Of a stretch of DNA of 64,000 bases, positions 1 through 64,000 are shown piece by piece. Positions within the stretch are counted from its first letter, which is position 1; the number at the start of each line of letters is the position of its first letter. The notes below the pieces were generated by a model. That model was not told where the DNA came from. It did no database searches and saw only the letters and a program-made list of their open reading frames with translations. This DNA is from Clonostachys chloroleuca (lineage: Eukaryota; Ascomycota; Sordariomycetes; Hypocreales; Bionectriaceae), in NCBI GenBank assembly GCA_037952775.1, contig JBANAY010000003.1, positions 32,736,001 through 32,800,000 of the forward strand, given 5' to 3'. Made by a program: the position numbers and the translations under genes.

Positions 1-186
1 GGCCGGCCCGTCGTGGTTGACATGTCGATCCCTGCACCAGAACAGCAAGTTCCGCGGGCAAGAGAACAGTCAGTCGAGGAAGTGAGGCTTCGGCGCCAGC
101 ATCGCGAAGCTATGGTTCTGAACGACGGGACAAGGCCCTTTGGCCGGGAGGATATTATCGAGAGAGATCAGAGCTCTCCGGACTAG
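1..186 (+). CDS. 3' end of an unidentified gene (partial)
   Basis: Frame 1 is open from the first base to a TAG at 184-186 and gives 61 residues. The text is charged and coding-like: after the initial GRPVVVD it runs through VRLRRQHREAMVLNDG and ends in DIIERDQSSPD. The start and any upstream exons lie outside the window, so neither the family nor the true length can be judged. I do not recognise the protein. The main reason to call it coding is the basic/acidic, low-leucine C-terminal composition with no stop up to the window edge; a chance frame of this length is possible. Confidence 0.45.
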   Translation, partial: GRPVVVDMSIPAPEQQVPRAREQSVEEVRLRRQHREAMVLNDGTRPFGREDIIERDQSSPD

Positions 187-2687
187 GAATGAGAGCATCT
201 ACTACTTTGATGATTTTCTCGTCGCTCCTATACCCGAGACCTGCAATTGAATTACAAGCAGCCGGAATAGCGCCTTGGGGATTTATACGAATACACATCG
301 CATCGACCTTCCAGGTTTTAGGAGTCTTATGGATATATCCTGGGGGCAGGCAGTCCGGCATATCCATCTCCCTTTTATATCTAAACACACCCCGACATGC
401 AAGGGCGAATGTGGTACGATTTGGATATCAAACCACATCGGGCCCAAGCGTCGCTAGTTTTCGCCTATACACACGAGCTCATCAAAGCGGGGGACTGACT
501 GCTTCCATGTTAGAATTAGCAGTCCATGGATAGCGAATCGGGATGTGAAATAATTGATGGGCATGGCTTATTCGCTTCGCCATGACCTTCTCATTTACTC
601 AACTTTGGTGGCAGGTAACGCTCAGTCGTTGAGGACTATCGATCTTTCGGCTCCATTCCGACGGCATGGTGAGATCGATGGGCTCGAGAGTGGCACATTG
701 TGGCATAGCGTTCGTCTTCTGGGATTGTAGGTGGAGTTGGTCTAGCTTATAATTACTATGAATCGCATTGAATACAATAATTACAAAATGTGAGCCTGGC
801 CGGTAGAACTATGTTCCATGTATCAGAAACGTAGCGTCGTATGTGACACTCTGAGGTTGCATGTCTCAGACCTGCCGTTGAGACTTGATGGCTTTCTGAT
901 TCTCCATCTGTGGGTGGCGCATCTGACATCACCAATTTGTCTCCGGGACATGGCTGTAAGTTACCCAAAATGAGTGGACAACGTCCGAATTCGACAGTTT
1001 GGGCAGTACCTCCCTTTTCTGCATCCTTGTTTGATAGGACTCGGACGAAGGAAGGGCCCCTTCGTGGCGTTTATCCATCCATGATGACATGAACTACGGT
1101 GATGATCCACCCCAAGATGCCTGCGGTTGTCTTGCACCCCAGCTCATGACAGCCGATAGCAGCTGCGCCGGAACAGCACCTTGCTACCCCTCCACCGCTT
1201 GTTTGAGTCTGGGAGCTGTCCGGAGGAGAGATTCGACCGAGCTCTACGACGATAGCAGCGAACCAATCCTCTAACTGAAATCTCGTCTCCAGGCGACCTC
1301 GGTTTAGCCGTGGGCTGGATGGCGCAGGCAGGGAGAGCTCCCAGATCGAGCTCTGGCGGGGTGCATACGATGAGATGCAGGCTACAGCTGGTATGCACTC
1401 GGTTGCCACTGGAGACTGGCGCCGCCTGCGAGGGATAAACAGCCCAAGCTGCAGCAGGTCAGACAACACGCGCAGGCGAGAGGAACCAGTCTCCGCACTG
1501 GGACTGCACCAGACCAGGGCGCTGCAGGCTCGCCAGCAAATAGTGTCGTCGAGAAGAAGGGCCCCGGACTCGATCAGCAGTGGTAGTTGGCACCCTGCCG
1601 CTGCAGATGGATAGGGGTGACAGGCGGTGACGGGGCCCCATCCCCAATGCTCGACGCAGGTTGGACGAAGGGCCATGTACGATTATGTGCGGATGGCGAC
1701 GGTTATGTACGAGTGCATGCTTGGTGTGCAGCAACGAGCCAGGAAACGGCACCGCAGAAGCGCTGTCGGGCAGGTGTTAAATGTAGGCAAGTGCCAGCAC
1801 CAAGTAAACAATCGTCGGCCAAAACAACAACAAGCCTGAGCCTGCTCCGTGACAAAACACCAGCTGCGGCCGGTTTCCTCTCCTTCTTTCCACATCTTCA
1901 CCCTCACTTTCGCTTTCCTTAGCCTTTCTCCTTTCTCCAGTACTAACCCAGCAGGCCCTCACGCTCTCTCCGCACACGCACCCCTCGTCGCTCGCTCGCA
2001 ACCAGGACGCCCTCCGGATTTTGCGGCAGGGTTGTGATCAGCGCACGCTACAACCTTGAATCGGATCTTGCCCACCACCACCACAGCGACCCAATACGGC
2101 ACGCCTATATATCTGCAATTTCGCAGCCGCAAGACAGCCCGAATCAAGGCCCTTCCGACCTTGTGTGTGTGTGGTTCCCGGTGTCTTATTTTGGCACTCC
2201 ACCCCGCGAAGAGAGATTGCACCTACGAGTATGTTTCTGATATCTCCTTCCCTTCTCATACAAATACAAGTGCCTTAATTAGGACGTTATCTCATGCTAA
2301 TTCGTCCCTTGTGGATATAGTGCTTCATCGCTCCCGAGTTGTTGGCGATTCTTTGGCTTAGAGGTGCCGAAACAAAAGAAAGAACAAAGTCACCAGCTGC
2401 ATCCGTACCCGAAGAAGAAACGGTCGGCTGCAGGCGGGAAATAACCAGTTGCTGGGACAAGAGCAGAAAAGGGGAGACGAGAGACAACGGGCCGCGCCCC
2501 TCGCAGCCAGAACCAGACTCCAGGGAGGCTTTGGCACCACGGTCCCTGTAAACTCTCCTGGCCAGCTACCTAGGCTAGGCCTATTACCCGCTACGCTCCA
2601 GCTGGCAGGCACGCCAGCGCAGGTACAGCCGCTGCGTGGCAACCCCGGAACCCACCCAATCTGACCCGCTAAATCCCAGCCGCCAAA
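187..2687. other. Intergenic region and 5' region of the CLIP-like gene
   Basis: No convincing gene was found in these 2.5 kb. Open frames here (for example minus 1071-1676 and plus 1587-1922) have no family motif, no splice logic and no consistent coding text. The last part, about 1900-2680, is pyrimidine-rich and probably contains the promoter and 5' UTR of the following gene. Confidence 0.5.
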
Positions 2688-5358
2688 ATGTCCTCGACAA
2701 CCACTGCCTCCTTCACAACCACCCTCCCGTCCTACCCCCCTGTGCCTCATCAGGTCCATTCTGCTGCCCTGCCACGGCCCAAAACTCCTATCAGGCCCAA
2801 GACGCCCATCGCGAGACCCAAGACGCCTATTACGAGACCCAAGACTCCTGTTGCGCGACCAAAGACGCCCGTCACCCGGCCCAAGACGCCCGTCGCCAGG
2901 ACTAAGACGCCTACCATCCGCAAGTCTCGCTCGTCTTTGCGCAGACCTTCAACCGCCGTCTCTACCCCGAATCTCAAGGCCGCGTACGAAAGACAGGCCA
3001 GACGCTCCCCTGCTCCCCCCTTCCGCGGAAATCTTCCCTCGCCGCGCTCACGCAAGCCTACCTCGCGAACCATCCCGATGTCAACATCGAAACCCACGAC
3101 TCCATTTTAAGCGACTGCACCACATCTCAGCTGAACATAACTGCCAACCGGAAATCCAGGGACAGCATGGCTCCTACAACGCCAGGCAGGCCGGTTGGCG
3201 ACGACCTAGCTGTCGGCGACACTGTTGATGTCCCCGGCTCTATGCATGGCGTCGTCCGCTTCGTCGGTTCGGTCCAAGGAAAGAAGGGCGTCTTTGCTGG
3301 TGTAGAGCTCCATCCCGAATTTGCTCCGCGTGGGAAGAACAGCGGTGATGTAGATGGGTAGGTCTTTTATCTCTCACGTCTTGCTCCCTTCACGGCTTCC
3401 CCTATACCCCAATCAGGCGCACTTATAGAAGTGGTACCGTGCGACATACTAACACAAAGCCATTTAGTATCTCCTACTTCGCAACCTCTGTCCCTGGCGC
3501 AGGCATCTTTGTTCCTGTTTCCAAGGCTCTCCGCAGAGGATCTCCAATCCCTTTGACACCTGGCACCACAGGGCTTAGATCCGGTTCCCTCCACTCGGGA
3601 AATTTCACCCCTCCTACACCTAGTCTACCTAAATTCAGTCTCTCGGTCGGCCCAGGTGCTAGGGCACCTAGTCCTCATGGAAAACGTGGGCCGAGGACCT
3701 CACTGCCCCGACCGGATTCACCGGTTCGGCGGACGCAAATGACTCCGAAGCCCTCGATTGCGACACCGAAAGTACCGTCTAGGTATGGCAGCCCAACGAA
3801 TGCGCAGAATGCGCGTTTCGCTCAAAGCGTGCGCGGCACGGCTGGCGATCCTAGCAAGAAGTTACCACAGTTCAATCAAAGCGTGGGTCCACGCAGTGCC
3901 TCTGCACTTGGCTCTGTCTCGGGTTACGATGATGAGAACAAGCCTGCCGGACACCGGGCGCAGGCAAATGGGAGCATAGGCTCAGCATCTTCTCTTGCTG
4001 GCAGGGCACGTCCAGCATCGCGTGCGAATGGCATACATGAGGATGAGGTTGAGCGGCTACGAGCACAGCTGCAAGACCGAGACCGTCAGCTTCAAGAGCA
4101 GTCAGCGACTTTGTCTGAAATGGAGAGCAGCTTGACCGAACTCCAAACGTTGATGGAGCATGCCGAAGGACCGGTGTCTGTACGGAATAGCTTTGACGAC
4201 AAGGATTCCAGCCAGCTACGCCAGATCTTGCGGGAGAAGAACGAGAAGATTGCTATGCTCACCGCTGAATTTGATGCCCATCGGGCCGACTTCCGTAGTA
4301 CGATTGACGCTCTCGAGATGGCCAGCACGGAAACCGAGCGGGTGTATGAGAAGCGAATGGAGGAGCTCATGGGAGACATACGTGAGCTGGAATCGCGGAA
4401 TATGGACGTCGAGTCGGTGGCAACCCAGCTGAAACAACTCGAGGAGCTTGTTCAGGAGCTTGAAGAGGGTCTTGAGGATGCTCGCCGCGGGGAAGCTGAA
4501 GCTCGAGGAGAAGTCGAGTTCTTGCGAGGGGATGTGGAGAGGACAAGGACTGAGCTTCGTCGTGAGCGAGAAAAGGCCGAGGCAGGTGGCCTCGACAAGG
4601 ACAAGTTGAAGGAGCTGGAATTGAAGGAAGATGAGATTAGAGGTCTTAAGGCTATCATCCACTCACTCAGTCGAGACTCAGTCCCCGCGGAACCACCTCG
4701 ACCTAGACGTCCAGGCTCCCTGATCCCGGGTGATGCCATTGAGAACAAGATTGCTCGCGATAACCTGGAGAGGCAGGTAGCCGAACTCCAGGGGATCCTC
4801 GAGCAGAAGAGCAAGCGGGAGGAGGAGCTCGAGCAAGAGCTTGAACGGGTCAGGTTCACCAATATTAATCCTCAGCGATCCTCTTTCAGAGACTCGCGCG
4901 ACACTGTCGTCCTTACTAGCAGGGGCCATGACAATGATGCTACGCACAAGCGGGGATCAGCCATGGCTCCCATGGCCGAGAGCGATGCCAACTCGAGTGC
5001 AACTGAGAATAGCACTCTTTGGTGCGAGATTTGTGAGACGGCTGGCCATGATATCTTGACCTGCACCAACATGTTTGGCCCAGACGGTGCCAAAATGACA
5101 GCTGAAGTCAATGGAGACAGGACCATTACTGGTGATGCCCTGAGGGTACAGGATGGCAATGCTCACCCGGCTCCTCTCTCGCCTGTCAAGTCGAAGAGCC
5201 CTGTGGTCACCCCGGCCGTCAAGGTCATGCCCAACCCGATGGACTCGGGCCCTGTTCCCGGAAAGGAGAGCGGCGTCATGGACCCCGAGAAGTGGTGTGC
5301 GGTCTGTGAGCGTGATGGACACGACAGTGTTGACTGTCCTTTCGAGGATGCTTTCTAA
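2688..5358 (+). CDS. CLIP-170-like CAP-Gly microtubule plus-end protein
   Basis: This is a microtubule plus-end tracking protein of the CLIP-170/Bik1/Tip1 family. The order is: a basic Ser/Pro-rich N-terminus with RPKTP repeats (residues 30-76), a CAP-Gly domain (about 175-240, with GKNSGDVDG followed by SYF), a Ser/Pro-rich linker, a long coiled coil (about 400-690), and two CX2CX4HX4C zinc knuckles (about 743-756 and 834-847). The C-terminus is EDAF, like the acidic-aromatic tails of plus-end proteins. Exons: 2688-3357 and 3468-5358, with an intron 3358-3467 (donor GTAGGT, branch ACTAAC). The ATG at 2688 has a strong context (CCAAAATG). The frame from 2688 ends at 3110 while the CAP-Gly frame is open upstream of its own ATG at 3167. 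One extra C in the six-C run at 3015-3020 joins them without a stop and gives about 853 residues. The alternative is a shorter protein starting at 3167. Confidence 0.85.
2775..2915 (+). repeat. Seven tandem RPKTP-type coding repeats (about 21-base period)
   Basis: Seven near-identical units of the form R-P-K-T-P-[IV]-[ATR] follow each other in the N-terminus of the CLIP-like protein. At DNA level the unit is close to 21 bases (CGxxCCAAGACGCC...). Each unit has a basic residue and a TP dipeptide, so the array is a basic region with multiple possible proline-directed phosphorylation sites. That would suit a regulated microtubule-binding segment; this role is inferred. Confidence 0.85.
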
Positions 5359-6999
5359 GCGCGCGGCTCGTCGCCGCATTTTATTTCCTTATTTGTCACA
5401 TTGTAAAGAGACATGCTAACTCAGGCACGATGGATGATGGATTACTCTCGAGAGTGGTCATGCTTGATGCAATGAAAGGCGTGATGAATATCGCCTACAC
5501 GATCATGTTTTGCGTTTTTTCCCATCCACAAATTGGTTTTTCTTCCTCATATCTCTTTTGCGTTCTGCCATAACTGGACATGTGATGATACAAATGTGTC
5601 TCTGGACTCCTTGATTTTGACATTCTTATTGTATAATTTTAGCTGTCTTATGTAGTATCAAGGAGTTCAAATTGCTGGTGGAACCAGAGACTAAACTTTA
5701 CCAAATAAATATCCAGAGTATCTGATGCTTTTTGTGTTGATGTGTGAGTTAAGAAGGAAAAAGCTTACCTCAACTTGATTGAAGCCATCGCATTTTTCAC
5801 TCTATCCCCCTTCTGCCAGGGACAGCGTCTTCAAGGTTGGGCAAAAAGGCCTGTCCATCATGATCCATTGAATCAAGTTCTTCAAGCTTGTAGGAACAGC
5901 CTATCTTCTCTCTCTCTTTGCCTCCAAGTACGAGGCTACCAGGGTCGTTGGCTTTGTGCATGTAACCCGACGACGGGTACTTGTTATACTCGTTTGGCGA
6001 CCTTGACTATAGGTAGGTAGCTTCAAGAGAGGTTTGCTGTTTGTTTGTATACATTAGACATCGCACATGCCGGATCTCAGTCGAGAATATTGGCCGCCGC
6101 CCCTCTTGACGGCCTTCCTTCCCTTGTAGGACCTGTTCCATATAGTGTCACATCTATACAATGAATGGGAATCAGCTAAATCTCACTTCGTGTACTTCCC
6201 CCTCTCGTGCTACTTGGATGCCATTGGTATGAGATGTCTTCTCTCAGGATCAATCATTTCTATCCAAGGAAAATAACAAGCAATGGGTAAAACGACGAGG
6301 AGAGCATCGGGTCCATCAAGGTAGTAGGTCAAATCAATAGATTTATGTCATATGTCTACTTGGTCTGCCGCTGCTTAAAGCTCATTGAATCGTCTATGCC
6401 CTCTAAACGCCCGCCCCAGCACTATCCGGAGCCCCCTTTGTCTTCCAGCCCAGCACCATCTTGTCTGTATCCCTGCCACCCCTCGCCCGAGTCGACTACC
6501 AGAAAAAATCAATGTAATGGGACGGCATTAAAAACAGCGCTGTATGGACTGTCTCGTCTCCTTCATGCTCAACCACCCGAACTCCTTCATCGCGGCAGCT
6601 GGCCATCGCAACGTCATGTTCCCCCCTCAGATTCCCTCTCCTCCATGCTAGCAATAGGAAATGACCACCCCTGTTGCCAAAGCTTTTCTAGGGTTGGTAT
6701 CAAATAATCGTGAGGGGGCGATGAATTAAATCAAAGAAAAGCAGAAACGTCATGCTCAGATGGACACATAATCAACGAGTTTCCCACTATGAGAGAATAG
6801 GATAATTACTCAGAGATCACCATATCTATCGTGTGAGAGCCAAGGTAAGTCCTTGCTTGCTTCAGCCGAGAAAACTGAAAGGGAAGTAGGGCAAGAAGGG
6901 ATAAGCGGGCCCTAGGAAGGTGTTTCTCCCAGCGTGACACCATTCATGTCCTCGAGTCCGGATCCCTCGCGTCTCCTGGCTTTTTGGGTTTCGAATGGT
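5359..6999. other. Intergenic region between convergent genes
   Basis: This space separates two converging genes and should hold both 3' UTRs. No further gene was found. The open frame at plus 6345-6707 has no recognisable motif and lies in 3'-flanking sequence. Confidence 0.5.
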
Positions 7000-8465
7000 T
7001 TACTGGGAGGCACACTGGACGCGCTCGGCACCGGGGTGTCCATCCTCATCATCCTCATCCATGGCATCGGCACCGAAGCCGCGATTCTGTGAGGTGTTGT
7101 CCGCATCTTCAAGATCCGCAGGCTCAGTCATAGCTTCGGCAGGCGGAACGTTCTCGAGCGAAGGTGATGGTAGATACTTCCTCAGGGCTTCGAATGCGGC
7201 CTCATCTTCAGTCCAGTTCTTCTCAGGGAACTTGACGTTAAAGCGGATGTAAAGGTTGCCAAAGTCGTGGTGGCGGTATGAAGGCATACCCTGCCCACGG
7301 ACCATCTTGACGGCATCTTCAGGATTGTAAGTATTTGGTTTACACAGAAAGGTTTACAGCCGGAACTGCGGGGACGTCGTACCTTGTGCGATAGCCTCAC
7401 CAGGAAGAATGTCGATGCTCAACCAGCGGTCATCGAGGTGCTCAATGAAAATGGTACCTCCAGCCAGAGCTGTGACAAGCTCAATGTCGCACTTGTAGAG
7501 AAGATCATCCTCCTTACGAGTGAACCGGGGGTGAGGCTTCTCCTCAATCTCGAAAACGACGTCACCAGCCTGAATACCAGGAGCTTGGTCACCCTCGCCT
7601 CGGAACTCGACCTTGGTACCGCTTCTGACGCCCTTATCGACATGAACGTGGAGCACCTTGCGGTCGACGATGGTCTTCTTGCCGTTGCACTGCTTGCAAC
7701 GATCCTTGTCCTTGATGGTCTCACCCTCTCCGTTACAGTCAGGGCAGACAGTCTGGAACCGCTGGATCATAGGGCCCATCTGGCGCATCATGGTCTTCAT
7801 ACCCTGGCCGTCACAGCCAGCGCACTTCTTCACGGAGCCCTCCTTGCCACCAATACCGCTGCACTTGGGGCAGATAATGGACCTCTGAAGAGCCAGCTTT
7901 GAGATCTTGCCCTTGTAGATGTCCTCAAGTGCAACCTTGTGGGTGTGGTGGATCGTCCGGGCCTTGGGAGGGCCGCGGCTGTTCATACCACCACCACCAA
8001 ACATGCCGCCCATGCCACCGAAACCGCCGCCACCGAAGAACTGGGCGAACAGGTCCTCGGCAGCCATGCCGCCACCGGCGCCAGCGCCTCCCTCGAGACC
8101 GGCCTCACCATATTGGTCGTATATTTGTCGCTTCTGAGGATCCGAGAGAATTTCGTAGGCGTGGGAAATCTCCTTGAACTTCTCCTCGGCATCAGGGTTG
8201 TGAGCGTTCTTGTCTGTGTTCCCGACCTTCCCGTTAGTTAAGAAGCCCTCGTGACTCGCAGGGAAGAGAGATCAGCGCCGTACCTGGGTGATATTTCAGG
8301 GCGTTGACCTTGTATGCCTTTTTCAGTTCAGCCTCAGTTGCGGTTGGAGAGACCTGGAGAGCGTTAGTGTAAGAGGATGCCTAATTTTCTAACCACCAAA
8401 TTGTGGGGAGAAAAGGGAGAATCACATACACCCAGGGTGTCGTAGAACTTGGTATCCTTCGCCAT
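7000..8465 (-). CDS. ydj1: Type I DnaJ/Hsp40 co-chaperone, Ydj1/Mas5 type
   Basis: This Hsp40 stimulates Hsp70 ATPase activity and delivers unfolded proteins. Four exons: 8430-8465, 8284-8353, 7383-8213 and 7000-7316; all splice phases agree and give 417 residues, close to yeast Ydj1 (409). A J domain opens the protein ([11 protein letters not shown] at 34-36). A Gly-rich linker with a Met-Phe stretch follows, then four CXXCXGXG-type zinc repeats ([32 protein letters not shown]), then the two C-terminal substrate domains with the typical [19 protein letters not shown]. The last four residues are CASQ, a CaaX box identical to that of Ydj1, so the protein is probably farnesylated and partly membrane-associated. 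Three small introns interrupt the 5' half and one region near the 3' end. The start is the ATG at 8465, which gives the family's usual N-terminus. No frame damage. Confidence 0.95.
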
Positions 8466-10467
8466 CGTGAAGAATGATGTGTGAGTCGGTTGTTTGTTGT
8501 GTTTAGAACGGCGGAAGGAGGGGGAGGAGGATGTGTAAAAGCAGGCTATGCCTAAAGTCCGGAGAGTTTGTCAGCCTGATGGTTGCTTGGAGAATAATCG
8601 CCGAGCGGAGCGGGAATGGGCTGCGCAGAGTTCAAAATCCAGAGCGGACGGTCGCCCGTGTGCAATCTCTGGACGTCTCGTAGGGCTTCGTGCGTACCTT
8701 TTCCTCGAGAGATGGTGAAGGGGAGGAGGGGAGATTGTGGTTTCTTGTTGTTGCGCGGTCCCGGGAAACGAATCGGGCTGGCGTTGATCTTTAAAACTTG
8801 GGGCTGGCGGGGCTGAGAGAGAAATTTCAGGGTAGACCAAGCACTAAACTGCCACCTAACAGGGCGCCGGGTTTAAGTCAGTAAAAGGGCAAAGATAACC
8901 AAGACTCTGAGAGCAGGCTCCGAGTCAGTTCACGTTCCGAGGGCGGCCACGTACCAACAAGCACAGCGACGGAATCCTAGTGTGAGTATTACGATGTGAA
9001 TAGGAAGAGGGAGAAGTTGTGCAAGTTTTGGAGAATGGAAGAAGTATGTGCTAGTAGTATGGAAGTATGTAGATATCCGTCTGAGAGACAGAGCACAATG
9101 CCGCTGGAACACCGTCGGGCTGGCTGGTATCTCGCAGGTAATGCAGCGCTGGTTAGGCTGGTAAGTAGGCAGGCGCTGGGCAGACAGGTACTTGCAGCGA
9201 CCTTGGACAGCGAGAGAAGAAAAAAAAAGGGCGACCCTGCAGATCCGCACCGAAGTTCGTAGCGCCTCATGGAATTGTATCGAAGAAAGTCGATGCTGTG
9301 GCGAAGCTTACTGGCTGCGCTGCCCCGGTAGCCCGCGCCCACCCCCAGTGTGGCCCCTGCTGATTGGAAGGTTCCATGGAGGGGTGATGCGTAGCACCAG
9401 GCGGGCTCTGCGGTCATACCTGGTACGTACCGGAGCCAGGTACCTTTACGGCGGCAGCCTGCAGCGGGTGTACAAGGTCCTATACCGGCCGGCAGCCAGG
9501 GGAGCCCAGCCCAGCCCAGCACACACCGCGGCCTGTTGGTCGCACCAAAAGGACAAAGGCGATACTGGGATGGAGGGATGGATGCCCTTCGCTGCGAGAG
9601 CAACAAGGCAGAACAAGAGGCTTATAGTGCTTGATCCATTTCGAATTCCTCTTTTCTTTGTCGCATTGTGCCTTTCTGCTACTAAGCCCAAGCACCGTGT
9701 TATACCTTGCCCATTAATAGTACCTAGGTATCTATCACCCACCTACTGCAATACACTACTAGGAGTGGTGGTAACAATGAGCGACCAAAGCGCGACGGCT
9801 GATGCAATGCAGCGCCCAGCACTTCACAACATGGAACAGCAGTAAGAATCAGGTATCAGAACTGCTGTCTGACGCACCTCTCTGTGTATTTGTCCATTTT
9901 CTGATACGAGACCGAGTTATATCAGCGCCATTAATATTGATTCTGCCCTTTTATGCTGCCCACTTGTCTTTGCGACCCAGATGGACGCCTTCTGTTGACC
10001 GTGGGTCGCATAGCCCGAGACCAACAGCCAGACCAAGTTGGCGACATACATAGTGAGATGATACACCAAACCAGTACTTCAAGCCTTCATAACAGCAGAG
10101 GCTCTATGTTTTATCTGCTGCAACTCAAGCCCAAATCACCCTTAAAAGGCCAGGAAAAAGCTAAAATATGATTTAAAAGTTAGACAAGGAAAAAAAAATA
10201 AAAATAAAAAATCTTGAGGTTTGATTATAAGAATTTGGTGTCTCATCTCTTATGCCACCTGGTTGCCAGAGTCAGCCGCTGATTACCTACAGACAGGCAC
10301 ACCAAACCGTCTCAAATCAAAGAAGCAATAAATTCATATACACAATATAAAGAAAATTAAAAGTACACATAACACGCCTGCTCCATACCTTCCTAGTGAG
10401 ATTAGTTAACCAGGGAAAACTCAACAAAAAAAAGTAAAAGTAAACACATAGACCCCCCTCGGTCCCT
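8466..10467. other. Intergenic region upstream of ydj1
   Basis: The part near 8466 should hold the ydj1 promoter and the part near 10467 the 3' UTR of the GRF gene, which is A-rich (10185-10440). No gene was found. The open frames at plus 9192-9845 and minus 8989-9606 overlap each other on opposite strands and carry no recognisable motif. Confidence 0.5.
8821..8828. promoter_or_regulatory. Candidate heat-shock element pair upstream of ydj1
   Basis: GAAATTTC fits the inverted nGAAnnTTCn arrangement and lies about 355 bases upstream of the ydj1 start. Ydj1-type genes are often Hsf1 targets. Only two units are seen, so this may be chance. Confidence 0.2.
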
Positions 10468-11730
10468 CTAGTTCCGCTCGTAAAGTTTCATCAGGCTCGC
10501 CTTGATGTCCTCCACGCTCGAGACCTCATTCTTGGACAGCTCGTCGTGGAGCTTCATGATGCCGGCCCGTATGTTCGTGACCTGGCGGTTGTGCAGCTTG
10601 TTCTTGTTCTCTACCGCCTCGACCCTCCCCTGCAGCTGCGCGATCTTGGTCTCCCTCTCCCTCAGCTCGCCCCTCAGGAAGTCTCTGGCTGTGACGATGC
10701 CCTTCGTCTTCCGCGCCGAGCTGGTCAGCACTTCGCGGACCGACTTGAGGGCGTCGGGGGTGAGCCTCTGCCCTTGTAGGAGGGGCATGACCTCCTCCGA
10801 GACGTCCGGTACGATGGATCCAGGCGTTCTTGGGGTTGCGGTCTGTGATGGTGTGCTTGGTGTTGGAGCGGCGACCGTAGCCGTGGTGCAGGTTGACGGT
10901 GTCTGCAGCTCCGGGCTCTCCTCGAATGATACCGTCTTGTGGCGCTTGTTAGATGAAGCTGGGAAGAGAGTCCGCGTGACAGACGGCGTTGGAAGCCCAC
11001 CCAGCACATCGACATTTCGTTCAGTAGCTGGCGTGATGTAAGGGTCACGTTGAGCAGCCTTTTCCTTCGCCTTGCCCTTCCTTGAGCTAGAAACCGTCTC
11101 GTCCACCAATGCGATCAGCTCCTCGTCCTCTTCCGAGTCCATGCCATACGCGGACTCCAGATCTTCGTCTGTCTCGAACGCATCCCGCTTTCGTTTAGAC
11201 GTTGAAGGACACGGCGTCTCCATGGCCCCGACACCGTCCTCAGCCGGACGCCGGCCTGGTGTGACCTGAAAAAAGGAGGTCAACTGTTTCTGAGTTTCCG
11301 GCTTTTGCTTCTCCAGGAAGAGCTGCTCCTCTGCCTCCTCGGGCTGAAAGTTCGTCTCGGCCCGACCCTGAGCCTTGCTCTCCCACAGCCAGAACCCACA
11401 CGGATGCGAGTCTAGGATGCACGTGTAATAGAAACTACCTTTATTCGCACTATCCTTCTTGACCTCCCGGCGGGACGCTTCCCGGCGGCGGGGTTTGCAG
11501 TTGCCTGGGGAATGTCTTGTTAGATGAAAATACATAAATGGGCAAACAAAAACAAAAGCAATAACAAGCGTGGATGATTGCCCAAGTTGAATAATATTTG
11601 GAGTAGATGACTTACAGTACCACTTCCCCTTGTATAACAAGCCATCGTCCCGACTCTTTTCAGCCGATTCAGGCTCAGACTGCGAGGCCCTCTGCCGATT
11701 GCGCTGCCGACCGGATCTTCTGGGCGGCAT
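10468..11730 (-). CDS. GRF zinc-finger protein with C-terminal coiled coil
   Basis: The protein has a GRF-type zinc finger near its N-terminus (about residues 36-81): KWYCNC, then SFYYTC, then HPCGFWLWE, which fits the C-x-C/H...C...C and aromatic pattern seen in TopoIII, APE2 and NEIL3 proteins, where it binds single-stranded nucleic acid. The rest is acidic/basic low-complexity text with nuclear-type KRKRD, and the last 80 residues look like a coiled coil. Exons: 11616-11730 and 10468-11504, joined across an intron 11505-11615 (donor GTAAGT, acceptor CCCCAG). The splice rebuilds the second cysteine-bearing part of the finger, although the intron itself has no stop in frame. I chose the ATG at 11730 (MPPRRSGRQR) rather than one at 11859 because the upstream text is not conserved-looking. 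The product is about 383 residues; its specific function is unknown. Confidence 0.75.
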   Translation of the reverse strand: MPPRRSGRQRNRQRASQSEPESAEKSRDDGLLYKGKWYCKSSTPNIIQLGQSSTLVIAFVFVCPFMYFHLTRHSPGNCKPRRREASRREVKKDSANKGSFYYTCILDSHPCGFWLWESKAQGRAETNFQPEEAEEQLFLEKQKPETQKQLTSFFQVTPGRRPAEDGVGAMETPCPSTSKRKRDAFETDEDLESAYGMDSEEDEELIALVDETVSSSRKGKAKEKAAQRDPYITPATERNVDVLGGLPTPSVTRTLFPASSNKRHKTVSFEESPELQTPSTCTTATVAAPTPSTPSQTATPRTPGSIVPDVSEEVMPLLQGQRLTPDALKSVREVLTSSARKTKGIVTARDFLRGELRERETKIAQLQGRVEAVENKNKLHNRQVTNIRAGIMKLHDELSKNEVSSVEDIKASLMKLYERN

Positions 11731-12565
11731 CCTTCCGCTTCTTGCATCTGCCCGCGCGACGGCTACACCACTCTTACTGCACCAGGATCGGGAATTTTCT
11801 TCTTTGAACACAAAAAAGGACTCAGGACGTGTCGGACGAAAGCGTCGACAACACAACATGAGACCGTTGCCCGGTGGGGAAAGAAAGTGGGAGGGGCGCG
11901 GGAGCTAATAAAGGCCGCCTTTCCCAACCGTCCAGCCAGTTTCAACCTCAGCTGAAAAGAGGTGGCTGGCAATGTTCCACAGCCCACCGAGCGATGGCAT
12001 CCAGCCGCGGGCGCGTGCATCCTGGCGCCTGCTGCAAGGCAATCACCACCAGAAGGATGAGTTTAACTGGAAAACGGATTTGGCGCAAAGACGATCATTG
12101 AAAGCGACTCTTGAACTACCTACGTACCTAACCAAAACCCTTCCTCCCGCACCGCCTTATATGGTTCCATGGCGGGGGGTTGCTGAAGCGGGGACTCACA
12201 TTCCATCTAGATGCAGGCACTTTTCCCTCTCGCTGTTATGTTCATTGGTGCTTCGTTTCATCATTCTATTTAAATCCCTTTGATTTTCTTTTCGATCCCG
12301 TGCCCTCCCTGACGCTGGAAAGCAATAGATAGATTCCCGCCGCTCATCAGGGTCTCGCCCTCTCACACCACACACAGCCCCCCAAGCCAAGAGGAGGCAT
12401 GTCCCTCTGACGAACGAAAAATAGTATCACAAAACGGTATTATCAACCATCCACTTCCCGTAGCCCCTGCCCAGTTCAAAATCGTCCAGGTAAACCATCC
12501 TGGCCAAGTCTCATGATCTCCTCGCTCTTAATAGTGCAGATTCCCTATCAGATAGTTTTCTTAGC
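11731..12565. other. Intergenic region
   Basis: Promoter side of the GRF gene and 3' side of eIF3m. The open frames in this stretch are short and unsupported. Confidence 0.45.
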
Positions 12566-12635
12566 TTAGTCGTCATTGTCCGTTCGCTCCCGCTGTTGCC
12601 GTCGGCCGCCCTGGCCGCCGGTGCCGGAAGTCGCG

Positions 12636-13967
12636 CTATTCCAGCTTGCGCTCCAGCTCCTGCGCCTCGCGCTCCTTCTGGGACTTGGCGTTGGCCTGCT
12701 CCTGGCGCAGGACGGCCAGCACGTTCTGCATCGTCGACTTCCAGTGGCCCACGCGCGTCGCGAGCTCCTGGTACTGCTTCGTGCCAAAGACACGGTACGT
12801 GACCTTGTGCACGAGGAACTTGTTCCGCTGCTGCGACAGCTTGCCCTCGACCAGGCCGGCGCGGATCACGTCGATGGCCCACATCTCGACGTCCTCGACG
12901 GGGATCTGGAGGGCCTTGACAATCTTTGCGTACTCGATCTCGCGGCTGGGTGTGCCCGCAGCCAAGCTGGAGAATGTGAGCAGGCGCATCTTGCGGTGCA
13001 GCTTCTCGTGGTCGAGCTTCTGTTGGTCGACCCAGCCCTCGTGCTCCTCGTTGAAGTCATTGTAGTCCTCCAAGTCCTGCTCGGCGAAGATGTCGAGGAG
13101 CTGAGAGTAGACCGGCTGGGAGTCGCTTAGGGCCTGGACGGAAGGGATTGATCGGAGGTCTTGGAAGAGGAAGTGGGTGTTGGAGAGGAGGGCCATGCGC
13201 ACGGCGCGGAGTGATAGTCTCTGGGCATCCTCAGATGAAGCATCGTCCTTTCCATCGGCGTCGAATGTGCGCAGGGCTTTGAGGATGAACTCGTAGCTTT
13301 GCCTGTGGCAAGATGTTAGCAAAGGGACAAACGATATTGTGTGAGTGAGGGGGGCGCCCTTCACGCCCTCTTGTGGCCTCAAAAGATCAGAATTGACTCA
13401 CTCGTCCTCGCCAGCTTCCAGGGCGACGTCTGCCACCTCCTCATAGAGCTTTCTCTGGTAATCGACTGTAGTTCCCCATGCCTCCATCCACTCGGGTAGG
13501 GTGTCCAGATAATGCTTGAGGCTTTCGAATAGGTTGTGCGCCTTCAGGAACTTGAGGATCTCCATGAACACGCGGGCTCGGATCGGGTCGTTGGGCTCGA
13601 GGAGGTTGAACACAGTTGTGAGGGCATTCAGAGAGAGCCCAACGCCGTGGACGGGAGACGTGGTGACGGGCTTGGAGAAGATGTTGCATAGTGTCGGCAG
13701 GTGCTTCTTGGGCTCGGCAGATTGCAGAACGAGGTGGATCAGCAGGTTGGACGCGGCAGTGAACTCCTTCTCGGGCACGGAGAGAAGGCCAGGGGCAGCG
13801 GCGACCAGCTTGACCAGGACCTCCTCCGTGGAGCCCTTCTTGTCTCCTTCAAACAGCTGCTTGACATCCTCGACCTTCAGGTAGTCGGCCAGCTCGACAG
13901 CGAGTTCCTCGAAGGATCCATCGGCGAATAGCAGCTGGGGCTGCCCAGGGTTGGTGGCGGCGGGCAT
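12636..13967 (-). CDS. Translation initiation factor eIF3 subunit M (PCI domain)
   Basis: This is the PCI-domain eIF3m subunit, part of the eIF3 scaffold that binds the 40S ribosome. Exons: 13402-13967 and 12636-13302, with a donor GTGAGT and acceptor CCACAG; the join restores ...[18 protein letters not shown] and gives 410 residues. The N-terminus (MPAATN...[19 protein letters not shown]) matches the family start, so I prefer the ATG at 13967 over the upstream extension to 14093. The PCI core is in the second half (for example [33 protein letters not shown]). The frame stops at TAG 12636-12638 just after ...QELERKLE. An uninterrupted Gly/Arg-rich tail ending RERTDNDD follows in the +1 frame up to 12566, which looks like the usual disordered eIF3m tail; see findings. 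Confidence 0.9.
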
Positions 13968-14702
13968 CGTGATCCCGAGTCTGGTGTTTTCCGGTCGATT
14001 CGAGTCGTAGAAGTATCGGCCGTTCGGCTTGCTAGGAAGAATACACTCGTCAAGTGCTCGCTCGTCCTCCTGCTCAACAGAGTCCCAAATCAATGACTGG
14101 TTTTGCGCTACGAATAATTCGTACAGGGTCGCCTCTCGTGAAGCCCTGCAGTGGGGCGCCCCCTCCAGTCATGCCCACCCCGCTGATTTTTCTGCCACCT
14201 TGATTGTGTGGGCGCTAAGCGAGGGCGGTGACCCGGATTATCTGCATGCCGCCCTTGTTTTCGTGCTGAAACAATCATTTTTATGTGTTGGAATTAGCTA
14301 TCTCCAGATATTCATGGGCTAAATTTGACTTTTGCTGTCCCTGTACTTCCTCAATATCATGAAAATGGCCTTGGTGTTGTAGCACCTCCTTTCCCATATC
14401 CTATATATCAAAACCACAAAGATAACATCGCCTTCCGAGCGTGAGCCAAACAATCCCACACACATGAAATATGTGACCTAACAAAACGCTGTGTATCCCG
14501 ATATCCCTTGTCAGGTAAGGTAGTTGATAATGATTCAACTCAGCCCAAAAAAAAAGCCATTATTAAAAGCACCAAATTGTGATGAAGAAAAACACAATAT
14601 GCCGAAACCTCGGTCAACCAGACCTGACATGTATAGTAAAAAAAACAACTTGTGTCAACAATTAGCTCTCTTCTGCATTCACCATCCGCTCGTCTTTGCC
14701 TT
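13968..14702. other. Intergenic region
   Basis: It holds the eIF3m 5' region and the kinase 3' UTR, which is A-rich near 14540-14650. No gene was found. Confidence 0.5.
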
Positions 14703-16924
14703 CTACTTTTGCCTGGCGGGAGATTTGGCAACAACATCCTTGGCTGGATAGATGCTACCATTATCGTCTCCAAATAGTTGCTGGTCTCCCTTGCCGCCCA
14801 ACTCAGCAAATTCAGCTGGGTCCCTTTGATGGGCAGGACCAGCCTCTTTAGGGGCGTTGATGACACGGTTCTTGTTTTTGGAAAACACCTTGACAGGGTC
14901 CTGACTGCCACTGGCATCAACCTGGGTGGTGACAACGTCCACGGAGTTGAGAGTTGAGAGCAGAGTGCGCTCTCGGGCCGGGGCCCTGCGGTTGACCTCA
15001 AGCCCAGCAATGCCACCGACAAGTCCCCCAGTGCTGTCGTTGACAGCAGGCGCTTTTTGAGTTAACCAGGGATGCGCAAGGCACTGATCAATGGTGTACC
15101 TCTTCTCGGGGTCAACAACCAGCATTGAATCGATCAAGTCAACTATTGAATCATTAATCTTGAGATAACTTTGAGGGTTGGAACGATAAAACTCACGAGC
15201 TGGATCACCGACTGAATCCCAATAAGGTGAGGGGTAATCAAAGCGCCCACTTCTAATCTGCTGGGACAAGTTGTAGGGGAAATCACGGGAGAAGAGCTCA
15301 TCCGAGAAGGGGGGAATCCACAGAGGCAGATGTAGAGAACGACTCCAAGGGACCAGACATCGACGGCCTTGGTGTATCTACGTCTCCGGGAGTCTGCAAG
15401 AATCTCAGGGGCCACGTAGCTGGGAGTTCCGCACAAAGTAGTCGTAAAGGACTCTTCGCCAATGATCTTAGCAAGACCGAAATCGGCGAGTTTGGCGTGA
15501 AGATTCTTGTCTACAAGCAAGATATTCTCAGGCTTAATATCTCTGTGAACGATATTTCTTTCATGCTACAGACAGGTTAGTGACATTTTGACCAGTGGGA
15601 TAGAAATGGTGCTATTCTTACCAGGTACTTGATCCCCTTGAAAAGTTGTAGGAATAGCTTGCGAGTTTCATCTTCGCTCATCTTCTGCTTCATTACAATG
15701 TAATTGAATAGCTCGCCCTCAGATGCTAGCTCTAGAACCAGATAGACACGATCACGCTCGTTGAAAGTATCTTTCAAGCATAAAACATTGGGATGGCTGA
15801 CACCCATGAGGACGGCAATTTCCTGCTGAAGACCCTCAGTCTTGGACTTATCCTCCACTCCAGGATGCTTAGTGAAGATCTTGACGGCATATCGCTGTCC
15901 GGTTGCCTTCTCAACGCAGAGGTGGACCTCAGCAAAATGACCCTTGCCGAGCTTCTGGAGAAGTGTGTATTGTTGCAAGAAACCACTCGTCTGTCTGCTG
16001 TGAGGGTATCGGAAAATAAATCTAGCTTTGCCGTGAATCGCGATCTCGTCTTCATCCTTTAGCTCTCGCCGTTGGTTGCGGCCAATGAATTGTTCGTTGA
16101 CGAAAGTGCCATTCTGGGAAAGGTCCTCCACAATGGCAACGCTGTCTGTGCCTTGGTTCTCGGTAAAGATTAGGCAATGCCTATTCGACACAATTTGATC
16201 ATTGACAAGGATATCTATGCGATATTAGCGTCTCAATTGGGGGCGAGCGGGAGGGAAAGGGGATAGAGCTGGCTTACCGCACTCGGGGTGCCTGCCGATC
16301 AGGTAGCCGCCAGACGCATGGCCTCTGATCTTTGTGCGCTCGTAGGCCTCTTCCTCTCGTACCGGCGTGCTCTTTCCCTTCGAGTCCGATGGTTTCGCGT
16401 TCGCGTCGGCTTCAGCTGAGTCTGGCATGGGGCAGGCAGTCCGTCTCTTCAAGGGCACAGGTCTGTCCCCGTACTTGGGATCCAGGGGTACAAGATAGCC
16501 CCAAATTCCCTCCTTGGCTTCATCTTCAGTGTCATCCGCGAATGCCGGATGTTGATCGACGGGCTGTGTGTTCTGCTGCGTGTCGTGGGGAGGCGAGGAG
16601 AGCACCTGGCTGGGCTCCTCAAGGTCGTCGACTAGACGGGGGTCGGGTTCTGCTCGAGGGAAGTCGAGCAGGGCGCTGTGACTTTGCCATCGCTCTCGCC
16701 CTGGTTCGTCACGGGGGAGGGAAGATGATGCTTGTTCGTAATTGGGGTTTTGAGGATGGTTGCGTCGTCCGTGGTTCGGCGCGGCTTCTTGGTTTCCGTC
16801 TCGTCCTCGGGCAAGGAACCCTTTTCGCTTCACGTTAACAAACGATTGGCCAACCCGCCAAAGGCAAAAAGGGGCAACTTACGAGAGGGCGCTTCAGGGT
16901 ACTCTTTTCACTGGTTGGCGACAT
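14703..16924 (-). CDS. prd-4: FHA-domain checkpoint kinase, CHK2/Rad53/PRD-4 type
   Basis: This is a DNA-damage and clock-linked serine/threonine kinase of the CHK2 family. Exons: 16883-16924, 16278-16820, 15622-16214, 15197-15565 and 14703-15142. The product is about 662 residues. An FHA domain (about 170-265) has GRHPEC, SNRH and NGTFVN, the phosphothreonine-binding signature. The kinase domain (about 278-560) has a P-loop LGKGHFAEV (284-292), K307, HRD at 400-402 and DFG at 421-423, so it should be active. The frame breaks twice. In subdomain IX, after LCGFPP, the conserved FSDELFS text continues in another frame at the six-G run 15309-15314. The N-terminal region changes frame at a five-G run, either 16638-16642 or 16713-16717. 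In both exons one added base gives exactly the phase needed by the next splice junction. I therefore treat the gene as probably intact. The second exon's acceptor at 16821/16820 is less certain. Confidence 0.85.
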
Positions 16925-18428
16925 GGTCGCTGGCGTTGGCAAGGCCCGAAAGCCGGACGTCGGTGGTGGAGCTCTCAGCTGTTCACGGTGGGATCGAGGC
17001 GAGCAAGCAACGATACGTGATGAACGCTGGCGTTCTGGGTCGGCGCAACAGCTGGACAAATAGAAATGCAGTGGTGCCTACCAGACTCGGGCAAAAGAAC
17101 CTCAGCTCCAGGCCAGCAAGTCAGCGCAGAGACAGTTAGGAAATGGGCTGACGGTGGATGGGAAAGCAAAGGAAATGAGATGGGGTGCCTGGCGTCTTGC
17201 GACTGCTTTTGCACTCCCCGGATAATATGCCAGAGTGACTCGAACGCTCGGAGCGACAGCAGGCAGGCAGGCAGGCAACCAGCGCTACTGAACTACTCTA
17301 GCTCTCAGTGCTGAGCACCCCAGCCCCAGTCAGCCTTATGTACTAGAGGCGCGGGCTAACCACAGGGTACGTGACTTGCCTGCTACCATCCACTGTTGTC
17401 TCAGGTTCTGCTTGCTAAGCCGCTGCTTCGGCGCAGCCAGAGGGGCGTTAGTCAGGGACCAACAGGCAGTTCCGGCCGCTGGGGGCAGATGCAGCATGTC
17501 TCCCTCCACAGCCAGCCAACAGCAATGCCATCATTAGCATCCATCATTAGCATCTATCCCGGTTCATTTTCCTGTCATTAATGACTGCGGGCGAACGAAT
17601 TCCGGATTTCCCCCTTCCTTCTCGATCTGTGTAGAGCTAGGTTCGCGTCACGACGGCACCCAGCATCGATACCATGACGGCCTAGGACCGTGGCATCCAG
17701 CACGGAGTGATCAATCGGCGGTCATGGGTGCACATCACACCGGCGCTGAGCCCACCCGCTGCCAAGCTCAGCCAGCATCCATGCATAATGATGCCCATTG
17801 CCACTTTGGCCGGAGTCTTACAGACTCGGAGGCTCTGGCTGCATCGTCACATCTTCCGCCTGCCCCGTTCGAATGTGAATACTATTAGCCAACCGTTTCG
17901 CAAGCCACACCTAGCGCCACATCCGTCTCGCACTTGTCAGCTCGGTTTATGTTTCGCTCTGGTTCATGGGCGGTAAGGCTTAACAGTAATATGCATCGAC
18001 TCGCTGAGGACCTTTCCCATGGATACGCAGGTAGGAAGGCACCCCGGGCTTTGCCAACCTGATGACTGGTTTCTCAATACGTCTGCTGGCCTGTATCGGT
18101 CTGACCGATGATGGCATCCTCCCCGCTATCTCGATCATTATCTTTCCCGCATGGACATGTGAGAGGCGGCACGTTCTCGACGGTCACCAGCCACATCACC
18201 TGCCAAAGAGGCACAAGCACAACCAGTAACGGAACTTTGATGAGCTCACACCAATGCTCCTTCGTATTGAGAAGATTACTAGCATTAAAATTAGGATTAA
18301 AATAGTGTTGCAACTAGCCACAATTGAGCCTCATAAGACGCCCAGTTGGCTGGCTCCAGCTTAGAACAGTTGAGACACACCCTGTAGTTCTTCCCACCAT
18401 TACCCTTATTAAACCCGTCCAAATTCTC
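16925..18428. other. Intergenic region
   Basis: The kinase promoter side and the 3' side of the GPI-protein gene. Tandem GGCA repeats lie around 17262-17278. No gene was found. Confidence 0.5.
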
Positions 18429-19236
18429 CTAGAGAATCAAACCTGCGCCGACCAAACCAGCAGCAGCCAGAGCAAACCCAAGACCATGCCCTTCCCGTGG
18501 CAGTCCAGCGGTGTTCCCCGAACCCGATGTCGTCGACGCCAGCGTCGGGATGACTGGACTCCCCGTCGCCAGCAAAATGGACATCCTGGGCTCCGTTGTT
18601 TCGGCGCCTGCAGTAGACCGCGGAGACGTTGGAGAAGCCTCTAGAGACGAGGTGGAGGATACCCCGGGTGTTGATGTTTGCGCCTCTGCTGAGCTTGCGG
18701 CCGGTTCTCGCAACTCAAGGTCACCACCCTCCTGTGTTGAGATGGGCGAGGTGAGAGACTGCGCTCCGGTTGACCTAGTGGTCAAATCCTCGGCGCAAGT
18801 AACTCCTGAATCGAGCCGACACCATCGGTCCTCACGCCTGGAACGCCCATCTTTCGTTAATAGGAACTCCACCACTGGAGACGGCATATGATGGAGAGGC
18901 CCTAGATACATATGTTATGAAAAGCCCAACTTACCATGTTACCCATCCACCTCTATAGATAGCTGCCTCAAGAGCATTAGGTTCATCCGGCATGGAAGCA
19001 CCCAGCGTGATGCGGCGATCCACGTCAGGATTGCAGACCTCTGTCGCCGTCACGCTGGGATGGCATTCGAAGGACACTGTTGTCTGGCCAGACTCGATTG
19101 CGACGACCGACGCGGCCACTCCAGACAGACTCAAGGGAAACCTCACCGGCAGGGATATACTCGTTGGATCACTCGTAGAGCAGCTTTGCGCAGCAGGGGC
19201 GACCATGGCGACGGCCATCATCACCCAGTGAGACAT
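18429..19236 (-). CDS. Probable secreted GPI-anchored Ser/Thr-rich protein
   Basis: The model has two exons, 18935-19236 and 18429-18837, giving 236 residues. The intron (18838-18934) has donor GTAAGT, a branch-like CTATTAAC and acceptor TTCCAG, and the phases agree. The N-terminus MSHWVMMAVAMVAPAAQS looks like a signal peptide; an in-frame ATG at 19380 would give a longer start but hides it. The middle carries several cysteines and a Ser/Thr/Pro-rich stretch, likely O-glycosylated. The C-terminus is a small-residue site (TTSGSGN), a short spacer and a hydrophobic tail (GLGFALAAAGLVGAGLIL) ending the protein, which is the pattern of a GPI-anchor signal. It probably sits on the plasma membrane or in the cell wall. 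I do not recognise a named family. Confidence 0.65.
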
Positions 19237-20031
19237 GGTGGCAGTTCTGTAAATCGCATTTGGCTGGCTGCCAAGAACCGAATTGTCTGCGAATACCCCA
19301 TTGTTCGAGATAATAAACACTGGCAATTCTTCATTCTTATCAGCTGATGCCATGGAGAACCAAATCAAGAATCCAACCATGTATCAGTTCGCCAGGGTCT
19401 GAAGAGGGTTGCAATAGAATGTAACCTCGCTCGGCATTCCCCGCCTAGTCGAACCAGCAAATGGCATAACACACTGGAGAAGCAAGGGGCAGGCATTCAA
19501 TGGAAGAGAAGGAAGTATATATACTTGTATTCGCGGTCAATAATGTGTATTCATCCACCGACAGCTGCCGGGCCAATTGAAGCCAAGAAAAAAACACCTC
19601 CCAACATTGAGCCATTACCATTACTGAGTATCCATCAAGTTGTATACTATACAATGCTTCTTTCCAACTCCCTGCTGATGCCAATAAGGGATATAGCAAT
19701 GACGCGTCCGGTACTAGTGCCTGCTCAAGACAGCCCTGCCAATCCTAACCTATTACCGCCATAACATATACGCAATCAGGCACGACTAGAAAGTGTTTGT
19801 GCCACTTGTCAACCCGTCTTGCTCCAAGTGTCAAGACACCCCCTTAAACGCCAACTTTGAACCCAAGGTGTAGAGAAAATACCCCTGCGCGTCGCTCATC
19901 ATGTATGACCCATCTTATCATGAAGAAATCATGTCATCACTGCTTCCCGACTCGGAACTCCCGAACCGCGGAAGCCAAAAGTCGTGGTAGCACAGGCTCA
20001 TGCCCGCCAACCGTTCCCAAAATTTCCTTTC
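19237..20031. other. Intergenic region
   Basis: No gene was found here. It should contain the promoter of the GPI-type gene and the 3' UTR of the ArfGAP gene. Confidence 0.45.
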
Positions 20032-23000
20032 CTACCTCTCAGGAATCGGTGATTTAGCTAGCCTCCCGCCCGCACTCACTCTCTTTTGCAGCCGCGCTTC
20101 TCTTTCTCGTTGAAGCCTCTCATTTGCGCTTAGATTAGAAGGCAGCGAGGGCACGGAATCTGAGGCACCACCAACAACCTTGCCTCGTTTCTGGTCTACA
20201 TAAATCTGGGCATATCGACCGAGCGGGAACGCCGGCGGTGTTGAAGGTATCTCAGCCCCGTTTTGGGCAAGCATTTCTGCAACAGGGAACGGGACTACTT
20301 TGTTGTCCGAATCGGCCGTAGTGGGTGTTGGTGTTGGTGAAGGCGCAGCAGGATCTGCTGCCGCTAATGCCAGCCACATGGCATGCGTTCCTCGCATCCT
20401 ATCAACGACGTTTGGGTTCGCTCTCAGCGCCAAGGCGTACAGCACTTGCTGGATCTCGTTCTTTTTGATCGCGGCCAAAAGGGTTTCGTCCGGGGTGCCG
20501 TATCTTGAAAGGGTCGAGGAGATCGGCTCGACATAAGCTCTGTCAACATATTTGGCCGTGATGAATCGTAGTCGCTGTTCTCTCGTCGCGTGAGGTCCTG
20601 GTTTCAGAGAGGGATCAAGCTTAGCCTCCCAGACCATATTGGAGACCCTGTTTCCGACAAGAAGGAGAACCTCGACAATATCGACAGTAAAGGATTTGAT
20701 GTCCAACGTAAGGGACCGGACTTTACTAATATGCGTGCCGAGTGACCGGTGAATGCCACTGCATTCGATGCACAAAATAATGCCGAGATTGATGGATACC
20801 CATTCAACCTTGGAACCAGAGCCACAGTCCGCACACCATGTGTTGCCCTTGTCATTTTCCCTCACCATCTGCAGCAGCTTGTCTGGGTTCTCATCGTACC
20901 CCGAGCTAGCCGTTCGAACAGCTGGAGGCCGAGCGCCGACGGTTATTCTACGCACCGGCAGGCCATTGCCCGACCCGGAAGCTGAGTGGTTGTGATTGGA
21001 GTGGTGGCCGTGGCCGACAGACTGCGATTTGCCCGTTAGGATTGATCCAATATCCCTTTTGAAGGATGAATCGCCTGTTGATCTCGCAGTACTGGGCTTC
21101 TCGGGAACTCCTCGTCCCTCCATAGCGCTTTGAAGAGCATTGTTGATAGAGGAAATCCAACTGTTCATATCCTCCTCAGACGTGGCTTGGTAGACACGCT
21201 TGAAGTTTGGCGTGATAACTTCGAAGCAGAATCGCCGTTCGGCATTTCTCGCCTCTCGAACCGAGGCCATCCTGAGGTCGATTGGGTCCATGTGCAAATC
21301 CAATCTTTGCTTCCAGTTGCTGTACTCCGACAACCTTCCTTGATCTAATACGATCCAAAACCTAAAAGCAAGTTAGCCGTCTGCTAAAATCAATCCATAA
21401 GACGCTCTCAAACGGGTCCGGGTACACCTACTTGTGCCATCCCTGCTTATTTAGATTTCTGGGATCGACGTGACCGCCTGGACGATTCAAAGCCCACAGC
21501 AAGCCTTCCTTACGTTGCGCGACTGACGTCTGTGAGGCATTCGGTTCCTCGAGATCTCGGATGCCCTTGAATTTGGTACTCGGTGCAGGGCTCGGTGCTT
21601 GCGACTGGCCAAGGCTTCCAGGAGATCTCGAGAGTTCCGAGGTCGTAGACGGGACTGCGGTATTAGAACCAGCTGACGAGGCAGCTCGCAACTGAGAACC
21701 TGTACTATCAGCTCGGCCAAGATCACCATCTGAGGCGTACCCTTGAAGTGTGCCGTTAGAACTTGTCGTGGCGGGTACCGAACTGTTGATGCTGGCCTGT
21801 TCGGGCTCAAGGTAAGTGCCGTTCGTCTTCTCCAACAGGCGTCGCTTCTCCTCTCGCTCCCGTCTTTGATACTGATACTCCTTGTCTGCCTCCAAAACTT
21901 CGGACGATAGTGCCTCCAACTGTGGGAGCAACCCTTCGATCTTCTTGGCCGTTGCCATAAAAGTTTTGGTCTGGGTATCTGCATACTTCGTCAAATGAGA
22001 TAAAACCTCCTGCTCTTTGCGTCCGCCATGAAGATCCTGCATGAAGCTCGAGTAGTCGAATCGCTTGAGCTCAAAGGTCTTCCTCTTGCTCTGGTATTTT
22101 GTATCACTGTCGGCCAGTTTTTTAGCCTTGACCGAATCTTGACGCTGACCAAGATACCTGGATACGTATGCGTAGTAGTCCTTGCTCTCCTCATCAAATT
22201 CTCGTTTCTTAGCCTCGGCTTGCTTGATATCTATATGGTATAGTTTTTGCACCGGCTCAATAACGATTTTCGACATGGCTATGGTGTTTTGCCGTTCATA
22301 AGTCAGTATCTCGCGTGCAATTTTGTCGAAATAGTGCTCCAGGGCAGGCTGGACTGCATTGGCATTCGTAGATGACACTTCACGCAATGACTCAATGAAC
22401 GAAACAAAGGCCTCATTGGCTTCTGTTTGGGTAGCGTGGACCTGTTCGGCCTTCTTCAGCACCTTCTTCATCTGCGTTCGCATATTCCCAGTCTTTTGCT
22501 CTAGAGCCTTGAGTGCGGCTCGAAAAACTGGCCCATCATCGGTGACCAGGACATCGTCACCAGGTTTCGGGGTAGGGACGTCGACCTTGACAGGCATATT
22601 TGTTTGAGCCGGGTTAGGTGCTAGGGAATTTACATCATGCGTTGGAGCCATGGGCGAGACAGGTTCGTCGATTTCGGTGAGGCGGGAATCCACAGACTGA
22701 GACGAGGCGACACGGATTCTGGGAGGCGACCCCATCGTCAAGGGACCCAATGAAGAACTGACATTGCTCTGAATCGCTGCAGGACCTATCCTCCCGGTCA
22801 GTAAGTTAGAAACAAGGCAATCGGCAAATCACACATACCCGATACCCAGTACGAGAAACTGGCGAGGGCATTTAGCCGGTGCGCTCTAGAATCATACTCG
22901 ACAAACTGCTGAAGGTCAGTAGCTAGCCAAGCGCGGCAAAGAATGGGGTTCACTGATCATACACTGCAAGAGTTCCTCCAGCCTCCACCCTTATCCTCCA

Positions 23001-23662
23001 TCGCCTTTGGAGGCTTCCATTTCCATGTCCAGTCGAATGTTACTGCCGGGAGTCCACTTGTGGAATAGTCGCCAACAAGTTCCACGTTGGCGTTCTTGTG
23101 TAGGTTGGGATCGGCATGAAACTCCCGTGTGACGAGGTTCTCTACCTCGCGGGTGGTGGATGCATAGACGTAAGTGAGACCTGTGATACTTGACTCAACC
23201 GGTTGGGGCTGGGGGTCTTGAGTGGCAGTGCCAGGCGGCGACGCTTGCGGTTGGCGCATGACGAATGTGAATGTGAAGATGAGCTCGTCATCGTTGCTAA
23301 GTTTGATCAGGAAGCTTGGGACGCCAAGTGTACTCGGTTCGGGATCCTGTAGTGCAGCCTGGTCAGCGGAAGAGTCGCGGGCTGAGTTGGTAGACAAGAC
23401 GGACTTGGATGAATTCTACCGGGGCTGTATCGCCCGATACTCTGGTAGCGGAGAGTAGAGTCGCGGGGAACTCATTTGGGGATATCTGTACAGAAGATCG
23501 CTTGCGAGGGTTCGTGATGACTAGGGAAGATATGGTGACTGCGATCAGAAGTTAGCAGGTTAGCTGCAAGGCGCTATACGGCTACTGAGAGAACGCACGG
23601 CGGTTCTGGTCCTTCAAGAAAAGAGCGGCCCCATCATTGGGTCGACTGCTCACGTTCCCCAT
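20032..23662 (-). CDS. BAR-PH-ArfGAP protein (Arf GTPase-activating)
   Basis: This protein would stimulate GTP hydrolysis by Arf on curved membranes, as ACAP/ASAP-type and S. pombe Cnt/Csx2-type proteins do. Six exons: 23599-23662, 23405-23538, 22963-23346, 22839-22905, 21432-22785 and 20032-21361. All phases agree and give about 1110 residues with no frame damage. The N-terminus MGNVSSRPNDGAALFLKDQNR starts at the ATG at 23662; MGNV suggests possible N-myristoylation, which is inference. A BAR-type helical region covers about 260-490, a PH domain lies across exons 5-6 (FWIVLDQGRLSEYSNW then RRFCFEVITPN...W), and the ArfGAP zinc finger is CADC...CIEC (C844, C847, C865, C868) with the arginine finger R873 in GIHRSLG. 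An ankyrin-like segment (about 960-1000) follows. The exon 4 acceptor could also be three bases earlier, adding one Gln. Confidence 0.92.
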
Positions 23663-26600
23663 TGCGAGGAGAGCCGCAGGTCGAGGGCGAGGTGGATTCG
23701 GGAGCTGCTGCAGGAAGGGTGGTGGTGATGGCGGCGGACCAAGATATTGAGTTGTGTGAGTTCGGGGGGCTCAAGATGAGCATATGGCGCCGACATCAAG
23801 CGAAGGGACTGGCCGAGGTGCGCCACCATAGAGCTGCGTCTACTTGGCAAGTTTGGGACTGAAGGTCGATTTGATCTGAGAATATTAATATGCAGGCGGA
23901 CGCGACCGGGTCAGCTATCCTGTTGAGTCGGATACGAATAAATGGGACGGTTACTGCAACCGGCTGGCTGGAGGATGAATGGAGAGGAGGTGACTGGCAG
24001 CGGTCGTGGAGGTGGTGGTGGCTGGACAATTCGCGACGGCCAAGATACGAGACAACGGGACTTGCTACCTCAAGGTGGAAAGGTGCAGTGGGAAACCGGC
24101 AAGGGGTGCTGACCACCAGAAGCAGATGTGCAGGATGGCGCTGTTAAATTTGGCCGTTTTACGTAGAAGGCGCAAGAGGGAAGACGTAGGATGGTACCGC
24201 AAGCAGAGGTACCGCCAGATAGGCCAACCTGTCACCAAGAAGATGTGTGTTTTGAGGCACATGCATTGATGCGAACGCAACTTGGCCCACAGTTGCCCAC
24301 CTACAGCCTACAGGGGCCTCAGGCCTGCTCCAGGTGTCCGCCTGCGCTTGGAGCGCTAGCACGACCGACTGAAGCAGGTGTTGTACATTCACTGCAGTTA
24401 GCCCAGATAAGCGGTACCTCGGCGCCAGGTAGCTCTGTGGCATCCCAAGATCGTCGCTGCTAACATGTTGGATTTCCGGCGTCGAGTGGACCATGGGTTC
24501 GAGGCGAGGGAGCCAGCGAGCCCGTTCCTAACTGGGTCGATGTGCCATTTGCTGCCCCTCGAGAGTCGATCTGTGTTGGAGGCCCGGGCGGGGAGCTGCC
24601 ACTCGACACCTGCTTGGGTACCACAAGATACTGCGCTGCCAAGTATCTCCAGCCAGCCATGGGACCAAGCCGCCCGCGCCAGGCAGGCACAAGACCGCCG
24701 GCTAGAAGCTGCGGCGTGCCACGGAAGGTCACTGGACGAGCTGCCAGGCAGACAGGTGCCATTGCAATCAGGATAGATGTGTTCATGGGTGCCTGTGAAA
24801 CTGACAGTGACAGGGAGCCAATCAGCAAGCACATCACATCGGTCGGTTTCCTCGCAGCACCTGACGTCGTCGCAAGCTGGCTCCTTCCACTGCCAGTGCC
24901 GAATCACGGACCAAATCTCTCCCCAGTAATAGCCATGAGCTTAATGGCGGAAACTGGAGTAGGATGATGCTTGGGCGTGTGTGTTGTAACAAGATTGCGG
25001 TGGAGAGTGGGTGGTGGTTGTTGACGCATCATAGTGCAGCGCACGTAGTGGATGAACTACACCACAGAACCCTTGAGAAGCATCCTGAAACGGGTCTCTG
25101 GCGAACCCCTAAATTAGAACAAGCGGGGTAGGTTGGCGAAGCTGCCTATCAAGTGGCTGAAATAACAGGCAGGGACTTGTTTTCTTATCAATTATACTCA
25201 TCACAATTAAATTGTTCTATGATCTTTAGCTTGGTCTATGTTTGTTACTAGGTTCATTGTTTCGATGTTGTGTTGAAATCCAAAGCTGGAGGTCCTGGGT
25301 GTGCCATGTTTTATGTTAATCGCTTGCCATCCTTCTCAGATAATTCTTCCGCGCGATTAAGCCAGCAATGACGTCCCCTGCCTTCGTCCGTGGCTTTGGT
25401 GTCCATGCTCAACCTTGAAACAATGCAGTGCTATTTGGCATGGAGCTACATACGCACGCATACAAAGCAGACACTTTGATGGCAATGAATCTAGGTTCCC
25501 AACAAAAGGCGGGGAACTTGGAGATTTTGGGTGGGGTCATGGCTCGGCCGGCACACAAAACAGGCAGAGCATCTTCCCATACAACAGGCCTTGGCATCCA
25601 GAGTATTGGAGGTGGAGAGGACTATGCCGTTTGTTCCATATCTATCAGCAGCCTCTTTGTCGGTGCATAAATAAAAACCCACACAGAAAGCGATAAATAT
25701 AAGCCGTTAACAACGAGGGAAGTCTCCAACTACAACGGAGCTGTGGCCGTAGGAGGCAGCCGGTCTCGGTATGCAGATCTCGCTGCACACGGCGAGAGTC
25801 GGCTGGATTAGCCATTGTCGAATTCATGAATTGGCTTGCCAAGATACGGGTGAGCAGGGTTGAGTCCTATACGCTCCTCGTCATAAAGAGAGAGAGTTCA
25901 TGAGCTGGAACCCCCCCCCCCCCCCCCCCCCAAAAAAAAAGCATCTCGTCACTTCGAGCCCGGGACTGTGTTCAGTTAAAGCTTATTCTCTACAGAAATT
26001 CTGAAAATATGCAGAAGATGCCAAAAGTAATTGAATGAATAGAATTCTTCTTTTCAAAGAGGTAGGAGCTGAAATGGGGCGCAAAGAAGGGGTTCTCATG
26101 CAACTCACAATTGCATCTTAATATATAACTAGAACTAAGAAAGATGAGGATCGGATAGTCTAGAGGGATGGGCAAAGAGTAATCAACAAAGAGAGTCCTA
26201 TACTAGAATATCACTCGACTGTATCGATGTCTATCTCGCTTGCGGAGTGGGTCGTCCAGCTTGGAACAGGGCCTCACTCCACGAAACGCTACCAAAGGAG
26301 TTCTATGGCTTGTTGCTTTTTGTCGCAAACCGGGGAAACCTCCTAATACCAGTAGGTCAAGATAGATTATCTGTTATCCTTACATTTCTAAGTTCTATAA
26401 AGATAAGAGGGAGAGAGAAGCTATCTGGAGAGCCAACTAAGAGCAGGCCTACTTTAACAGTTAGGTTTATAGAAGTGATTAGTCTGATTCTCACCTCAAT
26501 AACGGAAGTCATCCAACAAAACCCGAACCAGTCGACACATAGTGGGTTGCATAACGCACTTCTACACCAAAGAGAAGGTCTGTATCCGACCAGTTTCAAA

Positions 26601-26923
26601 ACAATAGGAAAGACCAGACCCAAAATGCTAGAGCAAGGTGTATATGAAACTTCTTTTTACTACTTTACTCTGCCCTTCTGTGACTCAAAAGTATTTTCCA
26701 GTGTATATGTAGTAAGCAAAATACTCACACCAAGCTCACATAAACCAAACCCAACTTGGATTGTATATTACCAGGAAATGCCCAACCAGTATCCTACTAA
26801 AATGTCAGCGATTTCTATTCACTTTCCAAACGCTGTCAAAAACCCAATCAATTTTCATTCGAATTTTCTGCAACCACCCTTGTATTGTCCACCTGCTGGA
26901 CAGCTGGGTGGTATGTCGCCATC
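23663..26923. other. Intergenic region and left border of the accessory island
   Basis: No supported gene in about 3.2 kb. From about 25.2 kb the base composition becomes visibly more A+T-rich. A frame at plus 26247-26927 (226 codons) is long but begins with GTG rather than ATG and shows no motif. Confidence 0.45.
25911..25940 (+). repeat. Poly-C tract followed by poly-A
   Basis: About 21 C then 9 A without interruption, in intergenic sequence at the left side of the accessory island. The exact length is not reliable. Confidence 0.9.
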
Positions 26924-27473
26924 TTAAATCCATTCTCGGACTTTTTTTGTTTTTATATGAACAACAACATCGAATTTTTCACGTTTGTTCGGCGGGAAGA
27001 CACATCTGATGAGCCCGGGGTTGCACTCGTTCTCGCCGAAGGTGTCGGTACGACCGGGTATCAAAGGTATGTGAAGCCAGCCTTTACTGTTCCGATTTGT
27101 CCTTGGATTGTAGATGGACCCTGGGTTGGTCCCCAACGGAAGTTTCTCCTTGTTCGCATAAAAACTAGGGTATTTGGCGGAGGAAACAGCATTCTTGGCT
27201 GGACTAACGATAGATTGAACAAGGGTATCGTATAACCCTTGTAGTTGTTCCCGAGCCTGCTTCGCATATATCCAACTTTGGCCCTGTTTACCGTCATAGG
27301 GTATTTGGTCAAAGTCATACTGATGTTTACGGAATTAGACCTGGAATCCAAGAAGACGGGGATGGACATACGTAAGAAGAATTAGTTGGCGAACGCTTCA
27401 GACTCAATGTACTTTCGGGAGCTACTGATTCAATATCATCCGTATACAAAGTGGGAATCTTTGAATTAGTCAT
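26924..27473 (-). CDS. Small RNase N1/T1-like protein with altered active site
   Basis: Two exons, 27372-27473 and 26924-27319, with donor GTATGT, branch-like TCTAATT and acceptor ACATCAG; phases agree and give 165 residues. The second half follows the layout of fungal guanyl-specific RNases (RNase T1): YP-x-x-Y-x-N-x-E (residues 84-92), then W-x-x-x-PL (115-120), then NPG-x-x-R-x-VF (134-142), then VVVHIK (152-157). By that alignment the T1 catalytic positions His40, Glu58, Arg77 and His92 correspond to Ser86, His117, Arg139 and His155, so two are replaced. The protein may be inactive or changed, as in the RNase-like effectors of some plant-pathogenic fungi. No signal peptide is visible; a hydrophobic MCCLYLV frame on the same strand around 27660 might be an upstream exon, but I could not join it. 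The family call is from pattern only. A degraded second copy lies at about 31.3-31.8 kb. Confidence 0.5.
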
Positions 27474-29516
27474 GATTGCACTTGCTGGTGCGTTTGTGTA
27501 GGCTAAAGAGAAGTGATTTCGCCTGGAATAGAGTGCTAATAGTCATGGGAAGCACATTGTATTCCTAGAGGGAGGCTCTCTCGTTGCATTAATCCCAGTT
27601 CAGCGCTCTGAGGCGCCCAGACAAGATATAGACAGCACATGGTCGAGCTAACGCTGCCATGAAAAGCCATTTGTTCTAGATCAGTGTGAAGTAATCTTAC
27701 AATTGGTCTTTGTTAACCCAATAAACGCATCACAAAAGAAGTAGATATATGACCGCCACGCCTTAGTCTAACTCCTAGGCTATGCAGCTATTAGACCAGC
27801 AAGTAGGTAACACGGGAAATGGCACACCCAAATGAAGACCTAAATAACCACCTAAGCATAATAGACACCTAAATAAACATCTGAATATCTAAATAAGTAG
27901 CTAATTCTAAGCAGAGACTAGAGAATGTCAATATTTAGACCTGGATATCTTTTCTTCCTTCAATCTTATTTTAGTAATTTATTAGCTACTAGCTATGAAA
28001 GATAATAGATCAAATGTGTATCAAGGGAGTACTTCGGTATACCATTTCCTATATCACCCACTTGACCAGCCAAACCAATCAAAGCATCTGGGTGCCGTCG
28101 GTGAGATCCGGCCTGACGGGCGGACCAACGGCATTGGACTGTTGTATGAGCTTATCGTAACGCGTGGCGTCGTCAGATATTTATGTTCAAGAGCCTCAGG
28201 TATACGGAAAAGTTCCTGCTATGCAGACTAGATAGGACGAGCTACCTATTGATTGAGCAAGTCGTCTATTATATACCTAAGGTGCTGAGGCTGGATCTCC
28301 CAAATATACTCTCCATCTACTTATAAGATTCAAACGGTGCTTGAAGATACCTACGGATGCTTTATAATATCGACCTCATAACGTAAATCTCACGGATAAT
28401 AAAGCTGGTCTAGGCAAAGTGCTTCGGCGGCACCTAACAATTGGTGGGCTATCAAATGTTTTCTGTATAGTTATTAGCGTTTTAATCACATCCTAGTAAG
28501 CTAAATGCTGTGCCTGAGCTGGGAGATATATACGAAATCTTGCTAATCTGCGCGTCTCTCTCATCGGGCATGGCAATGTCACTCCTGAACGGGCTCGCCT
28601 TCATTGCAGATCAAATATTGAAATTAAGACCAAGGGGAAAGAATAAAAGCATGAAATCACAGATTGAGGGGCTATCAGGAACTTCCTGGTAGATGGCTGC
28701 TAAATTCTAGAAACCGGTGAGTGTGCACCTGTCCTCCACACCTACCTATCCATTTATGCCCCCCATTGAGACTTCATAGCCGGAACCCTGACCATGGACT
28801 CTCCGGTCAACTAGGCTGAGCAGGAGACTAAGCTTTAGTAAGCTCAGCTAACAGGGGAAATCGATGTCGCAGGAGTGGGTTTGTGGCTTGCTGGGAATGA
28901 CAAAAGAAAAGAAAACGGTTTCATGACAATGGCCCGCTGACCAGCCACGAACTCATTGTTCTCCCTAGGGCGCTTGTCTGGATGACTTCAAATAACCAAA
29001 CGATCTGCGCGTATTGCCGGCAGACAAATCCATAGGCTGAAACTATCCAGTGAGAAAAAGAAGAGGCAAAAGAAAGAAAGGGAAAGGAGGGCAAACAACA
29101 AAGAAAATCGTGAGGAACCGGTGGCTTCTAGTAGTAACAAGCATGAATTTAAGTCACAAAGCGACCTAACACAAAGTATAGCCAATATTAAACCTTCACC
29201 GAAGGGCCATTGTCTTCTTTACGTATTTTCAAATGAGTTTATAGACACTAGTTGGATACGCTTTTCCGTTGGTGATTGTAAAGTTTTGTCTAGGCAACGC
29301 AGCTTTTAAAAAAAGCACTCGATTGTACTTTCATATCGCTTTTCTTCTGTCCGACTAGTGTATCAATGATTCCACGGGAGTATATAGAGTCAAATGATCT
29401 CGCGTAAATTAAAACCCCAACTCTGCTTCCTGTAAATCAAAATTGGATCTGTTCTCTTCAATTCTTAACATCTCTATGTCCTCATTCTTCGCTAAAACCT
29501 GAAAATTATAGACAAT
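27474..29516. other. Shared upstream region of a divergent gene pair
   Basis: About 2 kb separate the starts of the RNase-like gene (minus) and the DUF3632-like gene (plus). No gene is seen inside. The sequence is A+T-rich with short runs of related ATAAATAxCTAAATA-type text at 27840-27910. Confidence 0.4.
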
Positions 29517-29807
29517 ATGGACCTCATAGACAACATAGACGACATGAACAATATGCATAACATGGACGACATGGACGGTGCAGACGATGAGGACAATATT
29601 GATAATATAGATAACACAGACGACACGGACGACACGGACGACACGGACGGCATGAACAACACGGACGGCATGGACAACATGGACGGCATGGACGGTATAG
29701 GCGACATGAACGATACAGACGACTCGGACGGCATGGACAACATGGACGATACGGACGATACTGAGGATAAGTACGGCATGGACGACATGGACGACAAGGA
29801 TGGCAAG
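29517..29807 (+). repeat. In-frame 9-base coding minisatellite (about 32 units)
   Basis: A degenerate 9-base unit of type GAC-GRC-AYG is repeated from the start codon onward and encodes [D/N]-[D/G/N]-[M/T/I] triplets. The unit length is a multiple of three, so copy-number changes keep the frame. The opposite strand is also open here, as a Ser/Met/Val repeat, which is a by-product of the repeat. Confidence 0.9.
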
Positions 29808-30906
29808 GCCGGCACGGTCGCCATCTACCGCATGAACAACGATGAGGTTCTTCGGCTCGCCATGCTCAACGCGCTCAATGACGAAAAAAACTATCTGGTT
29901 CCTGTAGAGTCACGGAACCTAGACCTACATCACGCAAGAATTGCTTCTAATGTTCTACTCAGATTCAAGTCGAACGATCCCAAGTCCGACTTAGACATGG
30001 ATGAATTCTTCTTTTCCGCAATGGATGTCTGCGAAACCTCAATAAGTGTTTATTCATTCGCCGAAAACCATTGCCGGATTCTGGCTATCGCTTGTGAGAT
30101 GTGCTACCGCCTAGGAGGAGGCGTCAATGTACAAGAAATTAAGGAAAACACGCACGACATGGCACGATACTAACGCTATGATTCATAGGACCGATGGGGT
30201 CCGCATACCCTACCCGACCACTGTACCGAGATTTGGGATGAGGACAGTAAGAAAGTGGTTCACCCCTTACTTAAGACCTGGGACTAATGCCATTTAAGTT
30301 CCCGACGAAACGCATGAAAACGCACAGCTATTCCTCTTCGGCTGGGAGAAACTAAATTCATTCCTCTCACATCTTGTGAGCCGTGGATATCACGATGGCC
30401 TATGCCTGGGCTTGTTGGAGATCGGGAGAGCACTGGAACAGCCTATAATTAAAGGGTGTCCTTTATTAATGCGCTGCCGAGTGCGGGTAGCCGTGGAGTG
30501 GATAATAAATTGCGGCGACCTTTTGTTGGCGGCAATGATCAATCAGAGGCACGACAGCGTCGACGAAGCCATGCAACCGGGCCCGATCTACGGGGAAGGA
30601 CTCCCCTTTCTGAGCCCGGATCGGTGGGGATTTTGGAAGATGCGGCTCAGAAAGTTTAAAGTGAGAGGTGGCTTGGACTTCGAGACTGAAAACCGTGTAA
30701 CCACTGCCTTGAAAGTGATGCGGGAACCGTCCGGATTGGAGAGGCGGAACTCATCGCTGGAGCGTGCTATCAAGAAACAACTGGAGATTGTTGCCACAAA
30801 GGGTCGATCCATGGCAATTGATGCCGCGAAAGTACGCTACCGCCGAGAGACTGTCTGCCGCTATTCGAGATCAAGGTTGTCGAAGTCTGGTAGAGGTAGG
30901 CAGTAA
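29517..30906 (+). CDS. DUF3632-like protein with acidic repeat N-terminus
   Basis: Three exons: 29517-30128, 30189-30246 and 30299-30906. Intron 1 has GTACAAG, a perfect TACTAAC branch and CATAG; intron 2 has GTAAGA, GACTAAT and TTTAAG. Phases agree and give 425 residues. After the acidic repeat (residues 1-97), the text has the feel of the fungal DUF3632 family: a helical region, then VEWIINCGDLL, then a W-x-FWK-x-R-x-x-KF segment and a C-terminal helix with ALKVMREPSGLERR. DUF3632 proteins are expanded in filamentous ascomycetes and have no known function. The second copy at 33.8 kb shares the intron positions and the WIINCGD core but lacks the acidic repeat. The gene lies divergent to the RNase-like gene. 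The family assignment is from remembered pattern and is moderate. Confidence 0.6.
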
Positions 30907-31300
30907 GTTAGCCTGTCCCTCAAGTGCGACTCATAGCTCACGTCGCCCGTGGCACACTAGAACCTCCAATTAGCAGCTCGTGGTTTCTATCTGGTAGTTT
31001 TATTCAAATAAACCGCTAATATTGATAACTGTTACTCTCCATGTCGTAAGTTTCAAGCTCGCGTTGGATTGCAGATGAGAGTCGGAAGCATCTAGTATCC
31101 AGATTTCTCTGATATTAGTAATAGAACCATCTATATCACAACCCACATCTTGAAAATTAAAGATCCATTACCTTTTACCGTACTCTGTCCGATGATGTCC
31201 AACCGGAAACTAAACGTCCATGCATATCAGCTCGCAAAACATCTCCAAACTGTCAACTGCCTGCTTCCACTAGCTGTCTCGTCACCAATTCCACTCATTT

Positions 31301-31775
31301 TATCCTTCCTTATGGCTGGGTAGTATTTTGCCATTCGAAACACTTCTGACCCTAGGATATGATGACCGACATCAGAGTCAGAAACATCGCTAGTGACAAA
31401 GAAGCTCCTTATCATACCAGTGTGATCCGTGGCGCTGAAGAAGGTCTTTTTCCGGTTAGGAATCAGCGTATGATGAAGCTAGCCTTCGGTGGATCGACCT
31501 GTCACAGGATCGAGGATTAATTCGGATTTGGTATCGAGACGAAGTCCATGTTTGCTCTTGTTTCCAAAGTAACTACCTAGGAAGCCGACACGTAGCAGGG
31601 GAAGGGTTATGTTGAGAAGGTTGAGACGGCGTGACTAGAAATTGGTACGCTGAAATGGGGAGGCTGTACAAGTAACACCAGCCTGTTGCGCTCGGGCGTG
31701 TCGAGCATACATCCATGTTTTACCCTTTCGCCCATTCTAGGGCGTTCCGTCAAAGTCGTGCTGGTGATTATGTAA
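31301..31775 (-). pseudogene. Degraded copy of the RNase-like gene
   Basis: On the minus strand, an acceptor CACCAG at about 31761 is followed by text parallel to exon 2 of the 26.9-kb gene (HDFD..P, then GKTWMYAR, then later LIPNRKKTFF and GMIRSFF). Stops interrupt it: TAG at about 31737-31739, another in the middle, and a TAG where the intact copy has the Trp of its GWLH motif. The segment around the expected His/Arg positions has also diverged. It is therefore a relic. The limits are approximate. It stands in the same orientation and about 4.4 kb downstream of the intact copy. Confidence 0.6.
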
Positions 31776-33246
31776 GTTAGAAGTGAAGCTGAAAAGGGTA
31801 GAAGTGTATATACACACGACGAGGTAGTCGGTGGGCGGTCCGAAGCCAGTGGATCATTGGATGTTGGAGGCCCTCACTCGTTTGTACAAGGAGTGCGCGC
31901 GTCCTGACTTGCCATGGTTTTAATATAGTTACAAAGCAGACCTAAAGCCATTGCTTGCTTTTAGATTTGTTCAGGTCAAAGAACAAAGTGCTAGTCCCTG
32001 GAACAGAGTCTCAGTGGACATGGCCATTATATTATATCCCTAGAGCTCGCGTCTCCGATCGTCTAAGCCATGGGTATCTGAACATGGGCTTAGATGGTGT
32101 AGATAGGTCACTGTAGAACTGACATAGCCATTACCTGCCGTAGGTTTCATGACGAGATCAGAAGAACCCCGGGATTGGCTTTCATTGATCTATAGAAATA
32201 AAAGGCCAGCTAACCGCCGCGTTTCAGTTTGAACCCAAGGCTGTCGGATAAAGTAGTCAGACTAACGGAAACGTCTAGCTGCAACAGGTGAGGCGGTGGT
32301 CTATACAACACACCCAGGGGTGTTACAAGTGGGCGAACGACGCCGGGCTGTAACATGAGTCTGTCATAAAGTCCATAACGTTCTAAGTTGGTATGCGACA
32401 GCCAACAGCTATGTACTGCACATTCATTCCTTGAAAATAATATGAAGGTAGAATACTGTCAGCAACGCGACCAAGTTGGAAGTATCGTGGAGCAACCCTT
32501 GAGGCTAAAAGTTGTGTAAGATTTGGCAAAGCTATTGCAGTTCAAGAGCAGCAGTCGCATGGAATAATTCTTATCCTGCGGTGTAGACTAAGGAACACCA
32601 GTTGTTAATTTCATATGCCCCCCTGCCATTTTCACAGGTAACACTGTTGTTCGGTAGCTGATTCTCCACTTCCGTGTTGGATACAAATAGTACTTAAAGG
32701 AACCTGAAAAGGCATTGGCATGTCGGAATCAGTGCATGATTGCGAATGGCTGCGAAGCGAATCCTGGTACAGTACTTCCACGACATGCAGAAGTTGGTGA
32801 GTTGTTAATCACTTGCTAAATAGGTATATGTAGCTATTGGCATATTAATCCCATCCACCTTAAGTTCCATATTGTACTCTATTCACTGTCTTGAGGATAG
32901 CAGCTCAAAGTCTTACTGTTATACAGGGTCTCTGTAATAGTATTTCTTATTGCTAAAGGGGACAGCTCATACTGAAGCTCAGGTACTGAACTCAACACAA
33001 AGGGGAAGAAAATAAAATACGGCTATAGAAAGAGAGGTCACCAGAGGATTCTTTGATAAGTATTTCTCACTTCTAAAATCCTATGAGACTGCATCTGTTT
33101 TTCTCCAGAGTACTAAGATAGAAAACTGGGAATTCCCGTGCCAGGGATGAGGATTGTCTGATAAAAAGGCTAAAGTTCAATTATGCTAGAAGAAAGTAAC
33201 CAGCATATTATGAGCGGCTTTATCACTTGTGGCCCTCTTCGAATAC

Positions 33247-33247
<1 letters not shown>

Positions 33248-33294
<47 letters not shown>

Positions 33295-33297
33295 AAA
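33248..33297 (+). repeat. Poly-A tract (about 34 A, G, 15 A)
   Basis: A nearly pure A run between the relic and the second DUF3632-like copy. It could mark the 3' end of an inserted retro-copy or be a simple slippage tract; no target duplication was recognised. Confidence 0.9.
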
Positions 33298-33798
33298 GAA
33301 ACTCAACAGCATCCAGCTCGTTAGTAGGAACCCATTGTTCGCCCCATGACATTTAGGTAGCTGAGAGGCTAGAACCACAACGTGATATGTGCGTACACCT
33401 AGTAGACAATCGCGGGTAAAAAAGAAGAATGACATCTACAGGGATGCTGTGATCTCTTCTGTGGGTGGTGCTAAAACCTGGGCGTTTCTATATAGCTCTA
33501 GGCAACAGCTGCGTTTGGGAGTGACGATCATGCCTTTCGTGCGCCCTCCAAAGACCGTGCTCTCAATGAACGCAGATAGACCACAAAACTTTTTAAATAC
33601 CCCCTTGGTTTATTATGGACAAGGTAGCCTCAGTCAAAGCTATGCATTGCGCTACAGGATCCTTCAGTCCGATCGATATACCAATCAATACATGTATAGA
33701 TGACAGTTATAAAACAACAAGCCCCGCACTTCTTCTCTATAGGTAGATAGTATATACTTACATTTCGTACACAACTAGCAGGCATGCGCGCCTACTGA

Positions 33799-34745
33799 AT
33801 GACAGTGCCAGAAGCCGTGCAAGAAGCCCTGTTCGACACGCTTGATGGTGGCCTCCAACGTCTAGTAACTGCACATCCACGGGATCCACGGGATGTCGAA
33901 ATCGCATACGAAATTTTGAACTGTAGGTCTCGTCAGAAACTAAATATCTTTGAGGCCATATATGACATTTGCTTCTGTTTTCTACCTAGCGATGACAGGT
34001 TTCGAATTCTGACTATCGCTCTTGATATGATCTACCGGCAACAGAGAGCTCATAGCAAAAGAAACGCGGTACGTTGAACTAGGAGAAGGTGTAAGAAGCA
34101 AGCGGTCACTACAAACTAAGGTGCCATGATTCGCAGGACGACTGGTCCCCCGTTTGGCTCCATGCCCACTGCACCAAGATGTATCAGTTTTGTGAGAGAT
34201 TGACCACCTCCCTTCTTAAGAGCTGACACTAAATACCAGTCAAGGTCCCGAAAAGGAAGCATTTAGCCCCCCTGTGGATCTCGTCTTTTGGGGGAAATTA
34301 AATTCCGTTTTCTCAAATCTTGTTGGCCGCGGTTTAGTTGTGGACGGGGACATGGTTTCGAGGAGATCCAGAGAGCACTGGAAGAGCCCACGATAGAGGG
34401 GGCCGTCATGGACTGTCGGGTACGTGGGTAGCGGCTGAGTGGATTATCAACTGCGGTGACATTCTGTTCACGGAACTGAACCTTGTAGGGCTTGAACACC
34501 CAGAGTTGGGCCCGGGATTGCAGCAGTGGGAACTCTGGAGGAAGCGGCTGGCTAAGTTTGTTCAGTCAGAGAGTCTTGGCCTTAAGGACAAGGCTAAGAA
34601 ACATGCGGCTGCTGCACTGAGGTTGATGGAGGAGCCGTCCGAATGGGAGAGACGGGCTTCATCTGCGGAACACGCCATCAAGGAATATATGAACATAGGT
34701 GGCGCAAGGGAGCGCTCCCTGGCCAAAAGTGCACCCTACATATGA
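33799..34745 (+). pseudogene. Second DUF3632-like copy, frame disrupted
   Basis: This copy parallels the 29.5-kb gene. Exon 1 is 33799-34068, exon 2 34137-34191 (DDWSP...HCTK; the other copy has HCTE at the same place), and exon 3 starts near 34240. The intron positions are shared with the first copy. In exon 3 the conserved text moves through three frames: KLNSVFSNLVGRG, then FEEIQRALEEP...CRVR, then VAAEWIINCGDILF to the stop at 34743-34745. The first shift sits at a four-G run (34346-34349), the second at GGG 34436-34438, and the join of exon 2 to exon 3 is also off by one. The acidic repeat of the first copy is absent. It may be a true pseudogene, or a real gene with assembly indels as elsewhere in the window; three separate shifts make decay more likely here. 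Confidence 0.6.
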
Positions 34746-35499
34746 AGGGTTGCATAGCACACTCTAAGAGCTCGGGTTGTGGTCTGGTAGAGGTAGATCT
34801 AGTAGTGGGTTAGGCAGGTAGTATCAATTGTCTTCACAGCGCAGGCCACCGGCACACTGGTTGATACTCATCTGCCTCCAAAAAAAATATCTTGTGCTTC
34901 CCGCTCAGTGAATTTATATGATCGTGACAATAGAATGCACTGATAATAAATGATGTTCTACATGTGAACACTGTAGCTGCGCTCGCTTTTGGTTGCTGGT
35001 GGAGGATGACGTTGTTGCGACCTCGTTCTTGGCGCTGGCGCTAGTTGTCAGTGCACTACCACTCCCTGCTGTATTAGCCCTACTGGATGTTGTCCGTGCG
35101 TCCCCATAGGAGAAGGTTAGGCGCGTCCTTCAGCTTGGCACCGTCGTAGGTAATCCCGGGCGCTAGACCGCAGCTGTCTCTCATGGTCAAGTTTGCTGTA
35201 GGATTGGGACTAGGTGGGACTTAGGTACCGCGCAGCTGCAACTCCACTATCGATTCCCATCTTGCCCTCGCTGGTGTCAAGCTCACGCCTCAGACGATTC
35301 CACCTTTGTTGGGCGCCTATCGACCCGTTGAATTCGATACCCTGCGCTCTTCGACATTGCACCAAGGGCCAGTTCGCGCGGTCCTCACCGGTCCTTCTTA
35401 TCGGACATGCTGCTGACCTCCCCTCTTGCATGAGCACACGGCATCCGCCACTTGTCATCAGACCAGCCTCCACCGCCGACGCCCGACAAACGTTCAACC
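34746..35499. other. Intergenic region, right border of the island
   Basis: A+T-rich at first, then returns to normal composition near 35.0 kb. It holds the promoter side of the Munc13-like gene. No gene was found. Confidence 0.45.
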
Positions 35500-38400
35500 A
35501 TGAATCGAGGGGGCACGGGTTCGTCGCGCCGGACGGGTTCCATGGCCAGTCGCCCTGTTGTCGATGAGGATGAGGCTCGAAGTTTCGCCCTGCGATCAGC
35601 ATACCTGCATTACCTCTTGCAGCCCAAGGCCAAAAGGAAACAGTATGTCGCCGCATCGAAACCGACCGCTCGATCGCAAACAAGTGTTGGGCAGCTTGTC
35701 CAAGAGTATGGTTCTGGGAGTGCGTCTAGCTTGAAGTTACCTCATAGCTTTGCAAATCCTCTGATCGAAAGGGTGGGCGGTGTCCTTCGAGGGAGCGAAC
35801 GCTTACCCGGCTTCAACGATGCGGCAGTCAAGAGGAGTTTCGCCGAGGCTTATATGGCATTTTCAGAAAAGAACTTCCGCAAGACGATTGATAAGGAGAG
35901 AAAGTTTGAGCCCCTGGTGCTCATCTTCTACTCCCAAGCTACCAAAGCAGCACAGAAGGGGCGTGCACCCGACGACGATTCATGGAAGCTCCTTCCCGAC
36001 CGCCATCTGGCGCTTTTTGTTAGATTGGCCGTGCAGGTCTTGAAAGATCAAGGCCATGATCGCGATCGCCCAGAGCTTTTGGCGAGACTCAAAACCCTTG
36101 AGAATAAGCTGTTGACGAATGACCAGGATCTGGTGGGGGGCGGTTCAGATGGCGGTGGCACTACTGTCGAAGTCGTCGTTCCCTTGAGTTATGATGTCAA
36201 GGATATGCACCTTGTTCAGGTGGTTGCTCACATGTTCGGGCTCGGCATGTCCCAGGCACAGGCCGAAATAGATGCGAACCGCAAGGTATGGACCGAGGAA
36301 GCAGCTTTGAAGGATCTAAAAGCCTACCAGCTGCGTTTGAGTTCCAATCTTGGCGGCACTCTTTCTCCCCAGGATTTTGATCTCGACGAGTCTTATGATG
36401 AGTGGAAGAAGTCAGAGGCCCCCATCTATCCCAAATGATGCTGGATATTCTGACTGCTAAGCCCACTTTGGCCAAGACCTCGACTGCTCCGGTGTCTGGC
36501 CGACCACAATCCGTATATGGAATCGATCATTCTCACGATTCTTCCCATGATGACTCCGCCATGAGCCTCGCGTCTCTGAACATCGGGGACTCCACTAGCA
36601 TTCGGACCGTGGATGATGCCATTTACACCTTCATCCCACCTAATCCGAGAGCCTTTTTCAAATATATTCTACAGCAGGCCATGTCTTTTGACTTACTCCA
36701 CGCAGACCCTGAGGCAGACTATCAACCACTGTCGAAACAGTCCATAGAGCTTTTGACTGAGTTGTGTGTAAGATGGCGTATCCCGCAGTCTTCTCGCCTG
36801 ATTGCTCTTTTGGAAGTAGCTGTGCGCAAATACCGGGAGCAGGAGCTTGGCGCTGAGGAGTTGGACGCTGTTTTTGATTTCATCAAGGGTCCCCAGCCAG
36901 AGCTAAAGAAGGTGCCCCATCTCCATCACCATTCGACTCCATTGTCGGAAATCGACCCCAGCCGCTGGACACTTCAAGACCTCGCTGCCTACCGCCGTAC
37001 TTTGCACACGGTCTATGAGTCTCTCCTGATCGAGCTTTATAACCTTCTAGAAAGATGCTACGACACAAAGGCTCCTAATATCGCCCCTGTCATGTTCATT
37101 CTTGAAAACCATCTAGCTAGCGACCCTTCATTTAGCCCCAACCCAGAGTCTGAGCGGAAATTTGCTGAGCAGCTCACCCAAACCCTCCGCCAGAGAGCAA
37201 TGGATGTCTATCGTGAATACATGGAGAAGGAGCTCCCAGCGCAAAAGGAGAACTGGGACTTTGCCCATGTTGTGAAGTTAGGCAAAACTGTCACCAAACT
37301 CTGCGAGAGGATAAGAAAGCGATATAGAAAGATGCCCGAAATTATGGGTGTAAACTCCCTTGCTATCTTGGTCCAGGAAGTTTTCCCCAGCTTTGAAGAA
37401 GACGCCAACGCCATCATCATTTCCATTATGCAGCAGGTCCACGACGAGGGCTTGGAGATTGGAATGGAAGATGGCTTTGAGCTATACAAGGAACTGGTAG
37501 AGCTTCGAAACATCCACCGCGAATCACTCCCCCCGACCAGCCCTTTGCCTTTGACATTGAGTATCTGCTCGTTGGCTTCGTGTGGCGCTGGATTGATAAT
37601 GCAGAATCAAAAGTAGAGACTTTTGTTGAGGAAGCCATTAAACAGGATCAGTTCCAGGTCCGTACCGAGCACCCAGATAACATCCCAGATGATTCGGAAC
37701 GACACAGTGTTTCGATCATTGATCTATTCATGCTCTTCAACCAAAGTCTTAACCAGATTCTGTCTTTGAAATGGGGTAATGACGAGGATCATGCCAGGTT
37801 CATGACTGCTCTCGGAAAGATATTCTCTGCCGGACTTGGTAGGTACTGCGAGATCGTGGATCAGCGATTCAATCATGAGATGGATCGTCCCTCCGCTGAG
37901 GAGCTGGCTGCCCAGAACAAGTCCACTCAGGAGAAATGGATGCAATATGCCAAGGATGCCTGGAACAACAAGGAAAAGGCCGAGCCCTTCCAGTTCTACC
38001 CCGAGGTGAGTGAGAGAACACCACACACTAACGGCATCCCCTCCCATAGCCTTCAATCTTATGCTGACTTCCCATCTCTTGCTCCGATATAGTCCTTTGT
38101 CAAACTCAATAACATCGAGTATGCAATGCAAGAGTTGGATAAGTTGGAAAAGTCGATGAATGTCGATGCTTGTGCGGCCCTAATTGGGAAGGTGGAAAAA
38201 CCGAAGAAATCAAGCAAATACACGTTTACTATCAAGGTCATAGAGGCGGAAGATCTCAAGGCTTGCGATGCGAATGGGTATAGTGACCCCTATGTCGTAT
38301 TCGGAGACGAGTATCAGAAGCGCCTTTACAAGACGCGCATCATTCCCGCGAATCTCAACCCACGCTGGGATGAATCTTTCGATGTTACTGTGCAAGGGCC

Positions 38401-39644
38401 GGTAAACGTAATTGCAACAATCTGGGATTACGACACGTTCGGTGACCACGACTACGTCGGCAGGACGTCTATCAAGCTCGACCCTGTCCACTTCAGCGAT
38501 TATCTCCCCAGAGAATTCTGGCTGGACCTTGACTCGCAGGGCCGTCTGCTCATCCGAGTGAGTATGGAGGGAGAGCGTGACGACATTCAGTTCCACTTTG
38601 GCAAGGCGTTCAGACATCTGAAGCGAACCGAAAGGGACATGGTCAGGAAAATCACAGACAAGGTCAACCCCCCTCCCGTCAACTAATCTTACTCTATCGC
38701 ATTTACTAAAACCACGTAAACAGATGACTGCTCAGATAGGTTTGACTCTGTCTCACAATACTTTGCGTGCCCTTCTTGGCACAAACGGTATCGCGGCCTC
38801 AGTGACCGGTCTCTGGAGGAAACGCTCCTCAACTGTCACGGCTCTTCAACCAACCCAAGTTGATGCCGTGCTAGAGCCGCTCTTGGACTATTTTAATGAC
38901 AACTTTGCCATCATGAAACAGACGCTGACAGATGCAACCATGCTTGCGGTTATGCAACGTCTTTGGAAGGAAACACTGATGGCTGTCGAATCGCTCCTTG
39001 TTCCCCCACTATCAGAGAAGCCTTCTACAGAGAAGCCGTTGACACGGCAAGAGCTCGACGTGGTGTATCGCTGGCTCGACACACTCTTCAAGTTCTTCAA
39101 CTCCAAAGATGAGGAGTCAGGCGAGCAACTGGGAGTTCCCGCCGAGGTCCTCAAGTCGCCTAAGTGGCACGAATTAGCGTCGTTGAACTTCTTTTATTTC
39201 GAAAGCACACCCAGTCTGATCCGCGAGTCGGAACGCATGGCAGCCGCGACCGCCCAGCGCGCTCAACAGGCTCTTCTACAGCAGGGTTCGTCGAACCGTC
39301 TAGCACCACCCTCCGCGCTCGGAGCATCAGTGGGAGGCGCCGGAGCGTTTGCCAGCATGGGCACCATCCGTCGCGGGAAGAGTGTCATGATGAGCCGCAA
39401 CCTGGGAACGATGCGGAAGGCCAAGGAGGCAAAGAGGCGGGAGGCTCAGGCGGACCCAAGCGATGATATGATCCTGCGCATCCTCCGTATGCGTCCAGAA
39501 GCGGCCGGGTACCTCAAGGAGCGTCACAGGCAGAAGGAGAGGGCGGCTGCCACAGCGGCCGCTGCTCTCATCGTCAAGAACAGCGTAAGTCAAGGGTTTG
39601 GTGGTGGGCAATTCGGGAGAAACAGCCTACTACCCAGGCGGTAG
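35500..39644 (+). CDS. Munc13-like protein (MUN/MHD domains with central C2), Ync13 type
   Basis: This large protein resembles fungal Munc13/Unc13 relatives such as S. pombe Ync13, which act in exocytosis and cell-wall integrity at sites of growth. Exons: 35500-38005, 38093-38662 and 38724-39644, giving about 1332 residues. The first 830 residues form the helical MHD1-like part; a C2 domain (about 878-980) has ACDANGYSDPYVV and WDYDTFGDHDYVG, with the aspartates of a calcium-binding C2; the MHD2-like part follows (about 1030-1190), then a basic, Ala-rich tail. The frame breaks twice in exon 1, at five C (36419-36423) and six C (37529-37534). One added C at each joins the text (KKSEAP-HLSQMMLDIL and ESLPP-DQPFAFDIEYLL) and makes the exon length a multiple of three, as the splice phase needs. 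A GTAAGT at 39586 may be a donor for one more small exon, so the last 20 residues are uncertain. Confidence 0.8.
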
Positions 39645-42600
39645 GCATAGCAGGACACATAATTTTCATGTTCTTAACTCGTTATCCGTCTCCTTTTATC
39701 CTCCGGTTCTCCTCTATTGTTATGTCTTTGGGCGAATTATTTACTACTGTTTATGTTTTTGCAGAACTTCCTTGGATGGGTGGGTGGGTGGATGGATGGA
39801 TGAAATGGCATCAGATACCCTCATTTGTGAAGCCAGTTCATAACGAGCCTTCTTTTCAAGCAAGAAATACCAAATTTTTCAAAGAAACCCGCATCGTGTC
39901 ACTCGTGAGATGTGTCCTCGCCTCACTAAACGAAAGGCGCATGGAATGAGGTGCATGGGATAAAGTGGGGAAGGGGGTATGCGACCCTCGAACACATGCA
40001 GATCGCGGAGATCAATACTATAACGGCAAACCGGGGGCCTCTCTTTTCATCATATCAACCCCTTCCAGATAGGGGCCCCGCGAGGAGGGAATATGAGAAG
40101 GGCTGATCAGGGCTTGCAGTGCAAAGCTAGAGCAGGAGCGTAACCGAAACAGCGTCTCTCTGCAGAAAATGGCCTTCCACCTCTTTTATATATGTCCCCC
40201 CCTCCAAATGGAACTCACTTCGCTGAGTGGCGCATCGCTACTGGGTAGGCTCAACCTTCTGAGGGTGGCGGCTAACATGGCATCACATCTGCTGAGGAAT
40301 CTGGCAGGCCACTCATAAACTGTGGGTGGGGAAGGGTCAGCTGTCGTCCTCCCGACCCCTGTACACACGCCAGCCGCGGAGGAGGAGACTGGGTCTGTAT
40401 TTTTTTAATACGAACGTGGAGGAAGTCCGAGGGCGGCGGCGGGAATACCGTTTGCGCGGTGCCTTTTGCCCCGGCAGCGCGACCCGATGTTGTACTTTGT
40501 CGGGAGACCCGAAGACGGCGGGAATCATGTATGGATATTGTACATATTGTATAAGGGGTCTATAAAATAAAACGGCAAAAGATATTTTGAGGATTTTGCT
40601 TCCCGCTATTATTATGTCATCAGGATTAATTCAGGGTCCAGCGTGGAAGGCTGGTGCCAGGTGGGTTCGGGGTGGGTAGGCGACGGTGGTGTGCGCTAGT
40701 TGGGGATGGCCAAATCGAATTGAGTAAAAAGGTCAGAAAACCAAGGAGAACAGTAATTTAATTGAGGTATATCGATAATGAAGGAGAAAAGGGGGTAGCT
40801 TGGAGAGATCTTAGGCGGATGCGTGTAGATGAGGGGAATGGCGATGAGATGAACTGCCAGATAGGTAAGCCACGGATCTCAACAACTCGGATTGGGCAAA
40901 AGAAAAAAGGGGAGCAAAGTGCCGAAACATTTTGGGCGGCAGCGCCACATAACTCTGCCCCGAGATGCCATTCCGTCGGTTTCCCATTGAGCAAAATCTC
41001 CAGTGGTGCGATGAGCTGTCAGGCAGCGGAGCAGCACGGCAACACCGCCTGCTTGTGCGCCACCAGCCCAACTCGTGCTAGTCTGTCGAAATCAGATGCC
41101 AAGACCGCAAATGGTGGGGCTGCGAGATGATTGGCCGGAGTGGGCAGGTATGACGTCGACGGCTGGGTCTGCTCACTGGAGGCGTCTTCCCCTGAGCCAC
41201 CAGACGTCCAGCCCGTCGTGGGACACAGTGCCCTTCATCGGAGGGCCCACGGAGGGACGGTAATGGCGTTGCAGCTACGGAGCACACATCAAAGTTTTTG
41301 GAGCGTCAATTGCCCTTTTGAGGCATGAAACTCAACCCATGTCCGAATGCAGCGAGCATCCTTATCACTTGAGATGGGGCAGGGGACCTTTTGCGGATAT
41401 CAGCACATGGCGTTGCCAGTAGCGAGCTCTTCTGCTTTAAACCCAATCTGCTGCTCTGCTTCTCTGGGAGAGTGTCGGTGTGGTGTCACCTCTGGAGTGG
41501 TACGACCATGCGTGCTGTATGAGTGCTAGTTCAGAATATAGCCCTTTCTCCCTTATGCTTATATCGCAACCCAGTGAGGAGGAGGGGTTACGAAGGTACT
41601 ATGTAGTGTTGATGAGCTCTGGTCGCGGGTTGGGCATGGGTTTGGATTACCACAGCTTCGGGGCTCATGAAACAGTAGGTCGCACACCCTGGCAGCTCGA
41701 GGGTAGATCACTGTATTCATTCTTCCGACCATGTGAAGGAAGATGGAGGGGCCAGTTCCATGGACACATCATTGGACCGATATTAGCGTGATCAACATAG
41801 GCCTAGCATGTGTTTGTGGCTGACCCTGAATCTTAAAAGAAAAGAAGAAGAAAAAAATTAAGTTTTGTTTGAAACAGGGGCAGCAAGTGAGAAAAGAAAA
41901 GAGGAAGGAATATTCAACCCTGTATGCTTTTTTACAACAATATTGCAATTACGTACCGCCCAGAATAAGCCCAGCGGAGGGCAGCCAAGGAGGAAGGGAT
42001 ATATCTAGGGAGGAGAAGATTAGGGAGAGAGCGTGCAAGTCCAAGCCCAAGAAAGGGGTCGCCAGTAACGTGGGCGCTTGTGAACAAAGCCGGAAAGGTA
42101 CACTCATGTTGGCCTATTATTTTCGAGGCAGATGGCTCGCCTGGCTTCGTTACACCTGCCAGAGGATTGAGAGGACGTCTAGAACTGATCTGCCGTGGAG
42201 ATGTTCACTAGAAGGCTCAAGCCAGAGAGGCATTTGGCGGCAACACCACCAGTGACGTATACCTACAGTGCGCTGGAAATATTCGCACCTTTGCACTCCA
42301 GATTTGGCCTATAGCAGGCGAGAGGCTGTCGCTACAATGGCGCTGAAAGGCAAGGGTCCCCCTGTCTCGGCGGGTCAGGCTGGTCGGCCCTCTGCCCTCT
42401 TTCTGCACTGTGCGTCTGGCTGCCGTTCCCCCACATCTCTCGCGCTAGTCGCCTTGCCGTGCACGGGCCACCGCTCCGGGCTCCTCGTCGTACAATTCCT
42501 CACCGGTGTAATAATCGACGCAGAGAGGAGGGACACAATGGGTATCCCGGGGGATGGATGGGGGCGCGCGCTGTGCGTATAGCCGGCTCGAAACATGACC

Positions 42601-44207
42601 GAAAATGTGTCACGTGGGCCCGAATTGGTCGAGGATTTGTGGAGGGGACTCGCGATGAGGAGAATTTGCTGGAGCTCCTGACTGGCTGCCCGCCCCATGT
42701 TGTTTGCTTTCACTTGCAGCTTGGATTTGCCTGTCGGCGCGCCAAGGTTAGTGAAATATGACCATGGCCCATCCTATTACGGTACATTGCAGGTACACTT
42801 GCATTGGATACTGTCCCCCTCTTGAAGCAGCTGGCTATTCAAGTCCGTGGTCCCACCATGTTGAATGCTACCAAACCTACCACTCAGGAAATCGATCGAT
42901 CCCGTTGTACTGCGCTACATCATTAGGTTTCGTCCAGGGAATGTGAGCCTGACTCTGGTGCCATCCCACGAGCCAGCCACTGTTCAACTCCGTCAAAGGA
43001 CCCGGGGCTTCACATTGTGCCATCACACAGGCAGACTAAGGCGAGATCTACAAGTCTGTCTTCGTAAGGTGCGTCGGCTAGGCCACTGATCGAAATTAAC
43101 GGTGCGCCTCCAGAGCATGCATGTACTTGAGCCGGTACATGCTGGGACCGCCCTGCACCTGGGCAAGCATGAGGCACCACCCAAAGGCAAATCTTGGCAC
43201 GGTTGGCGCGCGGACAGGTCTGAAGATGCAGCATGGGACAGAAGATGTAGCCCAATGGCAAATCGTCGCCTGCCAGAACTCCCAGAAATGCACTTGGCAA
43301 TGGATGTCTGTAGCTGCCCTCGCGGGCACCATGTCCACACGACCTGGAAAGCAGGTAGTATCTGCTCGGTAGTAGCCGTAGGAAATGCTCCTTTTAGGAT
43401 GTGATGGGGGACTAGGCTTCTTGCCTCCCTTTGGTCAGATAAACGGGGGGACGACATGCCGGCCAGGTAGCGTGTGCCTCCCAGCCAATCTGAGGTACAT
43501 GGGTGCTTCCATCCCACCTTGTCGAGCGCACCGGAGAGAAGCGCCCTACTGCCACCAGACTGGCCAACCCCAGGTACTACGGCCAGGTAGCGCGGTCCAT
43601 TTGCTGGCGTGTACCCTGTACGAGCACAACACAGGTACCCATCTACCCGCCCATCTGCCCCATCTAGCCCTCCCATCACATTTGGCCGCCGCATTCAACC
43701 CGTCCTACTCTTCGCCGTTACGACCACTCCTCTTTATCATTCGCCCTTCTTCACGTCTGGCTAGCTGCCTGGTGATTCTGTTTCAGCTCCTCTTTTTGCA
43801 GAGACGGCCACGGGGAAGCCCGATCCTCTCCTACGTATCCTATATCCCTGCCCACCTAAGAGACTAGTACTTGCGATTATCCGGTCCGTCTAACCTAGTT
43901 GGTATGTACTGTGCTCATTTGCTCTGCCTACGACCCAGCCCGCGACTCACCACATCAGCTTTTTCCTCTGAACTCATTCTGGCGACAGAAGCATGATTCC
44001 AACTCTTTATTGATTCTAGACGATCATCGAGTTGACCCGGCCCGTCGTCGCTGCACGGTTGGCCCTGTCCTCGACATCCTCCCTCCACCTCCCCTCTATA
44101 TCAATTCCACTGGATCCCTAGAGCCTCGCGACAGAAACCTACACAATCAATACTTCAAACAGTCCCCCCTTCAACCTTAGGCCCCAGCGCCTACCGACCT
44201 TCCCAAC
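39645..44207. other. Long upstream region of the Nik1 gene
   Basis: About 4.6 kb with no supported gene. The downstream part from about 43.6 kb is C/T-rich and probably holds promoter and 5' UTR, with short upstream open frames. Overlapping frames on both strands at 43.0-43.9 kb have no motifs. Confidence 0.5.
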
Positions 44208-47200
44208 ATGGTCGACGACGCTGCCCTCATCGCGGCAGCGCAGATTATTGCTACAATCGCCGCCGAGCCCAAGACTCCTCTATCAGTCCCTGCCACCCTG
44301 ACGAATAAGATACAACTGCCGGGTCACGACACACACGCAAAGCGCAACCTCGAGATTGAACTCCAGAAGCTTGCACTACGAGTCAGTCACCTCGAGAATA
44401 GGGCAACCCCAACTATCACCTTCCCCGAAACACCAAATGAAGGTACCGAATCACTGTTTGGCGATGATTCAAATGGTGCCAGTCGCAATAACGGCGGACG
44501 GCCTAAAGGGCTCCCGCCACAATATGCCAGCCTAGAGACCCCCAGTGTTTTTCCACGCCAGTTGACAAAGGAGGCTCTTGAGGGCCTCAGAGAGCACGTG
44601 GATGACCAATCGAAATTACTCGACAGCCAACGCCAGGAGCTTGCTGGAGTAAATGCGCAGCTTCTTGAGCAGAAGCAGCTACAAGAGAAGGCACTCGAAT
44701 TGCTCGAGCAGGAGCGCGTTGCGACGCTGGAGAGAGAACTATGGAAACACCAGAAGGCCAACGAGGCCTTCCAAAAGGCTCTGCGTGAAATCGGAGAGAT
44801 CATCACCGCTGTGGCTCAGGGAGACCTGACCATGAAAGTGCGGATGAATACGGTGGAGATGGACCCCGAAATCACGACATTCAAACGTACCATCAATGCC
44901 ATGATGGATCAACTGCAGATGTTCGCCAGCGAGGTGTCACGAGTAGCCCGCGAGGTCGGAACTGAGGGTTTATTAGGTGGCCAAGCCCGTATTGGCGGAG
45001 TTGATGGCACATGGAAGGAATTGACGGACAACGGTACGAGTCGACTGCCTTGAACCAAGTAGTAACTTGACAACTAACTTTTCGAAACCAGTCAATGTCA
45101 TGGCTCAAAACCTCACCGACCAGGGTAAGCAGTCACCCCATTTTCCGGCTAGAGGAGCATTTTTGCTAACACGAACTATAGTGCGAGAAATCGCATCTGT
45201 GACCACTGCTGTCGCTCACGGCGATCTAACAAAGAAGATCGAACGCCCCGCCAGGGGAGAAATCTTACAACTCCAGCAGACCATCAATACCATGGTCGAC
45301 CAACTTCGCACTTTCGCATCAGAGGTAACGCGTGTTGCTAGAGACGTCGGAACAGAGGGAATTCTAGGCGGCCAAGCTGATGTCGGGGGTGTCCAAGGAA
45401 TGTGGAATGATTTGACCGTCAATGTCAATGCGATGGCTAATAACTTGACGACGCAAGTCCGAGATATCATTAAAGTCACAACAGCAGTAGCGAAAGGTGA
45501 TCTTACCCAGAAGGTTCAAGCCAATTGCCGAGGCGAGATCTTCGAGTTAAAGTCTACCATCAATTCGATGGTTGACCAGCTGCAACAATTCGCCCGCGAA
45601 GTCACAAAGATTGCCAGAGAAGTCGGAACGGAGGGTCGCCTTGGAGGCCAGGCCACAGTCCACGACGTCGAAGGCACTTGGAGGGATCTGACCGAGAACG
45701 TCAACGGCATGGCAATGAATCTAACGACTCAGGTACGAGAAATTGCTAAGGTCACCACAGCCGTCGCCAAGGGAGATCTCACCAAGAAGATTGGGGTCGA
45801 AGTGAAGGGAGAAATCTTGGAGATGAAGAACACCATCAACCAGATGGTTGATCGTTTGAGCACCTTTGCATTTGAAGTCAGCAAGGTTGCTCGTGAAGTC
45901 GGCACTGATGGAACCCTGGGTGGTCAAGCCCAAGTTGCCAATGTGGAAGGTAAATGGAAGGATCTCACGGAGAACGTCAATACCATGGCCTCAAATTTGA
46001 CAGTTCAGGTAAGGAACCGCAATCTCTTGAACCCTCCCTCATTAGTTAGACTCGCTCGCTTGTGAAGGATGGTCTGGGATATTTGCTTGGAATAATGCTG
46101 ACTTGTTCAAAGGTGAGGAGTATATCTGCTGTGACACAGGCAATTGCCAACGGCGATATGACTCAGACGATTGAGGTAGAGGCAAACGGTGAGATTCAAG
46201 TTCTCAAAGAGACCATCAACAACATGGTGGAGCGTCTCTCAAGCTTCTGTTATGAGGTTCAACGAGTCGCCAAGGATGTGGGCGTCGATGGAAAGATGGG
46301 CGCTCAAGCAGATATTGCTGGCTTGGACGGTCGCTGGAAAGAGATTACAACTGATGTCAACACTATGGCCGCCAACCTCACAACGCAAGTCCGTGCTTTC
46401 TCCGACATTACCAACCTGGCTACCGACGGCGATTTCACCAAGCTTGTCGACGTAGAAGCCTCAGGTGAAATGGACGAGCTCAAGCGAAAGATCAACCAAA
46501 TGATTTCGAACCTCAGAGACAGTATTCAAAGGAACACGCAGGCTCGAGAAGCTGCCGAATTGGCCAACAAGACCAAATCCGAATTCCTCGCCAATATGTC
46601 ACACGAGATTCGTACACCAATGAATGGAATCATCGGCATGACGCAACTCACTTTGGACACTGATCTCACTCAATATCAACGTGAGATGCTTAATATTGTT
46701 AACAACTTAGCAAACAGTCTTTTGACTATCATCGACGATATCCTGGATCTGTCCAAGATTGAAGCCAGACGGATGGTCATTGAGGAGATTCCATACACCT
46801 TGCGTGGAACTGTGTTCAACGCTCTCAAGACTCTCACCGTCAAGGCGAACGAGAAGTTCCTTGACCTCACGTACAAGGTCGACAGCTCTGTCCCGGATTA
46901 CGTTATTGGTGACTCTTTCCGTCTAAGACAGATCATTTTGAACCTGGTGGGGAATGCGATTAAATTCACAGAACATGGCGAAGTCAGCCTCACCATCAAG
47001 GAGCGAGCTGAAAAGCCATCGAACCTTGCTGAAGGCGAATACGCCGTTGAGTTTGTAGTCGAGGATACTGGTATCGGAATTGCTAAGGACAAACTGGACC
47101 TCATCTTCGACACATTCCAGCAGGCGGACGGCTCCATGACCCGCAAGTTTGGCGGTACCGGACTTGGTCTTTCCATCTCAAAGCGGCTGGTGAATTTGAT

Positions 47201-48402
47201 GGGAGGTGACCTTTGGGTTAACAGCGAAGCGGGCAAAGGAAGTGCTTTCCATTTTACTTGCCGGGTGAAATTGGCAGCCGATGATGCAAAGGCGATCTCG
47301 AGACACCTTCAGCCTTACCACGGACATCAGGTACTGTACGTGGATAACGCGCAATCTGAGTCTCGATCCAAGATTATGGAGATGTTGAACCAGATTGGCC
47401 TTCGGCCTGTGGTTGTCGACTCGGAGAAGAGCCTGGCCCTCACTGGTCTAAAGACCGGCGGCGTTCTCCCATATGACGCTATTCTCGTGGACTCAATCGT
47501 CACCGCACGAAGACTGAGGGCAGTGGACGATTTCAAGTATCTACCCATAGTGTTGTTGGCACCGATCGTTCATGTTAGTCTGAAATCCTGCCTGGATCTC
47601 GGCATCACCTCATATATGACGATGCCCTGCAAACTGATTGATTTGGGCAACGGCATGGTTCCCGCTTTGGAGAACCGGGCAACACCCTCGCTCGCCGATA
47701 ATACCAAGTCGTTCGAGATTCTGCTTGCCGAAGACAACACAGTCAATCAAAAGTTCGCCGTCAAAATCCTAGAGAAGTATCACCATGTAGTGACCGTTGT
47801 TGGCAATGGATGGGAAGCTGTCGAGGCAATCAAAGAAAGGAAGTTTGATGTAATTTTGATGGATGTTCAAATGCCCATCATGGTGAGTAGAGTCCCAGCC
47901 CAGTCAACACTAACCTGTACTTGTTCCATGTATCAGTTAACTAACGTGTGCTTTCAAACAGGGCGGATTCGAAGCCACCGCGAAGATTCGAGAATATGAA
48001 CGCGGGATGGGCACGCATAGAACCCCTATCATTGCGCTGACAGCACACGCCATGATGGGCGATCGTGAGAAGTGTATCCAGGCGCAAATGGACGAGTACT
48101 TGTCGAAACCCCTGCAACAGAACCAGCTCATCCAGACAATCCTGAAATGCGCCACGCTTGGTGGCCCATTGCTAGAGCAGAATAGGGAGCGGGAGCTAGC
48201 TCTACAGGCAGAGGCGAAGTCTTCGACCCATAAAGACGATGGCCAGGGTATTTTGCGGCCATCACTGGAGCCCCGGGCATTCTCAACCCACGATGGACTG
48301 GGAAGCAACACGGTGGAAAGCCCGGTCTTGGTGACGGAAGATCAGGAGGAACTTGTCAATGGACGGCAAAAGCTGAATGAGATGCGAAGCCTTACGAATT
48401 AA
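44208..48402 (+). CDS. nik-1: Group III hybrid histidine kinase, Nik1/OS-1 type
   Basis: This cytosolic osmosensor feeds the HOG (OS-2) MAP kinase cascade and is the target pathway of phenylpyrrole and dicarboximide fungicides. Five exons: 44208-45033, 45092-45124, 45182-46008, 46113-47882 and 47962-48402. All phases agree and give 1298 residues, the same size as the Neurospora OS-1 family. The N-terminal quarter is a coiled coil; then six HAMP-type repeats of about 92 residues follow (key text [10 protein letters not shown]..., variants [42 protein letters not shown]). The H-box is [11 protein letters not shown] with His726. The ATPase domain has the N, G1 (EDTGIGIA) and G2 (GGTGLGLS) boxes, and the C-terminal receiver has its phospho-acceptor at D1146 in LMDVQMP and a lysine in LSKPL. 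Introns 1-3 fall in the HAMP array. No frame damage. Resistance-type substitutions were not assessed. Confidence 0.97.
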
Positions 48403-49284
48403 GCCTGGTCTGCATTTTTCTCTTAATATCATGACGGATTATCTTTTAGGAAATGGTTCACTTGATTCCCCATCTTCTCTGTTGCCACAGTGCCTAGCAG
48501 CGAGAGAAGGGCCCTTAGGCATGGCTCAGGACAGATGCCTTTTTACGCGGATTTACATATGTTTTTCTTTTTGGACAGTGGGCAAAGCACTGGAGCCCAT
48601 ACCCATTATTCTGGATGGCGGTGTTATGAGGCAAGGGTTGGTGGCGATACGATCATCACTAGGGGCGAGATGGCTTTGTTTATACGTACTCTCGACTGCA
48701 TTCTTGTATTTTATCTCAGGTGTTTTGTTTTTATATCTCTTGTTCATTGGATTTGGCTGACGGTTCTTTCCGATCGTACTTCCAAGCATAGCTCATTGCG
48801 GGACATAATGGTCCCTTCAAGCGTTTGGCTTTCCATTCGACCTTTTTTTTGGAATTGGCAATATGGACGAATAGCATAGCAAGGATACCGATTTTCTTCT
48901 TCTCAATTTTTTCGTTTTCCCATTTCTCACCTGGCTGGACATTCTTATTTTCTCAAGTTCATTGTGGAATAGCTCCTACGCTTTTCGAACAGATTGGACA
49001 ACACACGGCGACTCGGCCGTGTTTGGTGGTCGGGTACTGTGGCTTTGATTATTTATTGCTCGATGAGAACTCGCGCTTTGCTATGATGTGAGACGAATAT
49101 ACTTTTTTCAAGATACTGGCTTAGCAGAAATACAACATGTCCCTGGATATGACGGGCGCCCAACAACTACCCGGTATAAATTCAAATCTATCTAAGCATT
49201 CATAAGTGTCCTTGTTTATTGCCCCTGCTCACTGGCATATGGTAAACGGGAAGAAATTCGAGCATAAAAGGCGTCCTGGAAGAT
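48403..49284. other. Intergenic region between convergent genes
   Basis: 3' sequence of nik-1 and of the small minus-strand gene. T-rich stretches lie at 48840-48960. No gene was found. Confidence 0.5.
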
Positions 49285-49723
49285 CTAAGGTTTCTTCTCG
49301 TCCTGAGGGTCCTCCTTGGATTCCTGGGCGGGCTTCTCCTTCTTCTCAGAGGTCTTCTTAGAAGCCTCCCCGGAATCAGAGTCCTTCCCGCCTTCCTCCG
49401 TCGTCTCGGCGGGCTCGTATGCGGCGAGGAGGGCGTCCAGCTTGGACTCGAGGTTGCTTAGATTCGCCTCGAGAGCGGTGGCCGCCTGTTCACCCCTAAA
49501 AAAGGGGGTTTATAACCCCCGGAATGTCAACATAACTCTGCAAACACCGGCACGCCGGGAAGGATATTCGGGCGTCCCCAACATTCGTTGGCTGGACCTT
49601 TCGTGTTTGCCCTCGCTTAAGGGCCGGCGGGAATGGTAATAAAGGGCATGGGCAAGGGATGATGTGTTAAGGCTTAAGAAAGCGGGATGGGGTTCATCCA
49701 TGGGTTCTATAGAATATATTCGC

Positions 49724-49757
<34 letters not shown>

Positions 49758-50336
49758 ATCCGTGCATAAGGATTGCGAAGTATATCCGATCATAGCATGA
49801 ACACCGGCAAGAGGCCTGCTCCCGCGGTGATCAGGGTAGCGATCCCGGTTAGGATTCACCTCATGTGGATGCTCCTCATAAGGTGAGAAAGCTTAGCCGA
49901 GCTGAGCGCAGGCTCGAGCCCAGCGCCCCTTGGCCCTTGGGGAAATCAGCTGATGAGGGGAGGGTGGGATTACGCAGTGGAGGAACGTGCAAGCGGAAAG
50001 CGGGCATCTCTTCGCGACGCTTGTGAAAGAGCATGCCTGTAGGTAGAGAAGAGTGTGGATGGGGGTGGGCGCATAGCTTCAGGAGAATCAAAGGAGGTCA
50101 AGGATGTTATGTACCTCAGAAGCTCCCGATAGGCCTAGAACGTCCAGTCAGTCATGGGGGAGGGGCAAAGCGAACGTTTTGGGGGCCCAGAACGATGAAC
50201 AAAGCAGCCTCATGGCATCGGACTATGCGAGACGGGAGGTTCTTCGTGCAGGCGGGCTTACCTGGGCTAGGTCATTGGCATCGCCCTGAGCCTTTGAAGG
50301 CCCAGATGGAGCAGGGTCCTCTTTTTGGGCTGCCAT
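49285..50336 (-). CDS. Small coiled-coil/acidic-basic protein with one long intron
   Basis: Three exons, 50262-50336, 50115-50134 and 49285-49495, rebuild a 101-residue protein. It starts MAAQKEDPAPSGPSK, continues ...ANDLAQ-AYRELLR-GEQAATALEANLS, and forms a short helix LESKLDALLAAYEP. A lysine/glutamate/serine-rich tail ends in DPQDEKKP. All three splice phases agree: a donor GTAAGC, a 20-base exon 2 flanked by CTAG and GTACAT, and an acceptor TTTTAG. Intron 1 is 127 bases and intron 2 is 619 bases, unusually long for this genome. The protein is probably a small helical adaptor; I do not recognise a named family. The tiny exon 2 and the clean phases are the main support. Some uncertainty remains because the protein is short. 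Confidence 0.6.
49727..49755 (+). repeat. Poly-C tract (about 29) inside an intron
   Basis: An uninterrupted run of about 29 C in the 619-base intron of the small coiled-coil gene. On the transcript it would be poly-G. Its length is probably unreliable. Confidence 0.9.
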
Positions 50337-51280
50337 GGGGATAGGAGAGGATGCGGATGAGGATATATGGACCCTGGGTTGGGGTGTGTGTGATCGTGTC
50401 CCTCAATACGGCGGCCGGAAGCAGAGAGGGCGTGCAGTCTCAGTTAAGTGTATGCGGCGTGATAGGGGAACTGGGGGTTTACGGTAGCATAGACGGGCGG
50501 GAATAGGGCCAGGCAGGTTTTCGGAAGATGGACAATTCCAGATTGTCGATGCCGCGTGAATGCGAAATGGGGAAATAGGGAATTTCGGATTACGGAGGCG
50601 TTGAGGGTGGAGCGCTATGGAGCGGTTCCGGTCCAACAGCAGGGCACTGCCAGGTCACTGAGACCCCTGGAGGTTCCAGGCAGTGCACCGTGTCCACCTA
50701 AACCCCACTGGGGCTGACTGCTGGGGGCTACAACCGTCCATGGCGTTCCGCCCAGAATTAGTACATCCTGACTTATGGCCTGGTGCTGCGTCTTGTATGG
50801 GAGAACGAAGCTTGGCACATGAACCAGCGCATGCCCTCAGCATATGAAGGTACGGGGTTTTTTTTTGGTTTTTTTTAGCAGGGGAGATTATTGTCGTGTA
50901 GAGTGCCAGATGTGTAAGTGATGGGCAGAGCCTAGGACGGGCCCAGGAATGTGCCTGCGATGCTGGTTTCTTAGGGTAGGCATGATAAGTAGATTCACTC
51001 TAGGCGCATCGCCAGATAGCTGGCCTATAGCCGAGTTTGCCACCTAATATATCTAGAATCACTCAAAACGGACATATGGCAACTCCGGACGAACACGACT
51101 TGCTGCTTCTGCAGGAGCAGGCGAAGAATTCCGGCAGGCACCGTGTAAGTGGAGGTTCTTCATGCAACGCCATGCATTTTTCTCCTGCCCAGGTCTGCCA
51201 AACCCAACAATCATATGGCTTAAATATTCGTCAAAGCAGACCAATGAAATCGTGGTGTCGGCATCTCTAGCGCGTATCCG

Positions 51281-51311
<31 letters not shown>

Positions 51312-54300
51312 TCTGCCGTCCTTCCCCTCGGTGGGTGCGACGAGCCACTGGTGATCACAAAATACGTTAAGCATCGCGATAGAGTACCATCGAAATTCCT
51401 ATCTTAGAAGTCGAATTTGGTCGCAACATAGATAGTGGGAGGCGGAAAGCTATCACCTGACGGGTTAGAATTGGATTCCGCCACACACTCAAAACATACG
51501 CCTTCGTACGAAGAAGCGAATGCCTTTTAAAGGTGATCGAGATCAGCACCTAGACACTGGTGTGATGCCAAAATATCCTCTCTAAAATGGGCCATGAACG
51601 ATTCAGTCCGATCCATTGACTCCATACGCTCACATGGTTTCCATGGCCCAGCCCAAGTGAACCTCCATGCTCCTCGTGGTGAGCTGATGCGGAAGTATGA
51701 TCCCGGTCAGCGCTGGACGTCTCGCTTACCCCGGCGAACAATGGGAATGTGAGCACCGACGGATGCTACATGATCGATCATGAACAAGAAAACTGTTTTT
51801 GATGGCTCGGGCAATCGACAATGTGCAAGCCATCCTGTCCTGACTCGAAGATGCAGTCGTGCTTGGGCAATGGTGCGAGGTGAGTTCATAAAACTGGAGG
51901 CCAAGACAGACGACGCGGGCAAGACGAGAATAAGCTCCGGCCAATGACTCGGCAGGAGCTTTCCATTGGGTCCCACAAACAACGACGGGCAAGGGCCGGG
52001 TGTGGAGCCGGACCAGGAGGGACGTGCCTCAGTAACACTGGAGGCAGACAAGACGTCGCCCATTGCCATCGGAAGATATGCTTTTGGCAGAAGCCAACCA
52101 GCCAACCGACTAGTGCTCGCGGACGGTCGTCGTTGGCTGGCGGCGCAATGGGCTTTGCGCAAGGTCAGGGGGCAACCCATGACAACCTAAACAAAGCGAT
52201 AGCAAAATATGCAGGCTCTCCGCCTTCGCGATCCGCAAGCCAAAAGCTCGATCCCAACTGACAGCCCTTACTAAGGCGATCAGGCACCCCACGGTAGGGG
52301 GGCGGCGTTAGCACCCCGACCAGCCAATCTGGTGGGCCACGGTTGCAGGCTGCCACACGTCCTATACACCATGCAGTATAATGTATAATAGTTGGTGCTC
52401 GACGCTGACGAGATCGAGATCCTCACCTCATGTACTGCACAGTCTACACTGCTCGCGCACTCTCTCAACGCAACACACTCGCTGCCTTGCACGTGCAAGA
52501 TCACGCACGCGCGCCTCCTCACACACTATTATTTCACGGGCCTGCTCGCCAGGCCTCCGACCTCACACAGCACATGGTGCAATTGAATACATACAGCCCT
52601 CGCCCTCGACTCGCATGCGCATCGCAACCTAGAAAAGCATCGAGGCACTGTCCTCCCACGGTGCATGTGGTTTCTGAAGTTAGCACAAAGTGACCCAGGC
52701 TACTGGATGATATCAGAACTAAAGGCTTCATCTCGATTGGCACTCGATCATCGAACTGATGGAAGAAGGGGGTGAGACCGCTCGTGGTATGCAGCGTCAT
52801 AACATCCACGTCCCTCTAGCAGCCGATTACCTTCCCGTCATTCTTAGCGACCGGCAAGAGGGGATGAAACCCACGGTAAGCCACGAACCCCAACCTCCGG
52901 ACGGAACCAAGAGCAGAGGCGCAAGCCTGTATCGCCAGGCTGTCTCAGTGCACCGGCCGATGATGCCTGCACCTTGGCTGGCTGGCGAAACCGTATTAGA
53001 CGTGGAGTGCAAACCTACCAAATGGTCATGATGAGCCGTTTGACAGCTAGACGGTGGAACACGGTGGGATAGTATAGCCTTCTGGTTGCGTCTCGCCTAT
53101 TAGATGAGGCATGGCGCCACACCGTTCCGGCGATGAGAAGACGTAGGTACAAGCGAGTTGCCGGCCTCTATACAGACGGGCAGCCACCGCGGAGGCATAT
53201 CGTAGGTACCAGCTACGCGGGCTAGCCGATCAGTATGAACATGTGTTTTCTTCGATCCTTCCTTCCCTCGCACTAAAACACTAGCAGGGAAGGTCGGTGC
53301 AACCTTGAACAATGAACCAGAGAAGGCGCGAAGGTCATGTCGTAGTGTGGTTGAGTCGTTGGCGCCTGCCTGCTCCAGCGATCAATAGCAGTATCTCGAC
53401 TGGCCTCCATACCAACTGCCCCAATGGATAAATGCTTCCCGATGGATCGGTTATCTGCCTCCAAAAGGGCGATGGAGGCGAAGCTCGGCGGCCTCTCTTA
53501 CTCGGAGCCATCTCGATGGCCTTCCACAGCGCACAGGGGAGCTGCCTGTCGTCCAACAGAACAGCCCTGCGCTCGACGTTGGACAGCGGTCCCAATACGG
53601 CAATGGTGGTGCTGACCCAGAACCGCAACGCCATCAATCGACTTCTGCAAGCCAATCTGTGCTCTTTGCCATGCTCGCGGCCATAGACCCCCATGCGTCT
53701 TGGTACCGGCTTGCCCATTACGTAGGAATGTCCAGGTCGAAGTTTGCCAGCCCCACCGCGCCCAGAAACATCCCAATCACACAAGCCCATGATTGATCGC
53801 CATCTTTTCTTTCATTGTCTCACACCCCCCCTCGCTCGAGCTTCTCTTGCGCTCCGCCGACTCCCAACGACTAGCCCACCTCGAGCTAGCATCATGGATC
53901 AGGCCATCCACCTACTGTTTCTTCTACGTACCTCCCCAAACCATGCATGCCTCATGGTCCTTGGACACGGGTTATTACGTAGCAGCAGCTAGCTCCCAGG
54001 CACGGGAAAGAGGAGCTTGGAGGTGGCACACTCCCTGCAGCCTGCAATTGGCAAAATGCACTGTCAAAGAGGAACCCACCCTCCATCGCCCAGCCAGCTC
54101 CAGATCGGCCACAAGCCCATCCTCCAATATTATTTATTCGCTGCGTCGTTGCTATCTGGAGCCAACTTCTAGAACTTGCTGCGGATTCCCGAGGAGGCCC
54201 AGGAAGCAAGCTTTCTCTTCCATCCACCAACCGCCCCTCTCACCACTCTCTGTATCGATATTCTCTGGATATCGCGACCCTGGCTGGCAGAAGGTGCTAA

Positions 54301-55521
54301 CAGGGGGACATGTGCAATTTGACGTCTGCGACACAGTGAAAACGACCAGCCTAGGAAAGCCACCGCTTCGTTCGTCCCAGTTCCATCCTACCACATAATA
54401 CAACATCCGTCTAGTTCTGGTCAAGGTTCGTCTTGCTTGCGAGTCTGATACCCAGCCCATCCTCTAGGGCGTGCTCTTCGGGTTTGCTCGGCCTCATTCG
54501 ACCAAACAAACACTTGTGAGCCGCTGGCTGCTGCAGCGAACCTTCGGCGTCTCATCGATCTGGAAATTCCTTTTTTAGTCTTCAGAGTCCGCCTTTCTCC
54601 TCTTATCCTCGATCGGATTCACCTCAGATCTCATCCGCATAGCCCAGCCTACCAGTGGCTGGAAACCCCTCTCGTGCTTGCATCGAGATGCCCAAATTTG
54701 TCACCACCTACTAATGACAGCCTCTTCTCCCCTGAGATTCTCCTTCTTCCACCTTTTACCAAGCATCATTTCTACCAGAAGACATCTATTCCTTCGATTG
54801 GCCTTTCAACTTGCCAACTTGCCAACCAAACCGCCCTGGGCTTATTCTGTACTGTACGTATCGTGATCTACCCCAGCCTTAGTCGTTTTGGAGCATCTCC
54901 TCCGCACCCTACCCTCATCTCCCCTGAACGAGTGAGCCCTCCTCCCACCGAAGCAGGCAATTGGCAAGGCCGGCAGATAAACCCTATATTGCATCTGGGT
55001 CTCAGTACAAAAATTCCTCTGGATCACTTTTCGAACCCCCAACCTTCCCTAGATGCACTCCGTTCTTGTTTCTGCAAATCACATAAGGCTGCGCCGTTCC
55101 ACCAGGGCCACTTCAGGCCATCCCCATCGACTGCATCTGACTCGGTGACGTATGTAGCCAGGCCCGAGCTGGCGGCCGCCGATCACTTACACCACTACAA
55201 CCCTAGCATAACCTCCTTGCACGCTTTCAACACCTCAACCTCGATGCTTGCACTCCTTCTCATACCCTTCACGGCTGCCGTTTCCACGGATATTCACTCG
55301 TTCTCCTTTTCATGAAAAGCTGTGTGTGCTTGGCCTTTCACAAAACATCAACCTCGCTATATCGGTTTTTCTCACTGATACTAACACTTGTTCGTGTCAG
55401 GCATCATTATCAGAGCAGCCTGACAGGTATCCTTGGACTATAGTGTGTTACCGATGATTCCAACGCCTGCTATCCCACAAACTCATTTACATACTCTTTG
55501 CCGTGGCCCTTGAGTGGCCTA
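50337..55521. other. Long upstream region between divergent genes
   Basis: About 5.2 kb between the start of the small coiled-coil gene (minus) and the SAM-HMG gene (plus). I see no supported gene. The part from about 53.8 kb on is C/T-rich and contains short open frames (for example plus 54674-55315), which would fit a long 5' leader of the HMG gene. Confidence 0.5.
51281..51307 (+). repeat. (GT)n microsatellite
   Basis: About 13 GT units in the intergenic region. Confidence 0.95.
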
Positions 55522-57368
55522 ATGACGCATCACCTTGAGAGCACGTTCAGGGAACTGGGCCTCGCCCAGTATCTCGATGCATTTGTTGACCAAGGATTCG
55601 ACACATGGGATACCATTCTTGACATCCAAGAATCCGACCTGTAAGTCACGATGTTATTCGGTTGACTGCAAGTTGTGATTGGTCTTGGCTAACTGTTGCT
55701 GCAGAGACGCTTTGGGAGTGAAATTGGGGCACAGAAGGGTATGTCAGGACTCAACAATTGGCCATTTCTTGGTATATTTAATAACCCGTTGCAGAAATTA
55801 CAACGGAGAATCGCAAATGCACGAGGCATCGCCCCCAGTGTTTCGCTGGCTTCCACCTCAAAGGCTGGCTCCGATGAAGCAAAACAAGACAGTACCCGAC
55901 CGGTTCAAGTCCGCCACGAATGCAACCATGATGGGGCGGGTGTGACAAAGCGGAAGTACCGCCGACATCCCAAAGTATGCCACAAATAGTCGATTCTTGC
56001 TCGCCAATGCTAATAAACTCTTAGCCTGATGAAAACGCTCCAGAGCGGCCACCCTCTGCTTACGTGCTCTTCTCAAATAGTATGCGTCTATACCGACCCA
56101 TCTCAGGGGACATTACTAACCTGTGTTTTCTTACCAGAAATGAGAGAAGACTTGAAAAGCCAGAACCTCACCTTCACGGAAATTGCAAAATTAGTCGGCG
56201 AGAATTGGCAATGTTTACCAGCCCCTGAAAAGGAATCATACGAGTCACAGGCAAATGCAGCCAAGGACAAGTACCATCGCGACTTAGCGGCGTACAAGAA
56301 AACGCCAGAATATCGAAAATATGCCCAATACTTGCAAGAGTTCAAAGAGAAACAAGCAAAACAGGGCCAGGGTGAGCCATAAACACGCAATAGACCATGG
56401 CGACAACCAAGCTGATTATGATTATAGATACGAAACGATCCAAGGGAGAGCCAGCCAGGCTACGGCATGGTAGTACAAGTAGCAGCGCGACTCCTGCTAG
56501 TGGAGTTGGCAGTGGAAGTGGAAGTCTGCGAGGAAGCCGAAGTAGTAGCGAACGGGTGCCAGAACGTGAGCATTCCCCAACACGACAAGAGAGACTGGGC
56601 TCAACGGCATCTACCATTGAACCCTTGCACTCATCTACTGCCCCAATTTCCCATTCCCGCCGTCTCTCTTTGGACGAGCCTGCTATCTCGCCGATGACGA
56701 CGACCTTTGACACTGGTCCAGGCAGAAGGAGCATGGACGGCGGTTGGAATGAGAGTGCGAGGTTGGCTGAATCCAGCAATCAGCCACTCCCATCGCTATC
56801 TGACATACTGGACGATGGGAGACCTAACCCGATGCCTGGCGTTGAAACAAACTCAACTGTGCCAGGATTTCTCCCGATTAATCAGCGTCTCCCTTTGCTT
56901 GGTCGGATCCCACACCTTCATCACGAATCATCATCGAACGGAAGTAGTGTGTCGGGCAGTTCCATCAGCAGTTATGCGCAATCTTCTACGGATGGACCAC
57001 TTCCAGCACCATCACTACTATCCAACAATAAGCGTTCGCCGCCTTTTGGGCAGAAGCTCTCGCCAGTACTTGCTACTGCCCCGTCTGCGATTGCGGCGGC
57101 GGCGGCCCCTGGGACCATGGCAAGCTACGGTGCGAAATTCCTTCCCAGGGCATAACGAAGAGGGAGGATCTAACTCGAGATACTAGGCTTACCGATCCCT
57201 TTAGCATTACACCAAGTTCGAAAGGCAGAGCTCCAGCCGAACGACGGCGACGTCATAATGTCCGCGGCAGGGCTAACATCAGGCTCCCCTTCTAAGAGAG
57301 ATGGCTTTGATGGAATGAGTGCTTTGCTAAGGGCCGGTGAGATTGTTGGCCAACACACATCTGGATAA
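55522..57368 (+). CDS. SAM-domain plus HMG-box protein
   Basis: The protein has an N-terminal SAM-type domain (residues about 4-55: LESTFRELGLAQYLDAFVD...LGVKLGHRR) and an HMG box (about 114-185: NAPERPPSAYVLFSNKMR..., then FTEIAKLVGENWQCL, then KYHRDLAAYKKTPEY). The rest is a Ser/Pro-rich region and a C-terminal GMSALLRAGEIV segment. It is probably a nuclear DNA-bending or regulatory protein; SAM-HMG proteins in filamentous ascomycetes are little studied. Seven exons: 55522-55640, 55705-55738, 55795-55974, 56025-56079, 56138-56371, 56428-57129 and 57187-57368. Phases agree and give 501 residues. The final small exon is important: reading on past the 57130 donor would stop early at 57155 and lose the GMSALLRAGEIV tail. 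The intron there has GTGCGA, TCTAAC and ATACTAG. Confidence 0.85.
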
Positions 57369-58542
57369 GCCAACGACTCCGCGTCTTTTTTTATTCTTGT
57401 CCTTTTTTACACGACACTATTGGTTTGCATTGGGTAATTGGGACGTCGAGAAACCGCAGTAGGGACATTGGGATGGTTCGCGAATCTGTGCCGGCACAGT
57501 GCACAAAATGTTATGATATTCCTATATTTTGGGGGTTCGGTGGCATCAAGTCATGTCAGTGTGGCTAATTACGGCGTTGAGGGCTACATCTGGAAACAAG
57601 AAAGTTTTGGTTGCATGAGATTTCTGTCATGATTGTTAGATACACGTCGCGTTATCTGGTTTTGTACTATTATTATTATACGATCTACAAGTATGACCAA
57701 ATGAAGAGAAAAACGCAGATTTGGATGAAAAAAAAAAGAAGAAAAAAAAAAGAGTCTAGATCGACAGGTTCGTTCCTTTAAGGTTCATCGTTGTACATGG
57801 TGAACCTCGATCCAAGCTTAAATTCGGCCTGAGCCTCAGGGGAAATGTAGAGGAACGGCGAATGGGAGCGGCCCTGCTGATCTGGATCCGGCTGATGACC
57901 GGCCATCCCAACGAGAGGCCGTATGCGAACGGCAGTGCGTCACCCGCTCGAGGTCGATGGAAGGGCGGGTTGTGCCTTCGCCAGCGGACCCATCTACGTC
58001 ATAGCGCATCCGATTTGGAGCCCATTTGCCTTGATGCGCTCCCAGTCGAGATGACGATTGGCCGGGTGGGACACGGAGAGTCCCGATGGCCCCCTCCCCC
58101 ACAGTCCTGCAGGTCCGTTTGAGAGGGGGTGTAGCTTTTGTCGGGCACCAAGAAGATTACGGTATGTACGTATTCACATCAGGTACGATCCAAGGCAAGC
58201 GGGAGAGAAAGTTGGCTCATACCTAGCTTAAGGTGTCGCAGCTGACCCACCCCTGTATGCCGGGACCGTTTGACTCACAGGGCCCCTGGACGAAGTTCCT
58301 GAGAAGAATGGGTAACTAACAAATTGGGAAAATGGTGGCATTGCAGAATATCTACCGACGGCGCTGTCTAACCCCACGCTGCGGCACATCATATCAGAGA
58401 AGACAGGGGGTTGGCAAGAATACATGAATATAAATAGAGACATTAAACGCGTTGCTCATAGGCCTTTGATCCTGAAAGCCTGTCCATAACAAAAAATCTC
58501 AAGCTACACTAATCATCATCACTCCGTAAATGGATTACTCGT
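57369..58542. other. Intergenic region between convergent genes
   Basis: 3' regions of the SAM-HMG and condensin genes, with an A-rich stretch at 57727-57750. No gene was found. Confidence 0.5.
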
Positions 58543-61303
58543 TCATTCTTCCGTGGCCTCCGCCGTCCAGTCCTTTCGGATGTTCAACTCTTCTAGGTCC
58601 TCTGTCTTCTCAATCACCAGGCCCTTCTCGTTGGCCAGGTGGAGGAGAGAGATGAAGCAGAAGGACGTGGAGATGTCGTTCATCATCTTCGGGGGTAGGC
58701 GGTCTTGAGTCCGTTCATGACTGACGTGAACTTGAGTGAAGGATCGCCCACACCTGGGAGTGGTTCGTCATCTGCTGGCGTGGGTGGTGTCTAGGAAGGA
58801 CAAGAAATGTTAGCTTCAACTCAATGCTAGCGAATGTTGCGCAAGTTCTTACCTCGAGGTCGTCGAAAGCCATTCCGCGCCAAATCTCCTCCTTGAGTCG
58901 CCGCACATCAACCTTCTTGGCTACCCTAGCGTACTGGACGTATTCAGGCCGTATCCTCCTCGTCTGCGTGACGAGCGTTGTGCCAAAGGCACCGGTCATT
59001 GCGTTGGTCATCTCACCGCCTAGCATGGCCGTGATACCGACTCCCTCAGTCATACCAACGTCACCGTTGAGGTCTGGGGTAAATTGCTCGCGGGCATCAG
59101 CAAACTCCAAGTCATCGTCATCGTCAACACCAGCAAAAGGCAAGCCGTCGTCTTGGAAAAAGTTGGCATCGTAGTCGCCCTGGGGTGCTACCGTATCGTC
59201 ATGGTTGTCCAGAGGATCATTTTGGCGTGCCCAGAAGGCCTCGTCCATCTCGCCAGGTTGGAGGCTATCTGCGACAGTTGTCGCAATACCCCGCCCACCA
59301 AAGCCAACTTTTCGCTGACCAATTCGTGCCTTGGGCTTGAGGAAAAGACTCAACAGCGACCTCGAATGAAAATGCTTGTCGTCAGGAAGCAAGTGACGCC
59401 CCTTGGATTTCCATTGACTCTTGGGTATGCTAATTGCCGCGTTGTTGGCGGCTTGTGTGTAGAGTAGTTCATGCATGGCCGAATCTGTCGGGGCGTCGAA
59501 ATCAATCTGGAAGGGCTCCTTCTCTTTTCTTTTCTTGGCCTCCGTGGGCTTGCTGCTGTCCTTGATCTTTCTGATTCTCCAGTGCTCGGCGCTGGTCCAA
59601 TTCTTTTTGAGCGCTTGGTCGAAGAAGCTAAGGATGTCCTCATGTGCCTTCTCGGCCTTGCGCGGATCAGTCATTGACACGACATACTCGCCCTTGTCGG
59701 TGTAGCCATCGGTTTCACCGTCCAAGCCTTCCCCGCCAGCATTGAACACACGCATCTGTGGTTCGAGAGCTGCTTCTCGAGCCCAGGCGTCTCCTCCTTC
59801 ACCAAAAGCAACATTGCCTCCCATATCAAAGGCACCAATGCCGTCATCGTCATCGTCCTCAAAACCAGGGGCCTCTCCGTCGAGAAGCATCCCGGAGTTA
59901 TCTCCATAGGCTATAGCACCTTGCGGGCCTTCGCCGATGTTGTCTTGTCGCCAATCGTCCAGTGCTTTGAGAAAAGGAATGTCCGTAGAACCTGAGGGGT
60001 CACCGATGTCAAAGTTTTTGAGTGATGGGCACACATCAAGCTCATCGAGGCGACTCAGTTCCGGGAAGAACCTCTGCCGCAGAGACACCAAGTCGATTTC
60101 AACGGCAGCTTCGTCGTCATCCTCATCCAACTCAGGGACTTCCACTTCTTGGCCGAGCTCCTTTGTTGTGTTCCCCATTTCTGTGTCGTCAGCTCCCTCG
60201 TCCACTACCTCCTCCTCGTGTTGATCGTCTTGCTTCTTTCCAATGGCCGCCTCATCAACTGAGTCGTCGCTGCTGTCAAAAACAATGCGACCCTGCGAAT
60301 CGATCATAAGATGATTAAGAAGAAGTCCCTTGGCGCCGCCCTCGTCAAAGTCGGCCGAAGCCTTTTTGAATAAAGGGTCGACTGCAAATTCAAGTTCGAG
60401 TTTCTTGAGCTGTATCGAACTGAAGGAAGGTGCCAGGGTTGCCTCTGAGGATCGTTGAGACTGTGGCCTTTGTCAGCAATAGAATCGGTGATGGAAATAT
60501 ACGCGCAGGTTCACCTTCTTCTTGGGCTTCTTCTTCACGTTTCCATCCTCATCAAGTTCCTCTTCACTTTCCTCTCCGTCCTCTTCCCGATCCTTCTTCT
60601 TACTGCCGCTATCCGCCAAGCCGCTGAGGAGCTTGCCAGTCTCAGTAGCAACACTATCCACTCGGTTGGTATAAATCTTGACGCAGCCATCGAGGGTGCA
60701 GCTGGCCTTTTGGAAGTTGACGCCGTCTCCTTCTTTCAACAGCGACATGTCGTGGAAGTAGTCGATGAGGGCAAAGTTCCAGGAGTTTGTGGCGTTGATC
60801 TTGTTGTCGGTAGCCATCTTCATCCACTCCTCGAAGTTGGCGAGAATCGGGACACGCTTCATAGGCGTGGTGCCAACGGCGACGGGATCATCTCCATCGT
60901 CCATGAAGGTTCCTGCACGCGCTCCCCGTGGCGTCCCCGGCCCCGGGGTGCCATTTTCGAGGTCGTCCAGCCTGGCGCTTGCTTTGCGCGGCGTCGCCGC
61001 AGCTCTAATTTCGTTGATCTGCTTCTCTTGCAGAGCCTTCCGCGAGTTTACACGCTTTCCTCTTTCCTGAGCATCGTCGTTGAGGGGGATTCTGGGGGCA
61101 GCGGCGATTTCCAGGTCAGTAAACATCGGGCCGGCGGTCTCGGTCGGTGAGGGGCAACGGAATGTGCTCGGCGCGTAGCCAGCCAAGAAACAATTCAATC
61201 GGCGGGCAACTACTCACTTGATCGGTGACTTATACGGCGAAGGGGCAGAACCAGACGTCGCCCTGACGCTGCTGGCACGGGGCACTTGAGCGACCCGAGG
61301 CAT
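58543..61303 (-). CDS. Condensin subunit 2 (kleisin; Brn1/Cnd2/Barren)
   Basis: This kleisin subunit bridges the Smc2-Smc4 heads in condensin and is needed for mitotic chromosome compaction. Exons: 61218-61303, 60515-61166, 58853-60460 and 58543-58790. The text is typical: an N-terminal NFEEWMKMATDNKINATNSW block, the SSIQLKKLELEFAVDPLF segment and GAKGLLLNHLMIDSQGRIVF, a long acidic middle, and a C-terminal winged-helix region ending in DISTSFCFISLLHLANEKGL. In exon 4 the frame from the splice site runs to a stop after NGLKTAYPRR, while the conserved C-terminus lies in the next frame. The shift sits at the five-G run 58691-58695; one extra base restores YPPKMMNDIS and makes the exon length fit. 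The product would be about 864 residues. The start is the ATG at 61303 (MPRVAQVPRASS). I judge the gene intact apart from the probable run error. Confidence 0.9.
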
Positions 61304-62291
61304 TGTTGTGATGGGTGAATGCGGAGCTCGAGGGAGAGTGAATGTTTTGATGGGATGCAGGCCATGCAGCGAGAGGGCAGCTCTGGGGCAGTTGGTCAGG
61401 GATGGTGGCTGTATCCTTCGTGTGTCCGTCGGTGCCGCGCGCGTGTTTGGGCAGGAGGGTTGTGCGGCAGAGGGTTGCGCCGCCCGAAAGTAAACAAACC
61501 GCTTCAGTGCCCAGTCAGACGCTGCAAGAAAACACAAGTGAGTGTCTACCGGTGGGGTAGAGGCGCCCAACCGGTTGAGGCCAAACAAACACAAAACACG
61601 GCCAGGGGTCGGCTAGCGGTGCATATTTCCGGTGGAGTGCACAAAGAACCATAAACTCGAGCCGTCGTCAGCCTACCCGGGAGTGGGTGGGGGCTTCGGG
61701 CCACTCGCCCACTTGCCACATCACGATGAATAGAGTGGTCCCCTGTATGCGCCCCGTCGCCAGCGTGGCTGAGCACCATGGAAGGTTTGTCCTACTACCG
61801 ATTAGGCAGGCCTCGCTAGGTTGCAGCTGGTAGTAGATGCTTTAGGCCGCTGCCCAGAAATGAAGCCCCCATATTACAACCGCCAGAACAGCGCATCATT
61901 GGCCGAGCCAACTTCTACAGGCCTCCCATAAGGTGTGGCGGAAGCAATCATGATAACGATGGTGCGTACCGTCATGACGCACCATTTCAACGCTTTAGCT
62001 CTCTGTCACATAATGTAGCATTCGCCTTCGTAGCACTCGGCATTCGCTGTCCAGACATGGTCGCTTTCCTTTTATTTATCCTTAATAGTCGTTTACTTCT
62101 CTAATCAATCATTCCTATCTATTCCTTGTTTCTCGTCCATCTCCGCAGCGCGCTAATCCCGTCGAGCAGCGAACGAGCAGACATCCGGAAGCACGCGACA
62201 TTCCGCCGTTGATCCCGGATACGAAACCAGCCGAGCAACGACCACAAGAATATGCTGCGCCGGTCCATGACATGACAGCCTCTCGGAGAGA
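61304..62291. promoter_or_regulatory. Shared divergent promoter region (condensin / exchanger)
   Basis: About 1 kb between two divergent starts. No gene is seen inside; it should hold both promoters. No specific element was recognised. Confidence 0.4.
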
Positions 62292-64000
62292 ATGAATCCC
62301 CAGCGCACACGCTTGCGAGGGAGCCGCCTGAGCTCCCGACCTTTCTACACCACCGTCTTCCTCCTGTCGCTGCTCGTCGCATACTCGTTCCTGGTCCGAA
62401 CCGGCCCCGGCGCAAACCATAACGGTGTGGACAACGGCCTACTGAGAAAACGGAGCGAGGAGCCAGAGTGCAGTGAAGTCCACCGGGCCAAGGACAAGTG
62501 TGCTTTCGTAAAGCAGTACTGCGCCGACGACGATGCCGGCCTCATTCCCTACCTCACCCTCTACTTCTGCGGCTTCCACGGTGCCAAGCCCGTGGCCCTG
62601 ATAATCCTCGTTGGCTGGCTCGGGTTGCTCTTCACTACTATCGGCATTGCAGCGAGCGATTTCTTCAGTGTCAACCTGAGCACGATTGCCACCATCCTAG
62701 GACTGAGCGAAAGTCTTGCTGGCGTGACGTTCCTCGCTTTCGGTAATGGCTCGCCCGACGTCTTCAGCACCTTTGCTGCCATGGGTTCTAATAGCGCCAG
62801 CATGGCCGTGGGAGAGCTTGTTGGAGCCGCTTGCTTCATTACTGGCGTCGTGGCTGGCTCCATGGCCCTTGTTAGAGAGTTTAGGGTCGATAAGAAGACG
62901 TATGCGAGAGATATCTGTTTCTTCATCGTGGCTATCTGCTTCACCATGTACTTTCTCGCCGACGGCCACCTTAGGTTCTGGGAGTGTTGGGTCATGATCG
63001 TGTACTACATCATCTATGTCATCACCGTCGTCGGTCAGCACTGGTGGATGTCGCAGCGCAAACGCCGCCAGCGACGAGAGGGCGAGGCTCGTAGCCATGT
63101 CTACTCGTCACTGGGGACATCAATCGATGAGCTGGCGGGAGAGCCGTACAGAGATGACCCTGATGACGTAGACCAATCTTCCTCATCGACTCCAGACATA
63201 TCAGCGTTGGAGACTGGATCGAGAATAGACATCGACGCCCATCCTCCCGACTCCGTTGACGATGAAGAGGCAGAAGAGCAGGCTGAGGAAGACTTCGAGA
63301 GGATGCTAGCAGCAGAGGTGACGAGCAATATGCGGGTTCTGCGTACGAGGAAAAGACGAAGCAACACGATCAACCCGATTCGCCCAAGTCTGGTGGGTGC
63401 TTTGGAGTTCAGATCCGCCCTGGCACACTTGCAACGGGAGAGTAATCACAGGCTGTCAACAATTCATGGGCACGGTCGGAGCCACTCGGAAGCGCAGTTC
63501 CGTCGGGCGCGAAGTTACACAGGAGAACCGTCCCTGCTTAGCCCGAACACCATCTCTGGCCACAGTGCGCTGCAAGGAGGACGATCTCGTGCATTATCGT
63601 CAGGAAATGCTCCGAACTCGCTGGGTGTGCAACCCCCCTTTTCGTCCACACAGAGGGATTCGAAGACTCCCCGGATCAGCAAACGCACCCGGGCCAAGCG
63701 ACTTTGAGCCCGGTCCCAGTGTACACCATTGGTGGGAGCCTAGCTCCGCCACCTGTACCACCCCCTGGAGGTTCTCTCAGTCCTGGCGGGAACAGTGTCG
63801 CCAGCGATGGAATCTCGACATTTCCAAACTTCCCGGGCACTCTGAGCCGCCGTAGCAGTCACAGCATATCACCCCCTGGCTCACCATTCCCATTGTATAC
63901 TGACTCACCGGAAGCTCTCTCTCCCGGAACTCGAACGCCGCATTTGCATGAACGATCAGACGCAATGTTGCCATCCCCAGGCCGACGCGATCTTCCCTTT
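62292..64000 (+). CDS. NCLX/CCX-like sodium or cation/calcium exchanger (3' end missing)
   Basis: This membrane protein belongs to the cation/Ca2+ exchanger group (NCLX/SLC8B1, S. cerevisiae Ecm27-like). After an N-terminal hydrophobic segment (about 18-36), a cysteine-bearing loop (C..C..C, then GLIPYLTLYFC), and several membrane segments, the alpha-1 repeat shows LAFGNGSPDVFS, the ion-binding motif. More membrane segments (for example MIVYYIIYVITVVG) and a long acidic/Ser-rich cytoplasmic loop follow. The alpha-2 repeat would lie outside the window. The frame from 62292 stops at 63707, but the loop continues without stop in the next frame to the window end (TLSPVPVYTIGGSLAPPPVPPP...). The shift falls at the six-C run 63633-63638; one extra C joins VQPP to LFVHTEGFED. 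Location could be vacuolar or another internal membrane; the sequence does not decide this. Confidence 0.85.

What the first reader, a model, noticed from the sequence alone, without database searches (positions are those of the whole stretch)
26924..34745. Divergent RNase-like / DUF3632-like pair, duplicated in tandem
An RNase N1/T1-like gene on the minus strand (26924-27473) faces a DUF3632-like gene on the plus strand (29517-30906). The same arrangement is repeated: an RNase-like relic (about 31.3-31.8 kb) and a second DUF3632-like copy (33799-34745). Matching landmarks are 4441 bases apart for the RNase-like exon 2 starts and about 3945 bases apart for the DUF3632-like exon starts. Co-duplication of the pair, in an A+T-rich island between core genes, suggests the two genes form a unit. 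A toxin-like nuclease and partner, or an effector and regulator, are possible roles, but neither is shown.
Basis: partly seen in the sequence, partly recalled or inferred. Interest (0 to 1): 0.8.

Follow-up and report, generated by a model that had tools for sequence, protein, structure and literature searches.

The report
Duplicated RNase-fold/DUF3632 gene pair, half-decayed
In a Clonostachys-like fungus, an old tandem duplication copied two neighbouring, fast-changing genes (a probable non-secreted protein with a ribonuclease-like fold, and a DUF3632 protein); the second pair has since decayed, and nothing yet shows that the two products work together.

Summary
A divergent pair (RNase-like gene, minus, 26924-27473; DUF3632 gene, plus, 29517-30906) recurs about 4 kb downstream in the same order. 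Both halves of unit 2 are broken: three in-frame stops in the RNase-like relic, three frames in the DUF3632 copy. Copy 1 of the RNase-like gene also ends early. The species is probably a Clonostachys. In C. solani and C. rhizophaga both genes lie on contigs of identical length (distance unknown); in C. rosea and C. byssicola only the RNase-like protein was found. A decayed RNase-like locus elsewhere in this genome has no DUF3632 match within the 30 kb examined.

Best reading: birth-and-death evolution of two neighbouring lineage-specific genes in an A+T-rich island, one encoding a probable cytosolic RNase-fold family absent from Pfam and NCBIfam. A toxin-partner unit is possible but unshown.

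The parts
27372..27473 (-). RNase-like gene copy 1, exon 1 (34 codons, no hydrophobic signal-like stretch)
   Evidence: 70.6% identical to residues 1-34 of P0001, 76.5% to P0005; donor GTATGT read directly; hydropathy
26924..27319 (-). RNase-like gene copy 1, exon 2, to its stop
   Evidence: 54% identical to P0001 over 126 columns; acceptor CAG read directly
26851..26943 (-). C-terminal tail of relatives, present here in another frame, i.e. cut off from copy 1
   Evidence: matches the P0001 and P0005 tails in a different frame
27800..28064 (.). MITE-like dispersed repeat (~30-bp terminal inverted repeats, 5-bp direct repeats ACCAG, read by eye) inserted between the two genes of unit 1
   Evidence: at least 23 other places in the genome; ends of 7 of these copies compared
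29517..30128 (+). DUF3632 gene copy 1, exon 1, with Asp-rich 9-bp repeat 29517-29820
   Evidence: 3' splice boundary inferred from signals and from P0002/P0003
30189..30246 (+). DUF3632 gene copy 1, exon 2 (short)
   Evidence: DRWGP stretch matches P0002 and P0003; boundaries inferred
30299..30906 (+). DUF3632 gene copy 1, exon 3 with the PF12311 match
   Evidence: PF12311 E 2.1e-12, 48.2 bits against cut-off 23; 69% identical to P0002
31269..31802 (-). RNase-like relic (copy 2), 3 in-frame TAG
   Evidence: highest score with C. rosea P0007 (102 bits)
33799..34745 (+). DUF3632 copy 2, broken: exon 3 in three frames; no Asp-rich repeat
   Evidence: PF12311 only E 0.034, under the cut-off, on the last open stretch

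Best explanation
Two neighbouring, divergently transcribed, lineage-specific genes in an A+T-rich island were duplicated in tandem as one ~4-kb segment, before or around the split of several Clonostachys species, and have since evolved by birth and death: unit 2 decayed (shown), an RNase-like relic lies on another contig (shown), copy 1 of the RNase-like gene lost its tail (shown by comparison), a small transposon-like repeat entered unit 1 (shown), and copy 1 of DUF3632 carries an acidic repeat (shown). The RNase-like protein most likely is a cytosolic protein with the RNase-T1 fold that binds RNA or a protein and has either no activity or an altered one (inferred: no hydrophobic N-terminus, no conserved Cys pair, two catalytic positions changed in all 7 sequences). 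The DUF3632 protein belongs to a family expanded in these fungi; none of the passages I read gives it a function. Their adjacency is best taken as linkage, with a functional partnership possible but unproven.
Confidence: 0.6

Rival explanations
1. A eukaryotic toxin-immunity (barnase-barstar-like) or killer-type pair: the cytosolic RNase-fold protein is harmful to the cell and the DUF3632 protein, partly strongly acidic, neutralises it.
For: Mostly basic RNase-fold protein without hydrophobic N-terminus (net charge above 0 in 5 of 7) beside a DUF3632 protein whose N-terminal 99 residues hold 41 D/E and 3 K/R; joint duplication and joint decay of unit 2; equal contig lengths in C. solani and C. 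rhizophaga.
Against: Two of the T1 catalytic positions appear changed; the acidic repeat is nearly absent in C. rhizophaga and absent in copy 2; no DUF3632 relative found in C. rosea or C. byssicola; the C4 RNase-like relic has no DUF3632 match in 30 kb.
Confidence: 0.12
2. The RNase-like protein is a secreted or translocated effector of the RALPH kind, acting on hosts or prey fungi, with DUF3632 as regulator.
Against: No hydrophobic N-terminus in 7 of 7; no conserved Cys pair, although PMC6464244 calls the disulphide universal in T1 RNases; the five site residues are invariant in A4, whereas BEC1054 has Gln and Tyr at the Glu58 and Arg77 positions.
Confidence: 0.15
3. Not RNase-related at all: an orphan fungal family whose short motifs resemble N1/T1 by chance, beside a DUF3632 gene.
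For: No Pfam family above its cut-off, no NCBIfam match, no PDB sequence match better than E 0.38; profile comparison no better than decoys.
Confidence: 0.13

Closest known systems
RNase N1/T1 family (PF00545)
   Same: Predicted order helix then strands; conserved motifs YP, HxPL, a conserved Arg and FDV..H fall in the order in which T1 has Tyr38, Glu58, Arg77, His92 (mapping inferred)
   Different: No PF00545 hit; no signal-like N-terminus; no conserved Cys pair; Ser and His at the inferred His40 and Glu58 positions in 7 of 7
RALPH effectors of Blumeria (BEC1054, AVRPm2, AVRa10, AVRa22)
   Same: Best structural neighbours of the model; altered catalytic triad
   Different: RALPHs are secreted; BEC1054 has Gln and Tyr at the Glu58 and Arg77 positions (PMC6464244), here His and Arg are invariant
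DUF3632 (PF12311)
   Same: Copy 1 exceeds the cut-off (48.2 against 23 bits); 17 matches in this genome, copy 1 included
   Different: This subfamily carries, in copy 1 and in C. solani, an Asp-rich N-terminal repeat; copy 2 is broken
Barnase-barstar and other RNase toxin-immunity pairs (recalled)
   Same: RNase-fold gene beside another gene, one partner strongly acidic here
   Different: No toxicity, binding or consistent co-occurrence shown

Membership tests
RNase N1/T1 (PF00545) | Match to the curated profile | tested here: not met
   No PF00545 match for P0001 and exon 2 at E up to 10 or for 5 further relatives P0005-P0009 at E up to 1; HMMER's filters drop most matches above about 0.1. 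The same profile finds two other genes in this genome
RNase N1/T1 (PF00545) | Catalytic Glu58, Arg77, His92 (with Tyr38, His40) | tested here: inconclusive
   A4 invariant columns Y68, S70, H97, R120, H136: read by motif order, Glu58 and His40 are replaced; but that mapping rests on a low-confidence model and recalled T1 positions
RNase N1/T1 (PF00545) | Secretion signal and conserved disulphide | tested here: not met
   First-40 hydropathy at most 0.57 against 2.62 and 2.73 for the two true T1 genes; 0 Cys in 5 of 7 (hydropathy stands in for a signal-peptide predictor)
RNase N1/T1 (PF00545) | T1 fold | tested here: inconclusive
RALPH effectors | Secreted | tested here: not met
   No hydrophobic N-terminus in 7 of 7
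RALPH effectors | T1 fold with catalytic triad lost | tested here: inconclusive
DUF3632 (PF12311) | Profile match above cut-off | tested here: met
   Copy 1 exon 3: 48.2 bits, cut-off 23
Toxin-immunity pair | Toxicity of one product neutralised by the other | not testable with these tools
   needs expression tests
Toxin-immunity pair | Partners consistently together | tested here: inconclusive
   DUF3632 relative found, on a contig of the same length, in 2 of 4 other Clonostachys species with the RNase-like protein; annotation- and word-limited search

The most novel reading that the evidence does not exclude
A fungal family of cytosolic RNase-T1-fold proteins uses a re-built site (invariant Tyr, Ser, His, Arg, His, with a His-His acid-base pair in place of Glu-His) and is held in check by an adjacent, rapidly changing DUF3632 partner: a eukaryotic nuclease-immunity or killer locus, which would give DUF3632 a function.
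Probability: 0.07. Interest if true: 0.8.

Novelty: new variant of a known kind. Interest (0 to 1): 0.38.

Why it matters
No function for DUF3632 appeared in the passages I read, although the family expanded in the ancestor of mycoparasitic Clonostachys subgenus Bionectria. A linked, co-duplicated neighbour of probable RNase fold gives a concrete binding and rescue test. The RNase-like family itself matched nothing above cut-off in Pfam and nothing in NCBIfam, seems not to be secreted, and has invariant residues at inferred T1 active-site positions of which two differ from T1, so it is a possible test case for re-purposing of that fold inside the cell.

Tried and rejected
Secreted N1/T1 RNase: rejected on profile, N-terminus and cysteine tests. 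Below-cut-off Pfam matches of relatives (P0005 to Sua5_C, E 0.097; P0009 to POM121, E 0.35) and PDB sequence matches (fumarylacetoacetase E 0.45; cysteine desulfurase E 0.38) were taken as chance. Bacterial origin: genome-contig scan with A4 gave 5 pattern matches, none confirmed. PADLOC: no hit for the 3 proteins given, P0008, P0005 and P0002. DUF3632 relative P0002 against PDB: no match at E up to 1. First structure model (2 sequences) had pLDDT 31.8 and served only as a control. Foldseek alone gave no match at E 0.001 or better; its top row was RNase U2B at E 2.2. RIP as cause of decay is not settled: TpA/ApT is raised (0.84 for unit 1, 0.97 for unit 2, against 0.65 and 0.60 in flanks), the second index is 1.13 and 1.14 for the units, but the relic alone has 0.97 and 0.99 and passes both thresholds, which I recalled. 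Selection on the C4 fragment: 6, 8 and 13 differences at codon positions 1, 2, 3 in 191 bases, inconclusive. A first DUF3632 tree had minus-strand loci in the wrong orientation and is superseded. A translation and a PDB search of L009 used the wrong strand; repeated rightly. Literature searches (PMC open-licence papers only): no listed title or abstract start deals with this pair; DUF3632 occurs in 4 papers, of which I read passages of three, and passages of PMC6464244; the others I saw as listings only.

Full report
What is there. The window lies in a 59.4-Mb, 4-contig genome without a name. The nearest relatives of both genes are Clonostachys proteins, so it is probably a Clonostachys fungus (inference). 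The RNase-like gene reads MTNSKI...SSY | intron GTATGT...CAG | YDFDQ..., and both exons match C. byssicola P0001 (70.6% and 54%). The DUF3632 gene reads as three exons (boundaries inferred from splice signals and from P0002 and P0003); exon 3 matches PF12311 at 2.1e-12. Downstream the same pair recurs. The RNase-like relic has three in-frame TAG, and the DUF3632 copy is spread over three frames in exon 3.

Is it one duplication? Gene order and strands are the same, and the intergenic parts align better than in each of 60 shuffles (1443 against at most 1333). The 496-base difference in spacing is of the size of a ~265-bp transposon-like insert present in unit 1 only plus the ~300-bp Asp-rich repeat of DUF3632 copy 1, less other gaps. 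Copy 1, a piece of copy 2, C. rhizophaga and C. solani DUF3632 form a 97/96 clade apart from the 9 other loci that I put in the tree, of 16 other matches in this genome; the order inside the clade is unresolved, and by plain pairwise score the distant paralogue L008 (72.4 bits) is as near to copy 1 as the copy 2 piece (65.1 bits). RNase-like copy 1 pairs with C. byssicola (97/96), while the relic scores best with C. rosea (102 bits, C. byssicola 79) and is otherwise unplaced in the tree. This suggests that the copies separated before these species did, or nearly so.

Pair or neighbours? In C. solani the DUF3632 protein P0003 and the RNase-like protein P0005 are on contigs of the same length (8200467), in C. 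rhizophaga P0002 and P0006 likewise (1355007). I take equal lengths in one species as the same contig; the distance is unknown. P0003 looks like a single gene model running through both tandem DUF3632 copies, with its second half partly in another frame, so the tandem is older than that split. A third DUF3632 hit, P0004, is an unnamed, nearly identical reading of this locus's exon 1. Against a unit: C. byssicola and C. rosea gave an RNase-like protein but no close DUF3632 relative (limits: annotated proteins, shared 5-letter words). The shuffled RNase-like fragments at C4:10847335-10848923 (86% and 77% DNA identity in the two longest pieces) have no DUF3632 match in the 30 kb examined. Whole-genome searches found RNase-like sequence at three places (only best candidates are scored), while DUF3632 has 17 matches.

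How it probably works. Shown: no hydrophobic N-terminus in 7 of 7 and no cysteine in 5 of 7 family proteins; copy 1 of this genome lacks the last ~30 residues because the frame changes near its end. Inferred: a cytosolic RNA- or protein-binding protein, catalytically dead or altered. DUF3632: no function known to me. Literature seen: DUF3632 orthogroup OG0000050 with a change of 7 in the Bionectria ancestor (PMC7896725, one passage); a DUF3632-like gene laterally transferred from Epichloe to grasses (PMC7670438, passages); genes with DUF3632 domains upregulated when CLR-2 is constitutively expressed in Neurospora (as told in PMC10714830, passages). None of these passages gives a biochemical function.

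Verdict. What is new here is a small, apparently non-secreted, probable RNase-fold family in Clonostachys, Hypoxylon and Daldinia, and its linkage with a DUF3632 subfamily.

Noticed in passing
window 27800-28064: MITE-like repeat, ~265 bp, ~30-bp terminal inverted repeats, flanked by ACCAG direct repeats; at least 23 other places in the genome, one of them a 45-base piece; 7 of 7 copies examined by eye also show short direct repeats.
   Followed up: partly
window 25172-25340: Stretch with an arm complementary to the MITE end (25296-25327 vs 27799-27830, 72%) and a match near C4:10856842-10857020: a possible related element on the other side of the RNase-like gene.
   Followed up: no
window 29517-29820: 9-bp repeat coding an Asp-rich stretch (41 D/E, 3 K/R in 99 residues); long here, shorter in C. 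solani, only MDNMDD in C. rhizophaga.
   Followed up: partly
C4:10847335-10848923 (in L026): Scrambled, overlapping fragments of the RNase-like gene, at least two partial copies.
   Followed up: partly
C3:11120720-11121099 and C3:15981522-15981903 (L009-L012): Two true RNase N1/T1 genes with hydrophobic N-termini, in two exons each.
   Followed up: partly
window 33250-33300: Long A-rich tract between the relic and DUF3632 copy 2.
   Followed up: no
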